Made by a program: the position numbers and the translations under genes. Below the pieces are notes generated by a model that was given only the letters and a program-made list of their open reading frames with translations, had not been told where the DNA came from and did no database searches. From Pedobacter indicus (lineage in GTDB: Bacteria > Bacteroidota > Bacteroidia > Sphingobacteriales > Sphingobacteriaceae), in the NCBI RefSeq assembly GCF_003449035.1, contig NZ_QRGB01000001.1:3162001-3226000 (forward strand): a stretch of DNA of 64,000 nucleotides, in the 5' to 3' direction. Of the stretch, positions 1 to 64,000 are shown piece by piece (the stretch's first letter is position 1; each line of letters begins with the position of its first letter).

Positions 1-1311
1 CACGAGGCCATCCTGCAAATCTCGATCGATAAGGACATCTATACCGGTCACAGCGCGGGCTTAAAGGATTCGATAAGAAATCGTGTTGCGCAGCGCTTCC
101 CGGAAGTTAAGATCAATTTTGAACCGATGGAACTGGTATCGAAAATTATGAGCCAGGGAGCAATGACCCCAGTGGAGATAAAGGTCGCTTCCCGTCAGAT
201 ACAAACAGCCGGGCAGTTCGCTAAAAAAATCGAAACAGAAATGAAAAAGGTTCCGTTTCTGAGAGATGTTCGGATTTCTGAGCCAATAAGCTATCCGAGT
301 CTACAGATTGAAGTGGATCGGGAGCTGGCAGCGCAATTTGGGCTCACGATGAAAGACGTGACTAAAGTGTTAAATCTGGCCAGTTCATCGTCCCGGTTTA
401 CGGATAAAAATATGTGGATAGATCCTGTATCAGGACTAGTGTTCCAGGTACAAGTGCAATTTCCGGAACAAGAGGTGACGTCGACGGAGATGCTGATGTC
501 GCTCCCGCTCAAGAGCGGTGCCGCCCGGCCTGTCCTGGCAGACGTAGCGACGATTCAGCGAACTAATATTCCCGCGCAGATAAACCGGCAGGGACCCAAC
601 CGATATGTCACCGTTTTGGGTAATATTCACGAAAAAGACCTGGGCTCAGCCGCCAAGGCCGTAGATCTGGCCATTGAAAATGCGGGAGAGGTGCCACGAG
701 GGACGATGTTGAAAATCGAGGGATTGTTGTCTTTGCTAAAAGAAACGATGGATAGCCTTCAAAGTGGGTTACTGATTGCCATTGTGGTAATCTTTCTAAT
801 GATGGCAGCTTATTATCAATCCTTTGCGATTTCCGGACTGCTACTATCGGTTGTTCCTGCAGTGATAAGTGGAAGCTTACTGTTTCTGTTGATATTTGGA
901 AGCACGTTGAATCTGCAGTCATATATGGGGATTATCATGTCTATCGGTGTTTCCGTTTCTAACGCGGTGCTGATGGTCAATCAAGCCGAATACTATCGTA
1001 AAGAATTTAATTTTTCAGCCAGACAGGCGGCTAAATGGGCAGCGTCTTCCAGATTGAGGCCAATTTTAATGACTACGATCGCCATGGTCGCCGGGATGAT
1101 ACCTATCGCGTCAGGTTTCGGTGATGGCGGAGAGCAGGTAGCTCCCCTGGGGCAGGCAGTTATCGGGGGGTTGATCTTTTCATCCATTACCACGCTTGTT
1201 GTATTACCGAACTTATTTAGTTGGGTACAGAAAAAAGCAAAGCGCTCCAATCCGTCCCTAGACCCTGATGACCCTGCAAGCAAATATTCTACGCCTGACT
1301 ATTCAAGTTAA
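1..1311 (+). CDS. RND efflux permease, C-terminal part (gene starts before the window)
   Basis: The frame is open from base 1 with no start, so about 437 C-terminal residues of a roughly 1000-residue HAE1/AcrB-type inner-membrane pump are present. The first part reads as periplasmic porter/docking domain. A membrane block follows (LLIAIVVIFLMMAAYYQSF onward), then the conserved RPILMTT stretch and the closing segment near PLGQAVIGGLIFSS. RND pumps export drugs or metals by proton exchange in a tripartite complex. The adaptor gene follows 27 bp downstream in the same direction, supporting one operon. The missing N-terminus prevents telling drug from metal efflux. The hydrophilic tail, rich in D, P and S, is unremarkable. 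Confidence 0.93.
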   Translation, partial: HEAILQISIDKDIYTGHSAGLKDSIRNRVAQRFPEVKINFEPMELVSKIMSQGAMTPVEIKVASRQIQTAGQFAKKIETEMKKVPFLRDVRISEPISYPSLQIEVDRELAAQFGLTMKDVTKVLNLASSSSRFTDKNMWIDPVSGLVFQVQVQFPEQEVTSTEMLMSLPLKSGAARPVLADVATIQRTNIPAQINRQGPNRYVTVLGNIHEKDLGSAAKAVDLAIENAGEVPRGTMLKIEGLLSLLKETMDSLQSGLLIAIVVIFLMMAAYYQSFAISGLLLSVVPAVISGSLLFLLIFGSTLNLQSYMGIIMSIGVSVSNAVLMVNQAEYYRKEFNFSARQAAKWAASSRLRPILMTTIAMVAGMIPIASGFGDGGEQVAPLGQAVIGGLIFSSITTLVVLPNLFSWVQKKAKRSNPSLDPDDPASKYSTPDYSS

Positions 1312-1338
1312 TTCAATAACCAAATTAATAAAGCAATC

Positions 1339-2433
1339 ATGTACAAAACATCAAAACATATACTATTTTTCTTTTCAGTTTTTCTTTTAGTAGTAAGCGC
1401 ATGTTCAGAAGCAGTGGACCAAACAAGACAAGAAGACAACGTAAAACCGACCGTTGAAATCATTTCGCCCACTTTAGATCAACCATTTTATACCGTCAAC
1501 TTGCCTGGTGAACTAAAGCCTTATGAAGAAGTGAAAATACATGCAAAAATCAAAGGATTCGTCAAGAAAATCCATGTAGACCGGGGTAGCTTGGTTAGAA
1601 AAGGACAGTTGCTTGCGGTTCTGGAAGCTCCTGAAATAATGCAACAGTATCTTTCTGCAAAATCAGATGAAATTAAATACGACCAGGAATACATTTTTGC
1701 GAAACAGGCTTATGAGCGATTAAAAAAAGCAGGCGAAACTGGAGGCGCGGTAGCCGAAATAGAATTAGACCGGGCCCTCAGTGAATTGAATGCTGCAAAA
1801 GCAGCTGTTGAGGCTTCAAAAGCTCAGTCGGGCATTCCGGCTCAGATGAATTCCTATCTGAGAATTACAGCTCCCTTCGACGGGATTGTAATGGAGAGGA
1901 ACGTTTCTGAAGGAGCTCTGGTAGGTGACAACACCGGAGAGCTATTCACACTGGCCCAAACCGACAAATTAAGGCTGACCATAGCGGTTCCGGAAAAGTA
2001 CTCGCAATCTGTCCACAAAGGAATGAAGGTTAAATTTACGGTGAATAGCCTTCCCGGTGATTCGTTCGAGGCAGTACTGTCCAGATCAGGAAATGTCATT
2101 CAAAAAGATGGCAGAGCACTTCTTACAGAATATGATGTGATCAACAATACCGGAAATTTAAATGGTGGAGAATATGCTCAGGTACAACTTCAGCTTCAAA
2201 GATCTGATAAATCAGTATGGGTTCCTACGAGTAGCGTTATCCGGACTCAGTCAGGAAATTATGTTTTGAAAGCTGACCATCAGCAGAAAGTTAAACGAGT
2301 CGCTGTGGTTGAGGGTATGAGAGTAGATTCCTTGCAGGAAGTTTTTGGAGAAATCGATATAGCAGACAAACTCATCAAAAATGCCTCCGAAGAGCTTAAA
2401 GAAGGTTCATGGGTTATATTCAGTTCACCTTAG
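1339..2433 (+). CDS. RND efflux periplasmic adaptor (membrane fusion) lipoprotein
   Basis: This 364-residue protein starts at ATG after the permease stop. Its signal peptide ends in a lipobox (LVVSAC, Cys22), so it should be a lipoprotein. Residues about 50-95 (GELKPYEEV to LLAVLEAPE) form the first lipoyl-like half-motif. A helical hairpin rich in A, E and K follows (about 100-160), then the second half-motif (APFDGIVMERNVSEGALV), a beta-barrel and a membrane-proximal domain. This is the HlyD/AcrA/MexA order, and the length is normal. It bridges the inner-membrane pump to an outer-membrane channel. No TolC-like gene follows, so that gene is probably upstream of the window or elsewhere. Confidence 0.93.
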   Translation: MYKTSKHILFFFSVFLLVVSACSEAVDQTRQEDNVKPTVEIISPTLDQPFYTVNLPGELKPYEEVKIHAKIKGFVKKIHVDRGSLVRKGQLLAVLEAPEIMQQYLSAKSDEIKYDQEYIFAKQAYERLKKAGETGGAVAEIELDRALSELNAAKAAVEASKAQSGIPAQMNSYLRITAPFDGIVMERNVSEGALVGDNTGELFTLAQTDKLRLTIAVPEKYSQSVHKGMKVKFTVNSLPGDSFEAVLSRSGNVIQKDGRALLTEYDVINNTGNLNGGEYAQVQLQLQRSDKSVWVPTSSVIRTQSGNYVLKADHQQKVKRVAVVEGMRVDSLQEVFGEIDIADKLIKNASEELKEGSWVIFSSP

Positions 2434-2456
2434 AGTTGATTAATGAGGTTAAGCAT

Positions 2457-2497
2457 GAAGATGACAACGTTGGGTATTACCCCATCTTGTCATCTTC
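2457..2497. terminator. Inverted repeat between convergent genes, likely bidirectional terminator
   Basis: GAAGATGACAA (2457-2467) and TTGTCATCTTC (2487-2497) are perfect 11-bp arms, and the loop can pair further (GGGTATTACCCC). It lies 24 bp past the adaptor stop and before the end of the convergent hydrolase gene. The T tract is weak, so the terminator role is inferred from position. Confidence 0.5.
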
Positions 2498-2583
2498 TCT
2501 TAGAGCAGTATCCGTATATAGTAAGTAGCGTCGGTGAGAACAGAAATAAAGTTCTTAGGATACAATTACGGTATTTCCGTAGT

Positions 2584-3807
2584 CTAAGGCCTGGGATTAG
2601 AAAGCTGGCTAATTATCTGAATTTTATTACTCAATGTTTTATGTACGGGACAGCGATCAGCAATTTCCAATAACCGGATTTCCTGTTCTTCGGTTAAATC
2701 ACCTTCCAGGGAAATTTTGCAGTGAAAGGTATCTATTTTAGCGGCGTTATTTTCTGACTGCTCACAATCAACGACGTGCTGTCGTGAATGGTCTATATGT
2801 ACGGTGATATTTTCTACATCCCACTTTTTTCTTCTTGCGTACATTTGAACAGTCATGGATTTACAGGCAGCTAAAGCCCCCGAGAGATACTCATAGGGCG
2901 AGGGACCTAAGTTATTTCCACCAAACTGAGTAGGCTCATCTGCCAAAAAGGAATGATTACCAAGTTTCATGGTAGTGGTAAATAGTTCTGTTTTATCCAA
3001 AGAAGCTGCTACCTGACTTTGGCTGATCAGATTTTGTTCTTCAGGAATAGTAAGGTATCTAAATGCCCATTCAGCAATTACTTTACCGACATAAAGAGAG
3101 TCTCGTTTGTCGGTTAACAAATGATTTGCCCCTTCTAGTGATACAAAACTTTTGGGGTGGAATGCAGCTTTGTAGATGTTTTCGGCATTTTCAATATCCA
3201 CGGTCATGTCTTGTGGGGAATGAAATATCAACAAGGGTTTCTTTAACTTTTTTACTTTTTCTAAAAGTGTCTGATTAATTAAATCATCGACAAAGTTTTT
3301 TTTAATAGTAAACGGCCTCCCTTCCAACTGTACTTTGGCTTTACCTTTCTTTTGTATTTCTTCCAAGCTCTCCTCAAACAAATGGGTGACATGCTCTGGT
3401 TTACTTGGTGCGGCAATGGTAGCAACTGCATTGATTGAATCAATCCTTGAAGCAGCAATCAGAGCTGCAGCACCGCCGAGCGAATGTCCAATAATTAAGG
3501 CCGGAGCCTGATAGTTTTGCTTTAAAAAATCTGCCGCCACTTCCAGATCCTCCACATTTCCTGAAAAGTCAGTATCTGAGAAATCACCATCGCTTTCTCC
3601 CAGACCTGTAAAATCGAAACGAAGAACCCCGATACCCGCTTGCGTCAGTGCATTGCTTATATTACCAACTGCTTTCAGGTTTTTTGTGCAAGTAAAACAA
3701 TGAGCAAATAATGCAAAGGTGTGTGGCTTTCCTTCAATGGGTAGATCCAGGTACCCAACCAATTGCTCATTATTGCTATTTTTAAAAAAAACTTTACTTC
3801 GCCTCAT
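2584..3807 (-). CDS. Bifunctional alpha/beta hydrolase-OsmC family protein
   Basis: The 407 residues hold two domains. Residues about 1-255 are a serine hydrolase with the nucleophile elbow GHSLGG (Ser109) and a late His in the segment SLEGANHLL. Residues about 265-407 are OsmC-like, with the two cysteines of thiol peroxidases in ALAACKSMT and ADRCPVHKT. The fusion is a known bacterial architecture. OsmC domains reduce organic hydroperoxides; the hydrolase substrate is unknown. It sits 65 bp after the persulfide dioxygenase on the same strand, so it may be read through from the sulfur operon, which would suit a thiol-stress role. No clear promoter of its own was seen in that gap. Confidence 0.9.
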   Translation of the reverse strand: MRRSKVFFKNSNNEQLVGYLDLPIEGKPHTFALFAHCFTCTKNLKAVGNISNALTQAGIGVLRFDFTGLGESDGDFSDTDFSGNVEDLEVAADFLKQNYQAPALIIGHSLGGAAALIAASRIDSINAVATIAAPSKPEHVTHLFEESLEEIQKKGKAKVQLEGRPFTIKKNFVDDLINQTLLEKVKKLKKPLLIFHSPQDMTVDIENAENIYKAAFHPKSFVSLEGANHLLTDKRDSLYVGKVIAEWAFRYLTIPEEQNLISQSQVAASLDKTELFTTTMKLGNHSFLADEPTQFGGNNLGPSPYEYLSGALAACKSMTVQMYARRKKWDVENITVHIDHSRQHVVDCEQSENNAAKIDTFHCKISLEGDLTEEQEIRLLEIADRCPVHKTLSNKIQIISQLSNPRP

Positions 3808-3872
3808 ATTTTTCCCTAATTTCCGAAAAACAAATCCAATAAAAGCAATTTAGCAACATTTATTGCAAAGCT

Positions 3873-5261
3873 TTAAACAATGGGGTTTTCTTTATCTACC
3901 CATTCCTTCATTCCTCCAGAAAAATTTGAAACGTTTTTAAAACCCTGCCTCTTTAATAAAGAATAAGCAATCGTAGCCCGGTCTCCACTTTGGCAATGAA
4001 TTATCACATGTTTGTTGGGATCTATTTTGTCAAGATTGTCCGGAAACGTTCCTACGAACACATGTTTTGTGCCCGCAATATGACCCGCATCATATTCGTT
4101 AAGTCCACGAACATCCACAACCTGAACGCCTTCTTTCCCCTGCAGGGACTTAAAAGTTTCTATATCAATGAGATCAGCGGTTTGTAAACTCAAATCCAAA
4201 TCCTCGATATTGGAGACGTATCCATAAATATTGTCCAGACCAATGCGCATCAATTTACGAGTCAACTCTTCGATCTGACTATCCTCAGCCACTAATAAAA
4301 ACTGTTCCTGATAATTTAGCAGCCATCCGGCCCAGGTTGAAAGTGAATTGTTCCCCTGGATATTAATACTACCGGGAATAAATCCTTTTGCGAAATCAAG
4401 TTTATTCCGGGTATCAATTACCTTCAGGCCATTGTTATAAGCGGTTAAAAACTGATTTTTAGTTAATTTGGGGTGTCTAGGAACCTCGATCAATAAGGGG
4501 CGTGGCACCTTATTAAGATGTTTCATCATGGCAAAGTACTTGGGAGGTTCGGGTTGACCTTCCAATAAATAACGGATAAATCCTTCCTCATTATCTTGAT
4601 AATGAAATGCCCAGTTACGTATCTTTTCGTATCCTACAGTTGAACTGGGTACTGAGCCTAACGATTTTCCGCAAGCAGAACCCGCACCATGTCCCGGCCA
4701 TACTTGAACATACTCAGGTAGCTCGGCAAACCGTTGTATAGATTCATACATTTGTTTGGCTCCCTTTTCCATCGTTCCTGTCATTCCAGCGGCTTTTTCG
4801 AGTAGATCGGGACGCCCAATATCGCCCACAAATACAAAATCTCCCGTGAATACCATAACGGGGTCTACAGTTGCAGGATGATCAGTTAATAAAAAGCTGA
4901 TGCTCTCAGGGGTATGCCCCGGTGTATGCAATACCTCTAAAGTCAGATTTCCGACTTTCATGATATTTCCATGAAGTAGGCCTGTATGCGGGAATTGATA
5001 TTGCCAATCTTCTCCGCCCTCATCAGACAAATAGAGATTTGCACCTGTCACAACAGAAAGTTCTCTTGAGCCGCTAAGAAAATCGGCATGGATGTGTGTT
5101 TCTGCAATATGGGTTATCTTGAGATTGTTTTGTTTGGCTATCGACAAATAAACGTCAACATCTCGTTGTGGATCGATAACAATTGCTTCGCCTTTAGCCT
5201 GACAACCAATAAAATAACTTGCTTGTGCTAAAGACTTGTCGTATACGTGTTGAAAAAACAT
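3873..5261 (-). CDS. MBL-fold persulfide dioxygenase with two rhodanese domains (CstB/ETHE1-like)
   Basis: Residues about 1-240 are a metallo-beta-lactamase fold with the metal motif THIHADF and later ligands in HTPGHT and WPGHGAG. This is the ETHE1-type persulfide dioxygenase pattern, which oxidizes glutathione or other persulfides to sulfite. Two rhodanese domains follow. The first (about 265-345) lacks an active-site cysteine (VAEDSQ). The second (about 360-460) has an intact loop HCQSGDRAT. The order matches CstB-type enzymes. It lies 10 bp after the TauE permease stop and is surely cotranscribed with it, which fits oxidation of persulfide followed by export of sulfite. The length of 462 is normal for the fusion. 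Confidence 0.93.
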   Translation of the reverse strand: MFFQHVYDKSLAQASYFIGCQAKGEAIVIDPQRDVDVYLSIAKQNNLKITHIAETHIHADFLSGSRELSVVTGANLYLSDEGGEDWQYQFPHTGLLHGNIMKVGNLTLEVLHTPGHTPESISFLLTDHPATVDPVMVFTGDFVFVGDIGRPDLLEKAAGMTGTMEKGAKQMYESIQRFAELPEYVQVWPGHGAGSACGKSLGSVPSSTVGYEKIRNWAFHYQDNEEGFIRYLLEGQPEPPKYFAMMKHLNKVPRPLLIEVPRHPKLTKNQFLTAYNNGLKVIDTRNKLDFAKGFIPGSINIQGNNSLSTWAGWLLNYQEQFLLVAEDSQIEELTRKLMRIGLDNIYGYVSNIEDLDLSLQTADLIDIETFKSLQGKEGVQVVDVRGLNEYDAGHIAGTKHVFVGTFPDNLDKIDPNKHVIIHCQSGDRATIAYSLLKRQGFKNVSNFSGGMKEWVDKENPIV

Positions 5262-5271
5262 AATTATGAAT

Positions 5272-6084
5272 TTAAGAGTGATTTAAAAATAATTCGCTGA
5301 TAAGTATGTATATTCCCATAACCAGTACAAACCATCCGAATGCGGTTTTGAGTTTGACACCAGAGATTTTTCTTGAAAGATAAAAGCCTATTAGTATTCC
5401 AAGAGTGGATAGGCCCGTAAACGAAAGGAGCAAGCTCCAATCGATCGTCTGACTACTTTGTACGTCGCCCAGAAATCCTATCAAAGACTTCGCTGCGATA
5501 ATAAAAAGGGAAGTCCCTACGGCTAACTTCATTGGCATTTTAGCCAACAACACCAAGGCCGGTATGATCAAGAACCCTCCCCCCGCACCGATCAAGCCAG
5601 TTAGTAGCCCGACGACTGTTCCCTCTAATAAAATCATAGGGTAGTTGTATTTGATTTTTCCCGTGTCTGTATTATTACAATCCGGGCATGGACGAATCAT
5701 CGAAAAGGCCGCAAAGATCATCACAATGGCAAAAAGTACCATTAAGGCGATAGGTTTCGTGATTTCGAGGGGTCCCACAGAAAACAGCTCGTGAGGAATT
5801 AAAGGCATCAAAAACGCACGAGTTAGGTAAACTGAGATAATGGAAGGTATACCGAATATGAGAACGGTTTTAAAGTCGACCTGCTTGTTAATTACATTTT
5901 GGACGCCTCCCACCAGAGACGTTGCTCCCACAACAAAAAGGGAATATGCCGTTGCTAAAATAGGTTCGACAGACATCACATAGACGAGTACCGGAACTGT
6001 TAAAATTGAACCACCACTTCCGATAAGTCCTAGCGAAATGCCAACCAAAATGGCTAAAATGAACCCGATTACTTCTGCTTCCAT
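5272..6084 (-). CDS. TauE/SafE family sulfur-anion permease
   Basis: This 270-residue membrane protein has about eight hydrophobic segments. It shows the duplicated glycine-rich signature of the TauE/SafE family: GLIGSGGSILTVPVLVY near the N-terminus and GLIGAGGGFLIIPALVLL in the middle. Members move sulfite, sulfoacetate or related organosulfur anions across the inner membrane. A CPDC motif (PCPDCNN) lies in the central loop. It is the first gene of the second sulfur operon. A TAAATTTG element and a 14-bp palindrome stand in front of it, and the dioxygenase follows after 10 bp. Sulfite export is inferred from that partner. Confidence 0.92.
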   Translation of the reverse strand: MEAEVIGFILAILVGISLGLIGSGGSILTVPVLVYVMSVEPILATAYSLFVVGATSLVGGVQNVINKQVDFKTVLIFGIPSIISVYLTRAFLMPLIPHELFSVGPLEITKPIALMVLFAIVMIFAAFSMIRPCPDCNNTDTGKIKYNYPMILLEGTVVGLLTGLIGAGGGFLIIPALVLLAKMPMKLAVGTSLFIIAAKSLIGFLGDVQSSQTIDWSLLLSFTGLSTLGILIGFYLSRKISGVKLKTAFGWFVLVMGIYILISELFLNHS

Positions 6085-6110
6085 TATTCACTTGTTAAAT
6101 GAGTATAGGA

Positions 6111-6154
6111 CAAATTTACGGCGGCGAAACGTTGGAAATGGTAACACGTGTTAC
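6111..6154 (-). promoter_or_regulatory. Promoter of the TauE-dioxygenase operon with Fnr-type palindrome
   Basis: On the minus strand TAAATTTG (6118 to 6111) matches the Bacteroidota -7 element. No -33 TTTG is found. Instead a perfect palindrome GTAACACGTGTTAC (6141-6154) has its centre 29.5 bp upstream of the -7 element, about where a class II activator of the Crp/Fnr family would sit. The half-site geometry (5-4-5) is that of Fnr boxes. The neighbouring Crp/Fnr gene is the obvious candidate protein; binding is inference. Confidence 0.7.
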
Positions 6155-6175
6155 ACAGTAATAAATGGTTGTAAA

Positions 6176-6820
6176 CTAATCCCTGGGAGGATAAAGTTCA
6201 ACGCTATTTCTGTTCAATTTGATTTTGCCCTCATTTTCCAAGACTTTTAGTAGCCTGGATATTACCACCCTTGAGCTGTTCAGATCCTCAGCGATTTCTT
6301 TGTGAGTTTTGTTAATTGTATTTGAACGGTTCACTTGACTCTTTTCTAATAGATAGTTGTAAAGCCGGCTATCCATATTCGTAAACGCAATATTGTCAAG
6401 AGCGCCAAGTAGTTCAATAAACCGATTGTTGTAGCTTTCCATCACAAAGGCACGCCAGGTTTTGTATTTCCCCAACCATTCTTCCATTTTACTGACAGGT
6501 ATCATTGCTACCAGTCCATCGTTTTCTGCTACGGCTTTAACTTCACTTTTTTTATCGCCCACGCAACAGGCCAGGGTCATGGCACAGGTGTCGCCTTTTT
6601 CGATAAAGTATAACAGTAGTTCTCCTTTATCATGATCTTCACGCATGATTTTTATCGCTCCGTTGATGAGCAAAGGCACTGTTTTAATATATCGTCCGAT
6701 ATCAATCAACACATCACCTTCCTTAAATTCTACCAGTTTTGCTGAAGAGACTATTTCATCAACCAAAGCCTTTTCGAATCTCCCGTTATAGGTGTTATAA
6801 ATCAAGTCCTCCATCGTCAC
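6176..6820 (-). CDS. Crp/Fnr family transcriptional regulator of the sulfur module
   Basis: The 214 residues comprise a cyclic-nucleotide-binding-like beta-roll (about 20-130), a dimerization helix and a C-terminal winged helix (KTHKEIAEDLNSSRVVISRL). A cysteine cluster, Cys79, Cys85 and Cys86 (TCAMTLACC), lies in the effector domain. It is not an Fnr N-terminal iron-sulfur motif, so redox or persulfide sensing through thiols is plausible but unproven. The gene is third in the YeeE operon, with 5 bp between the upstream stop and its start. Both module promoters carry matched GTWAC-N4-GTTAC sites, so it probably activates its own operon and the dioxygenase operon. A Met two codons into the gene is an alternative start. 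Confidence 0.9.
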   Translation of the reverse strand: MTMEDLIYNTYNGRFEKALVDEIVSSAKLVEFKEGDVLIDIGRYIKTVPLLINGAIKIMREDHDKGELLLYFIEKGDTCAMTLACCVGDKKSEVKAVAENDGLVAMIPVSKMEEWLGKYKTWRAFVMESYNNRFIELLGALDNIAFTNMDSRLYNYLLEKSQVNRSNTINKTHKEIAEDLNSSRVVISRLLKVLENEGKIKLNRNSVELYPPRD

Positions 6821-6825
6821 AGGTT

Positions 6826-7239
6826 TTAATGCGGTAATCTTTCTTTAAGCAGCCCATATATCCAAGTGCCTAATAGTGCACCCAATATAACAATAAAAAT
6901 GGGTAAATATCCCGCTCCGGCTAATACAAACATCGGACCCGGACACGCTCCTGCAAGCGCCCAGCCCAATCCAAAAATGATCCCTCCAATCAAATACCGA
7001 GAAATACTCTTGTCTTTGTTCGTTATCACGATCGGTTGATTATCAATATCTTTGATTGATCTTTTCTTTATATATTGAACGATCAGGATGCCGACGGCTA
7101 ATGCCGATCCCATCAGCCCGTACATATGAATTGATTGAAAGTTAAACATTTCATAGATCCTAAACCAAGATGCAGCTTCAGATTTATACATTACTATGCC
7201 GAAAAATGTTCCGATAATAAGATAGCGTAGTCCTTTCAT
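6826..7239 (-). CDS. YeeE/YedE (DUF6691) half-transporter, second unit
   Basis: This 137-residue protein has about four membrane segments. The conserved GACPGP motif carries the cysteine typical of the YeeE/YedE family, whose full-length members take up thiosulfate by relaying it over cysteines. Here the transporter is split into two genes, as is common in Bacteroidota, and this is the shorter half. It follows the longer half after 67 bp and precedes the regulator. The two halves presumably pair in the inner membrane. Confidence 0.88.
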   Translation of the reverse strand: MKGLRYLIIGTFFGIVMYKSEAASWFRIYEMFNFQSIHMYGLMGSALAVGILIVQYIKKRSIKDIDNQPIVITNKDKSISRYLIGGIIFGLGWALAGACPGPMFVLAGAGYLPIFIVILGALLGTWIYGLLKERLPH

Positions 7240-7306
7240 TATATTATTTGATTAGTTGATATCTTTATAATAAATTATGTTGCTGATGTTTTTTTCTTGT
7301 TTTTAG

Positions 7307-7864
7307 CTAAAATATCAGAGGAAAGAAAAGATGGATCATGAGCAACCCACCAATGAAAAATCCAATCGTAGCTATGAGAGAAGGCACTTGTAAATTACTC
7401 AATCCTGATATCGAGTGTCCCGAAGTACATCCTCCAGCGTAGCGAGCACCAAATCCTACCAAAAGTCCTCCGATGAGTAAGATGATAATGGTTTTGGGAG
7501 AAGTGAACGCCTGGTCACCAAATAATTCTGAAGGAACATAAGCAGTCCCTGCACTTTTGAATCCCGATGCATGGAGCATATCGATCGTCTTGGGATTGAT
7601 ATCTGGGATTTGATTAGATGATAAAAAGTGAGCGGCGATAGATCCACCTATAATAGCACCGACCATTACGAGCAGATTCCAGCGCTGACCTTTCCAGTCA
7701 AACCGAAAGAAGTCAGAAGTTTTGTCTGCACCGCACATCGTGCATAAAGTCCTCAAGTTGGAGGACATTCCAAAGTTTTTGCCGGTATAAAGCAAAGAAA
7801 ACATGGTTAAGGCAATCAAAGGGCCACTTACATACCAGGGCCAGGGGGCTACTATCCATTCCAT
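7307..7864 (-). CDS. YeeE/YedE half-transporter, first unit
   Basis: This 185-residue membrane protein is the N-terminal half of the split transporter. The family signature GGCTSGHSISGL carries the conserved cysteine and histidine. A pair of cysteines, CTMCGADKTSDFF, lies in the first third. It is the first gene of the sulfur operon and is preceded by the -7 element TACATTTG and GTTAC half-sites. Its role is probably import of thiosulfate or a related sulfur species, feeding or sensed by the downstream regulator and dioxygenase. Substrate identity is inferred from the family. Confidence 0.88.
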   Translation of the reverse strand: MEWIVAPWPWYVSGPLIALTMFSLLYTGKNFGMSSNLRTLCTMCGADKTSDFFRFDWKGQRWNLLVMVGAIIGGSIAAHFLSSNQIPDINPKTIDMLHASGFKSAGTAYVPSELFGDQAFTSPKTIIILLIGGLLVGFGARYAGGCTSGHSISGLSNLQVPSLIATIGFFIGGLLMIHLFFPLIF

Positions 7865-7883
7865 AATTAAATTTTAAGTACTG

Positions 7884-7927
7884 CAAATGTAGGAAGAACC
7901 GGACCGATGGTGTGTTACATAGGTTAC
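7884..7927 (-). promoter_or_regulatory. Promoter of the YeeE-Crp operon with Fnr-type site
   Basis: Minus-strand TACATTTG (7891 to 7884) fits TAnnTTTG. GTTACATAGGTTAC (7914-7927) is a one-mismatch version of the palindrome before the TauE gene, and its centre lies the same 29.5 bp from the -7 element. A third GTTAC half-site is at 7946-7950. No -33 TTTG is present, as expected for an activator-dependent promoter. Confidence 0.68.
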
Positions 7928-7950
7928 ATAAATGGAAAACCTAAGGTTAC

Positions 7951-8294
7951 AAGGATGTCAAATGAATAAAAGTGTCTGGAGATATCTCATTAAATATCTT
8001 TCTTTCTCTAAATTTTACTCCTTCAAAATTAAACGCAAAACCTCGGATTCCTTTTGATAAAGCTCCCCTCTCCTAAGTGAATGAACCTGTCAAGAGAACA
8101 TGGAATAAATCGGACTGAGGTACGAAGGAGAATTTATGCCGTGAAAGCTCTTTACTGGTGAAGTGAACGTGAGACCTTTGCTGATTTCAAAAGAATGCGG
8201 GTTCCAGAATCACTAAAAACACACAACTCCCCTACAAGGTGTGAATTTACAATACGCTTCCTTTCTTCTTTTGTAATTCAAAACTCAATGAATT
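7951..8294. other. Intergenic left flank of the decayed mobile element
   Basis: No convincing gene. A 26-codon plus-strand reading frame (8081-8161, first residues MNLSREHGIN, rich in Arg) could be a remnant of a coding sequence, because its composition is protein-like, but I do not recognise it. The sequence changes character after about 7960, so the left edge of the element probably lies here. No terminal repeat was identified. Confidence 0.4.
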
Positions 8295-8626
8295 ATGACA
8301 CTAGTATCTCAACAAAAGAAAGGAGTTCGGTCTCTTCTTCCAACAAAAGATCAATTGCTAACCATTGGCGATTTAGAGAATTTTAAAGATGAAATGCTAA
8401 ATGAAATAAAGCAGATCGTCAAAGAAAGTAAAGGGCAGCCCGGCAAAAAATGGTTGAAGTCAACTGAGGTTAAAAACTACTTGGGATTTCCCACGGCTTC
8501 CTCCAAACGCTTCGTGATACGGGGACTTTACCCTACACAAAAATCGGCGGATCCATCTACTACGACTACGAAGATATTCACGCCATGATGGAAGCCAAGA
8601 AGTGCAACAAGGAAGATATGTATTAA
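8295..8626 (+). pseudogene. Helix-turn-helix (excisionase-like) gene of a mobilizable element, frameshifted
   Basis: The first 64 codons encode a coiled N-terminus and the segment KKWLKSTEVKNYLG typical of Bacteroidota MerR/excisionase-type HTH proteins. A one-base deletion near 8484-8489 then moves the frame. The expected continuation (GISHGFLQTLRDTGTLPY, then IGGSIYYDYEDIHAMME) is readable in the next frame down to the stop at 8624-8626. As it stands the product is a 97-residue protein with a nonsense tail. Such genes regulate or assist replication and excision of small integrative elements. The loss is either real decay or a sequencing error in the GGGATTT run. Confidence 0.75.
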
Positions 8627-8877
8627 GAATCGACGATGTGGCTAGGAGCACTATTACTGATATTCCTTGTTTTGTACAAGTAACCATTTTCTTTGATCAA
8701 AAAGGTTTCGGCCGAGAGGATGCCGAAACTTTTTTCAAAGAATACTCGGCTAGGCACTGGACCGGAACGAAAGGAATTCCGGTTAAGAACTGGCGAGCGA
8801 AGGCTTTGGATTGGATGTGGAGAAGGCAAAAAAACCGACCATATCTCCGAAGCAAATCGAAGCTGATGATCCCTTAA
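8602..8877 (+). pseudogene. C-terminal remnant of an element replication/primase-type protein
   Basis: Codons from about 8690 give FFDQKGFGREDAETFFKEYS followed by GIPVKNWRAKALDWMW. This F-(x)n-A-x-x-F-x-x-Y...W...NW...A..W pattern is the usual last 60 residues of primase/VirE-like replication proteins in Bacteroidota mobilizable elements. The start here (GTG at 8602) runs inside the preceding HTH gene and is not credible, so most of the gene has been deleted. It lies between the HTH gene and mobC, where such a gene normally sits. The family assignment is from memory of these elements. Confidence 0.45.
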
Positions 8878-8932
8878 AATCGAAGGCCCTTTGAAGGTAG
8901 ATTGCGTCGTTTTCTGCAATCAGCAAGATGTA

Positions 8933-8949
8933 CGTTTGTAATACAAACG
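8933..8949. repeat. 17-bp palindrome upstream of mobC, possible oriT component
   Basis: CGTTTGTA-A-TACAAACG is a perfect inverted repeat 79 bp before the mobC start. Relaxosome accessory genes are usually preceded by oriT, and an inverted repeat next to the nick site is a normal oriT feature. No nick motif could be recognised, so this is positional inference. Confidence 0.35.
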
Positions 8950-9027
8950 GAAATTGACCGCCCTTCCGAAGTCAGGTTCTGTCATTGTAAAAATATCCTC
9001 CGAAGTCGCACTCTTAAACGACAAATT

Positions 9028-9423
9028 ATGGAAAATACGGATGAAAATCGTTCCAGGGTAATTTTGATTAGGTTGAAGCCGAATGAGTATAAGCTCCTTG
9101 AAAATCGGTTCCAAAAATCGATGTTCCAATATATGAGTGAGTACAGCCGAAGCGTGTTACTTCAAAAGCCGGTAATCTTTACATACCGCGATAAGTCCAT
9201 GGATGACATGTTGGAGGAACTGATCAAGCTCAGAAGAGAACTGAGCTATATTGGGAATAATTTCAATCAGGCGGTCCACAAACTTAATAGTGTAATAGGT
9301 ATGCCGGATGCCAAACTATGGCAAGAAGCATTGACGGTTCTCAGAGATCAGCTTGAACCATCCATAGGAGAAATCAAGGACAAACTGAATAATTATTCAG
9401 AAATATGGTCGCAAAAATCATGA
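9028..9423 (+). CDS. mobC: MobC-type relaxosome accessory protein
   Basis: The 131 residues start MENTDENRSRVILIRLKPNE, a near-canonical opening for Bacteroidota MobC proteins, with a ribbon-helix-helix-like N-terminus. The middle (SMDDMLEELIKLRRELSYIG, then NNFNQAVHKLN) is the conserved family core. The ATG at 9028 is preferred over an upstream start at 8902, whose extra 42 residues lack family character and cover the putative oriT. MobC helps the relaxase open oriT DNA. The gene appears intact and overlaps the relaxase start by 19 bases, but with a broken relaxase it can only act for another element. Confidence 0.85.
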   Translation: MENTDENRSRVILIRLKPNEYKLLENRFQKSMFQYMSEYSRSVLLQKPVIFTYRDKSMDDMLEELIKLRRELSYIGNNFNQAVHKLNSVIGMPDAKLWQEALTVLRDQLEPSIGEIKDKLNNYSEIWSQKS

Positions 9424-9746
9424 GCGGAAGAAACATAGCTGGCGCACTAAACTACAATGAACGCAAAGTGAATCAGGGAAAGGCTGAACTCATTGGGCAA
9501 AGCGGGTTTCATAAAGATCTCCAACATCTCAATTTTTACGACAAGTTACAACGCTTTATTAATCTAGCATTGCGCAATCAACGAAACAAAACTAACTCGG
9601 TTCATATTTCGCTCAACTTCGCTGTAGGCGAACAAATTCCGGATTCAAAACTGATCGAGATTGCTGAACAGTATATGAAGCAGATATGCTTTCTGAGCAG
9701 CCATATCCGGTATAAGACTAATGACAATTCCTATGGAGTGCAATGA
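9405..9746 (+). pseudogene. Relaxase/mobilization nuclease, truncated N-terminal fragment
   Basis: The first about 90 residues (MVAKIMSGRNIAGALNYNE and TNSVHISLNF) match the N-terminal domain of Bacteroidota MobA/VirD2-like relaxases. Around 9690-9725 two small deletions scramble about seven codons and then restore the frame at YKTND. Translation stops shortly afterwards, before the conserved HxH metal-binding motif and the rest of the roughly 300-450-residue protein. Without those it cannot nick DNA. The TIR gene begins just downstream on the other strand, so the loss probably accompanied its arrival or a deletion next to it. Confidence 0.8.
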
Positions 9747-9817
9747 AGGACGAGAGACCAGAAAGCAAATCTGACTCTTGTTCAGACGATCAATACCATT
9801 CAAGCTACATTAAATTA

Positions 9818-10852
9818 TTAAAATGGAAGATCATCTGTTTGTTCAGAATTATCGCCTGATGTTTTGTTTGCTTTATCGATTTGGTTGCTTTTAACAATCT
9901 CTGAAATTTTGTTTGAAATATCGTCGGTAAGATTATGTAGTCTTTCTTGCATTCTTTCAATTAGCTGAACCTCTCTCGGATTACCGTAACTTGTAAGCTC
10001 AGAAACTTCGATCAATTTTTTGAATTCAAATCTTCTTAACACAGCTGAATAGTTTCTGGACAATTTATCATTTAAATCTTCTATGTCTTCCCAAACTCTT
10101 ATATTGTCTACTTCTACGCTCTCGCGCCAACCAGTTCCCAATTTATATTTAGCCGCTTCTATTATATAATGAACAAGTAGCACCTCTTCATCTTTTAATT
10201 TTTCATTCATTAGGTCAAAGAAAAATCGCTTGGTACTTTCTGATTGGGCATTACTACTATTGTTTACGGCTTCATCTTTTTTTGTAGCACTAACACTCTC
10301 CATTTCTTTTGCCACTGATACAATTGATTTTTCCTGAAAGCCGGATTTCAAAGTCGTTGGAGATACTGTTTCTTCGGAAGAAATTATCCTTTGTAAAAAC
10401 TCTGTAATTCGCTGATGAACTAATACAGGGTTAGTAGAAATACTAAAATAGCGCTTTAACGATTCTATAAATGCAATTAGTCTGCCTTGATTATTAATAA
10501 AAAATCCGATCTCTCTTGGATCTAACGCACTGTTTTGAAATTCATAGCTATCTAATTTAAATTTAGGTGTAAAGATCATTGTATGTTCATTTTCGACTAT
10601 CCATGCAGCCCCCATTTCATTTAAACAAGCTACACTGGAATAATACTCCGGTGATAATAAGTATATGACATACGGCTTTTCATTAATTTCACTTTTAAGC
10701 CAAGTGAAAATATTTTGCCCAGTGGGTATGCCGTAAGCATCGTTGCTGGTAAATATTATTTTATCACCGCTGATCCCCACCCCAATTAATAAATCGACAA
10801 GTGCATTTCCATAATTTTTGTTCCTGGAAGAGTGGGAGATAAAAATTTTCAT
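9818..10852 (-). CDS. TIR-domain protein with unknown C-terminal domain, candidate defence gene
   Basis: The 344-residue protein opens with a TIR domain (about 1-150). Strand A reads KIFISHSSRN, and the aC segment YYSSVACLNEMGAAW holds the glutamate (NE) that is catalytic in NAD-cleaving TIRs. A polar Ser/Glu/Lys-rich linker (about 160-200) leads to a helical domain (about 205-330), including TGWRESVEVDNIRVWEDIED and TSYGNPREVQLIERM, that looks like a winged-helix or helical-bundle partner domain. No signal peptide or membrane segment is present. It is the only long intact gene in a decayed mobile element. No ThsA or other sensor gene is adjacent, so it is not classical Thoeris. NADase-based abortive defence is inference. 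Confidence 0.82.
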   Translation of the reverse strand: MKIFISHSSRNKNYGNALVDLLIGVGISGDKIIFTSNDAYGIPTGQNIFTWLKSEINEKPYVIYLLSPEYYSSVACLNEMGAAWIVENEHTMIFTPKFKLDSYEFQNSALDPREIGFFINNQGRLIAFIESLKRYFSISTNPVLVHQRITEFLQRIISSEETVSPTTLKSGFQEKSIVSVAKEMESVSATKKDEAVNNSSNAQSESTKRFFFDLMNEKLKDEEVLLVHYIIEAAKYKLGTGWRESVEVDNIRVWEDIEDLNDKLSRNYSAVLRRFEFKKLIEVSELTSYGNPREVQLIERMQERLHNLTDDISNKISEIVKSNQIDKANKTSGDNSEQTDDLPF

Positions 10853-10939
10853 AATTTATTCATTGTCTAATTTTTCAATCCAAGCCAATCTACAACTCTT
10901 GCAAATCCCACTCAAAGTCTATTCTTCTAATCAATTATA

Positions 10940-10962
10940 ATTTATCCGTCGACCGGATAAAT
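10940..10962. repeat. Perfect 9-5-9 inverted repeat upstream of the TIR gene
   Basis: ATTTATCCG (10940-10948) and CGGATAAAT (10954-10962) flank TCGAC. It is about 90 bp upstream of the TIR start codon and looks like an operator or recombination site. No regulator gene is adjacent. Confidence 0.5.
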
Positions 10963-11502
10963 CTACCCAAATATTGCCGTTTATTCAAAAGAACAGAGCT
11001 AATGACAAAATCATTACATACTTTTGATACACATTCCATCCCCTGGTTCTTAATAATTAACCTCGTAGTTAGTTGTTGTCTACTACTTTTTTTGAATGTG
11101 AATGTTTGTTAGGGAAGAAACATATAGTATCTTTGGAGTATCAACAGTTCCCGCGAACAAAAGGGTGAACAAGGTTGAATAGCATTTTTAAATTATTGAT
11201 AATAAGATATTTAGAGCAAAGGGATCGCGTCCGGCCATCCCGACAATATTCAGTCCACCTGAATACACAAGGCTCTAAATCGTACGGTTTAGGGCCTTTT
11301 GTGCTTTTAAGCAGTCCTTTTCAATACATACTATTCTTCCTGTCATGCGAACAATAAGGCGAACAGATTTAAATTCTATATTTGTTCACCAGAATGAGTT
11401 AAAAACTTGATTTGCAATACTTTGTGAAAATAATGTATAAACTCATATGTATCAAAATGAATTACTTTTTTGGTTCGCTGGTGAACTGTTTCGACAAACT
11501 AG
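10963..11502. other. Non-coding stretch with stacked hairpins inside the mobile element
   Basis: No gene is supported; the short frame at 11175-11357 looks like chance. Two adjacent hairpins stand out: TATTCAG-TCCAC-CTGAATA (11247-11265), then an imperfect stem of about 16 bp (11266-11303, CACAAGGCTCTAAATC against GGTTTAGGGCCTTTTGTG) followed by TTTT, which resembles an intrinsic terminator. Together they could end a former gene or mark an attachment region. I could not fold any of it into a tRNA. Confidence 0.45.
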
Positions 11503-12149
11503 TCTGGATGGCTGGAGAAAAACCCTTTCGAACTTTATAAACTGCGCTTTGAGAAAGTTGAACGGGACTTCTTGACCGATAAAGAGCCCTTCAAAATTGA
11601 AGCGAAAGACTTTTCAATTCCACGTATCCAGTATGCGAAAGATCTGCTTGTATTCAGTTGTTATACCGGTATTGCATATATCGATGTTATGCAGCTTACA
11701 CCGGAGAGCATAACACTGGGAATCGATGGCAATCACTGGATCAAAACGACCCGTGAAAAAACCGATACCTCAGTACAAATCCCCCTCCTACCAAAAGCAA
11801 TTGCCATGATTGAAAAATATAAAAATAACCCCCGATCACTCGCACAAGACTCACTTTTTCCAAAAATCTCAAACCAAAAGTTGAACAGCTATTTAAAGGA
11901 GGTAGCCGATCTATGCGGAATTAAGAAGAACTTAACATTTAATTTGGCTAGACACACATTTGCAACCTCGGTTACCCTTTCCAACGGTGTCCCATTGAAA
12001 CAGTCAGCAAGATGTTAGGCCACACCACTATCCGAACCACACAAATTTATGCAAAAGTAGTAGAGCAGAAAGTTGGGAAAGATATGGCTGTTCTCAAAAA
12101 TCGATTGGAGAAAAATGAAAGGAAAAATTCTAAAATAGTCGCACGTTAA
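11503..12149 (+). pseudogene. Tyrosine recombinase (integrase), 5'-truncated and frameshifted
   Basis: From 11503 the frame reads NPFELYKLRFEKVERDFLT, the linker between the SAM-like and catalytic domains of Bacteroidota phage/transposon integrases. The catalytic domain has the first Arg region altered (CYTGIAYIDVMQLTPE) and an ARHTFA box equivalent to HxxR. A one-base deletion in the C run near 11990 ends the frame early; the missing end is readable in the next frame (SKMLGHTTIRTTQIYAKV), with the catalytic His and Tyr, down to TAA at 12147-12149. The whole N-terminal arm-binding domain is gone. It surely integrated the element that carried the mob genes. Confidence 0.85.
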
Positions 12150-12496
12150 AATATATAGTATGATTGGTTAGTGCTTCAAATATAGTTAAACGATTAACAT
12201 AGATCCAAATCTTTTAACAAAAAAGTTCAAAACCCATCTCATTACGAGAAATATTTTTGATTTTTATCGTTCATTTTTTGCGATAATTTTTAAATGGTAC
12301 AGAACTCGAACCTTTTATCTGGAGGATTTAGAGACGGTTGAATCAGTTGAAAGATATTTCAAGAGGATGCCGAAAAATGTAAAAAAACCACAAATGATAA
12401 ATCTAGGTAAAAAGTAAATACAGGTAAAATAAAAAGATGAATATTAAGTATATTCAGCAAAGCATATATTAAATTCAACCAACTTTATTATTACAA
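12150..12496. other. Gene-poor stretch with an unrecognised coding remnant
   Basis: A plus-strand frame without a start codon (about 12190-12417) reads as protein-like sequence, ending FKWYRTRTFYLEDLETVESV and then RYFKRMPKNVKKPQM up to TAA at 12415. Its charge pattern suggests a real C-terminus of a lost gene, family unknown. Nothing else is visible before the epimerase gene, whose end marks the chromosomal side of the element. Confidence 0.35.
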
Positions 12497-13399
12497 CTAC
12501 ATAGAAAATGTCTTTTCAATCGAGCTATACTCAAATTGAAAGCCGGTTTGTTTTATTTTTTCATTACTTGCCCTTGAACCCTCCAACAACATCACAGACA
12601 TTTCCCCCAAAAGCAACTTTATTATAAACGCTGGTACATTGGGCAGAAAACTCGTTTTTCCAAATGATTGGAGCAGGGTTTTAGAAAAATCATTCATCAT
12701 AATGTGCTCGGAAGAAACAGCATTAAAAACCCCGCTGAGTACATCTGTCTTCAAGATGAATTCATACAACCGGACTAAATCCCGTATGTCAATCCAGGGT
12801 AAGTATTGCCTGCCATTTCCTAAAGATGTATTGATGCCCAACTTTGCCAAAGGTGCTAATTTTTGACATATACCACCATCTCTCCCAAGGACAACGCCTT
12901 TTCTTAAAATCACGGTAGCAACACCCAAACTTTCAAATTGCAGTGCTGATTTTTCCCATTTCCGACAAATCGAAGCCAAAAAATCGCTGCCGTTATTGGA
13001 TTTCTCTGTAAATATTTCATCCGAAGTGATCGCACCATAATAACCTACGGCGGAAGATGAAATGAAGATATCTATGCTAAAATTCCTTGTTTTAACATAG
13101 GTAAAAAGTAAATCTATTGCCTTGGTCCGGCTTTCGATTATTTCAACTTTCCTTTTTTCCGTCCAACGCTTTTCGGTGATGTTTGCTCCCGTTAGATTGA
13201 TGATTTTCGAAACGCGCTCAAATGCTTTTTCGTCAATAAATCCTTTCTTTATATCCCATTCAAAATACCGAATGTTCTCCGTGCTGCTGATTTTGTTCCT
13301 CCGTGTTAACACATTGACCATATAACCACAATTTAATAGGTGCTTTATCAATGCTTTTCCGACAAAACCTGTGCCCCCGGCGATTAGTATCTTTTTCAT
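12497..13399 (-). CDS. TIGR01777-family NAD-dependent epimerase (SDR39U1/YfcH-like)
   Basis: This 300-residue extended short-chain dehydrogenase has the N-terminal nucleotide motif GGTGFVGKALIKHLL and the family features NLTGANI and RWTEKRK. The active-site region SSSAVGYYG holds Ser and Tyr. It ends with the family's C-terminal helical domain. The reaction is not known for this family. It is the last gene of the carotenoid operon and overlaps idi by 4 bp (ATGA). It may be fully cotranscribed, but a direct role in pigment synthesis is unproven. The C-terminus looks complete. Confidence 0.88.
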   Translation of the reverse strand: MKKILIAGGTGFVGKALIKHLLNCGYMVNVLTRRNKISSTENIRYFEWDIKKGFIDEKAFERVSKIINLTGANITEKRWTEKRKVEIIESRTKAIDLLFTYVKTRNFSIDIFISSSAVGYYGAITSDEIFTEKSNNGSDFLASICRKWEKSALQFESLGVATVILRKGVVLGRDGGICQKLAPLAKLGINTSLGNGRQYLPWIDIRDLVRLYEFILKTDVLSGVFNAVSSEHIMMNDFSKTLLQSFGKTSFLPNVPAFIIKLLLGEMSVMLLEGSRASNEKIKQTGFQFEYSSIEKTFSM

Positions 13400-13914
13400 T
13401 GATTGATTTTTGAAAGTAACTCCGGAAAAGCCTGTTTGAACCAGACCGTGTAATGCGATGGATTATTTTTTATATCAGATAGAGTTTCATCCACATTCAT
13501 CCACTTATAGTCCTGTACTTCATCTTTGTTTAAAACAGGACATTGGTCAGAATAACCAACAAAAACATAATCCAGTTCGTGTTCCGTCAAATTGTTTTCA
13601 ACCCGCTCATTGTATATAAATGAATAGACCAATTTTAAATCACATTCCATTCCCATTTCGTAGTTTAACCGCTCCTCTGCACCTAAAGCAACAGTCTCTC
13701 CCCATTGCGGATGCGAACAACAAGTGTTCGTCCATAACCCTGCTCCGTGATACTTGTGGCTTGCACGCTGCTGCAAAAGAAGCTCTCCGTTATCATTAAA
13801 TATAAATACCGAAAATGCCCGGTGAAGACGCCCTTGCTCGTGGGCAACCAATTTTTCCATTTCAGCAATGGCATTATCGTTTTCATCGACCAACACTACA
13901 TTGTTTCTCTCCAT
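13396..13914 (-). CDS. idi: Isopentenyl-diphosphate delta-isomerase, type I
   Basis: The 172 residues have the Nudix-like fold. The active-site cysteine is in TNTCCSHPQWGE, metal-binding Glu residues are in GAEERLNYEMGMEC, and the catalytic Glu lies in NNLTEHELDYVF. The enzyme interconverts IPP and DMAPP and so supplies the starter for carotenoid chains. It lies 18 bp after the photolyase stop in the crt operon, a sensible metabolic partner. Confidence 0.95.
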   Translation of the reverse strand: MERNNVVLVDENDNAIAEMEKLVAHEQGRLHRAFSVFIFNDNGELLLQQRASHKYHGAGLWTNTCCSHPQWGETVALGAEERLNYEMGMECDLKLVYSFIYNERVENNLTEHELDYVFVGYSDQCPVLNKDEVQDYKWMNVDETLSDIKNNPSHYTVWFKQAFPELLSKINQ

Positions 13915-13932
13915 TTTACTTTGATTAAAGCG

Positions 13933-15240
13933 TTATTGATTGTTTTCCTTGACGGCTTCTCCATATACTTTCAAAGCTCTCTCTCTTGCGAAACTGTGTT
14001 CTACTATTTGTTGGGGGTAAGCATCTGTTCCAAATTCCGGAACCCATTTTTTAATGTATTCCAACTTTTTGTCAAACTTTTCGGTTTGAACAGTTGGGTT
14101 AAACACCCTGAAATAAGGTGCAGCATCGCAACCCGAACCCGATGCCCATTGCCAGTTTCCATTGTTGGCCGATAAATCGTAATCGTTCAGCTTTTGCGCA
14201 AAGTAGGCTTCGCCCCAACGCCAGTCAATCAGTAAATGTTTGCACAGAAAACTCGCTGTAATCATCCGAACACGATTATGCATAAACCCTGTTTGGTTCA
14301 ATTGTCGCATTCCGGCATCGACAATCGGATACCCTGTTTTTCCCTCGCACCATTTTTCAAACTCCCGCTCATTGTTTCGCCATTTGATGTTATCGTATTT
14401 CGATTTAAAAGATTGATTAACCACTTTGGGGAAATGATATAAGATCTGCATAAAAAACTCTCGCCAGATCAATTCATTCAGCCACGTTTGATTGTGGTTC
14501 AATGCAAAAGCTACGCATTTACGAATACTAATGGTACCAAATCGAAGAGCGATGCTCAATTCTGTTGTCCCTTGCATAGCAGGATAATCCCTAAATTTGT
14601 CGTATTCGTCAATGATTTTTGCATCTAATTTCGGGGGATCAAAAGTAATATTTGTTTTTTCAAAACCGAATTCATTCAACGAATGAATTTCGGCAAACCG
14701 CTGTCTGAAAAAATTAGTGCAATCAGGATTATACGACTTGTAATCTTTTTCTGTCAATAGCTCTTTCCATTTTTTTGAATACGGGGTATAAACCGTATAG
14801 GATGTGCCGTCATTTTTCAATACATCGTTTTGATCAAAAATGACCTGGTCTTTGAATGCCTTAAAAGGAATGTTCTGTTCGTTGAAAAACTGGTAAATCT
14901 CCGTATCCCGTTTAATGGCTTGCGGTTCATAATCCCGATTGCAGAAAACGCCTTGAACAGCATATTTTTCGGAAAGCATTTTAAAAACATCCAACGGATT
15001 TCCATAAAATGTATTCAATCTTGCGTTGAATGTCTTCAAGCCGCTATTTATTGCCGAGAGTACCTGATAGATATAATCAACCCTTCGGTCTTTTTTATCT
15101 TCTAATTGAGTTAAGATGGTTTCATCAAAAATAAAAACCGGCAACACGGGTAATTCGGAAGTAAGTGCCTGATACAAACCCACATTGTCTTCCAAACGCA
15201 GATCTCTGCGAAACCAAAAAACGGAGACCTTATTTTTCAT
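13933..15240 (-). CDS. phrB: Deoxyribodipyrimidine photolyase (class I CPD type)
   Basis: The 435-residue protein starts with VFWFRRDLRLEDNVGLYQAL, the N-terminal antenna-domain signature. The FAD-binding half carries WREFFMQILYHFP, GYPIVDAGMRQLNQTG, the N-x-x-R step HNRVRM, and WQWASGSGCDAAPYFRVFNP. All are hallmarks of light-driven repair of cyclobutane dimers. The length is normal. It overlaps the lipocalin gene by 11 bp within the carotenoid operon, so pigment and DNA repair are coordinately expressed, a clear photoprotection theme. A cryptochrome function cannot be excluded by sequence alone. Confidence 0.95.
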   Translation of the reverse strand: MKNKVSVFWFRRDLRLEDNVGLYQALTSELPVLPVFIFDETILTQLEDKKDRRVDYIYQVLSAINSGLKTFNARLNTFYGNPLDVFKMLSEKYAVQGVFCNRDYEPQAIKRDTEIYQFFNEQNIPFKAFKDQVIFDQNDVLKNDGTSYTVYTPYSKKWKELLTEKDYKSYNPDCTNFFRQRFAEIHSLNEFGFEKTNITFDPPKLDAKIIDEYDKFRDYPAMQGTTELSIALRFGTISIRKCVAFALNHNQTWLNELIWREFFMQILYHFPKVVNQSFKSKYDNIKWRNNEREFEKWCEGKTGYPIVDAGMRQLNQTGFMHNRVRMITASFLCKHLLIDWRWGEAYFAQKLNDYDLSANNGNWQWASGSGCDAAPYFRVFNPTVQTEKFDKKLEYIKKWVPEFGTDAYPQQIVEHSFARERALKVYGEAVKENNQ

Positions 15241-15796
15241 TCAAAAATGGATTATCGTTCCTGTCGTGCTTTACCCAGATCAGTTTAGAGGTATCATAGC
15301 CAATCCCTTCTGCAATTTCCAGGTAGTTTGTTTTAACCTCTTTGGGAACGTTCTTTGTTCTTGATAAAATCCATAAATACTTTAGGTTTTTTCCCGCAAC
15401 CAGCGCATACTGGTAATTTTTGTCTAATGCGACCACATTGTAACCAGAATAAAAAGGACCGAAAAAACTTACTTTCAGTTTTGCAACATTTTTATCTCCT
15501 CTGAACTTTGCTAAACCGTCCGCTTTTTTCCATTCTTGCTTATTATGATTATAGCCACTGTTCAAGACGATGACATTGCCATTTTCGTTCAGACTGTATT
15601 GAGCGGAAACATTGTCCAAGTCTCTTTCAAAACGAGAATCAAATCGGGCAATTTCGTACCAAGTGCCTAAATATTCATCGACGTCAAAGTTTTTCACTGC
15701 TTTTGCCCTTTTGGGGATCGAGGCGCAGGAATGTAAAAGAGCAATTAACCCTATGGAAAAGGCCACTGTTAAAATTTTATTTTTTGCTTTCATCAT
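15230..15796 (-). CDS. Lipocalin family protein (Blc-like), probable lipoprotein
   Basis: This 188-residue protein begins with a signal peptide and a lipobox-like ALLHSC (Cys24). The lipocalin motif YLGTWYEIARFD follows, then the barrel strands and a late family motif KYLWILSRTK. Bacterial Blc proteins are outer-membrane lipoproteins that bind lipids. Here it sits between lycopene cyclase (20-bp overlap) and photolyase, so binding of carotenoid or oxidized lipid is a reasonable guess but not shown. The start has two consecutive ATGs, and either may be used. Confidence 0.9.
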   Translation of the reverse strand: MMKAKNKILTVAFSIGLIALLHSCASIPKRAKAVKNFDVDEYLGTWYEIARFDSRFERDLDNVSAQYSLNENGNVIVLNSGYNHNKQEWKKADGLAKFRGDKNVAKLKVSFFGPFYSGYNVVALDKNYQYALVAGKNLKYLWILSRTKNVPKEVKTNYLEIAEGIGYDTSKLIWVKHDRNDNPFLNEK

Positions 15797-16478
15797 CTAT
15801 ATGTTTAAACCGTTTAAAAAAATAAAGAACCAAAAGGAACTGTGTATATCCATAAACGGCATCCTCAATAGGTATCGTTAGTATCCGTATACCCAGAAAA
15901 TCACCGGGATTGTAATTCACGATTGGTGTTTCCAGTCCGGTTCCGGTAAGAACACCATTTACCGGAAAGAAACCTAACATCAATATCGTAAACACCAACG
16001 ATGCTTTGCCTATCCAATCCGCCTTGGCAAAAAAATGCAGATAGATCAGGGTTGTAATGGTAGCGGTGGCCGTGATCAGTGTATAGATCTTATCAAAGTG
16101 CAACAGAGCCATCACCGAACAAATAATGACGCTGACAAAAACTATCAGGTTATTTAAGCCGGATAGCCATTCCCACCTGAAAAACTTATCGAAACAGAAA
16201 TAGGTAAATACACATGAAAACGGAATACAGATAAAAAAAAGCCATTCTTCAATTGGTAACCCAGCCAATGCTATTCCGAGCGTATAATCTGTGTTGAACC
16301 ACCAAACACCTTTTGCCGTAAACCATACATCCCAAGCAATGAAGGGAATTGCCACAAGGATTGCAGACTTTATAAACGCACCAAAATGGCGGTTAAAAAG
16401 AATCCGCCTGTCAAAAGATGCGATGAAACAAATAACGACCGAAAAAAACAATACCAAGGAGTAAGTATATCCCATCAT
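15777..16478 (-). CDS. Lycopene cyclase, fused CrtYc/CrtYd type
   Basis: This 233-residue integral membrane protein has about seven hydrophobic segments and an internal duplication. The two halves carry the family motif once each, LPIEEWLFFICIPF and IPIEDAVYGYTQF, with the essential Glu residues. Such proteins cyclize the ends of lycopene to beta-carotene. The heterodimeric type is fused here into one chain, as is usual in Bacteroidota. It overlaps crtZ by 4 bp. No other cyclase gene is in the operon, so this enzyme would supply the rings that crtZ hydroxylates. Confidence 0.92.
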   Translation of the reverse strand: MMGYTYSLVLFFSVVICFIASFDRRILFNRHFGAFIKSAILVAIPFIAWDVWFTAKGVWWFNTDYTLGIALAGLPIEEWLFFICIPFSCVFTYFCFDKFFRWEWLSGLNNLIVFVSVIICSVMALLHFDKIYTLITATATITTLIYLHFFAKADWIGKASLVFTILMLGFFPVNGVLTGTGLETPIVNYNPGDFLGIRILTIPIEDAVYGYTQFLLVLYFFKRFKHIDDESKK

Positions 16479-16933
16479 TTTTTCGCGGAATTAAAATACA
16501 TTTTGAAATATTTGAAAGGCACATATAAAAACCCGAAACATTCGCCGTCTTCTTTTCCGATATGTTTGTGATGTTGTTTGTGTGCCCTGCGCAGTGCCAA
16601 AAAATAGGCACTTTGGGTCTGGGACAGAAATTTGATACGTTGGTGGATAAAAATATCGTGCACAAAAAAATAAACCATTCCGTAAAGCATAATGCCCAAC
16701 CCGATATAAAACAGATAGTTGAAATTTTCAAGCGAACCGAAATACATCAAAGCAATCGTGGGTATAGCAAATATGACAAAGAAATAGTCGTTCTTTTCAA
16801 GAACGCCCTCATTGCTGTGGTCATGATGGTCTTTGTGCAAAACCCAAAGAAAACCGTGCATAACATATTTATGGATAATCCAGGTTGCCCCTTCCATCAA
16901 TGTAAACGTGAGCAATACGATTAAAAAATTCAT
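16475..16933 (-). CDS. crtZ: Beta-carotene hydroxylase
   Basis: This 152-residue protein has four membrane segments and the full set of di-iron histidine boxes of the fatty-acid hydroxylase superfamily: HKYVMH, HKDHHDH, HDIFIH and RRAHKQHHKH. These match CrtZ, which hydroxylates beta-carotene rings to give zeaxanthin. The length is typical. It overlaps the cyclase by 4 bp and is separated from the SRPBCC gene by one base, so translational coupling is likely. The predicted end product of the operon is therefore zeaxanthin, unless another enzyme modifies it. Confidence 0.93.
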   Translation of the reverse strand: MNFLIVLLTFTLMEGATWIIHKYVMHGFLWVLHKDHHDHSNEGVLEKNDYFFVIFAIPTIALMYFGSLENFNYLFYIGLGIMLYGMVYFFVHDIFIHQRIKFLSQTQSAYFLALRRAHKQHHKHIGKEDGECFGFLYVPFKYFKMYFNSAKK

Positions 16934-16934
16934 A

Positions 16935-17402
16935 TCAATTCTTTATTGGGTTAAACATTTTCTCCAAAACTCCGTAGCGGAAATCAAAGATATGCGCCAA
17001 TTTCTTTTTCACAAAAAGCCGATGGGCGACCTTCCCCAGAAAGCCGAAAGGCAATTCATAATCTACCGTATCTTTCATCAGCACACCACCTTTATGGGGG
17101 ATAAATTCATGAAAATGGTTCCAGTATTTATAGGGCCCTTTCTCCTGAAAATCAGTAAAGCTTTTATGGGGCGTCACATGGGTAATTCTCGTTCTCCACT
17201 TCAACGGAACTTTCAGCAACGGCGAAACGATATAATCGATAACCATTCCTTCAACAATCTGTTCGCTATTATAATCCGACAGCACGGTAAAACCCATATC
17301 CTTGGGTGTTATTTTCGACAGGTTCTTTGGAGAAGAGAAAAAATGCCACGCTGTTTCGATATCGCAATTCAATTGTTGCTCCCTGTATAACCTGTGTTTC
17401 AT
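16935..17402 (-). CDS. SRPBCC-family ligand-binding protein of the carotenoid operon
   Basis: This 155-residue single-domain START/Bet v1-like protein has AWHFFSSPKNLSKITPKDMG at the N-terminus and DTVDYELPFGFLG later. This CoxG/YfjG-like SRPBCC subfamily is common inside carotenoid clusters of Bacteroidota. No catalytic residues are evident; binding of a hydrophobic intermediate is the family expectation. Spacing is one base to crtZ and three bases to the next gene. Its exact step is unknown. Confidence 0.85.
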   Translation of the reverse strand: MKHRLYREQQLNCDIETAWHFFSSPKNLSKITPKDMGFTVLSDYNSEQIVEGMVIDYIVSPLLKVPLKWRTRITHVTPHKSFTDFQEKGPYKYWNHFHEFIPHKGGVLMKDTVDYELPFGFLGKVAHRLFVKKKLAHIFDFRYGVLEKMFNPIKN

Positions 17403-17405
17403 AGC

Positions 17406-17864
17406 TTAGTCTATTAAAAGCGTTTCTATATTTTTCTTCAAAATCTCCGACCCGATTTGGTGGCGGTTCTCCTTAATAAATTCGGTATCCTCATTTATGT
17501 TTGATTTATATCCTAAAAAAGACGGTGCATTTTTTTGAACCGAAAGGCGGATAAACCTTAACTCCACATTGGCAGGTTCTTTTTTGATTGCTTGCTCGAT
17601 GTTTTTCTTCCCTTCTTTAAATGTGTTGAGTTTACTTATCGGATTAAAGACGTGATTGGCCCAAATGGTTTGCAAAGCACCTAAATAAGCCAAATGTGTA
17701 GCTGAATTGTTCTTTGCTTCCGCTAATTCCGCAATCATTTTTTCACACAATTCTTTATCAGATACCACTTTGCTGTAATTTGCCCTTACTGTATCCAAAC
17801 CGGTTGTATTAAAACTTGTCAGTAAACATAAGACAGATATCAGTAAACCAAGAAATTTCATCAT
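17406..17864 (-). CDS. Unknown exported helical protein of the carotenoid operon
   Basis: I do not recognise this 152-residue protein. The N-terminus MMKFLGLLISVLCLLTSF is a signal peptide without a lipobox. The rest is predicted helical, with one TPR-like stretch (GKKNIEQAIKKEPANVELRF). It overlaps crtB by 4 bp on its upstream side and lies three bases before the SRPBCC gene, so it is made together with the pathway enzymes. An envelope location next to carotenoid synthesis suggests a role in assembly or pigment placement, but that is only context. Confidence 0.8.
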   Translation of the reverse strand: MMKFLGLLISVLCLLTSFNTTGLDTVRANYSKVVSDKELCEKMIAELAEAKNNSATHLAYLGALQTIWANHVFNPISKLNTFKEGKKNIEQAIKKEPANVELRFIRLSVQKNAPSFLGYKSNINEDTEFIKENRHQIGSEILKKNIETLLID

Positions 17865-18697
17865 AAATAAGCGGTTTTATATCTTATATAACTTTTAAAT
17901 GCCACAAATGCCTTTTCGGAATTAAGAATACGAACCCTATTTTTCAGTATCTCTTTGGAAGATTTACTTTTTATCTTTCGGAACAGAGACAAATAGTATT
18001 TATACGCCAGATACACACCAAACATGGATGAATGGGGCAGTTTCCTGATCCCGGCTAAGGCTTCTTTGAACTCTTCTTCTATTTCGTTTTCAATCTGCGA
18101 TTTCACACCATTATCAAATACGCACATATCAATATTCGGGAAATAAGTCCTCCCCAAAACCACATAATCCTCTTTCAGGTCCCTTAAAAAATTGACCTTC
18201 TGAAAAGCCGATCCCAACTTCATTGCATAGGGTTTCAGTTCATTGTATTTTTCCCTATTCCCATCCGTAAAAACTTGCAGGCACATTAACCCAACCACTT
18301 CCGCTGAACCAAAAATATATTCCTTATATAGTTCTGAATTGTAATCTAATTTCTGCAGATCCATTTCCATGCTGTGCAAAAATTGCTCGATTAGCTTTTT
18401 CTCAATTTGGTATTTACGTACGGTTTCTTGAAAAGATTGTAGAATAGGGTTGAGCGAAATTCCTTCATGCAGTGCATTGTCGGTTTCTGCTTTTAATCGA
18501 TTCAATAGCTTCTCTTTATCGTACCCGTGAAAACTATCAACGATTTCATCTGCCAACCTTACGTACCCGTATATCGCATATATGGCAGAACGGATGGTCG
18601 GTTTCAGAGCTAAAATTCCCAAGGAAAAACTTGTACTGTATTTTTGGGTTGTTATCTTGCTTACCGAGTAAGAAAGTTCGTCAAAAAGCTGTTTCAT
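17861..18697 (-). CDS. crtB: Phytoene synthase (squalene/phytoene synthase family)
   Basis: The 278 residues carry both Asp-rich substrate motifs: DEIVDSFHG (first DxxxD) and FLRDLKEDYVVLGRTYFP (second, with the family's NFLRD context). A conserved Arg/Tyr entry segment AIYGYVRLADE is also present. The enzyme condenses two geranylgeranyl diphosphates to phytoene, the first committed step. It overlaps crtI by 4 bp, the usual crtI-crtB pairing. No GGPP synthase gene is in the window. Confidence 0.95.
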   Translation of the reverse strand: MKQLFDELSYSVSKITTQKYSTSFSLGILALKPTIRSAIYAIYGYVRLADEIVDSFHGYDKEKLLNRLKAETDNALHEGISLNPILQSFQETVRKYQIEKKLIEQFLHSMEMDLQKLDYNSELYKEYIFGSAEVVGLMCLQVFTDGNREKYNELKPYAMKLGSAFQKVNFLRDLKEDYVVLGRTYFPNIDMCVFDNGVKSQIENEIEEEFKEALAGIRKLPHSSMFGVYLAYKYYLSLFRKIKSKSSKEILKNRVRILNSEKAFVAFKSYIRYKTAYL

Positions 18698-20175
18698 CGT
18701 TCTTTATGTTTAAGTTTGATTATTTCGTTTGCTACAATTTTACCCGATATGATGGACGGAGGTACTCCGGGCCCGGGAACGGTCAATTGACCCGTGTACA
18801 ATAAGTTTTTCAGCTTTTTATTTCTTATTTTAGGTTTCAAAACCGCAGTTTGACCGAGTGTATTTGCCAGTCCGTAAGCATTGCCATCATAGGCATTGTA
18901 ATCTGAAATAAAATCGCTGATGCAATAGCTCCTTTTATATTCAATTTTTGATTGCAGATCGATTATACCTGTATGTCTTTCGATCCTTGAAAGCATTTCT
19001 GCTAAATATTTTTCCCGTACGGGTTCTGCGTCCTTTATCCCGATAGCCAAAGGCATTAATAAAAACAGGTTTTCCTTGCCTTTGGGTGCAATGGCATCAT
19101 CTGTTTTTGACGGACAACAAACATAAAATAATGGTTTCCCAGGCCATTTTTTCTCGCCATAAATGCAATCGAGATGTTCGTCCAGATCATTCTCGAAGAA
19201 AAGTGTATGGTGCTTTAGGTTGGGGATGGGTTGATTTACACCTAAATAATAGATCAAACTTGACGGTGCAAATGTTCTGTTTTGCCAATATGCTTCAGAA
19301 TAATTTCTATATTCTTTGTCTAAAAGTGTTTCTGTGTGATGATAATCCGAAGAAGCAATTACAGTATCAAATTCATAGGTTTCGCCATGGATAGTTAAAG
19401 ACCTTACTGTGCCATTTTGTGTATTTATGCTTTCAACGGTTTTATTAAAATGAAAAGTTGCACCCTGGTCCTCGGCTACTTTTTTCATTGCCAGCACCAA
19501 TTGATAAAAGCCCCCTTTCGGATAATGTGTTCCCATAGCATATCCCCCGTAATTCATCAAACTGTACAATGCCGGAATGTTGTTTGGGGAAGCACCCAGA
19601 AAAATTACAGGAAACTCCATCAATGTCCTTAACTTTTCATTCTTAAAGTGTTTGGCAACATAAGCTCTGAAGTTCGTCAGCAAATCCAATTTCATTGCAC
19701 TTTTGGCTATTTTCGGAGAAATAAATTCGGACCAATTATGGCAAGGCTTATTCACAAAATCCTTCATCCCAACCTCATACTTGAACTTGGCCGATTGCAT
19801 AAACTTCTCTAATTGCAGACCTGCGCCTTTTTCGATTTGCTCAAACAAAATTTTCAGCTCGCCTAAACTTTCAGGCACACTAATTTTCTCTTCTGAAAAA
19901 ACCACTTCAAACTGCGGATTTAACGAAATCAACTCGAAGAAGTCAGACGTTTTGTAGCCGAAATCCGCAAAAAAACTTTCCATAATATCAGACATCCAAT
20001 ACCAGCTCGGCCCCATGTCAAAAACGTAACCTTGTCCGCTAGTAAACTGTCTTGCTCTCCCTCCTGCCTGGTCGTGTTTTTCAAATACGTGGACTTCATT
20101 ACCCGCTTTTGCTAGGTATGCGCTTGCAGATAAACCCGAGAAACCGGAACCGATAATGGCTATTCTATTCTTCAT
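18694..20175 (-). CDS. crtI: Phytoene desaturase (CrtI type)
   Basis: This 493-residue FAD enzyme has the N-terminal dinucleotide motif IGSGFSGLSASAYLAKAG, then FEKHDQAGGRAR and the substrate-side motif FDMGPSWYWM. The C-terminal FAD signature is LLYTGQLTVPGPGVPPSIIS. It converts phytoene to lycopene by successive dehydrogenations. The length matches the family. It is the second gene of the operon, overlapping the MarR gene and crtB by 4 bp each. Confidence 0.96.
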   Translation of the reverse strand: MKNRIAIIGSGFSGLSASAYLAKAGNEVHVFEKHDQAGGRARQFTSGQGYVFDMGPSWYWMSDIMESFFADFGYKTSDFFELISLNPQFEVVFSEEKISVPESLGELKILFEQIEKGAGLQLEKFMQSAKFKYEVGMKDFVNKPCHNWSEFISPKIAKSAMKLDLLTNFRAYVAKHFKNEKLRTLMEFPVIFLGASPNNIPALYSLMNYGGYAMGTHYPKGGFYQLVLAMKKVAEDQGATFHFNKTVESINTQNGTVRSLTIHGETYEFDTVIASSDYHHTETLLDKEYRNYSEAYWQNRTFAPSSLIYYLGVNQPIPNLKHHTLFFENDLDEHLDCIYGEKKWPGKPLFYVCCPSKTDDAIAPKGKENLFLLMPLAIGIKDAEPVREKYLAEMLSRIERHTGIIDLQSKIEYKRSYCISDFISDYNAYDGNAYGLANTLGQTAVLKPKIRNKKLKNLLYTGQLTVPGPGVPPSIISGKIVANEIIKLKHKER

Positions 20176-20831
20176 CGCTTTTTGTCGTTTAATATTTCGC
20201 TCAATAAGAATTCGGGTCCGATATTTTTATCATAGATCGTTTGATGAAAATCGTTGAGTTTATTAAGCAATCGGATCAATTCCATCTTTTCGTTTCGCGT
20301 TAAATTTCCTGTAACGATTTCGGTTGCTTTTCTGATTTTGTCCATTTGATTTTCTAAAGCTTCAAGACCTTTATTGCTGATTTTCAAAACCTTGCTCCTT
20401 TTATCGACTTCAGAATCAGTTTGATTAACCCAGCCTTGCGCAATCAAACGGTTGATAATTTGCATCCCGGCAGGTTTTTCGTGTACATTCTTTTTTATCA
20501 AATCCATCTTGGTCATTTCGCCAAATGCTTTTAGATTAATGAGGTAAATGAAGTCTTCCTGCGAAGAGAAGTCTGAACCGAAAATGGCCGATTTGGAGTA
20601 ACTTTTGGCATATCTGTTCATATGGACAATTAATGTATTGATTACGCTTTCCGCACTTCGCCCGTTTTCCTTTCCTTCCCAATTAGGCTCAATTATATTA
20701 TCGTTCTTATAATTAACAGTTATCCACTTTTTAAAACCTTCGATATCATTAGGATATGTTTTTTCTAATAAATTCTCCGCTTCAAATTCTTCAAGCAGAT
20801 CGACAACATTTTTTAGAATATCGTATTTCAC
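20172..20831 (-). CDS. MarR-family transcriptional regulator of the carotenoid operon
   Basis: The 219 residues include a MarR-type winged helix (about 95-150, MTKMDLIKKNVHEKPAG, then INRLIAQGWVNQTDSEVDKR with the wing). An N-terminal extension (about 75 residues) and a helical C-terminal dimerization region flank it, so it is longer than the usual 145-residue MarR. It is the first gene of the operon. A palindrome overlapping its -33 region (20876-20893) makes autorepression likely. Which ligand releases it is unknown. Confidence 0.88.
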   Translation of the reverse strand: MKYDILKNVVDLLEEFEAENLLEKTYPNDIEGFKKWITVNYKNDNIIEPNWEGKENGRSAESVINTLIVHMNRYAKSYSKSAIFGSDFSSQEDFIYLINLKAFGEMTKMDLIKKNVHEKPAGMQIINRLIAQGWVNQTDSEVDKRSKVLKISNKGLEALENQMDKIRKATEIVTGNLTRNEKMELIRLLNKLNDFHQTIYDKNIGPEFLLSEILNDKKR

Positions 20832-20851
20832 TTCAGTTTATTTTTAGAATA

Positions 20852-20893
20852 CAAATATATCAAATATTTAAAAAAAAGTATATTTTTATACTT
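20852..20893 (-). promoter_or_regulatory. Carotenoid operon promoter with palindromic operator
   Basis: Minus-strand TATATTTG (20859 to 20852) is a perfect -7 element. The palindrome AAGTATA-TTTT-TATACTT (20876-20893) covers the place of the -33 element, and no TTTG is left there. A MarR dimer bound to it would block RNA polymerase. Confidence 0.6.
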
Positions 20894-20936
20894 AAATAGT
20901 TTTATTTAATTTGCGCTTTTGTTAATGTTTCGAAGA

Positions 20937-22375
20937 ATGAAGCACATAAAGGCTTATTGATTGATTATATTATTTCCGCTCAGTAGCTTTGCACAAAAAA
21001 ATAGTGTCATTATCGGCAGCATTCTTCAACAGCTTACTTCGGAAGAAATCAAAAGCAGTCCTGGCGGAAACTTTGATGTTTCCAAGGTTGTTCAAACTCT
21101 GCCCGGTGTGGGCGTAAGTAATGGCACCGGAGACAGAAACGATATTATTATCCGCGGGGGCGCACCCGATGAGAATGTTTATTACCTAGATGGAATAGAG
21201 ATACCGATACTGAATCACTTCCAGACACAAGGCAGTTCCGGTGGTGCCCAAGGCATGCTTAACGTGTCCTTTATCGAAAGCTAAAACTAACCTCCTCAGC
21301 CTTTGATGCCCGGTACGACAATGCCTTAGCATCAACATTCGTAATCAAGCAGCGGGATGGAAACCCCGAACGTTTGTCAGGCAACATTCGGGTAAGTGCT
21401 ACTGAATCCGTTCTAACATTAGAAGGCCCGATTTCCGAACGAACCACCTTTTTGGCTTCGGGAAGAAAATCATATTTAGGGCTTTTATTTAAACTGATAG
21501 ACCTCCCAATCCGTCCTAATTTCTACGATTTCCAATATAAAGTCACCCACAAGTTTAACAACAAACTGACGTTAACATCCATCGGTCTCGGCGGTATTGA
21601 TAATTTTAGCTTTGCCCCTACCAAGGAAGCCAGTGCAGAAAACATCTACGTGTTAAGATCATCACCCTATATAAACCAGTGGAACTATACCGTGGGTTTC
21701 AATTTAAGTCAGCAAATCGAAGACGGCTATATTAACTTCATTATCAGTAGGAATCGGTACGAAAACGGTATCGACAAATATGAAGACCAGAACCGTATCG
21801 AAAGTCAACGCACCTCCGCAATCAATTCATATGAAATAGAAAATAAATTTCGTTGGAACATCAATAAATTTATAAACGATTGGAAGCTCAGCGGGGGTCT
21901 CTCTATCCAAAATGTAAGTTACTTTGGAGACGTCTTCTTGAAGACTGGACCCGAAACCAGCCTATCTTTTAAAAGTGATATCAATTTCTGGAAGTATGGT
22001 GCATTTTTGCAGGCTTCAAAAAACCTGTTTAACGAAAACATCCTCGTTTCTGCGGGAGTTCGCACCGATATGAACTCCTTTACCGATCACGGTAAAAATC
22101 CTTTAAAGACTCTTTCTCCACGCTTATCTCTCGCTTACCATATAAACAAGCAGATCGACTTAACCGGATCCATTGGAACTTATTTCAAAATCCCAACCTA
22201 CACCGCTTTGGGCTACCAAGATAGGAATCAAAGGTTCATTAATAAGCAAATGGACTACACACAATCCACCCATTACGTTATAGGAACACAATACCTTCCC
22301 AAGACATCGCTTCGTTTCACATTGGAAGGGTTTTATAAGAAATATAAGCATTATCCGGTTTCAGAACGGTTTTAA
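20937..22375 (+). pseudogene. TonB-dependent receptor, truncated with nonsense and frameshift lesions
   Basis: An ATG at 20937 opens MKHIKAY and meets TGA at 20958. The frame then gives a signal-peptide remnant (LFPLSSFAQ) and jumps straight to plug-domain sequence, so the N-terminal carboxypeptidase-D-like domain is deleted. Plug motifs such as VQTLPGVGVSNGTGDRNDII and GGAPDENVYYLDGIE are clear. A one-base loss near 21281 (AGCTAAAA) shifts the frame. The barrel then continues from 21287 to 22375, ending after about 360 residues at YPVSERF, roughly half the usual barrel. It is not functional as read. Confidence 0.88.
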
Positions 22376-22421
22376 GGGAAGCTTACACTCCTTCGTTTGT
22401 ATGTCGCTTTCGTACCTCTTG

Positions 22422-22481
22422 GGTGGTTTCGGTATGGACATACTCGAACAGCTGTTTGAGTATGTCCATACCGAAACCACC
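22422..22481. repeat. 60-bp near-perfect palindrome without spacer
   Basis: Arms 22422-22451 (begins GGTGGTTTCGGTATGGACAT) and 22452-22481 are reverse complements with one mismatch in 30. It stands right after the broken receptor and before minus-strand fragments. It could form a long hairpin or cruciform and serve as a terminator, recombination site or element end. No T tract follows. Confidence 0.85.
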
Positions 22482-22533
22482 GACCGGCCACCACGAGGAT
22501 ATGTAAAACAAGTCCTATACAAGACTGGGACGG

Positions 22534-22773
22534 CTAGTTTCTAGACAGAATCATCATCCAAAAACACAGTCCGTTCATCTTTTTAACTTTCCCGGGAATA
22601 TTGGCTCCTAACCACTGCTCATCCTCCTGTAACCGCCAGATTACAAGATATAATACCGAGCCCGTCGGATAGTTGCCCTCGTCACTTGTTTTGGCATAAT
22701 TATAAGCAAGATCGTTGCGATATAGAACGGTCCCCTGCCAGAATTTTATTGAGTGAATAGTAAAGTTTTGCAT
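22534..22773 (-). pseudogene. Cytochrome P460-domain fragment
   Basis: The central part reads VLYRNDLAYNYAKTSDEG, YPTGSVLYLVIW and LGANIPGKVKKM. This matches the Bacteroidota cytochrome P460 domain (YGNDLA...YP.GAVL.LVTW...FG..IPG), a c-type haem domain often fused to an N-terminal Haem_bd domain. The CxxCH part at the end of the domain is missing, since the frame stops in unrelated residues, and there is no proper start. It is a relic, probably once part of the gene represented by the next fragment. Confidence 0.55.
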
Positions 22774-22798
22774 TTTGTTGTGTAGGTGCTAGCGAATC

Positions 22799-23040
22799 TC
22801 ACTTCGAAAAATAATCCATTGCTTTACGCCCTTCCCGGATGTGCTCATAAACGAAAAAATTGACAGGGGTAAATTTGTCATACCATTCCAGGTTTGTTTC
22901 TGTGGAATGACAATTAAAGCATGATTTTCGGATGATGGAATTTACTTCGTCAGGTACGCCTGTTAGATTACCTACAGGCATATATTCCGGTTCTTTGGGT
23001 TTTATAAACTGTAAAAGCCTACAGACGTTCAAAGTGAATT
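22799..23040 (-). pseudogene. Haem-binding domain (Haem_bd) protein fragment
   Basis: The fragment has LLQFIKPKEPEYMPV at its N-terminal side, then IIRKSCFNCHSTETNLEWYD, a c-type haem motif CFNCH in the usual PF14376 setting, and VNFFVYEHIREGRKAM. The membrane anchor is lost at the upstream junction (about 23040), and a TGA after FSK ends it where the family normally continues with Trp. It was probably a periplasmic haem protein. Confidence 0.7.
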
Positions 23041-23463
23041 TGTGTGCATGTACAATACGGAAGGAATAGAACTGTGCCACCCCAATCCATCTTTGATAGG
23101 CACTAGAATAGATGCCGGGAATTCTACCTTCTCCGGTTCAGACAAAAAACAAAGCTTTCAGAAACTTCTCAACGATGGGCAATCAAATCAGGTATCAGAA
23201 CGTTTCGAAAGAGTGCCAACCGGGGCTCTGAAATTGTAAGTGTTTATCCAGTAAGGGGAACAGAATGGATGTTGGCAAGCCACGCTAACATAAACGTCAT
23301 CCAAATGCAGTTAGACAATTTGTATCAAAAATTTTGGGTAGGTACGTTATTATTGGTCATTATTATCACGGGAATTTGCTTTTGGTTGATACGGCTGATA
23401 CACCGCAAATATGAACAGGAAATGGAGTTGAAAATATCTGGATTAAATGAGGAAGTGAATAAC
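23021..23463 (+). pseudogene. Cache-domain sensor fragment (histidine kinase or similar)
   Basis: Plus-strand codons give FVCMYNTEGIELCHPNPSLI, then after a frameshift near 23235 VSVYPVRGTEWMLASHANI. A membrane helix (FWVGTLLLVIIITGICFWLI) and the start of a coiled coil (RKYEQEMELKISGLNEEVNN) follow. This is the end of an extracellular Cache sensor domain, its transmembrane exit and the signalling linker of a Bacteroidota sensor kinase. The kinase or other output domain and the N-terminus are absent. Its junctions abut minus-strand relics on both sides. Confidence 0.65.
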
Positions 23464-23489
23464 CTGGGTATGCTTTGGATATACGGCTT

Positions 23490-23615
23490 CCGTTCTGTTT
23501 GCATCAGGCTATCGACATCTTCAATGGCAAAAGTTTTCCTCTGGGCAGTAGCGATACTACCCAGAAGGAAAACCATTATAAAAACCAAACCCAGTCTCTT
23601 CATTGAATAATTCAT
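23490..23615 (-). pseudogene. N-terminus of a secreted thioredoxin-like protein, truncated
   Basis: Directly after the receptor gene on the same strand, MKRLGLVFIMVFLLGSIATA (ATG at 23603) is a good signal peptide. It is followed by FAIEDVDSLMQTERKP, the run-up to the W-C-x-x-C strand of thioredoxin-fold proteins. After KP the homology stops at a junction. Receptor-thioredoxin pairs are usual in this phylum, so the gene was once the second gene of the operon. A Met four codons upstream (23615) is also possible. Confidence 0.55.
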
Positions 23616-23619
23616 TGAA

Positions 23620-25746
23620 TTAGTATAGATTATAACGTAACCCTAAAAACCCTCGAATTCCCTGATTCGGACCATATACGTACGATGGATCAAACGTCAG
23701 CGCATAAGGATTGTCCGGTGTCACCATCGCCTGCCCACTTGAATCAAACTGTACGTTCTTGTCAAATGGGTCATGAGCTCTGGCGATAATAAAGGGATTA
23801 CCTTTATTCGGTGTCCAGTTGAGTAGGTTTTTGACGCCTCCGTATATCTCGATACCTTCTTTCAATTTCTTAGTTAATTGGATATTCTGAATGCTCCGCC
23901 AAGGAGAATATTCACTCCGTGGGTCGGTAGAGCTCAACAACGGCAAACGCATCGGCCCGTACAGGTTACCTGTGTAATCTAATGTAAGACCACTTTTACG
24001 GAATGTGTAACCTATATTCCATGTTCCGGTAAACTTTTCTGTGAACAACTGTCTTATTATTTCACCATCTTCTTTGCTATAGACATCCATCGCTGTCGCG
24101 CCAGCCATTATTTTCAAACCATTGAGAAAAGCAATATCGATGTTCAATGAAACACCCTGAGACACAGCATGTCCATCTAAATTATCATAAATAATCTTAT
24201 TCGGATCAGTATCGTAATCTGCGATGATCTTGTTATCAAAATAGGTATAAAAAGCTGTTGCATCCAATCCGATAAAGGTGTTTCCTGCATATATCTTTTT
24301 CACAAAATTAAGATTGCCATTCCAGGAAGTTTCCGGCTTCAGATCATCAATAAACATAACTTCACGTGCGCCGGTCAATGCCGCATGATCTTCGGTAAAC
24401 ACATTAGCAACCCGGTAACCGTTACCAAAACTTAATCGTAATACGTTGTCCTTATTTGCAGAGCTCCATTTATAATTAACACGCGGCGTAAGAATACTAC
24501 CATGAAGCGAATTGTAGTCATAACGCATTCCCAGCAGAAGTTTATTGTTCTCATTCAACGTGATTTCATCCTGAATAAAGACTCCCGGAAGGTTGGTATG
24601 AGTTGCCTTGTTTTTGTCCAAATCATCGGCACTTGCCGTTGCGGGGGTATTGTCATCGTAATAGGTATAGCGGTAGGCAAGACCTGTTAACAGGGCATGT
24701 TTCCCGAGGGTCTTAAACCAGGTTAATTGTCCAAAAGCGATCTTCTGATCGGCTATATAAGGACTGTCTCCGTACATTGAATTCTGGTCATGACCGTTGG
24801 CACTGAACTGGAACAAGATGCGTTCGCTAACTGGTAATTGGTAGGTTCCAAACAACTCCCAACGCTTAGTATAAATACTTTCACCATAAACTTCATCTCC
24901 CCCTCTGTATTTTCTTTCCCAATCCATTTCGCCGCCCCAGCGATCCTCATAAATATACCGTCCTACTAAGGTAAATATCCGGTTATCGCTTCTATCAAAA
25001 CTCCATTTGTTAAATATTGAAACTCGGTTTTGAAGTGTAACATCCGTAAAGTTATCGTTGTTATTGTCGATTGGGTTATTGTAGTTAAAATAGTTAAGGC
25101 CTACCAAGGATTGTGCTCTTTTGCCGACACTAAACTTAGCACCCAGATCGGCATTGAGCTCCGCCCAAGTGGTGCCAAAAACATCAGCTGAAACAATGGG
25201 TGTCGTACCTGGTCTTTTGGTAATGATGTTGATCAATCCGCCGACGGCTTCACTGCCATATAATGTAGAGGCCGGCCCCTTCACAATCTCAATGCGATCA
25301 ATTAGCGACTGAGGAATTCCACTTAGTCCGTATACGGTGGACAGACCACTTACAATAGGTGTTCCGTCAATCAATATCATTGTATAGGGACCCTCCAGAC
25401 CATTTATGTGGATATCACCCGTGTTACATACATTGCAATTCAATTGTGGACGGACACCATTAATATTTTGTAATGCATCAAAAAGAGAAGGTGTAGGGTT
25501 CGCTTTAAAAAATTTGGAGGTGTAGACTTCCACCGGAATCGGACTTTCAAGTTTAGAAACTTCTTTCATTGTACCCGAAATAACAACCTGTTCTAATTCA
25601 TTCGTGTCACCTTTAAGAACAAAATTTTTGGAAATCCTCGTGCCTTCGCTATCCGATATCTGACCCGATAATTTGCCTGTTTGAGTGTAAGCTACAAAAC
25701 CGATAAACGTAAAAAATACAGTAAAAAGTGCTTTAAATCCTTTCAT
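23620..25746 (-). CDS. TonB-dependent outer-membrane receptor, probably metal/siderophore, DtxR-box controlled
   Basis: This 708-residue receptor has a signal peptide (about 1-21), a plug domain (VPEVYTS-like start near residue 70, NGLEGPYTMILIDG, RIEIVKGPASTLYGSEAVGG) and a 22-strand barrel ending in a C-terminal aromatic (RYNLY). A CNVC pair lies in the plug (LNCNVCNTGD). The N-terminal carboxypeptidase-D-like domain is strikingly short: GQISDSEG is followed almost at once by the linker ELEQVVISGT, so about 50 residues are missing compared with typical members. An intact promoter with an overlapping DtxR-like box suggests iron or manganese regulation. The substrate is unknown. Confidence 0.92.
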   Translation of the reverse strand: MKGFKALFTVFFTFIGFVAYTQTGKLSGQISDSEGTRISKNFVLKGDTNELEQVVISGTMKEVSKLESPIPVEVYTSKFFKANPTPSLFDALQNINGVRPQLNCNVCNTGDIHINGLEGPYTMILIDGTPIVSGLSTVYGLSGIPQSLIDRIEIVKGPASTLYGSEAVGGLINIITKRPGTTPIVSADVFGTTWAELNADLGAKFSVGKRAQSLVGLNYFNYNNPIDNNNDNFTDVTLQNRVSIFNKWSFDRSDNRIFTLVGRYIYEDRWGGEMDWERKYRGGDEVYGESIYTKRWELFGTYQLPVSERILFQFSANGHDQNSMYGDSPYIADQKIAFGQLTWFKTLGKHALLTGLAYRYTYYDDNTPATASADDLDKNKATHTNLPGVFIQDEITLNENNKLLLGMRYDYNSLHGSILTPRVNYKWSSANKDNVLRLSFGNGYRVANVFTEDHAALTGAREVMFIDDLKPETSWNGNLNFVKKIYAGNTFIGLDATAFYTYFDNKIIADYDTDPNKIIYDNLDGHAVSQGVSLNIDIAFLNGLKIMAGATAMDVYSKEDGEIIRQLFTEKFTGTWNIGYTFRKSGLTLDYTGNLYGPMRLPLLSSTDPRSEYSPWRSIQNIQLTKKLKEGIEIYGGVKNLLNWTPNKGNPFIIARAHDPFDKNVQFDSSGQAMVTPDNPYALTFDPSYVYGPNQGIRGFLGLRYNLY

Positions 25747-25770
25747 TTATTTTATTCCTTATTTACATTA

Positions 25771-25811
25771 TTAGATTATACAAATCTAATAAGTTAGATT
25801 ATACTAACAAA
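25771..25811 (-). promoter_or_regulatory. Perfect Bacteroidota promoter overlapped by a DtxR-like box
   Basis: On the minus strand TTTG (25811 to 25808) and TAGATTTG (25788 to 25781) are separated by 19 bp. TTAGATTATACAAATCTAA (25771-25789) is a 7-5-7 inverted repeat with the layout of DtxR/IdeR boxes (consensus TTAGGTTAGCCTAACCTAA), and it covers the -7 element. A second copy of TTAGATTATAC starts at 25794, giving a further overlapping inverted repeat (25783-25800). Confidence 0.7.
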
Positions 25812-25909
25812 GTAAGTTATCACTTATTTTGATTAATGATGATACCCTTCTTCAGCGTGGATAAAAAGCAACTGAGTATATTTTCTGACAATATTTTTTA
25901 TCTTTAAAA

Positions 25910-26551
25910 ATGAAAATCAAACGATCTAAACCTAAACTCACATCAATGAAAAAAAACTTCTTCCAAGTATTTATGGTGATCTATGTAGTTGCTACTACAC
26001 TCCTGTTAATCTATTCCTTCACTTCAAATAATGCGATCTTAACTTCTTTTGAAGAAATATCAGTCAAGCGCATCAATATCGTAGATGAAGATGGGCGTAA
26101 CCGCCTTGTCATATCAAACGAAGAACTGATGCCCGACCCGGTTATCGCAGGGAAAGAATACAAAAGAATGAATGCTCCTGCGGGCATTATATTTTACGAC
26201 GAAAAAGGAGATGAAACGGGAGGTATCGCCATTTCCAAAATAAATGAAACAGGGGTACGTGCCATCGCTTTTGACTATGCCAATGCAGACGCAATTGGGC
26301 TTCTAACCCAAGAAGATCTCAACGGTGACAATTTTAGAGCCGGGATATTGATCAACGATAAAGATTTATCTGGCAAACCTGGCAGCAATATATCACGAAT
26401 GAAACTGACAACTGAAAACGGTAATGCAGGTTTGATCATCAATGGTCCGGATGAGAAACCAAAGATAAGCATTATTGTAGATAGCTTGGGCAATCCTTCT
26501 ATTCAGGTTTTCGACAAAAACGGAATCGCTAAAGAGATTTCACCTTTGTAA
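25910..26551 (+). CDS. Unknown membrane-anchored protein with beta repeats
   Basis: The 213 residues are unfamiliar by name. One membrane helix near the N-terminus (MVIYVVATTLLLIYSF) anchors a periplasmic part built of repeated short beta units of the type INIVDEDGRNRLVISN, IIFYDEKGDETGGI and IIVDSLGNPSIQVFDKNG, suggesting a beta-helix or sheet. Similar proteins are annotated as hypothetical in this phylum. Start: ATG at 25910; a second Met at codon 13 (MKKNFFQVF) would leave a cleaner anchor. Neighbours give no functional hint. Confidence 0.8.
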   Translation: MKIKRSKPKLTSMKKNFFQVFMVIYVVATTLLLIYSFTSNNAILTSFEEISVKRINIVDEDGRNRLVISNEELMPDPVIAGKEYKRMNAPAGIIFYDEKGDETGGIAISKINETGVRAIAFDYANADAIGLLTQEDLNGDNFRAGILINDKDLSGKPGSNISRMKLTTENGNAGLIINGPDEKPKISIIVDSLGNPSIQVFDKNGIAKEISPL

Positions 26552-26748
26552 AAATAAAAAGCTGCTTATAGCAAACTAGAGATGTTAAATTATTTTCGAT
26601 AAAACATGTGACTTATACTTATTGCTAATCATCTGAATTAAAAAGTACATGTTATGGAAAGCAATATTATCAAACTTGCTTTTTTCTAAAAATTCACCAT
26701 TCTATAAAAAAATACCTACTTTCATTTTTCGAAACCTTCAACACATAC

Positions 26749-28458
26749 ATGTTTAAAAATTTATTTCGAAAAAAATCCATTGAAAGACTCATCCGAGAAA
26801 AAGAAGCAGATGCTAACCCTCTTAAAAAAGTATTATCTGTCAAAGATTTGACATTTATGGGAATAGCGGCCGTAGTTGGTGCCGGTATTTTTTCCACAAT
26901 AGGCTCCGCTGCTTATAATGGTGGACCGGGGGTTTCGACCTTATTCATTATTACAGCAATCACCTGCGGATTCACAGCCTTGTGTTATGCAGAATTTGCC
27001 AGCCGTATCCCGGTTTCCGGAAGTGCCTACACCTATTCATACGTAGCTTTCGGCGAACTCGCCGCGTGGATTATCGGGTGGGCGCTTATCCTAGAATACT
27101 CTATCGGCAACATTGTCGTTGCGATTTCTTGGAGTAGTTATTTCAATAACCTCTTGGTACACTTGTTTAATATCCACCTCCCAGACTGGATGATTATCGA
27201 CCCGATGACAGCCAAGAATGCATTTTTAGAATCAACCGCCATGCTTTCTTCCGGAGTAGAATTGTCGGCTAAACAGGTTCAAGCATACGAGTTTGCAATC
27301 CATGCTTATAACAGCGCGCCGATGCTCGGCGATACGAAGATATTTTTCAATCTTCCGGCTTTTATTATTGTCGCATTAGTCACCTGGCTCGCATATATCG
27401 GAATAAAAGAAAGTAAACGCACAGCCAACTTTATGGTTTATTTCAAAGTGGCTGTAATTTTGTTCGTCATCGTTGCCGGAGCTTTCTTCGTTGATACAAA
27501 TAATTGGCGACCGTTTCTTCCAAATGGGTTTGAAGGTGTTTTAAAAGGCGTTTCTGCTGTTTTCTATGCTTATATCGGTTTCGATGCAATATCCACAATG
27601 GCCGAAGAAACAAAAGATCCGCAACGCGATATGCCACGGGGAATGATCTATTCACTCTTAATTTGTACCGGCTTATATATCTTAATTGCACTAACCTTAA
27701 CCGGCATCGAACATTACTCACATTTCAACAACGTAAGCGACCCTTTAGCTTTCGTATTCGAAGAACGCGCGCCGTGGATTGAAAAGATAGTTTCTATAAG
27801 CGCCGTTGTAGCTACCACCTCGGTTCTGTTGGTATTTCAGATTGGACAGCCTAGGATCTGGATGTCAATGAGCCGTGACGGTCTATTGCCGAAACGGTTT
27901 CAGAAAGTCCACCCCAAGTACCAAACACCTTCGTTCGCAACGCTAATAACCGGTGTTATCGTGGGTATCGGCGCATTGTTTATTGAGAGTGATCTAGTTA
28001 CCGACCTGACAAGTATCGGAACTTTGTTTGCATTTATTTTAGTTTCAGGAGGAGTTTTATTTCTACCACCAAAAATCAAGGAAAAAGGCAAATTCAACTT
28101 GCCTTATCTGAACGGAAAATGGATTATACCTGCCCTTTTCCTGCTTTTTGTCTATATATTCAGAAATCGTACTGTGGCTGCATTTACTGAGTTTAACCTC
28201 GGTAATACACAGGAAGTTTTGTTTATCATTTTCCTCATTTTCGCGTTCTTTATATCAATCATGACCTTCGTTCGCAACTATTCAGTTATACCAATTATGG
28301 GCGTTCTGATGTGTTCTTACATGATGATCGAGATCCCACTGGTGAGCTGGAAATGGTTTATGGTATGGATGATATTAGGTTTGGCAATCTATTTCCTCTA
28401 TGGATATCGAAACAGCAAACTCGCGTCTAATCAACCGTCCACGACAGAGCAGGTTTAA
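26749..28458 (+). CDS. APC-family amino acid permease (cationic amino acid transporter type)
   Basis: This 569-residue membrane protein has about 12-14 segments. The APC signature GIAAVVGAGIFSTIGSAA is in the first helix. A conserved glutamate-rich stretch FDAISTMAEETKDPQRDMPR follows helix 7, and DGLLPKRFQKVHPKYQTP is in the later loop. The pattern fits the YfnA/CAT-like subfamily, proton-coupled uptake of branched or cationic amino acids. Its last 32 bp overlap the 3' end of the convergent lyase gene, so the two transcripts are antisense at their ends. Confidence 0.93.
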   Translation: MFKNLFRKKSIERLIREKEADANPLKKVLSVKDLTFMGIAAVVGAGIFSTIGSAAYNGGPGVSTLFIITAITCGFTALCYAEFASRIPVSGSAYTYSYVAFGELAAWIIGWALILEYSIGNIVVAISWSSYFNNLLVHLFNIHLPDWMIIDPMTAKNAFLESTAMLSSGVELSAKQVQAYEFAIHAYNSAPMLGDTKIFFNLPAFIIVALVTWLAYIGIKESKRTANFMVYFKVAVILFVIVAGAFFVDTNNWRPFLPNGFEGVLKGVSAVFYAYIGFDAISTMAEETKDPQRDMPRGMIYSLLICTGLYILIALTLTGIEHYSHFNNVSDPLAFVFEERAPWIEKIVSISAVVATTSVLLVFQIGQPRIWMSMSRDGLLPKRFQKVHPKYQTPSFATLITGVIVGIGALFIESDLVTDLTSIGTLFAFILVSGGVLFLPPKIKEKGKFNLPYLNGKWIIPALFLLFVYIFRNRTVAAFTEFNLGNTQEVLFIIFLIFAFFISIMTFVRNYSVIPIMGVLMCSYMMIEIPLVSWKWFMVWMILGLAIYFLYGYRNSKLASNQPSTTEQV

Positions 28459-31400
28459 TTGTCACCCGGTCGCCTACACCTACGGTCGAAAACCATACAT
28501 CATCGCCTGCAGCAATTTTGCGTGCAGGCTCTTCGGCCATGACAATTTTCCCTCCTTCTACCTTTTCTACTTTGGCTACCGGAATCTTATTATCATCCAG
28601 GAGAGTCACTCCATTATAAAACCATGAAAAAGGCAGATAGGTACTGCTGACAGCAACCTTGTCCTCTACCTTATCCAAACGCGCAACACCAGTCAACAGG
28701 TCGTCCGTAGTTTTGATCTTCCAAACCTTACGACGTTCTGAAATATCTTTGATAGGATGCACCACAGTTTGATAGGCATTGCTAAAATGAACGGCTGTGC
28801 TTGGATTATTATACGATCCCCTTTTTTTGCCCCTTTCTATTTTTACAGTAATTTCGTTTGTATTGACATCGAAATCAGTTACGATACCTTCTATCGGATC
28901 AGCTACAAATTTTTTACCCTTGTAAGTTAAATACGTTCCATTGCTAATAAACACACGTCTTAAAACGTCATTTTTGTCTATTGTAACGACTGCTGTATTT
29001 GCATCCGTTTCGATAGCATAAAGATCCATCGTTTTCTTGCTATTATGAATATCGTTAATAACGATATCTCTTTCATCTGCACGCTCTATTTCCACAGCTA
29101 TCCCTTCACCTTCTTTCAAATGGACAACTTTAGCCGACTCGATATACGCATTTGTCTGATAGGGCTCCATAACACTAACAAAAGTACTTTTCAGTGTATC
29201 TGAACCGCCTCCTTTTCTTCTTGAAATTAAATATTTGATCAAATGATCTTTCGCGCGTGGCTTATCAAATGCATCGGCCATGTAAACATCTTGTGCTCCC
29301 AAGCCTAATAAATGGATTCGCAGGCGCGCAGCGTCGTCACGTTTATGATGATACTGAACAATAGGTTGTTCACCGTCTAAACTTTGAACATTAAATAAAT
29401 ACTGAAAGCCTGACCCTCGATAGCCGGTATAGCCTCCGGAGTAATCTTCGGCTGCCAGCTTAGCATTGTCGTAAATTTCACCAACAGCTACATTAGGCCC
29501 GGCAAGTGTGCCGGGTTGCTTATCACCCAAAATCCCTTCTTGCAATGAAACAGAGCCCGGTGGACCATGAAGTATGTAGTCGTGTTGCTTCCCGCCCGCT
29601 ACCCGGAAGAAATCAACAACATAACTTTGACCATTTCCTACATCCACCATCGTCAGGTTACGTCTATATTGAGACGTTTGGGAATAGGCTGGTGACGAGG
29701 CGTCCATCGTCCTGGCGAATTCGCCATCGGCAAAATTATGTAAAACGCCGGGCCGATTCGTATTTTGTTTACTAGCGTCAACAACGACCGTATTATGGTT
29801 GACTGTGTTATTTGACCATGTATAGACTTCCTGCACATATGCGTTCATCGCATCTGGATAGCCCAAATCCGGCATCATCTTCTGACCATTGGCAAAAAGC
29901 TCAAAGTTTAGAAAATCCCAATGGTAGTGAGCAAAATGCATCCCATAGGTAAAAGCGAGAGCCGTTTCATCTTTCTTATCGTTTAATATTCCCAGACCGT
30001 AGCCAGCCAACAGACGACTTTTTTGAGGAGCAACGGCTCTATTGTCTGCAAGCACAGGATTTTCGGGCAAAATATCACGAAACAGCGAATTAAAACCCGA
30101 ATAGGCGTTACCACCGACCCGATCTGCACTGGCCAGCCAGTCGAGATAACGAGGATCTTTATAAACATTATAAGCTTCCTGATATACATTAGGGTTTCGC
30201 CCGAGCGCATCTCCAATCGTGTTTCCCGTATCTCCCCAATCCACCGTATATTTGCCTGCGGCAACCACCTCCAGAGGGCCGTCAAAAACACGCTTCAGTC
30301 GCGGGTCTTTATAAAGGTCAATACCCCCCTTTTTCAGTAACTCACTCAGATCTGCAAACTTGGACACCCAAAGCAGATTATAACCGGGAGACTCGAAAGC
30401 CTGGCCGTCTCTGAAAATGCTGTTATAAAGCGCGTAACGCAATCCAGTATAACCACGACTATCGCCAGGCTCATCAACGATTAAATGGATATATTTTTCG
30501 GTATCCATATGCTGGCGTGCCAATAGAGTATATAGTAGAGCAGACTGATGCATTCCAAAGTTTCCTAAAATCTTTCTTTCAGCATAGGCATCCACCGCCT
30601 CTTCTAGCAGATTCGCTTCGATAAATGATCTGATTCCCTTTCCATCCTTACCATAAAGCTGCTGCAGAACTTGATCATCATCAATACTATCCCAAATCGC
30701 ATCGTAAGCTTCAGCGGCATTACGTATAAAACCGGTTTCCCAAATTGCGTTCACTACTTTTCCCCGATAATCCCGGTTCTCAGCTTTGCTCATCAGTCCA
30801 TAACGCGATTGATTAGCATAATCCATCTCCGGATAAACCTCAGCCAAGCGATACAACATAACCGCCGCTTTATGAGCATAACGCTTATCGCCAGTCAACA
30901 AATAGGCCCTTGCTAAATTTAAAATTCCACCGTTCACATGTCCGTGCCATATCCAGTGATTAGCATAGGCTACAAACCAATAGCGTTCACCTTCCGGGGA
31001 TACCCAGCCCCAACCATCATCAACATATTGAGTATCCCAATCTTTCTTCTCTTCAAAATCGCTTAAATAATAACTTTCGTAATCGTTTGACGGGTACACT
31101 TCTCCACCTATTGGGCATTTAACCTTAAAAGGCTGCGAGAGGTCAAGTATCCATGGGTAGGCACCTTTTTTAAATACCTCTTCACCGTGCTCCGGACAAC
31201 CTTTGGGGCTCAAATCAAAAGAACGCGGCACCCGAGCATCCGCTAACAAATCACGGAGATCCTCATCAGAACGATCCAGCCATGCATCGGCAGCTTTAAT
31301 TAAGTTTTGCTTCACTTTCTTAGCTTCAGGATACCGCTCAATGGCGGCCGTCGCCACAGCAAGTTCTGCATCGGAATATATCGTCCGCCCTGTCTTGAGG

Positions 31401-32152
31401 GGATATTGCGGACTACGAGCTTCTTTTTCTATGAAAGGAGGGATATTTAAGGGTTTAGCAGCCCGTCGTCCAAAAGGCTTGCTAAATATGGATGCCTGAT
31501 TCTTAAGAGCTTCTACCCATACCGCATAACCTTTAGGCGATAGGTGCAACTTATCTGACACATAAAGCTCCGGATTCGGACGCCCTTTTTCGTCGACCAT
31601 TCCGCTATAGATGTCAATATACTGAAGTTTCGGCCCTTCTTTTTTACTCAATGCTTCAAGCCGACTATTTAATGCTACGGTTTCATCCTGATAATCAAGC
31701 CATCTTTCACTTGGTTTAGTAGAGATTACATATACATCTGATTCAGGCAATTCCTTCCGGATCTGACTATATAGCTCAATAAAAGTCTTGTATATTTCAT
31801 CTACGTTACTGCCTTTTACCAGATCATTTTCACCAGCATATAAGAAAATAGCCTTTGGCTGATAGGGAAAAATAATATCCTTCGCGTAATGCAAGATATC
31901 TTTAAATTCACTTCCTCCAAAGCCCCGTTGAATAATGGGATACCCTGAAAACGACTCTTCTAAATCATCCCAACGGGCAATAGACGAGCTACCGATAAAT
32001 AAAACACTTCCCTTTTTGGGGAAGGAAACACTGTCTTGCTTCTTAAAGTTCTCAATACTGGAGTAAAAAGGCCAATCAGACTGAGCAACTGTTTTAGATA
32101 CTGAAATACCAAGAAGGGAAACGATAATCAATAGCGGATATAGCTTATTCAT
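28427..32152 (-). CDS. Secreted SGNH esterase fused to heparinase II/III-like polysaccharide lyase
   Basis: The 1241-residue exported protein has a signal peptide (cleaved near VAQ, residue 24). Residues about 40-215 are an SGNH/GDSL hydrolase with block I Ser (FIGSSSIARW), Gly (RGFGGSEF), Asn (YAGENDL) and the D-x-x-H pair (SDKLHLSP). An alpha-toroid from about 250 to 640 (NFGMHQSALL, RYALYNSIFRDGQAFESPGY) and an antiparallel beta region (HYHWDFLNFELF, NHNTVVVD, DVGNGQSYVVDFFRVAG) follow, which is the heparinase II/III lyase plan. The last 150 residues form a beta extension. An esterase that removes acyl groups before lyase cleavage of uronic-acid chains is inferred. The beta-propeller gene is 24 bp upstream. 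Confidence 0.85.
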   Translation of the reverse strand: MNKLYPLLIIVSLLGISVSKTVAQSDWPFYSSIENFKKQDSVSFPKKGSVLFIGSSSIARWDDLEESFSGYPIIQRGFGGSEFKDILHYAKDIIFPYQPKAIFLYAGENDLVKGSNVDEIYKTFIELYSQIRKELPESDVYVISTKPSERWLDYQDETVALNSRLEALSKKEGPKLQYIDIYSGMVDEKGRPNPELYVSDKLHLSPKGYAVWVEALKNQASIFSKPFGRRAAKPLNIPPFIEKEARSPQYPLKTGRTIYSDAELAVATAAIERYPEAKKVKQNLIKAADAWLDRSDEDLRDLLADARVPRSFDLSPKGCPEHGEEVFKKGAYPWILDLSQPFKVKCPIGGEVYPSNDYESYYLSDFEEKKDWDTQYVDDGWGWVSPEGERYWFVAYANHWIWHGHVNGGILNLARAYLLTGDKRYAHKAAVMLYRLAEVYPEMDYANQSRYGLMSKAENRDYRGKVVNAIWETGFIRNAAEAYDAIWDSIDDDQVLQQLYGKDGKGIRSFIEANLLEEAVDAYAERKILGNFGMHQSALLYTLLARQHMDTEKYIHLIVDEPGDSRGYTGLRYALYNSIFRDGQAFESPGYNLLWVSKFADLSELLKKGGIDLYKDPRLKRVFDGPLEVVAAGKYTVDWGDTGNTIGDALGRNPNVYQEAYNVYKDPRYLDWLASADRVGGNAYSGFNSLFRDILPENPVLADNRAVAPQKSRLLAGYGLGILNDKKDETALAFTYGMHFAHYHWDFLNFELFANGQKMMPDLGYPDAMNAYVQEVYTWSNNTVNHNTVVVDASKQNTNRPGVLHNFADGEFARTMDASSPAYSQTSQYRRNLTMVDVGNGQSYVVDFFRVAGGKQHDYILHGPPGSVSLQEGILGDKQPGTLAGPNVAVGEIYDNAKLAAEDYSGGYTGYRGSGFQYLFNVQSLDGEQPIVQYHHKRDDAARLRIHLLGLGAQDVYMADAFDKPRAKDHLIKYLISRRKGGGSDTLKSTFVSVMEPYQTNAYIESAKVVHLKEGEGIAVEIERADERDIVINDIHNSKKTMDLYAIETDANTAVVTIDKNDVLRRVFISNGTYLTYKGKKFVADPIEGIVTDFDVNTNEITVKIERGKKRGSYNNPSTAVHFSNAYQTVVHPIKDISERRKVWKIKTTDDLLTGVARLDKVEDKVAVSSTYLPFSWFYNGVTLLDDNKIPVAKVEKVEGGKIVMAEEPARKIAAGDDVWFSTVGVGDRVTIKPALSWTVD

Positions 32153-32176
32153 TCTTAACTTATTTAATATTCGTAA

Positions 32177-34060
32177 TTATTTCGATGGTTTGAGTTGGTA
32201 ACTGTAAATATGAGATCCGCCGACGAAGTAAATCCGTCCCGTCAGATAATCGCCCCCCGCATCAATGGGTATGGGAGACTCAGCCAGTAAATTAATCTGA
32301 TAGTTTTGCGGATTAATCTGAGCAATACCTTTTCGCAAAAGAAGATAGGTTTCCCCTTCTTCTCCGTGGACAAAAATACGTGGAGATTGTTCCCCAGCAG
32401 TGATACCAAACTCGGCAGTCAGATCATATTGGTGGACAAGCTCTTTGCGTTCAGGATCAAAAACAAAGAATATTTTCCTATCTGCCAAACCGTATATCAA
32501 CCCATTTGGCGCGTGACACATATCTGTATATGACTGCACACCGGGTAAAACCACCTGATTCCATTTCATTTCTTGGTTCTCTATATCCATTATATAGAGT
32601 TCCGCCACTTTCGCTTTTTTCTCGCCGCCTGTACCCGGCGCCGTCGTTGTCCCTCCTAAAATCTTCCCTTTTGGAAGTGCTACGAGGCTCATGGTCGACT
32701 GGTCCAGAACGATGCTCGAATCTTTCAACAAAACACTTGTTTCCTTTTCCCGATCCCAGAAAAGCAAGCCGCCTCCCGTATATCCATATTCAGGTGTACC
32801 TCCTAAAATTAGAGTCTTCCCGTCGGGGTAAGCTAGCAGCCGATGCGGACGATGAATAACCGGAGTTGTTTTAATAAAGTGTACGGGTTTTCCATCACGC
32901 CACTCGATTAAAGAGCCCCCCGGATATACCCCAAAAAAGAAAGCATCATCCTGACGGGTCAAAGCGTTAAACTGGCCAGGCGCTGCCTTATTCTCCCAAC
33001 GATCCTGAACGGGGTCATAACTAAAAAAACGCATCGGGAAAGACGTACCTCCACTTATTTTATTATCGGGGGAAACACCAATGCCCATAACCCAGGCACC
33101 CTCACTTGTGTAATCGAAGCTTAACTCTTTCTTCGTTTTCGCCTTCGGGTCTTCAACTACCAAACGTCTTGTTGTCAGATTACATTCTTTGAGAATCTTG
33201 CCATCCGGAAAGTGTCTGTGAAAAAGAGTCTGACTTCCTGTTATGTAAGATTTAGCATCCATTGCATGACCTGTACCGATCTTTTTAGCCTGTCCTCTAT
33301 ACAGTTCATACCATTCTAAACTATCGTCTCGAAGAGCCTGACCATATACTTTTCCATTCTCGTTTCGGTAAACAAAAGCGCTACCTCGCTCACGCTCATC
33401 TGGTATCAATACCGCTTGAGCTTTCGCGGTTGAGGGATCAAAAGCGACAATCTGACTAGCCGTATTCCCCAATCCAAAGTAAATCCAACCAGCATCATCG
33501 GATGCAACATAGCGCTGATACTGTGCCCAATTCTCTTTGTATACGTACCCGTAGTCAGTCAATTCACGAGTTTGCGGATTAAATGAAACTACACCGCTAC
33601 TCGGATAGGTTATTGCCCAAATATTCCCTTGATCGTCCTCAGTCATTCCCATCGCCATCTGTCGGCTAACGGCCTGATGAAATGTAAACGCCCTTTTCTC
33701 AGGGTCAAATTCGACGAAATGTCCGTTAAAGAGCGTATAAAGCTTATTGTCTTTTGAAAGTATAGATGAATAAGGCGTGTCCTTGTTGGGTGGGAAAGGT
33801 ATCGTAAACTCTTCGCTTTCACCTGTTTCTGCGTCAACCATGAGCAACGCATAACCGCCACGATGATCAAAAAGCCAAACAAGTACCACGTTTCGCCCGT
33901 CACCGTCGACTGTCGCCACCGTACCTCGATGGTTGGAAATTGGAGATGCCACGCCATGGTCGACAAAGCCGCCTCCTAAGTCTTGAGAAAATACGGGTAG
34001 GCACCCGATAATCATTAAACAAAATATACAGCCTTTAAAAAAAGCGTTGAATTGATTCAT
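32177..34060 (-). CDS. Secreted beta-propeller protein paired with the lyase
   Basis: This 627-residue exported protein has a signal peptide ending near VFSQ. Regular repeats with Y-x-G/D-x-K-x-x-L-Y or W-type strands occur, for example ILSKDNKLYTLFNGHFVEFD, DQGNIWAITYPSSGVVSFNP and GWIYFGLGNTASQIVAFDP. This is a seven- or eight-bladed propeller. No catalytic motif is recognised; some lyase families are propellers, but it could equally be a binding protein. It is 24 bp before the esterase-lyase on the same strand, so one operon that handles an extracellular polysaccharide is likely. Confidence 0.78.
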   Translation of the reverse strand: MNQFNAFFKGCIFCLMIIGCLPVFSQDLGGGFVDHGVASPISNHRGTVATVDGDGRNVVLVWLFDHRGGYALLMVDAETGESEEFTIPFPPNKDTPYSSILSKDNKLYTLFNGHFVEFDPEKRAFTFHQAVSRQMAMGMTEDDQGNIWAITYPSSGVVSFNPQTRELTDYGYVYKENWAQYQRYVASDDAGWIYFGLGNTASQIVAFDPSTAKAQAVLIPDERERGSAFVYRNENGKVYGQALRDDSLEWYELYRGQAKKIGTGHAMDAKSYITGSQTLFHRHFPDGKILKECNLTTRRLVVEDPKAKTKKELSFDYTSEGAWVMGIGVSPDNKISGGTSFPMRFFSYDPVQDRWENKAAPGQFNALTRQDDAFFFGVYPGGSLIEWRDGKPVHFIKTTPVIHRPHRLLAYPDGKTLILGGTPEYGYTGGGLLFWDREKETSVLLKDSSIVLDQSTMSLVALPKGKILGGTTTAPGTGGEKKAKVAELYIMDIENQEMKWNQVVLPGVQSYTDMCHAPNGLIYGLADRKIFFVFDPERKELVHQYDLTAEFGITAGEQSPRIFVHGEEGETYLLLRKGIAQINPQNYQINLLAESPIPIDAGGDYLTGRIYFVGGSHIYSYQLKPSK

Positions 34061-34402
34061 AAGATAGTTCGTTTCAGCTTAGGTTTTAGTTTGTTTGCTC
34101 AATAGTCATGAGAATTGATTAGGTTCTCGTTATAAATGGTTATTATTAAACTAAATATAAGAAAGCTTACCCGAGAAATAAAATTATTTCTACATTAATC
34201 TATCCCCGATCCGAATGCTGTTGATAACATCTTCCAAATCGAGTTGGAAACAAAGAGAATTCCCAGCACATCAAATCCGCATTTTGTTGGCGAAAATGCG
34301 GATGAAATGCGGACGCATTCCATCTTGAATCCACTTTCATCTTAACCAAGTTTTTAGTCCACTACGTCATTATCCATAATCGACATCTCACAGAGAAGCA
34401 AC
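34061..34402. other. Intergenic stretch with clustered inverted repeats (34275-34319)
   Basis: No gene. ATCCGCATTTT (34275-34285) and AAAATGCGGAT (34293-34303) are perfect 11-bp arms around 7 bases. Next to them AATGCG-GA-CGCATT (34306-34319) repeats the same AATGCGG core. The cluster could be an operator for the propeller-lyase operon, whose start is about 215 bp away, or a degenerate terminator of the DUF2200 gene. I see no standard -7/-33 pair before the propeller. Confidence 0.6.
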
Positions 34403-34762
34403 TTAAGAACGCAAAATCTTTTCCATCGCTTTACCCTTCGCCAATTCGTCAATCAGCTTATCAAGATAGCGAATTTTTTGCATGAGCGGCTCCTCGATTT
34501 CCTCTATACGATAACCGCAGATTACGCCTGTTATCTTCGAGACGTTGGGATTAATCTTCGGAGCCTTGCCAAAGAAATCTTCAAAATTCGTTTTATTATC
34601 AATAAGCTCTTGCAGGTCTTTTTCATTATAACCTGTCAGCCAAAAGATAACCTCGTTCACTTCATCTTTCGTACGTCCCTTTTTCTCTACTTTAGTAATG
34701 TAATGTGGGTAAACACCCGCAAAGGACATTTTGTAAACTCGTTCGTTATTTTTATTGTTCAT
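34403..34762 (-). CDS. DUF2200 domain protein
   Basis: The 119 residues contain the family sequence [20 protein letters not shown], a central [13 protein letters not shown], and the end [20 protein letters not shown]. The family is small, cytosolic and of unknown function. The length is complete. It stands alone between the polysaccharide genes and is divergent from the PHP-like gene, with about 120 bp between starts. Nothing here points to a role. Confidence 0.85.
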
Positions 34763-34886
34763 CTTCGTGGTTTGTACGATTTTCAGTTATCGTTCTCAAT
34801 AGTGGTATTTTTACTTCCTAAAGATAGTATTTAAGCAACAGTTTTTCTTATATTCGAAACGCATTTTATTGATAAAAACCTCTTTT

Positions 34887-36953
34887 ATGATATTTAGATC
34901 CCTTATACTTATCGTCATGCTTTTTATTGGCGTAGAAAAGAGTCGAGCAGAATCGACGGTTAGCCAACAAGATAATATGGTGGAGGTTACGTGGCCGATT
35001 GACGAACAAACATTTGGAAAAGTACAGTTTGATTTGTCTCCCGCAAAGCCTCTTTTCAAAACCATTGCCATAGGACAGAATAAGGCATTTCATACGATCT
35101 CCGAGGATCTGGATGCTGCTTTTTTGCTGACGATTGGTAAACGTGACCTTCTTTCCCAAAACCGATGGAATATCTTTTTTGATAGAGTTCCGACAAGACC
35201 TTATGAGACATTTCCGGTTAAACTTGAAAAAGACAGTATTGCTGTTAAATCCGTTGGCAGCCGCACGATCGTAACGATCGGCACGCTGTCTGCAGAACGC
35301 TTCTCTGGAAACCTGGAAATTACCTTTTATCATGGAAGTCCACTCTTTAACGTGGCGGCAGTGATGTCAACCTCTTCTGATGCAGCAGCGATCGTTTATG
35401 ATGCAGGTTTAATTAGCAATACAGAGAAATGGACGGATATTTCTTGGACAACAACGTCTGACCGGTTAGAGTCAAAACCGGTAAACTATTCCGATCCGGC
35501 TAAAAACCTTGCCGTCAAATACCGTACAATAATCGCCAAAGCTAAAGAAGGTGCCCTGGCACTTTTCCCTGCGCCTCATCAATATTTCTATCCGCTTGAT
35601 GAAGCTTTTAACTTGAAGTTCGTCTGGCATGGTGACAAGTACAGAGACTTACTAGATGGTTATGGTATTGGGATCCGACAGGAGTTGGAAGGCGACCATC
35701 GTTTTGTGCCCTGGTTTAACGCTCCTCCTAACACCAGTCAAAGATTAAATTTTTTCTGTCTCATTGATGAAATTGGTGATGTGGAAGCAATGGAAGCTGT
35801 GAAAAAGTTTACAAATGCTGATCGTTATCCAAAAATACCGGGTTTTAAAACGATGTCCAGTCATTTTCATAATGAGTTTATTATGAACGTCGTGCTCGCC
35901 GGAAAACCTATTCCTGAAAAACCGGAGTTTATTGATGTCTTTAAACGTTTGGGCGTGGATATGGTACATCTTGGCGAATTTCATTATACGGCTCATCCCA
36001 AAGGCCCTGATTCTCTTCGCCTCAGAGAACTAAAAGCACTTTTTGAGCAATCCGAACGTCTGTCGGACGAAGAATTTCTGCTCATACCGGGAGAAGAACC
36101 CAATGAGTTTTTTGGAGGCCATTGGATGCAGATATTTCCAACGCCTGTGTACTGGATTATGTCGCGCGGCGACGGGGTTCCATTTGTTGAAGACAAACCC
36201 GGGTTTGGTAAGGTATACCACATCGGCAATAAAGAGGATATGCTCAGGCTACTTGAAGACGAGCGGGGTCTGGCATGGACCGCTCACGCACGAACGAAAG
36301 GATCAGTAAACACACCCGATATATACAATCACGAAGATTTTTTTAAATCAGACCGTTTTATGGGTGCTGCCTGGAAAGCGATGCCCGCTGATCTTTCTGA
36401 ACAACGGTTAGGTTTAAGAGTACTTGATTTGATGGACGACATGAATAATTGGGGCGAAAAAAAGACCGTCATCGCTGAAGCCGATCTATTTACGGTAACA
36501 CAAGAGAATGAGATGTATGCACACATGAACGTCAATTACCTCATGCTCGACCGCATACCCCGTTTTCAGGACGGTTGGCAAGAAGTTGTCGACGCCATGC
36601 AGCAAGGGAAGTTTTTTTCGACTACTGGGGAGGTGCTTATGCATGAATTAAAAATCAATGGAAAACTTTCGGGAGAAACGCTGAGCTTGAATGCAGATGG
36701 GACTGCTGACATCGACCTGAAGCTTAGCTGGACTTTTCCGATGAATTTTGTAGAAATTATTTCAGGGGATGGGGAAAAAGTGTTTCACGAACGAATCGAT
36801 CTAACGAACACGAAAGCGTTTGGAGAAGAAAACTTCGAATTCCGACCTAATTTATCCGGAAGAAAATGGGTTCGTATAGAAGCGTGGGACTGTGCTGTTA
36901 ACGGAGCTTTTAGTCAGACCTTCTACTTGAATTTGAATCAGAAAAAATTATAA
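34887..36953 (+). CDS. Secreted protein with PHP-like (CehA/McbA-type) metallohydrolase features
   Basis: The ATG at 34887 is chosen over a TTG six codons upstream because it directly starts a signal peptide (MIFRSLILIVMLFIGVEKSRA). The protein is about 688 residues. The first 300 are beta-rich without a known motif. From about 320 come putative metal-binding clusters: MSSHFHNEFIM, HLGEFHYTAHP, LLIPGEEPNE and LAWTAHARTKG, arranged like PHP-superfamily secreted hydrolases. A short beta domain ends the chain. It neighbours the esterase-lyase locus divergently. Sugar or phosphate-ester hydrolysis is only inferred. The family call is tentative. Confidence 0.7.
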   Translation: MIFRSLILIVMLFIGVEKSRAESTVSQQDNMVEVTWPIDEQTFGKVQFDLSPAKPLFKTIAIGQNKAFHTISEDLDAAFLLTIGKRDLLSQNRWNIFFDRVPTRPYETFPVKLEKDSIAVKSVGSRTIVTIGTLSAERFSGNLEITFYHGSPLFNVAAVMSTSSDAAAIVYDAGLISNTEKWTDISWTTTSDRLESKPVNYSDPAKNLAVKYRTIIAKAKEGALALFPAPHQYFYPLDEAFNLKFVWHGDKYRDLLDGYGIGIRQELEGDHRFVPWFNAPPNTSQRLNFFCLIDEIGDVEAMEAVKKFTNADRYPKIPGFKTMSSHFHNEFIMNVVLAGKPIPEKPEFIDVFKRLGVDMVHLGEFHYTAHPKGPDSLRLRELKALFEQSERLSDEEFLLIPGEEPNEFFGGHWMQIFPTPVYWIMSRGDGVPFVEDKPGFGKVYHIGNKEDMLRLLEDERGLAWTAHARTKGSVNTPDIYNHEDFFKSDRFMGAAWKAMPADLSEQRLGLRVLDLMDDMNNWGEKKTVIAEADLFTVTQENEMYAHMNVNYLMLDRIPRFQDGWQEVVDAMQQGKFFSTTGEVLMHELKINGKLSGETLSLNADGTADIDLKLSWTFPMNFVEIISGDGEKVFHERIDLTNTKAFGEENFEFRPNLSGRKWVRIEAWDCAVNGAFSQTFYLNLNQKKL

Positions 36954-36960
36954 AAGACCT

Positions 36961-36990
36961 TTTGACACACTAACTATTTTAGTATTTTTG
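36961..36990 (+). promoter_or_regulatory. Promoter before the DnaQ/GIY-YIG gene
   Basis: TTTG (36961-36964), 18 bp, TATTTTTG (36983-36990) fits the Bacteroidota consensus. It lies 18 bp before the TTG start, so the leader is very short. Confidence 0.55.
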
Positions 36991-37008
36991 TTTTCTTAAC
37001 CTTTAAAA

Positions 37009-38412
37009 TTGCCTCATTTGGCTAAAAAAGAAAACATAGAATATGCGATTGTGGATATAGAGACCACAGGTGGTTATGCTAGCGGCAGCGGTATAACTGA
37101 AATCGCCATATTAATTCATGATGGTGAACGGGTTACGCAGCGTTTCGAGCAGTTGCTTGATCCACAGAAACCTATTCCATTACACATTCAAGCATTGACG
37201 GGTATAGACGATGCAATGGTTGCCGGTTGCCCTACCTTTGCTGATGTTGCTGAAGAAATACATAAGCTACTCGATAACAAAGTATTTGTCGCGCATAACG
37301 TTAATTTTGATTATTCGTTTATACGCCATCATCTTTCGGAAGCGGGACTGGAATGGTCGGCCCACAAGCTCTGCACAGTTCGCATGGCCAGAAAAATAAG
37401 ACCAGGCCTCCGCTCCTATAGTCTTGGAAGGCTGTGCGACGCACTCAAATTACCAATCGATAACCGTCATCGTGCTGGAGGTGATGCTGATGCTACAGCT
37501 ATTCTATTTCGCAGATTACTGGAGTGGGATCATCAGGGCATTATCAGCGAGATGCTGAAAGCACGATCTGCCGAGCAGCGCTTGCCACCCAACTTGCCAA
37601 GAAAATATTTTGAAGATCTGCCTAGCGGGCCAGGGGTATATTACTTTCGCAACCGGCAGGGCAAAGCGATCTATGTTGGAAAGGCTGTAAATCTGAAAAA
37701 GCGTGTGGCGTCTCATTTTACTGGGAATACGCCAAACCCTCAGCGACAGCATTTTCTGAGGGATATTTATTCTATTACATATGAAGTTTGCGGAACGGAG
37801 CTTATGGCTTTTTTATTCGAATGTATCGAAATAAAGCGACTGTGGCCCCTTTACAATCGTGCTCTTAAACGTTTTGAACCTAAATTCGCACTCTACTCGT
37901 ATGAAGATCAAAATGGCTACTTGCGACTGGCTGTAGGCAAAAAGCTTAAGCAGCAAAGTTGCCTGCAATCCTATAATCGTGCTATAGACGCTGTGACTCA
38001 GCTCAACACCTTAATACATGATTTTGATCTGGATCGGAAACTTTGTGTATTTGGGTTGCAAAACCACCCTTATCAATTAAGTATAATCCAGGAAAAGGGT
38101 GCACCGTCATGCTCTGTTGATATACACAACGAAAGGGTCATGCAGGCTGTGACCAGCCTGCAGCATAACGAAGACTGTTACGCCATAATTGATAAAGGTC
38201 GTAATGAAGATGAAAAAAGTTGTATTTGGGTTGAAAACGGTCAGTTTCACAGCATGGGTTATATCTCAAATGAAACGGATCTCCGTGATCTAAGTGATAT
38301 CCGTGACAGTCTCTCGCGTTATCCATCAAACCACTACATGATGCAGCTGATTCAGTCTTTTGTTAATAAATATCCTTGGAAGGTAAAAACCGGATTGGCT
38401 GATCATATTTAA
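37009..38412 (+). CDS. DnaQ-like 3'-5' exonuclease fused to a UvrC-type GIY-YIG nuclease
   Basis: The 467 residues hold an N-terminal DEDDh exonuclease (about 12-175: VDIETTGG, HNVNFDYSFIRHH, HRAGGDADAT) and a central GIY-YIG domain (about 200-285: GPGVYYFRNRQGKAIYVGKA, then NLKKRVASHF). The C-terminal part of about 180 residues is unassigned. The architecture is that of epsilon-UvrC-like (Cho-type) fusions found in Bacteroidota and actinobacteria, expected to incise and trim damaged DNA. No ATG is available near the start; TTG at 37009 or TTG at 37018 must be used. It stands alone. Confidence 0.9.
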   Translation: MPHLAKKENIEYAIVDIETTGGYASGSGITEIAILIHDGERVTQRFEQLLDPQKPIPLHIQALTGIDDAMVAGCPTFADVAEEIHKLLDNKVFVAHNVNFDYSFIRHHLSEAGLEWSAHKLCTVRMARKIRPGLRSYSLGRLCDALKLPIDNRHRAGGDADATAILFRRLLEWDHQGIISEMLKARSAEQRLPPNLPRKYFEDLPSGPGVYYFRNRQGKAIYVGKAVNLKKRVASHFTGNTPNPQRQHFLRDIYSITYEVCGTELMAFLFECIEIKRLWPLYNRALKRFEPKFALYSYEDQNGYLRLAVGKKLKQQSCLQSYNRAIDAVTQLNTLIHDFDLDRKLCVFGLQNHPYQLSIIQEKGAPSCSVDIHNERVMQAVTSLQHNEDCYAIIDKGRNEDEKSCIWVENGQFHSMGYISNETDLRDLSDIRDSLSRYPSNHYMMQLIQSFVNKYPWKVKTGLADHI

Positions 38413-38562
38413 AGTCGAATTACTTGAATAGACAGGAAACGATCATTCTTCATTCGTTAAAATTTAACAACCAAATTTAAGATAAAATTAACATAACAAT
38501 CGCTCAATGAAGATGTTATAATAGAAAAAAGAACCCCATTGTTAAATTTAATCTTTTCAATT

Positions 38563-39009
38563 ATGGCAAAAGTTCATGCGTATTTAAACTTTAATGGGAA
38601 CTGTGCTGAAGCATTCAGTTTCTACGAGAAAGTATTTAAAACTGAAAATCTGGGCATACATCGCTATGGTGATATGCCAAGTGAGCCCGGCGACCCGGAA
38701 CTTCCTGAAGGTACGGGCGACTTGGTCATGCATACCGCTATCAATATCAATGATGACACTATGCTGATGGGGTCGGATATCATCGAGCAGTTCAGTGAGC
38801 TCCCGACAGAAGGGACGCGCAGTTACATTATGCTGGACACTGATTCTGCCGATGAAGCAAAAGAACTTTACGGCTCTTTGTCAGAAAACGCAAAAAAGAT
38901 TGAGATGGAATTAGCTGAATCTTTCTTTGCTGAACAATTTGCTTCTTTTATCGATCAATTCGGTGTTTGTTGGATGATCATTTACGAAGGTGACAAGAGG
39001 ATGGCTTAG
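38563..39009 (+). CDS. VOC-superfamily (PhnB-like) protein
   Basis: The ATG at 38563 begins MAKVHAYLNFNGNCAEAFSF, the usual start of PhnB/YjdN-like VOC proteins. The 148 residues contain two paired beta-alpha-beta-beta-beta units, with HTAININDDTMLMGSD and FAEQFASFIDQFGVCWMI. The members' reactions are mostly unknown, although the fold supports glyoxalase or dioxygenase chemistry. An upstream TTG start would add only eight residues. A 40-bp perfect palindrome follows and ends the transcript. Confidence 0.88.
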   Translation: MAKVHAYLNFNGNCAEAFSFYEKVFKTENLGIHRYGDMPSEPGDPELPEGTGDLVMHTAININDDTMLMGSDIIEQFSELPTEGTRSYIMLDTDSADEAKELYGSLSENAKKIEMELAESFFAEQFASFIDQFGVCWMIIYEGDKRMA

Positions 39010-39015
39010 TCTACA

Positions 39016-39055
39016 TTATAAGGATTCTCGAAATTAATTTCGAGAATCCTTATAA
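39016..39055. terminator. 40-bp perfect palindrome, bidirectional terminator
   Basis: Arms 39016-39035 (TTATAAGGATTCTCGAAATT) and 39036-39055 are exact reverse complements without spacer. It fills the gap between the convergent VOC and propeller-YHS genes, and the A/T-rich ends give U-runs in both directions. Confidence 0.8.
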
Positions 39056-39056
39056 A

Positions 39057-40472
39057 TTAAATAGAAGTCTTATTCTTCTCTAAAAATTGCTTTTTACATA
39101 GCTCTCCACAGAAGCCCAGCCTTTTTCCATTATGTTCCACGGTGTTCTGGATCTTCGTTTTACTGCCGATGTGCATACCACAAACCGGATCGGTTTCTGA
39201 TGATAATTCAACGTGGATTTCGCTCCCTACATTCAATGCCAATGAACGGGGTTCTTCAGCGCGATCGCTAATTACAGCTGTGTTGACCGATGTATAATAA
39301 ACTTTACCGTCATCTGACCAGGCGACCAAGACACTCTCATTATCCAATTCCTGTATCACCGGATAGGAAGCATGGCTCTTTTCCTGGGTAACTTCCTTTT
39401 GGAAGATTCCATGATCATTGATTTTGTTTAAAACGATCTTACTGAACATCGAACCATCTTGTTGGTAATTTTTGTTAAAAGCCGCTACACGCGTACCGTC
39501 TGACACAAGACAGAGTTGCACAAAACGGCCGTCTACATCTAAGCAACGCTTTGCTGACATATGATTATTTTGGTCAAGCTCCGCATAAAAGACTCCATTC
39601 TGCTGAGAACCGGTATACCATGCTACGTAGCTTGTTCCTTCTTTACTAACCACTGAGGGGCCGTTATGGGGACAGCCTTCTACCACCCATTGATCGTTAC
39701 TGAACGGGATGGGGTCTTCAAAAGCATCACCGTAATTTGATGATTTACTAACAGAAATATCTCTGACCGAACCGGGTAATATATCACGATAAACTACGCT
39801 TATGTTGCCTTCGCCATCATCGCTGATGGCTGTCCGACAACATTGACAAGCATAAGGTTCAAGCACCGCGGCTTCACTGAACCCGCCACCGCCTTCGGTT
39901 TTAGCAAATTTAACCGGCCGACCTTTGTCTGAATGAACCGGATCGCTGTCCAACCAGGACACACCCACTTCACCATCTCCTAAGCGGAGGATATTGGCAA
40001 ATGACCGGGATCCCACGAGGCTTTCTTTACTTTGCACGGGCTTCGGGTCAGTCCAGGTACCCCCCTTATCATGAGAAAGTGTGTAGATCAAATCGCTCAA
40101 TCCGAAACGACTGTTTTCGACTGGAACATTGGTTTCATAAAGGGCGATCATAGTCCCATTACCTTTAAATGCGATCTTGGGCATACCTTCTTCATGAATA
40201 CTCGTGTTGGAAGCTATAGGAATCAATTTACTGGAACCGAATTTCTTTTCTTCCGCAATCCAATTAGCAAAATAGAAATAGTGATTATCAGCGCTATCGG
40301 TTTCGACCCAGCTAATAACCGGATTATTCTTTTCATCCGTTGTTAAAAACACGCAGGATGCCTTGTTCGAGACGGCGGAAAGAAGAGTTGATTCTTCTTC
40401 CCTGTTTGGGGGCACGTATGTACATGATTGAAACACAAACAAAAGGAGACATATTATGAGAATATTTTTCAT
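39057..40472 (-). CDS. Lipoprotein with BNR/sialidase-like propeller and C-terminal YHS domain
   Basis: The 471 residues start with a lipoprotein signal (VFQSC, Cys17). A six-bladed exo-sialidase-like propeller follows with Asp-box-type repeats (LSHDKGGTWTDPKP, SKSSNYGDAFEDP). Residues about 425-471 are a YHS domain (DPVCGMHIG ... GFCGELCKKQF) with its metal-binding cysteines. YHS domains are known to bind copper and zinc; propellers of this kind often bind ligands without sialidase activity. A CQCCR cluster lies in the propeller. It is 14 bp after the receptor gene of the same operon, giving a copper-handling context. Confidence 0.8.
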   Translation of the reverse strand: MKNILIICLLLFVFQSCTYVPPNREEESTLLSAVSNKASCVFLTTDEKNNPVISWVETDSADNHYFYFANWIAEEKKFGSSKLIPIASNTSIHEEGMPKIAFKGNGTMIALYETNVPVENSRFGLSDLIYTLSHDKGGTWTDPKPVQSKESLVGSRSFANILRLGDGEVGVSWLDSDPVHSDKGRPVKFAKTEGGGGFSEAAVLEPYACQCCRTAISDDGEGNISVVYRDILPGSVRDISVSKSSNYGDAFEDPIPFSNDQWVVEGCPHNGPSVVSKEGTSYVAWYTGSQQNGVFYAELDQNNHMSAKRCLDVDGRFVQLCLVSDGTRVAAFNKNYQQDGSMFSKIVLNKINDHGIFQKEVTQEKSHASYPVIQELDNESVLVAWSDDGKVYYTSVNTAVISDRAEEPRSLALNVGSEIHVELSSETDPVCGMHIGSKTKIQNTVEHNGKRLGFCGELCKKQFLEKNKTSI

Positions 40473-40486
40473 TTGATCGATCTTTT

Positions 40487-42796
40487 CTAGAGGTTAAATA
40501 AATATTTTAAATTAAGACCAGCGTAAAAATTCCGTTCAGGTGAGGGATTGAAATAAGCTGCTCCGCCATTCCCGTAGGAAATTGCGTTCAGCGCATTCAT
40601 CGAACTGTATCGTTCGTCACTTAAATTATTAACACCTGCATATAGATCTAACGCGAACGATTTTGCTAACTGCTTTTTAAAGCCCAATTTGGCGTTCATC
40701 ACTTGATATGATGGATTGTAATCACTATTGGCATCGTTTAATGGGAGACGGTCGTTAAAAAAATAATTTCCGGAGAAATAAATTCCGTATTTACTCTCCA
40801 CATTTATTCCGGCATTCATCACCCAAGGAGCAATACCCGTGAGTTCGTTCCCGTCGTAAGCGACCTTAACTTCTCCGTCAGCATCCAGTACTTTGTAATC
40901 CTGAAATTGAAAGTCAGAATAGGTGACGGCAGCATAAGGCCGTAATAGAGTAATCGTTTTACCATCATCCTGATGAATGGCCAGATATGATAAAGCTAGT
41001 TCGACACCACCGTGACTGGTACGACCCGCATTGTGGTAAACAGTAATCCCTTGCTCAACAGACTGGGCAATCAATTCCCCTTTCATATCCATCTTAAAGA
41101 GTGCCAGATCATAAGAGAGTCTGGATTTTAACAAATTACCTTTTGCATTAATTTCATAGTTAACAGCTTTTTCTGCCTGCAAATCCCGATTGATCGAGCC
41201 ATCTACATTTTTTATCTCAGACCCTGATGGAGGTGAAAAGCCTGAACTTACACTTCCGTGAATAGAAAGTGCTTCCCCAACATGATGGCTCAAAGCAATA
41301 CGCGGTGACGCCTGAGCTTTAAACTTTTTAACGCCACTCTGTTCGGGAATAAGGTAATCCGTCGCATCATAAGTTAATCCATTATAACTTAAGCCTAAAG
41401 CGAGATCTGTGTTCGGCCCCAATGACGTTTCAGACTGGTAGAAAAGTGAATAAACTATATTTTCTGTGTCTGTGTTATTATTGATAGCTCCCTCCACCCC
41501 TTGATTATTTACATAGCGCGTACCTTTGGAATTTGCCTGATTAAATTCGGCACCGACTGTAAAAACAGTCGGGAATAATTTAAAACGAGGGTTGTAGTTA
41601 AACTTAGTACGCCCTCCAAAACTTTGATAATAGTTCCGCAGATATGCATAAGCTAACGGATGATCGAGATCGTAGAAATAGGTAAATACACTGGTGCTAT
41701 TCGTCAACTGATCATTAAAACGATATTGCTGTCCGATGCCAACGCGAGTCCAGTTTTGATACCTTCCGGCCTGTTTGTCAAGGTTGGATGGGCTCGCTTG
41801 CTGCCTATCCTCGTTCATTTGACTTTGCGTCAATGCGCCGGGAATTTGGGTATGTTGGGTAGTACGACTCAGTAATAAAGTAACGATCTGCTTATCTGAT
41901 GGAAAAAACTGAAAGTTACCTGTCAGAAAACGTCGCATATCGTTGTTATGTTCGCGATAGCCGTCAAACTGTTGCCAGCCGTAAGAGACATAACTATTTA
42001 CCTTATCCCCCCCATTTCGATACGTCGCTGCTACACGTGCTAAGCCATAGGAACCAAGCAAACTCGAAAGCTCCATACTACGTTCTTGATAAGGCGATCG
42101 TTGCAGTTTAAAGTTGATGACACCTCCGGTTCCTCCTCCGTAAATACTGGAGGCAGGCCCTTTAATGATTTGAGCCTGACCGATACCATTGACATCCAAG
42201 GCTTCGATCCGAGTGGTACCGTCTGGCTCTGTTACGGGAATATCATTCACATATATCTTGATATTTCGAATACCGTAAGAAGAACGCACACCATTTCCAC
42301 GGATAGATATCCGGGCTTCTGAAAGCGTACTCTGATCCATTTGTACACCCGGTACGCTATTAAATGAAGATTGTAACGACACGCCACTGCCTTGCCTTAT
42401 CTGATCGCCAGTAATAAGCGCTACAGCTCCGGCGGTTTCTTTGTTGGTTTTGTTACCACCATAGGCAGTTACCCGGACAGCATTCAGAGATACCGTGCTG
42501 GGCTCAAGTTGTATGTTAAGATGCTCATCTTTCTTATAAGAAACGACCTGGGGCTTATACCCTATGAGCGAAACTCGTAAGGAACCTTGATTATCAGTGC
42601 CCTTGATCGAAAATTGGCCAGTTTCATCAGACTGAGTCTTCGAATTGCCGTTTTCTGTTTCAATGGAAACTCCTTGCAACAATTGTTGCGATTGAAGGTC
42701 ATAGACTGTCCCTGAGATAACATGTTCTTGCGCGTTGACATTTATGTTAAAAGCAGCGAGAATCATGATAGATAGAAAATATTTTATTAATTTCAT
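40487..42796 (-). CDS. TonB-dependent receptor, probable copper receptor (OprC/NosA-like context)
   Basis: The ATG at 42796 starts the signal peptide MKLIKYFLSIMILAAFNINV; an upstream start at 42859 would add an unlikely prefix and run into the hairpin. The 769-residue protein has a carboxypeptidase-D-like domain (ISGTVYDLQSQQLLQGVSIE), a plug (YGIRNIKIYVNDIPVTEPDG, QIIKGPASSIYGGGTGGVI) and a barrel ending YLFNL. Copper specificity is inferred from the partners, a Cys-rich membrane peptide upstream and a YHS-domain lipoprotein downstream. Receptor sequence alone would also allow siderophores or vitamins. Confidence 0.88.
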   Translation of the reverse strand: MKLIKYFLSIMILAAFNINVNAQEHVISGTVYDLQSQQLLQGVSIETENGNSKTQSDETGQFSIKGTDNQGSLRVSLIGYKPQVVSYKKDEHLNIQLEPSTVSLNAVRVTAYGGNKTNKETAGAVALITGDQIRQGSGVSLQSSFNSVPGVQMDQSTLSEARISIRGNGVRSSYGIRNIKIYVNDIPVTEPDGTTRIEALDVNGIGQAQIIKGPASSIYGGGTGGVINFKLQRSPYQERSMELSSLLGSYGLARVAATYRNGGDKVNSYVSYGWQQFDGYREHNNDMRRFLTGNFQFFPSDKQIVTLLLSRTTQHTQIPGALTQSQMNEDRQQASPSNLDKQAGRYQNWTRVGIGQQYRFNDQLTNSTSVFTYFYDLDHPLAYAYLRNYYQSFGGRTKFNYNPRFKLFPTVFTVGAEFNQANSKGTRYVNNQGVEGAINNNTDTENIVYSLFYQSETSLGPNTDLALGLSYNGLTYDATDYLIPEQSGVKKFKAQASPRIALSHHVGEALSIHGSVSSGFSPPSGSEIKNVDGSINRDLQAEKAVNYEINAKGNLLKSRLSYDLALFKMDMKGELIAQSVEQGITVYHNAGRTSHGGVELALSYLAIHQDDGKTITLLRPYAAVTYSDFQFQDYKVLDADGEVKVAYDGNELTGIAPWVMNAGINVESKYGIYFSGNYFFNDRLPLNDANSDYNPSYQVMNAKLGFKKQLAKSFALDLYAGVNNLSDERYSSMNALNAISYGNGGAAYFNPSPERNFYAGLNLKYLFNL

Positions 42797-42838
42797 AAAT
42801 ACATTTTTTGGAAGGAAATATCCTTTCACAATTATTTT

Positions 42839-42864
42839 GAAGCATGTGTGCCAGCACATGCTTC
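42839..42864. repeat. Hairpin between the Cys-rich peptide and receptor genes
   Basis: GAAGCATGTG and CACATGCTTC are perfect 10-bp arms around TGCCAG. On the plus strand seven T follow, so it would terminate transcripts running against the operon; on the minus strand it sits in the leader of the receptor gene. Confidence 0.6.
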
Positions 42865-42966
42865 TTTTTTTAGAAAAAACGATTAATTAAATAGACAGCA
42901 ATGTTCACTACAGAACAGAGCCGATCCATGAGAATGAATGTATTCCCAAAAAGAAATGAATAAATA

Positions 42967-43350
42967 TTATACCATGGGAGGTCTAAAGATCGAATGTGGA
43001 CGATCAATGGTCTTCGGATCCGGAAGTATTGAAAAATCCGACTTCTCTGTATCTTGCGTCAGAAAGATTACAAAAGATAATTCCTGAGATAGGAAATATT
43101 TATTGTTATTTTCTAGATTTCGTTGCGGGTTGCTTTGATCTTTCTGGTCTTCCTTTTCTAGCTTTTTCATTAATTGACACTGACCATCACAGTGCATTTC
43201 AACCAGTGCTTTATTTTCGCAATTGATCGCGTAGCTTTCTGTGTTTACATAGTAATCACTAATAATCAGTACCCGAGTAAATGACTGGATAAAAAGGGCC
43301 ACAAGCAAAATGGCTACCCCTAAGTGACGATATGTTATAAACCGTGTCAA
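42967..43350 (-). CDS. Small Cys-rich membrane-anchored protein, first gene of the copper operon
   Basis: The 127-residue protein has a single N-terminal membrane helix (GVAILLVALFIQSF). A periplasmic part follows with the motif NCENKALVEMHCDGQC (Cys44, Cys54, Cys58) and a Lys/Glu-rich coil, then a polar tail. The same peptide type (CENK...C.G.C.L) precedes copper-related receptors in Bacteroidota, as I recall. The three cysteines are a plausible metal site. Translation must start at TTG (43350), since no ATG or GTG is in reach, and the promoter is immediately upstream, so the leader is only about ten bases. Confidence 0.75.
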   Translation of the reverse strand: MTRFITYRHLGVAILLVALFIQSFTRVLIISDYYVNTESYAINCENKALVEMHCDGQCQLMKKLEKEDQKDQSNPQRNLENNNKYFLSQELSFVIFLTQDTEKSDFSILPDPKTIDRPHSIFRPPMV

Positions 43351-43397
43351 CGAAAAAGACGTTGAACAAAACTAAATCATATCCGTCATAAAACAAA
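43347..43397 (-). promoter_or_regulatory. Promoter of the copper operon with inverted repeat at the start site
   Basis: Minus-strand TTTG (43397 to 43394), 19 bp, TAGTTTTG (43374 to 43367) is an ideal promoter. TCAACG-AAAAAGA-CGTTGA (43347-43365) lies across the expected start of transcription and the TTG codon, a likely operator position. Confidence 0.6.
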
Positions 43398-43508
43398 ATC
43401 AACGCCGTAATATCAAGAAAAAAAAGAGCCGCATTTTCATGCAGCTCTTCATTATTAACCTCCGAAGCATCGCGGAAACCGGAGGTTCTCCCACAAGCAC
43501 AAAACGTG

Positions 43509-43825
43509 TTATGAAACTGAGTAGCCGCCGTCTACGGGTAATTGTACCTGTAATGAAGGAAGCAGCCGGCGAAGCAAAGAACGCCACTACCTGACCAATT
43601 TCCGAAGGTTCGCCATAACGATTAAATGGCGTTCGGGCGAGGATTCCCGCACCAAACGTTTCTTTTAAAGGTTCAAGCAAAGGGGTGTCGATCCAACCCG
43701 GTGCAACTGCATTTACGCGAATACCGTCTCTTGCATATGCAATTGCCAATGATTTGGTAAGTTGGTCAATCCCACCTTTACTTGCGCTGTAAGCGACGTT
43801 CTTTTTTAAATTTTTCCTGGTTCAT
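43509..43825 (-). pseudogene. Short-chain dehydrogenase/reductase with internal deletion and frameshift
   Basis: The start codon (43825) and eight codons (MNQEKFKK) remain and are joined directly to the catalytic region AYSASKGGIDQLTKSLA, so about 130 codons with the nucleotide-binding site are deleted. The rest of the SDR (GIRVNAVAPGWIDTPLL, RYGEPSEIGQVVAFFASPAA) follows. A frameshift near 43530 then puts the normal ending (LPVDGGYSVS) out of frame up to TAA at 43511. The gene is dead. It is divergent from an AraC-type gene that is also damaged. Confidence 0.85.
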
Positions 43826-43933
43826 TATATCTAATATTTAATTTGTGAATTAATGTGTTCTCTTAATTTCCTATTAAAAGAATCCTTGTTTTTTCTTATC
43901 GTAAGAGATGAGCATATTCTTTGTCTGGCGGTA

Positions 43934-44442
43934 ATGATCAAGCAAAACATCAGAACCTTGAAAACCATCTTGGAGCTGTTAAAAACCGAACTCGCCGAAA
44001 AAACCGCTAATATCCTATTGTAGAGAACGATCTTAAAAGCCTTTTTATTGAAGCTGATGGACAGTGTCGATCATGGGTTGGTCAGTCCTGGAATCAATGA
44101 AAAACGAATATACCTTTTCGTGTTGTTATTAGAAGATCACTACATCACAGAAAAAATGTCGACTTCTATGCTACGAAGCTGAATCTTTCGGCAAAACGTT
44201 TAAATCAGATTTTAAAACAAAAAACAGGAAAAACAATCAGTCAAATTTTACAGGAAAGGACGTTGACTGAAGCAAAGCATCTGTTATTTGTTGGTAAAAA
44301 AAGCATCAAGGAAATAGCCTATACATTAGGCTTCCAAGATGCTTCTTACTTCAGTAGGTTCTTCAAAAAAATGACGAAACTAACTCCTGATGAGTTTCGC
44401 ATCCAAACGAAGAACCAAATTGCTTTTAAAAAGATAGTGTGA
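43934..44442 (+). pseudogene. AraC-family regulator remnant
   Basis: From an ATG at 43934 the reading gives the end of an AraC inter-domain linker (IRTLKTILELLKTELAEK). An in-frame TAG near 44021, a one-base loss in an A run near 44148 and then the DNA-binding domain (KLNLSAKRLNQILKQKTG, IKEIAYTLGFQDASYFSRFF) follow to TGA at 44440. The N-terminal effector domain is missing. Both HTH helices are recognisable, so the parent was a typical 280-300-residue activator of the neighbouring SDR. Confidence 0.8.
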
Positions 44443-44457
44443 GCCACCACCAGTTCT

Positions 44458-45705
44458 TTATTTTGAAAGTTTACCGATTGCGGTTATCTCATCTGCATGA
44501 ACAGTCAAACCTTTTGTTGCTGAAGCAGTCGCCGGGTCGACAATAAAAATCGCCGGATTTTTATCCACCTCCGTTACCGGAATATATAGTTTCCCATTTT
44601 CTGCGATCGGAAGTCCGAATGAAGGATTGATGTTATAATCCGGCAAGCCTTTAATCCACTCAAAACTTTGGTCAACAACATTCACCAATGCCAAGGCATT
44701 AGGTTGGGCCGGTCCGTCCTGATTAACCGTACCAGGTCGTACATATGCCAACGCAAACCAGTCGCCATCTATATGAAAGGCGCGTTGGAAGATCATATCT
44801 CCAGACTTCTCTTCTAGGTTGAAAAAATACGAATCATCAAAATCGTCCTCTCCAGAATTGATACGCAATACGCCAGCGGGCTTGGTAGAGTTCTCATCAT
44901 TGGCCGGTGAAAATACATATACGTTATCTTTTCCATCATCTGAAATCGATGAATAATATTGAGAGCGGAATCTTCCTGAAGCATAACCTAGACGATTGTC
45001 TCTGTAAATTCGAGTAACATTTAGATCTTTATCAAACGCAGCAATCCATACCGAATCAGGGTATGCTGTCGCTGCGGTTTCAAGAGCACCGTCTCCATTT
45101 TTAACTAATTTTGAAGGTACGATGGCTGATAGGAATTCGTTGCTACCGAAGGGCACAACTCCGGACAAAGTACCGTATTCTCCATTTCCCGTAAGATTGG
45201 TGGTCGATTTAGTAATGGTCGTAACCGCGTTGTTCTTGGATGGATCAATAAAATTAAAGGTTGAATAAAGGTTATTCTTATCTTCTGTTTGCACGCCCTG
45301 CACAATCGTTAAGACCTTATTCTGAAAAGGTCCGTAGGTTGTGAAACGTGAAATAATCTGGAAATCAGATCCCTTTTTTACAATATTCCCATTCGGCCCC
45401 AAGCCAACACCGATACCAAGACCAGGATCGCCTTTTTGATATTTCAAACCAATGCCTGTTTGTTCATTCGGAAAAACCCACGCTGTATAAGCATCTGTTT
45501 CTAAACCTTCCGCAACAATAGATGCTTCGCCCTGTGTCACATCAGGTACCGCCAATAAATAGCTGCCGTCACCACTAGATGCAGCGATAAAGAACTCGAC
45601 GTCCGAAGATTCACGGTCGGGTCCAGTATTTTCAGATTTGCTACAAGCACTGAACAAAAAAGCCAATGCAACCATGGAAGCAAGTTTTGAGTTTAGGAGT
45701 TTCAT
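44458..45705 (-). CDS. DUF4374 family lipoprotein, receptor partner
   Basis: The 415-residue lipoprotein (FLFSAC, Cys21) has a beta-propeller-like body typical of DUF4374: FFIAASSGDGSYLLAVPD at the N-terminus and IFIVDPATASATKGLTV at the C-terminus. These proteins are encoded beside TonB receptors in Bacteroidota and probably bind the transported ligand on the cell surface. It lies 27 bp after the receptor stop, in one operon. The convergent broken AraC gene ends 16 bp away. Confidence 0.9.
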   Translation of the reverse strand: MKLLNSKLASMVALAFLFSACSKSENTGPDRESSDVEFFIAASSGDGSYLLAVPDVTQGEASIVAEGLETDAYTAWVFPNEQTGIGLKYQKGDPGLGIGVGLGPNGNIVKKGSDFQIISRFTTYGPFQNKVLTIVQGVQTEDKNNLYSTFNFIDPSKNNAVTTITKSTTNLTGNGEYGTLSGVVPFGSNEFLSAIVPSKLVKNGDGALETAATAYPDSVWIAAFDKDLNVTRIYRDNRLGYASGRFRSQYYSSISDDGKDNVYVFSPANDENSTKPAGVLRINSGEDDFDDSYFFNLEEKSGDMIFQRAFHIDGDWFALAYVRPGTVNQDGPAQPNALALVNVVDQSFEWIKGLPDYNINPSFGLPIAENGKLYIPVTEVDKNPAIFIVDPATASATKGLTVHADEITAIGKLSK

Positions 45706-45732
45706 ATTATGATTATTTAAATTGTATATTGA

Positions 45733-48156
45733 TTAACGATTATTTTGCTTGACGAAAAAATAGCGAAGTTTCACAGCGAAATGCCTTCCGGGTTTTTGAA
45801 GGCTGAAATTATCATAGAGACGTTCGTTTGTCAGGTTTCTGCCTTCCAGAACAATATTATACTTACCGTTTTGCAGCGAGTAGGTAGCCACGAGATCATG
45901 AGAAAGCTGTTTTGCCACCACGTCTTTACCACCTGAAGCACCTAGACTCTCCCACCGCAGATAGAAATCATGAACATAGTTAAGGTTATAGTTTAGATTA
46001 AGTAAATTATTTTTCCCACCTATATCACGCAGGAACACTTCAACATCCATATTTCCAAACAAATAAGGCATGTTTGGCATCCGATCATTTTTATGAATGT
46101 TCGGCTGAGTTGAATATTGCGAGATATAGTCTTCTTTATCCCGAATATCCTGATACGTAAACGTGCCGCCCACGGCTAGTAATCGTTTATAATAATAACG
46201 AGCTTCCAGGTTGAGTCCAATATTCTGTACTAAGCCATGATTTGAGCTCATTGCTGTACCAAAACGCGGATTAATTTCCCTGCGGATGAAATCCTTTACT
46301 TTTCTATACGTACCGCTGGCATCGACAAAAACGCTATGGTCGTCACTAAAATCCTTTTGATATGCGAAACCTAAATTAAGGTTGATGCTATTTTCGGGCC
46401 GGAGTGTCGCGTTTCCAGATTCTAATACCTCATCCCCAAATAATTCACGTTCACCGGGTAACCTCAAAGCTTTTTCTACTGATGCTTTGAGCTGCACATC
46501 GTTCAGAAAATAGGTAGAAGCTACCCCATACCCATAAGAACTGGAGCGTCTGGTCTGCCTTACATATTCAGTTACTGATGGATTGGTAGAAACGTTCATT
46601 GAACCCGTGACACTTTGAAGATAATGTTTCCCGAAAAGCGTAGTTACCCAGCGATCATCAACATTATATTTATATGAGAGCCCCATAACGTTCTTAAAGT
46701 TGCTTGATCGCGTATCTTCGTTCGTATTTTCATCAATAATTTGGTTACGATCTGCATTCTCTCGTTCGTAGCCACTGATAACATCATTAAAAGCGATGCT
46801 ATGGCGATCTAGAAAATCGTATGACAAATTCAATGTTGAATTCGCATTGTTATTATAATACTTGGCCAATGTGCTGATCGCTTCACCGATAGCACCTCCG
46901 TTATTGAGAGTTTTTTCGCCATACCAATTGTATTGATAGCGGGAAGTATCAATATTGTGGTTATAATTTCGGTTATAATTTGCTGTCAAACGCATATTCA
47001 AGTTTTCCGTAAACAGATCTCGTTTAGAATAAGTCAGCGAGGGCATCACTGTATTGCCAGATCTAGAGCGGGCGCCAAAGACAATTTCCATCAGATTTGA
47101 GTTTTGAATTTCTGCATATTCTTGACCCAGTGTAACACTAATAAGAAATTGATCAGCCCAAGACGTATTGAGAAATCCGGTCTTGGCAATAATAGTCTCG
47201 TTATGGTATGTATCATGAAAACGCGGTACCCAAACGCTATCAGGAGTAAACGTGCTGGTTTCAAAATCCCTAATTCTTGTATATACCTTATAATTGTTGT
47301 CAGAATAATTCTGAAAAGCATTGAGTTGTACAGTAAACCCGTTATCAGCTGTATATCCGAGATTTAAATTCGATTTGTGGGTGTTGAAAGAACCGTAAGA
47401 ATAAGCAGCTTCGATGTACGACTTGTTTCGGTTGTTCGTAACAATGTTAATCGCTCCGCCTAATGCATCAGCCCCTAGTTCAATTGGAACTACACCTTTA
47501 TAAATTTCAATACGGTCAGCCAAATTCACTGGAATATTATTCAACTGAAAAGCTGAACCCATTCCGTCCATTGGTATACCATCAATAAAAACTTTGATGT
47601 GTCTACCAGTAAAGCCATTCAGATTGATAGATACATCAGAACCCAATCCACCGTTCTCCCGAACCTTTACACCTGATGCCCGATTCAGTAATTGTGCTAA
47701 GTCGAGCGTGGTATTATGAAATCTTTTTGCATCCAATGCTGTAACATTATATGCAGTTTCCCGCACTTCTTGCAGTGCAGACTTACCAACAGCTGTAGCC
47801 GCTTGCAGCATGGTATAATCGGCTGTTGACAAGCGGACTTCCAACGGTGTATTGTTAGGAACAACATTAACTTGCTTTTCATACTTATTATAGCCAACTT
47901 TATTGATAATTATTAGATGTTTACCTTTATTCAAACGTAGGGAGAACATTCCATTATGGTCGGTGTACCCTTCAGCGGACATATCTTTAACATATACATG
48001 AGCTTCCGAAATTGGATCACCATTCTCGTCACTCACAACACCTTTAACTTGATGTCCCGTACCAGTCTCCTGAGCGTACAAAAATATCGGAGCCATGATC
48101 ATAAAAAACACGATCATGCTTAATTTACCAAATCCTTTTAAAGTATAGTTTAACAC
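45733..48156 (-). CDS. TonB-dependent receptor of an AraC-regulated uptake module
   Basis: The 807-residue receptor has a signal peptide (about 1-28) and a complete carboxypeptidase-D-like domain (VKGVVSDENGDPISEAHVYV ... GYNKYEKQVNVV). Next come a TonB-box/plug region (AYNVTALDAKRF, GLGSDVSINLNGFTGRHI, RIEIYKGVVPIELGADALGG) and a barrel ending LRYFFV plus a short tail. The promoter overlaps the first codons of the divergent AraC gene, and DUF4374 follows. The layout matches siderophore or other iron-complex uptake under a PchR-like activator. The ligand is unknown. Confidence 0.92.
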   Translation of the reverse strand: MLNYTLKGFGKLSMIVFFMIMAPIFLYAQETGTGHQVKGVVSDENGDPISEAHVYVKDMSAEGYTDHNGMFSLRLNKGKHLIIINKVGYNKYEKQVNVVPNNTPLEVRLSTADYTMLQAATAVGKSALQEVRETAYNVTALDAKRFHNTTLDLAQLLNRASGVKVRENGGLGSDVSINLNGFTGRHIKVFIDGIPMDGMGSAFQLNNIPVNLADRIEIYKGVVPIELGADALGGAINIVTNNRNKSYIEAAYSYGSFNTHKSNLNLGYTADNGFTVQLNAFQNYSDNNYKVYTRIRDFETSTFTPDSVWVPRFHDTYHNETIIAKTGFLNTSWADQFLISVTLGQEYAEIQNSNLMEIVFGARSRSGNTVMPSLTYSKRDLFTENLNMRLTANYNRNYNHNIDTSRYQYNWYGEKTLNNGGAIGEAISTLAKYYNNNANSTLNLSYDFLDRHSIAFNDVISGYERENADRNQIIDENTNEDTRSSNFKNVMGLSYKYNVDDRWVTTLFGKHYLQSVTGSMNVSTNPSVTEYVRQTRRSSSYGYGVASTYFLNDVQLKASVEKALRLPGERELFGDEVLESGNATLRPENSINLNLGFAYQKDFSDDHSVFVDASGTYRKVKDFIRREINPRFGTAMSSNHGLVQNIGLNLEARYYYKRLLAVGGTFTYQDIRDKEDYISQYSTQPNIHKNDRMPNMPYLFGNMDVEVFLRDIGGKNNLLNLNYNLNYVHDFYLRWESLGASGGKDVVAKQLSHDLVATYSLQNGKYNIVLEGRNLTNERLYDNFSLQKPGRHFAVKLRYFFVKQNNR

Positions 48157-48194
48157 TTAGTTCTTATTTAGATTAATTTTAAATAAATTCGTTG

Positions 48195-48223
48195 CAAAAA
48201 TAATCGGAAAGAGTAATGAACAA
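48195..48223 (-). promoter_or_regulatory. Receptor promoter reaching into the divergent AraC gene
   Basis: Minus-strand TTG (48223 to 48221), 18 bp, TATTTTTG (48202 to 48195). The -33 side lies within the first three codons of the AraC gene (start 48216), so any activator site must be inside that coding region. Confidence 0.5.
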
Positions 48224-49262
48224 TATCGGAAATGGTATAAATAATGTTGTTAAAGGTAATTTGAGCATTAGTTCGGTGCTTGATGACCCTGAGCTGACAC
48301 TATTCGATATAAGCAACGACGGGTGCTACGCAAATGCTGTTACGAAAGAAAATATTCATGCGGATATACCCAATCGTTTGTCGATGCGAGCAAAGGTTAT
48401 CAAATCCGCAGGCTTCCTCCTTTTAGAAAATGAATTGAATATTCATCAAAATACAATCGACTTATTCTGCTGTCGGGGAGATTATTTCTACTTTTCCCTC
48501 CTTTTAAAAGGTAATGCATATTTATGCTCTGATAACAGGATGCGAAGACGATCGCAAAGCAAAAGGCTTGACTTACTTGACCAAAAGCGCCTATATTTCC
48601 GTTCTGATACGTTTTCACAACAAACCATTCAGATGAAGACGAACGAAAAAATACGCTACACGGTTCTTTTAATTCATAAGAATTATGCTAAGCTGCTTCT
48701 TCAAAATGGTTGCAGTGATTTACTAAATTGCCACCTGTACAACAATATAGAATCATCGATCAGCACATCAATCCCTTTAGAATGGAATATCCATGAAGCT
48801 ATCCAATCGCTATTCAACTTTCCGTCCGAAGAAAGACTTTTCCCACATTTCGCCAAACTAAAACTAACAGAAATTCTACTTCTGCTCAATGTCTATTATC
48901 AAGCTAAAATCGAAACTCCTCTCAGCTCTCAACCTGAATTAGAACGATTTCAGGAAATCAAAGTTTGGATCACGGTCAATTACAACAGGGAATTCACGCT
49001 TAAATCACTCGCAAGAAATTTCGGATTAAACGAACTTATATTAAAAACAGGTTTTAAAGCGGCATTCGGACAAACTATTCGTCAATTTGTTATCGAAAGA
49101 AGGATGAACGCCGCCAAATCCATGATACTTCAAAACAGAGCAACCATCAATGAAATCAGCAACAAAGTAGGTTATAGAAGCGTATCCCATTTTATCCAGA
49201 CTTTTAAAAAACATTTTGGTGCTACGCCGGCTCAGCATCAAACCTCTAATGAAAAACAATAA
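48216..49262 (+). CDS. AraC-family transcriptional activator (PchR-like)
   Basis: The 348 residues have an N-terminal effector region without a known motif, and a C-terminal double HTH (about 240-345): FTLKSLARNFGLNELILKTG, then INEISNKVGYRSVSHFIQTF and KKHFGATPAQ. The domain order and length resemble PchR, which senses a ferric siderophore inside the cell. The divergent receptor-DUF4374 operon is the obvious target. It ends one base before the convergent SulP gene, with no terminator between them. Confidence 0.9.
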   Translation: MNNIGNGINNVVKGNLSISSVLDDPELTLFDISNDGCYANAVTKENIHADIPNRLSMRAKVIKSAGFLLLENELNIHQNTIDLFCCRGDYFYFSLLLKGNAYLCSDNRMRRRSQSKRLDLLDQKRLYFRSDTFSQQTIQMKTNEKIRYTVLLIHKNYAKLLLQNGCSDLLNCHLYNNIESSISTSIPLEWNIHEAIQSLFNFPSEERLFPHFAKLKLTEILLLLNVYYQAKIETPLSSQPELERFQEIKVWITVNYNREFTLKSLARNFGLNELILKTGFKAAFGQTIRQFVIERRMNAAKSMILQNRATINEISNKVGYRSVSHFIQTFKKHFGATPAQHQTSNEKQ

Positions 49263-49263
49263 G

Positions 49264-50799
49264 TTATTTTTCCGGCATTACCCTGTAGGTAGGGTCATCT
49301 TGAATGTTCACTTCAATAAAGCCATTCGCATTGTCCAATAATCGAATGCAATCTTCACTCAAGTGGCGTAACACGACGACTTTATTATGCAGTTTGTATT
49401 TATCAATGACATTTTTTAGCGCTTCGATAGCCGACATATCCGCCACGCGCGAATCGTTAAAGTCTATAATAATTTTGTCAGGGTCATTTGCAGCATCAAA
49501 TTTATCTATAAATGCACTTGTACTGCCAAAAAATAAAGGGCCGTATATCTCATATACTTTGTTACCAAATTGATCGGTGGACTTGCGTGCACGTATCCGC
49601 TTAGCATTATCCCATGCAAAAACCAGTGCAGATACCACCACGCCTATCAAAACAGCCAGCGCTAGATTGTGCAGCACAATCGTAACAACTGCCACCAACA
49701 CGCCTACAAAGATATCCGATTTCGGCATTTTGGTAATAAGACGAAACGAGACCCATTTAAAGGTACTGATCGCAACCATCATCATGACACCAACTAAAGC
49801 CGCCATCGGAATCTGCTCGATAACTGGCCCTCCAACCAGTATCACGAATAAGATTGCAAGCGCTCCGATAATAGCTGATATCCTGGTTCTCCCTCCTGCA
49901 CCTAAATTAACCAACGTCTGGGCTACCATAGCACAGCCTCCCATACCACCAAAAAAGCCATTGACTACATTTGCAGTTCCCTGCGCCACTGCTTCTTTAT
50001 TTGATTTTCCTTTGGTATTCGTAATTTCGTCGACCATATTAAGTGTTAATAGAGATTCTATCAGACCCACCCCTGCCATAACTAAAGAATAAGGGAAAAT
50101 AATCTTTAAACTCTCGTAACTGATCGGTACCTGTGGGATGTTAAACGACGGGAAAGCGCCACTTACGGTAGCGATATCGACTACCTTCTTTGTGTTGATA
50201 TCGAAAAAATACACCAAAGCAAAAACAAGCATAATGGCAAATAAAGAAGAAGGAATCGCTTTAGAAAGTTTAGGGAAAACTAATACCACGATAATTGTCA
50301 ATAAGGTTAGACCAGCCATTCTTAGAAAAGTGCCACCTTGCATCCAAGCTGTGATCCCATCTTCTGTGACTTTAAATTGCTCTATCTGTGCCATAAATAT
50401 GATAACAGCCAAGCCGTTCAAAAATCCATACATAACCGGTTGAGGGATCAACCTGACAAACTTCCCAAGTTTGAAGACACCAACCAGAAGCTGCAAGACA
50501 CCCGCCAGCACAACCGCAGCAAACAAATACTGGACACCGTGACTGGACACCAAGGCGATCAGCACCACAACTGTTGCTCCTGCCCCTCCAGATACCATAC
50601 CAGGTCGACCGCCGAGAACCGCCGTAACGATACCCATCAAGAACGCCGCGTATAATCCCGTAAGAGGTGTCAAGCCAGCCAAAATAGCAAATGACAAAGA
50701 TTCTGGTATCATTGTCATTGCAACAGTCAAACCAGCCAGAACCTCGTTTTTAATATTAATTTCTCGGAAGTCCGAAATGCCTAGTAAATTATTCCCCAT
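49264..50799 (-). CDS. SulP-family anion transporter with STAS domain
   Basis: The start at Met 50799 (MGNNLLGISDFREINIKNEV) is preferred over an upstream one at 50835. The roughly 511-residue protein has the SulP membrane core: the family motif AGLTVAMTMIPESLSFAILA, GLYAAFLMGIVTAVLGGRPG, and about 11-12 segments. A C-terminal STAS domain follows (about 390-505, KIIIDFNDSRVADMSAIEAL). SulP proteins carry sulfate, bicarbonate or other anions. No carbonic anhydrase or sulfate gene is adjacent, so the substrate is open. It is convergent with the AraC gene, stop against stop. Confidence 0.93.
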   Translation of the reverse strand: MGNNLLGISDFREINIKNEVLAGLTVAMTMIPESLSFAILAGLTPLTGLYAAFLMGIVTAVLGGRPGMVSGGAGATVVVLIALVSSHGVQYLFAAVVLAGVLQLLVGVFKLGKFVRLIPQPVMYGFLNGLAVIIFMAQIEQFKVTEDGITAWMQGGTFLRMAGLTLLTIIVVLVFPKLSKAIPSSLFAIMLVFALVYFFDINTKKVVDIATVSGAFPSFNIPQVPISYESLKIIFPYSLVMAGVGLIESLLTLNMVDEITNTKGKSNKEAVAQGTANVVNGFFGGMGGCAMVAQTLVNLGAGGRTRISAIIGALAILFVILVGGPVIEQIPMAALVGVMMMVAISTFKWVSFRLITKMPKSDIFVGVLVAVVTIVLHNLALAVLIGVVVSALVFAWDNAKRIRARKSTDQFGNKVYEIYGPLFFGSTSAFIDKFDAANDPDKIIIDFNDSRVADMSAIEALKNVIDKYKLHNKVVVLRHLSEDCIRLLDNANGFIEVNIQDDPTYRVMPEK

Positions 50800-50956
50800 A
50801 TGCTCATTCCCAGTTTGAGTAATTAAATCACGCAAAAGGATGCAAAGATAGGGAAATGTTAATTACTGCTTGCTCAGCAAAGACGGTCATCATACGAACC
50901 TTAAATCGAAAAATTACTAACTTAGTCTATACGATACCATTTTTCAAAGACATGCG

Positions 50957-51310
50957 ATGAATATAGAAGAACTAAGAACATATTGTCTTCGCAAAGCGGG
51001 CGTGACCGAAAGCTTTCCATTTGGACCAGACACATTAGTTTTTAAAGTCGGTGAAAAACTTTTCTTACTCACTGGACTGGACTCGCTTCCTCTTTCGTTC
51101 AATGCCAAGTGCGACCCCGAAAGAGCCATTGAACTCCGTGAGCAATACCCAGATTCGGTTCTCCCCGGTTACCATATGAACAAAAAACATTGGAATACAG
51201 TTCTCGTGGACGGAACGCTCGCGCAAAACCAATTACTTGAGCTAATTGACCATAGCTATGAACTCGTATTTGATTCTTTATCGCGAAAAACAAAAGAAAG
51301 TTTACAGTAA
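50957..51310 (+). CDS. MmcQ/YjbR family protein
   Basis: The 117 residues begin MNIEELRTYCLRKAGVTESF and include FPFGPDTLVFKVGEKLFLL and PGYHMNKKHWNTVLVDG, which are diagnostic for YjbR/CyaY-like DNA-binding fold proteins. The length is standard. Function in the cell is unknown; the fold binds nucleic acid. It stands upstream of yebC in the same direction with 86 bp between, possibly but not surely cotranscribed. Confidence 0.92.
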   Translation: MNIEELRTYCLRKAGVTESFPFGPDTLVFKVGEKLFLLTGLDSLPLSFNAKCDPERAIELREQYPDSVLPGYHMNKKHWNTVLVDGTLAQNQLLELIDHSYELVFDSLSRKTKESLQ

Positions 51311-51396
51311 TGGAAGTTACAAAGAGATAATTCCATTAAAATATCCACAGCATATCTTATATTAGTGGTTTTCGGGGTATTCAATAAGTTATTTTT

Positions 51397-52155
51397 ATGG
51401 CTGGACACAGTAAATGGGCAAATATAAAACATCGTAAAGGTGCTCAAGACAAAAAACGCAGTAAAATATTCACTAAAGTCTTAAAAGAGATTACCGTTGC
51501 AATAAAAGAGAACAACAATAACGGAGATCCAGAAACCAACCCTGCATTAAGAAACGCTTTGTTAAACGCAAGAGGTGTTAACATGCCCAAAGAAAACATA
51601 GAAAGGGCTATAAAAAAAGCTACAGGCGCGGATGCTGATAATTACGAATACATGTCATTTGAAGGCTATGGGCCAAATGGAATTGCATTCTTCATCGAAT
51701 GCATGACCAACAACACCAACCGAACAGTGGCAAGTGTGAGATCAATTTTCAATAAACATAAGGGGTCGCTGAGTACCAGCGGGTCAGTAGAATTTCTATT
51801 CGAAACAAATGGTGTATTTACGGTGAATAAAGATGGCCTTACTTGGGATTTGGAAGAGCTTCAGCTCGAATTGATTGAGGCCGGAGCTGTTTCTTTCGGC
51901 GATGAAGAAGATATCTTCACCATCTATACTGAATTTAATCAGTTTGGAACGATGGCTAGCAAATTAGAAGCCCTCAAGATCGAAGTACAGCGTGCTGAAA
52001 TACAACGTATCCCTTTGGAAACAAAAGAATTAAACATTGAAGACGCTAAAGAAATATTAAAGCTTATCGACGCATTTGAAGATGATGAAGACGTTCAAGA
52101 TATTTTTCATGACCTCGAACTTACTGATGAGCTAATAGCACATATCGAAGGATAG
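51397..52155 (+). CDS. yebC: YebC/PmpR-family regulator
   Basis: The 252 residues begin MAGHSKWANIKHRKGAQDKK, the invariant start of the family, and include RNALLNARGVNMPKENIERA and FEGYGPNGIAFFIECMT. Members bind DNA, or act as translation factors that relieve polyproline-type stalls. The C-terminal part contains an acidic run (AFEDDEDVQDIFHDLE). It is complete and normal in length. Confidence 0.96.
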   Translation: MAGHSKWANIKHRKGAQDKKRSKIFTKVLKEITVAIKENNNNGDPETNPALRNALLNARGVNMPKENIERAIKKATGADADNYEYMSFEGYGPNGIAFFIECMTNNTNRTVASVRSIFNKHKGSLSTSGSVEFLFETNGVFTVNKDGLTWDLEELQLELIEAGAVSFGDEEDIFTIYTEFNQFGTMASKLEALKIEVQRAEIQRIPLETKELNIEDAKEILKLIDAFEDDEDVQDIFHDLELTDELIAHIEG

Positions 52156-52183
52156 AAAAAATTAGACTTTCAAAAGTAAAAAT

Positions 52184-52198
52184 CCCCCTTTTGGGGGG
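52184..52198 (+). terminator. Possible terminator after yebC
   Basis: CCCCC-TTTT-GGGGGG forms a short GC-only stem 28 bp after the yebC stop, but the following TAAAAT is not a U-run. A weak terminator call. Confidence 0.35.
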
Positions 52199-52253
52199 TA
52201 AAATAATTGACATCAACCAATTAGCTTTGTTCATCATAAACTTAAATTAATCA

Positions 52254-53258
52254 ATGATGAAACAAATCAATTTTTTGACAATCATTACATTGCTGGCTTT
52301 TAGTCTCTTTAGCTGCAACAAAGGGGACGACACAGCCCCAATTATTGAACCTCTTGATGACAATTCTCTGCCATCGGCGGCTATTTTGGGCGTCGAAGTA
52401 ATGGAGAAAACGGACGACAGATTGAAGTTCCGTATGAATATAGCTGTATTCAGGGATTCCGAGAACATCGAAGAAAACCTAAATGCGAGCGCCTTTGCAA
52501 TCGACAGCCTGCAAATAGCTGGCTATCATTCAGGTTTTGCGAATGATTTGACAAACCGCGTACAAGGCGGAAAGGCCGGTAACTATTCTGCCCTTCTGCT
52601 TATGGACCAAAGCGGGAGTATCAGCAGCACCGATCCTGAAAACTATCGTTTGGATGCTGCCAGAATATTCTCATTAAACCTGGGCGCCAATAATAATGTG
52701 GCATTATGGTCATTCAGCGGCTCCAATTATAAAGCGATCTTAGATTTCACGACCGATACAGCGAATGTGATACGAGAAATCGAGAACTTGCGCGACAAAG
52801 AAGGTGGCTCCACTCCCCTCTATCGGTCTCAGTATGAAGCTATCACTTATACCAAAGGCAATTCAAATAAAGCGAATAAAGCCGTTCTTACATTTACAGA
52901 CGGACAGAACAGTGGAAGCGGAAATTCTGAAGAAGTGGTGAATCATGCCAAGAGTCAGGGCATAACGTTGTATAATATCGGTCTAGGCGACGTAAGTACC
53001 GACCTCTTACTCCAACAGGCCGTAGCCACAAAAGGAGCATTTATGTATGCGAAAGATGCGAAACAATTGATCAGCTTCTTTGGAAACCTTGATAAATTAC
53101 TGAGCCATACAGCTACTTACTATCAAACTGAATGGACAGTAAGAAGTAAGAGTGGCGAAAAACCTTTCCAAGGACAAGGACAAATAAAGCATGAGGTAAA
53201 AGTAACATTCCCTTTTGGAGGTCAGATATCCGTCCCTTTTAGCTTTAGCTACCAATAA
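52254..53258 (+). CDS. VWA-domain lipoprotein
   Basis: The 334-residue lipoprotein (LFSC, Cys21) carries a von Willebrand factor A domain from about 112 to 295. The MIDAS motif is LLMDQSGSIS (Asp118, Ser120, Ser122), with a Thr in GGSTPLY and the later Asp in LTFTDGQNSG. Such proteins bind protein partners through a divalent metal in the periplasm or at the surface. The N-terminal 90 residues are beta-rich and unassigned. It ends at a strong terminator. No operon partner is visible, so the partner protein is unknown. Confidence 0.88.
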   Translation: MMKQINFLTIITLLAFSLFSCNKGDDTAPIIEPLDDNSLPSAAILGVEVMEKTDDRLKFRMNIAVFRDSENIEENLNASAFAIDSLQIAGYHSGFANDLTNRVQGGKAGNYSALLLMDQSGSISSTDPENYRLDAARIFSLNLGANNNVALWSFSGSNYKAILDFTTDTANVIREIENLRDKEGGSTPLYRSQYEAITYTKGNSNKANKAVLTFTDGQNSGSGNSEEVVNHAKSQGITLYNIGLGDVSTDLLLQQAVATKGAFMYAKDAKQLISFFGNLDKLLSHTATYYQTEWTVRSKSGEKPFQGQGQIKHEVKVTFPFGGQISVPFSFSYQ

Positions 53259-53290
53259 ACAACAACAGGTTTGGGTTTGTTTTAGGTGGG

Positions 53291-53319
53291 AAGGCGCAAT
53301 CTTGCGCCTTTCTTTTTCT
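53291..53319 (+). terminator. Strong intrinsic terminator of the VWA gene
   Basis: AAGGCGCAA-TC-TTGCGCCTT (53291-53310) is a perfect 9-bp stem followed by TCTTTTTCT, immediately before the convergent Ada-type gene ends. Confidence 0.85.
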
Positions 53320-54166
53320 AAATAGAATCGGTTTTAGCACTTTCCCAACCGATCATCGCTGTCTTCTTAACCGTGCCCCATCTATAACCACCGATCCCAC
53401 CAGACGATTGAATCACACGATGACAGGGAATCAGGAACGCTACAGGGTTACTTCCAATCGCTGTTCCAACGGCTCGGGACGCAGTTGCCCTACCAATATG
53501 CTCTGCAATTTTGCCATAAGTAGACAGTTTACCCATCGGAATCTTAAGCAAAGTCTCCCAGACTTTGAGCTGGAAGTCGGTACCTTTTAAGTGCAGCTTA
53601 ATTTTTGGCAACTGATTCCAATCATTCTGAAAAATGGCCAAAGCATTGTGTTGGATCAAATCATCTTTTAACTGGAACGATGCATTTGGAAAGCGCTTTT
53701 TCAGATCTGCTACCGCCATCACTCCATTATCAATAAAAGCCAGGTGACAGACCCCTTTCATGGTAGACGCGACGATCAGTTTACCAAATGGACTTTCTGC
53801 AAACCTATAGTTGATAACGAGATTGACACCTCCATTTTTGTATTCAGCGGGTGTCATCCCTTCAACATTGATAAAAAGATCGTGCAACCTGCCCGTCCCT
53901 GAAAGGCCCGTTTCCATCGCAGCATTAAAAAGTGTCGCTTGCTGGTCTTTCAACAAGCTTTTTGCATGCTCTAGGCTGATATATTGCAAAAACCTCTTTG
54001 GCGTCGTTCCTGCCCAATCGCTAAATAGGCGTTGAAAATGAAAAGGACTTAAGTGTACCTTTTCAGCAATTTCTTCGAGACTAGGCTGATCTCGGAAATT
54101 ATTCCTTATATAATCGATTGCTTCTGAAATGCGATTGTAATTCAATTCTTTTTGTCCGTCCATCAT
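53318..54166 (-). CDS. AraC-HTH/O6-methylguanine methyltransferase fusion (Ada type, no N-terminal domain)
   Basis: The 282 residues contain an AraC-type HTH (about 10-110: IRNNFRDQPSLEEIAEKVHL, PKRFLQYISLEHAKSLL) and a C-terminal Ogt domain. The latter has the acceptor cysteine in FLIPCHRVIQ (Cys248), the RATASRAVGTA segment and GGYRWG. The N-terminal Ada domain that removes methyl from phosphotriesters is absent, as is common for these shorter fusions. It repairs O6-alkylguanine and probably regulates repair genes; an alkB gene lies 2 kb away on the same strand. Confidence 0.93.
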   Translation of the reverse strand: MMDGQKELNYNRISEAIDYIRNNFRDQPSLEEIAEKVHLSPFHFQRLFSDWAGTTPKRFLQYISLEHAKSLLKDQQATLFNAAMETGLSGTGRLHDLFINVEGMTPAEYKNGGVNLVINYRFAESPFGKLIVASTMKGVCHLAFIDNGVMAVADLKKRFPNASFQLKDDLIQHNALAIFQNDWNQLPKIKLHLKGTDFQLKVWETLLKIPMGKLSTYGKIAEHIGRATASRAVGTAIGSNPVAFLIPCHRVIQSSGGIGGYRWGTVKKTAMIGWESAKTDSI

Positions 54167-54356
54167 TCTTTTGTTTCTAAGGCAAATATCAAAACTGCTT
54201 TGCTGATATAAAACCCGAAACTTGCGCTATACTTTCAAATATAAACCTTATTGATGGAGATTTCAATTATATCAGCGATAGCCGTTTAAAAATCATTCCT
54301 TCATAGCGGTATAACATTTGTGGGATTGTCTGTCCAAAAACAAGACCAAATAAAAG

Positions 54357-55247
54357 ATGGAAATTAGCGATATAGTAAAACTGGCGGAGGAGCACGGACT
54401 GCAACTTAAAGAAGAAATGAGTTTCAACGAAATGGGCATTGATTTCAAAATCGTCTTCGCAACAGCCACCGACGAAACCGAGTGGGTGCTTCGGATTCCA
54501 AGACATGATGATCAGGATGAACGAATTGAGAACGAAGAAAATATCCTGAAACTAGCAAAAAAGCACCTTATCATAGACGTTCCAGATTGGAAAATTGTCA
54601 GCTCGACACTCATAGCATATCCCCTATTAAAAGATAAACCAGCCTTAACTTTCGATGCAAAAACCTTCGATGTCAGCTGGAACATTGACAAGGAAGATCC
54701 GATGTTTATTAAATCATTAGCGAAGACTTTGGTCGATCTCCATCATATCCCCATTTCAGAAGCTGAAGCTAAAGGCGTCAAGGTTCTCACACCCGAAATG
54801 CTTCGACAGGAAATCTCCGATCGCATTAAAAGCGTAAAAAAAGAGCTTGGCATTCATCCCGAACTCGAAGATCGCTGGAGGAGATGGCTTGATAACGATA
54901 AACTCTGGCCAGATTTCACCACCTTTATTCATGGAGATTTGTATGCCGGACATATCCTAGTCTCTAAAGATTTTCAGGTGTCTGGTTTCATCGATTGGTC
55001 AGAAGGTCAGGTCAGTGATTCGTCGATCGATTTTGCAGGTCATATTTCCGCTTTTGGAGAAGAGAGTTTGAAAGATTTAATCAATGAATACCAAAAATCA
55101 GGGGGTCGTGTTTGGGACAGAATGATAGATCAAACAATCGAGCGCCACGCAGCTGCTCCGCTAAACTACGGGGTTTTTGCTCTTTTAACAAAAAGCGACG
55201 CTCATATTGAAGCAGCAAAGGTTCAACTACGGGTAGCAAGTACTTAA
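54357..55247 (+). CDS. Macrolide 2'-phosphotransferase
   Basis: The 296 residues have the aminoglycoside-phosphotransferase-like kinase fold. They start MEISDIVKLAEEHGLQLKEE and include WVLRIPRHDD, the Brenner motif FIHGDLYAGHIL and the metal motif GFIDWSEGQVSDSSIDFAGH, as in Mph proteins. The enzyme inactivates macrolides by GTP-dependent phosphorylation at the 2' hydroxyl. It is not on a mobile element here and looks chromosomal. It is followed after 55 bp by a sigma factor gene in the same direction. Confidence 0.9.
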   Translation: MEISDIVKLAEEHGLQLKEEMSFNEMGIDFKIVFATATDETEWVLRIPRHDDQDERIENEENILKLAKKHLIIDVPDWKIVSSTLIAYPLLKDKPALTFDAKTFDVSWNIDKEDPMFIKSLAKTLVDLHHIPISEAEAKGVKVLTPEMLRQEISDRIKSVKKELGIHPELEDRWRRWLDNDKLWPDFTTFIHGDLYAGHILVSKDFQVSGFIDWSEGQVSDSSIDFAGHISAFGEESLKDLINEYQKSGGRVWDRMIDQTIERHAAAPLNYGVFALLTKSDAHIEAAKVQLRVAST

Positions 55248-55302
55248 AAATACTTGTCATTATCGTCACGTTATACAAAGAAAGACAGTCTTAGAGTAAA
55301 AG

Positions 55303-56148
55303 ATGAATTTGAACGAATGGACCACGCTAAGGAAAACACTTCTCCCTTACGCTTATAACATCCTTGGAAGTATTGATGACAGCCAAGATGTCTTACAAAA
55401 TGTTTTGATTAAAGCGCAGGGAAGAACCGATATTCTCAATGAACGAGCATACCTAATCAAGGCGGTCATCAATGAATCGATCACTTTTAAGAAACGACGC
55501 GATAAGTCGATCGATCAGAAAGTATGGCTTCCCCAGCCTTTCGTCACCAATGATGGTGAAGTGAACGTCGAAACCAAAGAAATCCTTCATTATTCCATGT
55601 TGGTACTGATGGAGTCCCTCACGATAAAAGAGCGGGCTGTTTTCTTACTTAAGGAAGCTTTTAGTTATACTCACGAGGAAATCGGTGACGTACTATACAT
55701 CTCCGCAGAAAATTCGAGACAATTATTAGCTCGGGCAAAAAAGAAGTTAAAAGCAAGAAAACCAGATGCAGTTAAACCAGCCAGTCAAAATCTGACTCAA
55801 CTCGAACAATATATTGTCACCATTCGTGAAGGCGATATTAAAACACTAGAGACCATGTTGGCTGAAGAGGTACAAGTTTTGGCGGATGGAGGCTCCAACT
55901 TAAATGTGGTCGCTGAACTTACTTCAGGAATTTCGGCAACGATCGATTTAGTTATGTATGTATACCATCACTATCAAAAAAAATTCGATATCGTGACTGC
56001 AGAAGTAAACCACCAACCGGCCCTATTCTTTTATAAGGACAAGAAGCTGGTCAACTGTCAGGTGTTTGAGATAGATAGCAACAATAAAATTAAAAGCATA
56101 TTTTCCGTTATCGACCCGTTAAAGCTTGCAGATCTGCCAAACACCTGA
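55303..56148 (+). CDS. ECF sigma factor with SnoaL-like C-terminal domain (SigJ/ECF41 type)
   Basis: The 281 residues comprise sigma region 2 (about 10-75, SIDDSQDVLQNVLIKAQGRT), region 4 (about 110-155, TIKERAVFLLKEAFSYTHEE, SAENSRQLLARAKKKL) and a SnoaL-like domain (about 165-275) that replaces an anti-sigma factor, as in ECF41. In ECF41 proteins the extension controls activity. Targets are usually adjacent carboxymuconolactone decarboxylases or oxidoreductases, none of which is next door. The promoter it reads cannot be told. Confidence 0.9.
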   Translation: MNLNEWTTLRKTLLPYAYNILGSIDDSQDVLQNVLIKAQGRTDILNERAYLIKAVINESITFKKRRDKSIDQKVWLPQPFVTNDGEVNVETKEILHYSMLVLMESLTIKERAVFLLKEAFSYTHEEIGDVLYISAENSRQLLARAKKKLKARKPDAVKPASQNLTQLEQYIVTIREGDIKTLETMLAEEVQVLADGGSNLNVVAELTSGISATIDLVMYVYHHYQKKFDIVTAEVNHQPALFFYKDKKLVNCQVFEIDSNNKIKSIFSVIDPLKLADLPNT

Positions 56149-56172
56149 GTACCATGCACTAAATTCGATAGC

Positions 56173-56784
56173 TTAACCCTCTATTGTTCTAAAGGTTAGA
56201 TTTACCCTCGGTGTACTTATCCGTTTAGTAGGCGGCAGTCTATGCAGCCAATGACTCTGCGTCGTGCCTTTCATTATCAACAAGCTGCTATGTTCTAAAA
56301 CCAATTCAACCTTTTCTTTCGTTTCTTTGTGTTTAAAAGCAAACTTGCGTTCTGCTCCAAAACTCAGAGAAGCAATTGCTCCATCCTTTTGCAAATCCTT
56401 TTCATCATCACTATGCCAAGCCATCCCCTCTTCCCCGTTGTGATACAGGTTAAGCAAGCAAGAATTAAAAGTTTCTCCGCTAACTTTCTCTATCACATCT
56501 TTTAATTTCAGCAACTCTTTTGTCCACGGCAGCGCACACTTGGTTGTATTGGAGTAAGTATATTCAAACGCCTTTTCGCCATACCACGCTACTTTCCGTT
56601 TCGTAATAATTTTCCTTCCAAAAATGATTGCTTCATCATTTTTCCACTCAATGCCAGTTAATAAACTTTCCAAATAAGTGTCAGCTTCCTGTTGGTTAAA
56701 TAGCTTCCCGTAGTAATTTACAGTCCCATCTTTAGGCAAGAGGTTTCTTGTACTGTCAATATCTTTTTCAAATAAATTCACCAT
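56173..56784 (-). CDS. alkB: AlkB-type 2-oxoglutarate/Fe(II) DNA repair dioxygenase
   Basis: The 203 residues contain the iron ligands in EGMAWHSDDE (HxD) and the distal His in MKGTTQSHWLHRLP. The 2-oxoglutarate Arg pair lies in STPRVNLTFR. It opens with LFEKDIDSTRNLLPKDGTV, typical for AlkB homologues. It removes methyl groups from 1-methyladenine and 3-methylcytosine. Together with the Ada-type gene it suggests an alkylation-repair set, though genes of other kinds stand between. An AraC-type regulator site was not identified. Confidence 0.93.
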   Translation of the reverse strand: MVNLFEKDIDSTRNLLPKDGTVNYYGKLFNQQEADTYLESLLTGIEWKNDEAIIFGRKIITKRKVAWYGEKAFEYTYSNTTKCALPWTKELLKLKDVIEKVSGETFNSCLLNLYHNGEEGMAWHSDDEKDLQKDGAIASLSFGAERKFAFKHKETKEKVELVLEHSSLLIMKGTTQSHWLHRLPPTKRISTPRVNLTFRTIEG

Positions 56785-56794
56785 GTAATCTGAT

Positions 56795-56932
56795 CTAAAA
56801 CCTTATCTCATCTTCTTTCTCACCTCCCGATCCCTCATCTGTATACAAAAATGGGTTGAAATAACAGACTAAAGAACCCGAAACTTGCTGAATAATCACC
56901 AGAACCTTTGCTTTTTTCGCTTTCAGAACCAT
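56795..56932 (-). CDS. Possible 45-residue small protein before alkB
   Basis: Reading from ATG at 56932: MVLKAKKAKVLVIIQQVSGS, a short hydrophobic centre, then an acidic tail. It precedes alkB by 10 bp, so it might be translated, but there is no known relative and no independent sign of selection. Very uncertain. Confidence 0.2.
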   Translation of the reverse strand: MVLKAKKAKVLVIIQQVSGSLVCYFNPFLYTDEGSGGEKEDEIRF

Positions 56933-57031
56933 CTCTTTTGTCACGTTTCCGCGTTCAGTATTGTCTTGTTTATAGATTTTAAAATTAGAAAAAATGACAA
57001 CGAAAATTTCAACAATCAAAATCTAAACACT

Positions 57032-57340
57032 ATGATGACAGTAAAAGTAACCTATTCAGTAAAGCAAGAATACGCAGAGACCAACAAAGCAATGATTGCC
57101 AATTTTCTGAAAGATCTTAAAAAATTGGAAACTGATCCATTCCTCTATTCTGTTTACCAAAAAGAAGACGGTGTGACCTTTGTGCACTTTTCACAATTCA
57201 CCAGTAAAACAGCACAAAATGATGTGTTGCAGGTACCATCTTTCGTAGCTTTCCAAAAACAACGCGATCAGAACATGGCGTCAGAGCATCATCTGGAAAT
57301 ACTGGAGCTGGTTGGCGCTTCGAGAAATATATTTGAGTAG
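57032..57340 (+). CDS. Putative antibiotic-biosynthesis-monooxygenase-fold (ABM) protein
   Basis: The 102-residue protein from ATG 57032 (MMTVKVTYSVKQEYAETNKA) has the dimeric ferredoxin-like ABM fold pattern: FLKDLKKLETDPFLYSVYQ, then DGVTFVHFSQF and SEHHLEILELVGASR. Members are quinol monooxygenases or signalling proteins. The upstream 49 codons of the open frame are not credible coding sequence. It stands alone and its activity is unknown. Confidence 0.75.
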   Translation: MMTVKVTYSVKQEYAETNKAMIANFLKDLKKLETDPFLYSVYQKEDGVTFVHFSQFTSKTAQNDVLQVPSFVAFQKQRDQNMASEHHLEILELVGASRNIFE

Positions 57341-57517
57341 ACTGTTGAAGCTAGTTCATAGCGAGCTGTCAGAGTATATACAAATCAATCTTCATCCCGA
57401 TCTAACCAGAACTAAATGATAATCCTTACTTTTCTTTCCAATCGTCGGTTCGAAATGGATTTGCAGAGAAGCCTTCATTGTTTTCCAAATTCGTTACTGG
57501 AAATATATTGCAATATA

Positions 57518-57560
57518 AAAAACGATTTAGCGCTTTTAAAAAAAATGCTAAATCGTTTTT
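57518..57560. terminator. 14-bp inverted repeat, bidirectional terminator
   Basis: AAAAACGATTTAGC (57518-57531) and GCTAAATCGTTTTT (57547-57560) are perfect arms around 15 bases. A run of T follows in one direction and A in the other, between the ABM gene and the end of the flavin oxidoreductase. Confidence 0.8.
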
Positions 57561-57594
57561 ATAATCTTAGGTTAGCGTTAATCAAGCGATTTTT

Positions 57595-58617
57595 CTACCG
57601 CCACCCTAATTCAGGTGCAACGTACTCCAGTATAGACGATAACACATGTACATTATAGTCCACACCCAAGGTATTAGGAACTGTCAACAGTAAAGTATCG
57701 GCCTCTTGAATGGCCTCGTCTTTTGCCAACTCTTTAACTAACTGATCTGGTTCAGCTGCATAACTCCGACCGAAAATAGCTCGTTTATCTTTTTCGATTA
57801 CCCCTACTTTATCATGACGATCAGCTTCCCGTCCAAAATACCAACGGTCTTGGTCGTTTACCAAAGCAAAAATGGAACGACTTACCGAAACACGAGGTTC
57901 ACGCTTATGGCCTGCTTTTTTCCAAGCTTCTTTATATAACCTAATTTGCTCAGCTTGCTGCACATGGAAAGGTTTTCCACTTTCATCCTCTTTCAACGTA
58001 GAGCTTTGAAGGTTCATTCCATTTTCAGCCGCCCAAATAGCGGTTGCGTTTGCGCCAGCACCCCACCAGATACGATCTCGCAGACCTTCTGAATGTGGTT
58101 CTAAACGCAACAGTCCGGGAGGGTTCGGGAACATCGGACGTGGATTCGGTTGTGCGAAACCTACCCCTTTCAATTTTTCCAAAAATTCCAATGCTTTACG
58201 TCGACCCATATCAGCATCACTTTCGCCCTCAGCTGGTTCGTAACCAAAATAACGCCATCCATCAATCACCTGCTCAGGAGAACCTCTGCTGATACCCAAC
58301 TGTAAACGTCCACCAGAAATCAAATCAGCGGCACCCGCATCTTCTACCATGTAGAGCGGATTTTCATAGCGCATATCAATAACGCCCGTACCAATTTCGA
58401 TTTTACTGGTTTTAGCACCTATTGCCGAAAGCAACGGAAACGGAGACGCTAGCTGAGCAGCATAATGATGTACTCGAAAATACGCACCGTCTATACCTAT
58501 TTCCTCAGCAGCAACCGCCAAATCAATCGACTGAAGCAAGGTATCACTTGCCGATTGAGTCTGATACGAGGGATGACTACCCCAATGTCCAAAAGATAAA
58601 AATCCTATATTTTTCAT
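57595..58617 (-). CDS. LLM-class flavin-dependent oxidoreductase (luciferase-like)
   Basis: The 340 residues from Met 58617 (MKNIGFLSFGHWG) form a TIM-barrel luciferase-like monooxygenase. Typical features are GIDGAYFRVHHYAAQLASPF, GTGVIDMRYENPLYMVEDAG and LQLGISRGSPEQVIDG, the region that binds FMNH2. The substrate is unknown; many members are annotated as alkanal or nitrilotriacetate-type monooxygenases. A further Met three codons upstream is possible. Confidence 0.93.
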   Translation of the reverse strand: MKNIGFLSFGHWGSHPSYQTQSASDTLLQSIDLAVAAEEIGIDGAYFRVHHYAAQLASPFPLLSAIGAKTSKIEIGTGVIDMRYENPLYMVEDAGAADLISGGRLQLGISRGSPEQVIDGWRYFGYEPAEGESDADMGRRKALEFLEKLKGVGFAQPNPRPMFPNPPGLLRLEPHSEGLRDRIWWGAGANATAIWAAENGMNLQSSTLKEDESGKPFHVQQAEQIRLYKEAWKKAGHKREPRVSVSRSIFALVNDQDRWYFGREADRHDKVGVIEKDKRAIFGRSYAAEPDQLVKELAKDEAIQEADTLLLTVPNTLGVDYNVHVLSSILEYVAPELGWR

Positions 58618-58700
58618 AGCTATCACAAATTTAAGGATTCCACATAGGTCGCTTATTAACCTATGTTAATTAAGAAATACATCGAGTAAAGAGTAACCTT

Positions 58701-59123
58701 TTAGCTGTATTTCGCCTGTAAAAAATCAATCGTTGATTTCATGATTTTTTTAAGAACGTCCTGATTGATATCCGAAAGCTTCTTGACATAAATACAGCCT
58801 TTACCCATTTTATATTTTCCCAGATCTTTAAGCAGTTCTTCCTGTCCAGCGCCACCAGAATATACGTATAGCGATATTGCGGCCTTTCGCGGAGAAAAAC
58901 CTACAAGTGGCCAATCCCCTTCCTGGAGGCTTCGTTCGGATTTATAATGGTATTTACCAAACCCGATAATCGACGGCCCCCACATCTTCGGTTCGTAACC
59001 AGTAAAATCCTGCATTAATTTCACGAGCTCAAAACTGTCTTGTTTCTTTTGTTCCGTATTCGCAAACGATTCGATGAACTCACGGACATCAGCATCGGTT
59101 TGTTTTGTTTTTATCTCTGCCAT
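58701..59123 (-). CDS. DUF1801 family protein
   Basis: The 140 residues match DUF1801: FIESFANTEQKKQDSFELVK, MWGPSIIGFGKYHYK, FSPRKAAISLYVY, then KMGKGCIYVKKLSDI. Function is unknown, fold YdhG-like. It is complete and 83 bp after the flavin oxidoreductase start, on the same strand. Confidence 0.9.
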   Translation of the reverse strand: MAEIKTKQTDADVREFIESFANTEQKKQDSFELVKLMQDFTGYEPKMWGPSIIGFGKYHYKSERSLQEGDWPLVGFSPRKAAISLYVYSGGAGQEELLKDLGKYKMGKGCIYVKKLSDINQDVLKKIMKSTIDFLQAKYS

Positions 59124-59206
59124 TTTAGTTTAATTAGTTTTGCCTAAATTTAGTAATTAACTGCTAAAGGATTGCAACATACATTTTCAATCAGTAAATT
59201 AAAGCC

Positions 59207-59302
59207 ATGCCTCGATTAAAGCACCTTATATTATTATTTTGTATTGTCTCACAATTCGCGGTGAGTGGCGATTCCGCAGGACAAACAAATAGTAACCTTT
59301 AG
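59207..59302 (+). pseudogene. Orphan signal-peptide fragment (31 codons)
   Basis: ATG at 59207 gives MPRLKHLILLFCIVSQFAVS, a fair export signal, and then TAG at 59300 after 31 residues. No mature domain follows, and the convergent ABC-F gene ends 2 bp beyond. This is best read as the 5' remnant of a lost secreted-protein gene. Confidence 0.35.
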
Positions 59303-59304
59303 AT

Positions 59305-60894
59305 TTAAAGCTCAATTGCCCGTTCGATACGGATTTCATTTAAAAAGATTTCATCATGAGAGACGACTAACAAAGTTCCCTGATACCCGTTGATTGCATG
59401 GGTGAGTATTTCAATGTTTTGAATATCGAGGTTATTGGTAGGTTCATCGAGAATAATGATATCGGGCGACTGATAGCCTATGCTTAAACAGCAAAGCGCC
59501 AAACGCATCCGTTCCCCACCACTTAAAATATGGCAAGGCTTAGTCCATTGTTCCTGATCGAACAGAAATCTATTCAGCCTGATTTTAACTTCATGCTCCA
59601 GCAAACCGTTCGTATTATACTCCTGCGCCTGTTCGTAGACACTAAATTCCCCTTTAATCAACGAATAATCCTGATCAATATAACTGGAGATTTCAGAAGC
59701 TATTACAACAGTTCCTACGGATGGCGTGAGATTACCCAGAATCAGGTTAATCAATGTCGTTTTCCCTGAACCATTTGCCCCTTTGATTACGATGCGTTCA
59801 CCGCTTACGATTTTCAGATCGAGATGATTATCCCACAAATAATCTTTATTTTCATAACGAAAATTGATACCCTCGGCCACAAATAAATTCTTGCCTTTGT
59901 GTAATTTTGAATTATCAAAACCGAACTTCATCTGGTCGATATCCGAAACGGAAGCGCGCAGTTCCTGCAACTCCTGCTTGATATCACTGATTTTTTCAGT
60001 ATGAACACCCTTCAGCTTCGCTGTGCTCTTTTCAGCACTGTTGCGAAGCGTATTCATCATGATACGAGCAACGCCAGATTTTTCCTGTTTTGCCCTTCCC
60101 CTGATATCCAATTTTTGCTGTCTCTCAATTGTTTCCCGTTCTTTCTCTTTCGCTTTCTTCAGTGCCTTCTCTTTAGCTTGTATGTCGTGATCCAGGGCTG
60201 ACTCTTCGATTTTCTTTTGTTCTGTGTAAAAATCATAATTGCCCCCATAAACTTTTATTCCGTGTTTACTTAATTCATAAGTCCGGTCTAACAAATTCAG
60301 CAACTTTCTATCGTGGCTTACAATGAGCAATGTACTTTTGGTGAACTGGATAAAATCATAGAGAAGTCTCCTTCCGAAAAAATCCAAATGGTTGCTCGGC
60401 TCATCCAGTAAAACGAGCTGAGGAGTATGAATCAGGATTCCAGCCAATAGAACCTTCGTTTTTTGTCCGCCACTTAATGTTTCCATCGGTTGAGCCAAAT
60501 CAAATTCCGATAACTTCCAATACTTCAATGCCTGAGCACAACGTTCTTCAATTTCCCAATCATCATTTAAAACATCGTAATTTTTCTCAGAGACACTTCC
60601 ATTCAGTATTTCATAAAGCGCCTTAAGTTTCCTGTCGACCCCTAAAGCCTCAGCAATGGTCAAGTGATTATACTGACCAAAAATCTGCGGAACATAATAA
60701 ACTTCTGTATCGGCGCTAATGACACCACCCGCAGGTTCCAAAATACCGGTGATAATTTTTAGGAGTGTGGATTTACCTGACCCATTATTTCCGATTAAGG
60801 CAATTTTTTCGTCCGCGGCTACAGTCGCATTGATATTGCTGAATAACAATTCCTTGTCAGGGTGTATATAGGATAGATTGTGAATAGTAAGCAT
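59305..60894 (-). CDS. ABC-F family ATPase (ribosome protection / translation type)
   Basis: This 529-residue cytosolic protein has two ABC domains and no membrane part. The first has Walker A GNNGSGKSTLLK, signature LSGGQKTK and Walker B LVLLDEPSNHLD. The second has Walker A GANGSGKTTLIN, signature LSGGERMR and Walker B IIILDEPTNNLD. The charged interdomain linker (about 215-300, many K, E and R) is the part that reaches the ribosome in ABC-F proteins. Some members protect ribosomes from macrolides, lincosamides or pleuromutilins, and others are housekeeping factors. A possible leader peptide in front hints at the resistance type. Confidence 0.9.
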   Translation of the reverse strand: MLTIHNLSYIHPDKELLFSNINATVAADEKIALIGNNGSGKSTLLKIITGILEPAGGVISADTEVYYVPQIFGQYNHLTIAEALGVDRKLKALYEILNGSVSEKNYDVLNDDWEIEERCAQALKYWKLSEFDLAQPMETLSGGQKTKVLLAGILIHTPQLVLLDEPSNHLDFFGRRLLYDFIQFTKSTLLIVSHDRKLLNLLDRTYELSKHGIKVYGGNYDFYTEQKKIEESALDHDIQAKEKALKKAKEKERETIERQQKLDIRGRAKQEKSGVARIMMNTLRNSAEKSTAKLKGVHTEKISDIKQELQELRASVSDIDQMKFGFDNSKLHKGKNLFVAEGINFRYENKDYLWDNHLDLKIVSGERIVIKGANGSGKTTLINLILGNLTPSVGTVVIASEISSYIDQDYSLIKGEFSVYEQAQEYNTNGLLEHEVKIRLNRFLFDQEQWTKPCHILSGGERMRLALCCLSIGYQSPDIIILDEPTNNLDIQNIEILTHAINGYQGTLLVVSHDEIFLNEIRIERAIEL

Positions 60895-60940
60895 AATTTT
60901 CTTTCGTTTTAGAGATGAAACATGTCAGCATAGTTTGCAT
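60857..60940 (-). promoter_or_regulatory. Possible leader peptide overlapping the ABC-F start
   Basis: An ATG at 60940 opens a 27-codon frame (MQTMLTCFISKTKENYAYYS, then QSILYTP) that ends inside the ABC-F gene out of frame. A minus-strand TAGATTTG (61014 to 61007) would start the transcript about 60 bases before it. Leader peptides of this kind attenuate some resistance ABC-F genes. No experimental hint is available. Confidence 0.3.
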
Positions 60941-61283
60941 TGCTTGCTGATATTCGTTGTTCTGAAAGAAATTATATCCTACATTTTTCTCGCTTTTTGA
61001 TTCATGCAAATCTACGATTTTCTAATTAAACATACTATTGTCCAAGCAAGTCGCAGGAAACTGACCATATAGTCGAAATACCTTGTTTTACTATAACCCA
61101 TTATAATCAGGTTATTTAGTCGCTATGAACCCGATCAAATAACCATTTGTACGGGTTAGCAACGGGAGCACTACGGGTTCACAACGGGAACAAGTAATAC
61201 AAGTCCTTTCCGAGTATGAATTATTATCTTTGAAGGGTCTGTATTTTTAACCGAATTTGAGAATATTAAAAAATCATTAATTG
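60895..61283. other. Divergent intergenic region with tandem 22-bp repeats
   Basis: Between the ABC-F and rifampin-resistance genes. TACGGGTTAGCAACGGGAGC (start 61150) and TACGGGTTCACAACGGGAAC (start 61172) begin two adjacent 22-bp units that agree at about 18 positions. TATCTTTG (61225-61232) is a -7 element for the rifampin gene, with no good -33, so the repeats may bind an activator. A second -7 (61007-61014) faces the ABC-F gene. Confidence 0.5.
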
Positions 61284-62027
61284 ATGGAATTCAACGCTAA
61301 CAACCCTATCGTTAAACTATGTCTAGAAGGTATGGAGTTAGAGGAGCAAGGGCAAAGTGAAAAAGCTAAAAGTCGGTTTATGCAAGCCTGGAATAGAGCG
61401 ACGAACGATTTCGAGCGGTTCATGACTGCTCATTATATCGCTCGGAATCAGGAAAACGTATCTGACAGATTACAATGGTTGCAGAAAAGTATCCACTCAG
61501 CGTTAAAAACCGATAGCAATGTGGCTGGTCCCGCCTTACCTCTCCTCTATTCGTTGACCGCTAAATGCTATGAAGCATTAGGCAAGTCCGGGGAGGCAAA
61601 AAAGAATCAGGACTTAGCCGACAGATCATCGGAGAAACCAAGCGACAAAGGGCCCTTTTTCCATGGTACAAAAGCAGATTTACGGGTCGGGGACCTTCTA
61701 ACAGCTGGAGGTAGTTCAAATTATCAGACTGAACTGGTCATGAACCACATTTATTTCACTGCCCTTGTAAACGGAGCCGGATTGGCTGCTACTCTGGCAA
61801 AAGGAGAAGGATTGGAACGTGTCTATCTTGTTGAACCGACGGGAGGTTTTGAGAATGATCCGAACGTTACTAATAGTAAATTTCCAGGAAACCCGACTCG
61901 TTCCTATCGTAGTAAAGAACCTCTTAAAATAATCGGCGAAATAGCCGACTGGGCAAAAATAAGTGTAGAAGAACGACAAAAATGGCAGGAAAAACTAGCA
62001 GATAACAAAGGGAAAATTATCAATTGA
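61284..62027 (+). CDS. arr: Rifampin ADP-ribosyltransferase with N-terminal helical extension
   Basis: The ATG at 61284 starts a 247-residue protein. The last about 125 residues are an Arr enzyme: GPFFHGTKADLRVGDLLT, MNHIYFTALVNGAG, RVYLVEPTGGFENDPNVT and FPGNPTRSYRSKEPL. It inactivates rifampin by NAD-dependent ADP-ribosylation. The first 115 residues are an additional helical domain with TPR-like repeats (EEQGQSEKAKSRFMQAWNRA) not found in the short plasmid-borne Arr, but seen in some chromosomal environmental forms. Its purpose is unknown. Confidence 0.93.
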   Translation: MEFNANNPIVKLCLEGMELEEQGQSEKAKSRFMQAWNRATNDFERFMTAHYIARNQENVSDRLQWLQKSIHSALKTDSNVAGPALPLLYSLTAKCYEALGKSGEAKKNQDLADRSSEKPSDKGPFFHGTKADLRVGDLLTAGGSSNYQTELVMNHIYFTALVNGAGLAATLAKGEGLERVYLVEPTGGFENDPNVTNSKFPGNPTRSYRSKEPLKIIGEIADWAKISVEERQKWQEKLADNKGKIIN

Positions 62028-62049
62028 AACGCCGATCCATGACAATGAA

Positions 62050-63171
62050 TTAGCTGGTCTTTTTATAGTTAAGAATGGCCCAAGCGTTCAAAAAAATAGC
62101 AAACCCAATGATGATTAAAAAATGGTAATAGATATCTGCCGATCCACTACCTTTTAATACAATCATCCGAACTACTTCAATGAAATAAGTTACCGGACTA
62201 CACTTCGCGATATAGTATGCCCATGTTGGCATACTGTCGATCGACGTAAACAGGCCGCTCATTAGCATAAAAATCATAATAAAGAAGAACGCAATGGACA
62301 TAGCTTGCTGCTGGGTCTCAGAATACGTTGATATCAGCAAACCAAATCCGAGTAGCGCGATTAAATAAACAGCAAGGAAAGCATAAAGCAACAGAATATT
62401 CCCCACAGGGTCGATGCCAAAAACAAGCCGGGCTACAATGAACAGGCCCACACTAAAAATAATCATTCCGATAATCCAAAAAGGGATCAGTTTGCCCAAA
62501 ATAAACTGATATTTTTTGATGGGCGTTACGTTGATCTGCTCAATAGTGCCAACCTCTTTTTCCTTCACAATATTTAATGCACACATGTACGTACTTATCA
62601 TAGTAACCAATACGACCAAAATACCGGGCACCATAAAAAAGTGGTAGTCCATATGAGGATTGAACCAATTCGACGAAGTGACGGTGATGATGGACGATTG
62701 ATTGCTCCTTTCAGGCTGCATCCACTCCAATCTGATATCCTCATTATAATTTGAAATAATCTGATTGAGATAGGCGCCAGCCAGACTTGCTTTTATACCA
62801 TTGATAGCATTAACAGCGATAAATAACTCTTGGTTATTCTCTCGAACCATCTCTCGTTCGAAACCATGCGGTATCTCCAGCACCAAATCAGATTTATCAT
62901 TCTCTATCTGTTTATAAGCGTCTTTAAATGAACTTCCATAATCGGCTAAACGAAAATAACCGGAAGCCGTAATTTCTGATACCATTTTTTGGGAGTAGGT
63001 AGAATGATCATGGTCTACAATGGAGATATTAATATTTTTCACTTCATAATCTGCCGCCAACGGAAGGATCAGTAATTGAATAATAGGTGCTACCAAAATC
63101 ATGGGTAGCAATGATTTGTTGCGAAAAATTTGCTTGAACTCTTTCTTCAGTAAAAATAGCAGGGTTCTCAT
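62050..63171 (-). CDS. ABC-2 type transporter permease (YhhJ/YbhR-like), downstream gene
   Basis: The 373-residue inner-membrane protein begins MRTLLFLLKKEFKQIFRNKS, the usual cytosolic start of YbhS/YbhR-type permeases, followed by one helix. A large periplasmic loop (about 45-170) and five C-terminal segments come next, with NIVKEKEVGTIEQINVTPIK and YFIEVVRMIVLKG. It overlaps the other permease by 4 bp. The pair would form a heterodimeric exporter with an ATPase and an HlyD-like protein encoded beyond the window. Drug or lipid export is inferred from relatives. Confidence 0.92.
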   Translation of the reverse strand: MRTLLFLLKKEFKQIFRNKSLLPMILVAPIIQLLILPLAADYEVKNINISIVDHDHSTYSQKMVSEITASGYFRLADYGSSFKDAYKQIENDKSDLVLEIPHGFEREMVRENNQELFIAVNAINGIKASLAGAYLNQIISNYNEDIRLEWMQPERSNQSSIITVTSSNWFNPHMDYHFFMVPGILVVLVTMISTYMCALNIVKEKEVGTIEQINVTPIKKYQFILGKLIPFWIIGMIIFSVGLFIVARLVFGIDPVGNILLLYAFLAVYLIALLGFGLLISTYSETQQQAMSIAFFFIMIFMLMSGLFTSIDSMPTWAYYIAKCSPVTYFIEVVRMIVLKGSGSADIYYHFLIIIGFAIFLNAWAILNYKKTS

Positions 63172-64000
63172 ATGAGTCTGATTTTAAATTTCTGGATACT
63201 GACAAGCAAAAAAAAGCTGGTCATTCCCGCCAAAATGAGTGTCTCTTTCCAAATGGCCGAAAAACCCAAGCCTTTAATCATAATTGATTTAACAATAATA
63301 TAGTACCATTTTGAGGGGACGATATTCGAAAGCAACTGAAGCGGGTATGGCATGTTTTCGATTGGAAACATAAAGCCGGTAAACAACATTGTCGGTAACA
63401 TCAGCCCCATCAATGAAATGAGCATGGCGGTCTGCTGCGATTTAGCAACATTGGAGATCAGCAGTCCCAAGGACAATGCCGTAATAATCAGCAGGGTACT
63501 TTCCGCAAACAATAAAAAGATACTTCCATTAACCGGCAGCTCCAGCAGAGTAACACTAAGGAGAAGGATTACCGTCAGGTTGATCAAAGATAAAAACAAA
63601 TAAGGGACAGCTTTCGACAGGATGACCAATAAGGGATTAAAAGGAGATACCAACAAGATTTCCATCGTACCAGTTTCTTTTTCGCGGACGATAGATACAG
63701 CCGTCATCATCACACAAATGAGCATTAGCACCAAGGCCATAACACCCGGCACAAAATTGGTTGCACCTTTTAGTTCCGGATTATATAACATCCTTGTTTC
63801 CGTGGCAATAGTATAGGGAATTTTGCGGTCATGCATCAATTCTTGCTGATAATCCATGATGATGGCCGTAGCATAATTTGTTAATGCATTCGCCGAGTTC
63901 GGGTCCGAAGCATCTGCGATGATCTGAATCTGCGCTTCATTTAAATGCAAAAGATCCTGATTAAAATTGGCCGGAAAAACGATCGCTAATTTGACATTTT
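63168..64000 (-). CDS. ABC-2 type transporter permease, N-terminus beyond the window
   Basis: The frame stays open to base 64000 (DVKLAIVFPANFNQD-like, here NVKLAIVFPANFNQDLLHLN). That is the periplasmic loop of the same permease family as the next gene, so the true start is outside. About 277 residues are visible, with REKETGTMEILLVSPFNPLL and MLPTMLFTGFMFPIENMPYP. Together with the downstream gene it forms the permease pair. A TTG within the frame is not the start. Confidence 0.92.
   Translation of the reverse strand, partial: NVKLAIVFPANFNQDLLHLNEAQIQIIADASDPNSANALTNYATAIIMDYQQELMHDRKIPYTIATETRMLYNPELKGATNFVPGVMALVLMLICVMMTAVSIVREKETGTMEILLVSPFNPLLVILSKAVPYLFLSLINLTVILLLSVTLLELPVNGSIFLLFAESTLLIITALSLGLLISNVAKSQQTAMLISLMGLMLPTMLFTGFMFPIENMPYPLQLLSNIVPSKWYYIIVKSIMIKGLGFSAIWKETLILAGMTSFFLLVSIQKFKIRLI

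Follow-up and report, generated by a model that had tools for sequence, protein, structure and literature searches.

The 64,000-nucleotide stretch of the 3.47-Mb Pedobacter indicus genome analysed here (the window; contig 1, positions 3162001-3226000) contains an intact TIR-domain gene that is probably, at a likelihood of about 0.7, an SpbK-type NADase defence gene carried on an ICE-derived island. Set against what is known, it is likely a variant of SpbK-type TIR defence located at the right end of such an island. New here is an unclassified C-terminal domain whose final residues, TDDLPF, are a near-copy of the host SSB tip.

The gene (9818-10852, minus strand; 1035 bp) is open throughout its 344 codons, as had been proposed from the letters alone. 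Its product matches Pfam TIR_2 above the cut-off (E 2.8e-8), and the Glu motif CLNEMGA, which holds the catalytic glutamate E79, is unbroken. An SpbK-type TIR domain (residues 1-156) is followed by a variable linker (residues about 160-203), an unclassified helical domain (residues about 204-325) and a C-terminal SSB-tip-like tail, ...EQTDDLPF. The codons for DDLPF and the stop occupy 9818-9835 (minus strand), and these last five residues are identical to those of the host SSB. A model of the full-length protein reaches a pLDDT of 62.7. The TIR domain opens at residue 1, and an in-frame stop codon lies immediately upstream of the gene. We considered whether the gene is N-terminally truncated and rejected this, because no open frame for a missing N-terminal domain lies upstream and relatives such as L060 and L082 begin at the same residue. 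About 90 bp upstream of the start codon is a palindrome with 9-bp arms, ATTTATCCG-TCGAC-CGGATAAAT (10938-10964), which is a possible operator or repressor site.

Kinship with SpbK is evident in both sequence and predicted structure. The PADLOC spbK profile matches residues 2-156 (E 3.7e-51), covering profile positions 150-305 of 308 only, and it is matched as well by all eight relatives tried. The only solved sequence relative of the protein is SpbK itself (9phb), found by phmmer with an E of 5e-24 and aligned gaplessly over 100 residues; the same structure is the top Foldseek match of the protein model (E 3.6e-7, TM-score by target length 0.77). Residues were mapped through the gapless phmmer alignment, with SpbK numbering and the identities of its NAD-contact and assembly residues taken from PMC12847820. 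Eight of the nine NAD-contact residues are identical (S8, S9, T35, I42, I48, F49, L52 and E79, the counterparts of S121, S122, T148, I155, I161, F162, L165 and E192), and the sole change places A75 at the position of Y188. E79 thus aligns with SpbK E192, whose mutation to Gln abolishes both NAD loss and defence (PMC11984713). Three of four assembly residues are kept as well (N78, G81 and W84 for N191, G194 and W197). The fourth, D158, is required for the BE interface of SpbK and is replaced by glycine (G45), which counts against our reading.

Full-length relatives of the TIR protein are rare and 46-60% identical to it. Among 399 genomes of the family, this one and three others have such a protein; further ones come from one of 395 genomes of the class and from Brumimicrobium. 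Two viral contigs also carry one (L082 2387-3409 and L083 1861-2883; 46% identity), positioned between the terminase and portal genes and oriented opposite to those for the terminase large subunit and portal, and this relative is a probable phage-borne defence cargo gene. Elsewhere, one relative (L049) has ssb and DUF932-like genes in its surroundings, and another (L002) lies near an integrase fragment. Two relatives possess additional N-terminal domains (L002, 1792-2163; L006, 1189-1500) that are dissimilar to each other and match no Pfam family, which points to exchangeable sensors. The gene is absent from the one other species of the genus compared, where relatives of the flanking genes are 35-62% identical and scattered over different contigs. 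No DNA relatives of 9715-11230 were found elsewhere in the two genomes.

The C-terminal domain comprises about 120 residues, is predicted to be helical and is modelled with middling confidence (pLDDT 68.6). It holds many residues that are invariant among the relatives. The domain has no Pfam match and no solved sequence relative, searches with its model gave no significant fold match, which does not establish a new fold, and it was found in no other protein among 395 genomes of the phylum, plasmids or phages.

The protein ends, at its extreme C-terminus, in acidic residues followed by [LI]PF, as SSB tips do: its ...EQTDDLPF stands beside ...NEDDDLPF in the host SSB, the shared element being TDDLPF in the one and EDDDLPF in the other. 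Related TIR proteins terminate in EDLPF (L005 and L060) or DDLPF (L006). Of seven full-length relatives, one lacks the tail (L002) and two have altered forms that still end in F (SLDF and KSLF). Right-end alignment of the four tailed proteins gives identity in 26 of 30 pairwise comparisons over the last five residues, against 4 of 90 over the fifteen before them; the pairs are not independent in either count. A genome-wide scan for DLPF before a stop codon returned only three open reading frames longer than 46 aa, namely SSB, a DUF3127 protein and the TIR protein. The DUF3127 protein itself ends in GEDDLPF, an SSB-type tip (L073 1501-1878, minus strand; G000 contig 1 near 638450). Among 353 open reading frames of at least 100 aa, an SSB-type end was present only in three TIR proteins and one SSB, and this SSB sits about 1.1 kb from the L049 TIR gene. 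In the literature searched, no defence protein, whether of TIR type or not, was found to bear an SSB-like tip.

The island carrying the gene is delimited end to end by exact 15-bp duplicates of an att core, TCCGGCCATCCCGAC, that has exactly two copies in the genome. One (contig 3150579-3150593) lies inside the 3' end of tRNA-Pro(GGG), 11.4 kb left of the window, and the other (11230-11244, plus strand) is at once the right end of the TIR island and the left end of a second element. They bound 22,666 bp (22.7 kb), and the TIR gene is 377 bp inside the right att. Beside tRNA-Pro at the left end, outside the window, is an intact 418-aa integrase gene. It is followed by ORF6N, ADP-ribosyltransferase-like, thioredoxin-family and DsbD genes, an RND efflux operon, a sulphur-handling cluster, the mobilisation segment and the TIR gene. 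The gene for the RND inner-membrane protein is open across the window edge, and all genes of the sulphur cluster are open (3873-7864, minus strand; MBL-rhodanese, TauE exporter, Crp-type regulator and YeeE/YedE-type transporters). Of the two genes directly behind the integrase (L053 10159-11309; contig 3152159-3153309), the ORF6N gene is a PADLOC candidate (PDC-S05) and its neighbour is of the ART-PolyVal type.

An integrase beside a duplicated att, of which one copy falls within a tRNA 3' end, gives the island the hallmarks of a tRNA-specific integrative element. Elements of this family insert in the 3' ends of tRNA-Pro genes, and the core TCC[G/T]GCCA[C/T]CCCGAC is common to their integrase-side ends and the tRNA 3' end. 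The island is, on its anatomy, derived from a tRNA-Pro-specific Bacteroidota ICE, with the TIR gene as right-end cargo. It is not a self-transmissible ICE, the relaxase being truncated and ICE homology stopping near 9714. Nonetheless, it may still move, given the intact integrase and matching att cores. In the same genome, a tandem array of such elements occupies tRNA-Pro(TGG) as well (G000 contig 1, 1509961-1627045, loci L054-L059; att cores at 1509961, 1566439, 1579404 and 1627045), with cargo close to right ends that includes a multiubiquitin/E2/ThiF operon (1559100-1562115) and apparent metal-resistance genes (1621406-1626752). The position of that operon near the right end of another family element fits the idea of right-end cargo slots, and these few cases are consistent with it.

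The mobilisation segment next to the TIR gene (8029-9714, plus strand) is 92.1% identical to part of an intact ICE of a sister species (G001). Beyond the matching part, that ICE encodes a MobB-type relaxase of 419 aa and a MobC-type coupling protein of 666 aa, followed by genes read by eye as GNAT, LuxR-type and RteC-like. Another intact relative is present on the same chromosome. The carrier is, judged by this homology, a relic of a full ICE. On the plus strand, its HTH gene (8295-8625) is disrupted where one A is missing from an A run near 8472. Two further genes on that strand, one for 91 aa (8602-8877) and one for a 131-aa MobC/NikA-like mobilisation protein (9028-9423), are open at the lengths seen in the sister species. 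Of the MobB-type relaxase (9405-9746, also plus strand) only a 113-aa 5' remnant is left; a 1-nt deletion near 9694 shifts its frame, and homology stops near 9714. No relatives of the relaxase were found in viral contigs. Beyond the right att lies the second, tandem element, both parts of which are on the plus strand. Its left end (11230-11506; 277 bp) is 83% identical to that of the first (contig 3150579-3150855) and is followed by an integrase remnant (11507-12149) that has lost its N-terminal part, about 645 bp relative to the intact copy, and is frameshifted. Because this broken integrase lies past the att core at 11230-11244, it belongs to the second element and not to the TIR-bearing one.

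These boundaries revise much of the earlier note, which had described a dead mobilizable element with four broken genes and one intact one. The damage to the HTH gene and relaxase is borne out by the sequence, whereas the supposed replication gene is the open 91-aa gene and the integrase at 11.4-12.15 kb was assigned to the wrong element, since the TIR island has its own. Nor is the TIR gene a lone survivor: the MobC gene, the 91-aa gene and many island cargo genes are open too, so "dead mobilizable element" is mostly wrong for an ICE-derived island of 22.7 kb whose integrase is intact. The proposal that the TIR gene is a defence gene borne by a mobile element fared better, being supported by its SpbK kinship, the ICE island and the relative on a viral contig.

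It had further been argued that a phage-defence gene was domesticated and kept by selection while its dead carrier decayed. The TIR frame is indeed intact beside a broken relaxase and HTH gene, and a codon model over seven full-length relatives gives an omega of 0.044 overall and 0.031 on the branch of the window's TIR gene, where omega = 1 is rejected (2ΔlnL 21). The TIR family is thus under long-term purifying selection. The value on that branch is low (0.03), but synonymous sites are saturated (branch lengths of about 10 and more), so that omega describes the history of the family and not the time since truncation. Damage to the mobilisation segment moreover appears recent. Relative to the sister species, dN/dS is 0.04 before the HTH frameshift and 0.013 after it (small numbers), and because both values are low, the break came late in the time since the divergence from the sister-species copy, or else is a homopolymer sequencing error; MobC gives 0.11, the 91-aa gene 0.38 and the start of the relaxase 0.22 (again small numbers). 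Two frameshifts were observed in about 1308 coding bases, and at that density a 1035-bp gene free of selection would stay intact with P of about 0.2. With two of the four mobilisation genes open and chance retention this probable, an intact TIR gene is no proof of selection. Domestication also sits poorly with an island whose integrase and att cores are intact and many of whose other genes are open, and we regard that account as very unlikely. A neutral passenger, an unused gene that came with the ICE and has yet to decay, would be expected to look intact after a recent truncation; nevertheless, the protein retains its catalytic residues, most of the residues for assembly and the tail, and a relative-rate test against L002 detects no acceleration (P 0.15-0.89), making this too an unlikely explanation. 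These data are compatible both with selection on the gene since truncation and with none.

For the SpbK-type reading, we infer NADase activity, phage defence, a trigger and a role for the tail. The protein would act alone in abortive infection and would be held inactive. Its C-terminal half would sense infection and draw TIR domains together head to tail, and the assembled domains would form composite active sites with E79, destroying NAD and halting phage growth. In E. coli, at least 17 partners are recruited by the tip of SSB (PMC10018359). If the tail mimics such a tip, it is likely to dock on proteins that have an SSB-tip pocket. It might dock on host proteins of the RecO, RecG, RecJ, PriA or DnaG type or on phage-coded equivalents, and phage replication or recombination complexes would then be the likely trigger or tether. 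The TIR NADase would in that case monitor, or be tethered to, SSB-interacting replication and recombination proteins and fire when that interaction is altered by phage replication or by recombination proteins that the phage encodes, a tentative proposal that we place a little short of even odds. A competing account keeps the ICE-borne SpbK-type defence and holds that the DLPF tail has no SSB-like function, leaving recognition of a phage structural protein to the C-terminal domain alone. Its precedent is SpbK, in which an N-terminal domain senses the portal YonE, and it is consistent with the many invariant residues of the C-terminal domain, with the loss of the tail in L002 and with the placement of the virus-borne relative between terminase and portal genes. 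Yet linkers in this family diverge freely, whereas the last residues are identical and equal those of the host SSB, and in this genome such an end is common to SSB-type proteins only. We consider this account plausible and somewhat improbable.

If the SpbK-type reading is right, SpbK-type defence extends to Bacteroidota ICEs with a differing sensor architecture, and the SSB-like tail allows a cheap, concrete test of the means by which phage replication might be sensed by a TIR defence protein. The correction to the inference of a dead carrier with live cargo is of more general use: retention can be taken as a sign of selection only once the true ends of the element have been located.

The closest known system is SpbK of Bacillus subtilis, encoded by a cargo gene of ICEBs1 that protects against a phage (PMC8880864), so the mobile context of the two genes is parallel. 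The proteins are alike in TIR sequence, catalytic Glu, most NAD-contact residues and status as single-gene ICE cargo. They differ in architecture, in that SpbK has an N-terminal portal-binding domain, which binds the portal YonE, and then a C-terminal TIR domain, whereas the protein described here lacks the former, carries its TIR domain N-terminally and has at its C-terminus a new domain bearing an SSB-like tail. Because the SpbK sensor is missing, the trigger of SpbK cannot be assumed. The carrier differs as well, being a Bacteroidota ICE at tRNA-Pro. Its mobilisation segment resembles the Bacteroidota modules (NCBIfam Bacteroid_MobA/MobB/MobC) in having an accessory mobilisation protein and a MobB-type relaxase, but lacks everything beyond about the first quarter of the relaxase; the MobC-type coupling protein of such modules is seen in the sister-species copy. 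Finally, the tail resembles the C-terminal tip of SSB, which reads DDDIPF in E. coli and EDDDLPF in the host, in placing acidic residues and then L-P-F at the extreme C-terminus after a variable linker, whereas here the candidate tip is joined to a TIR protein that has no OB fold.
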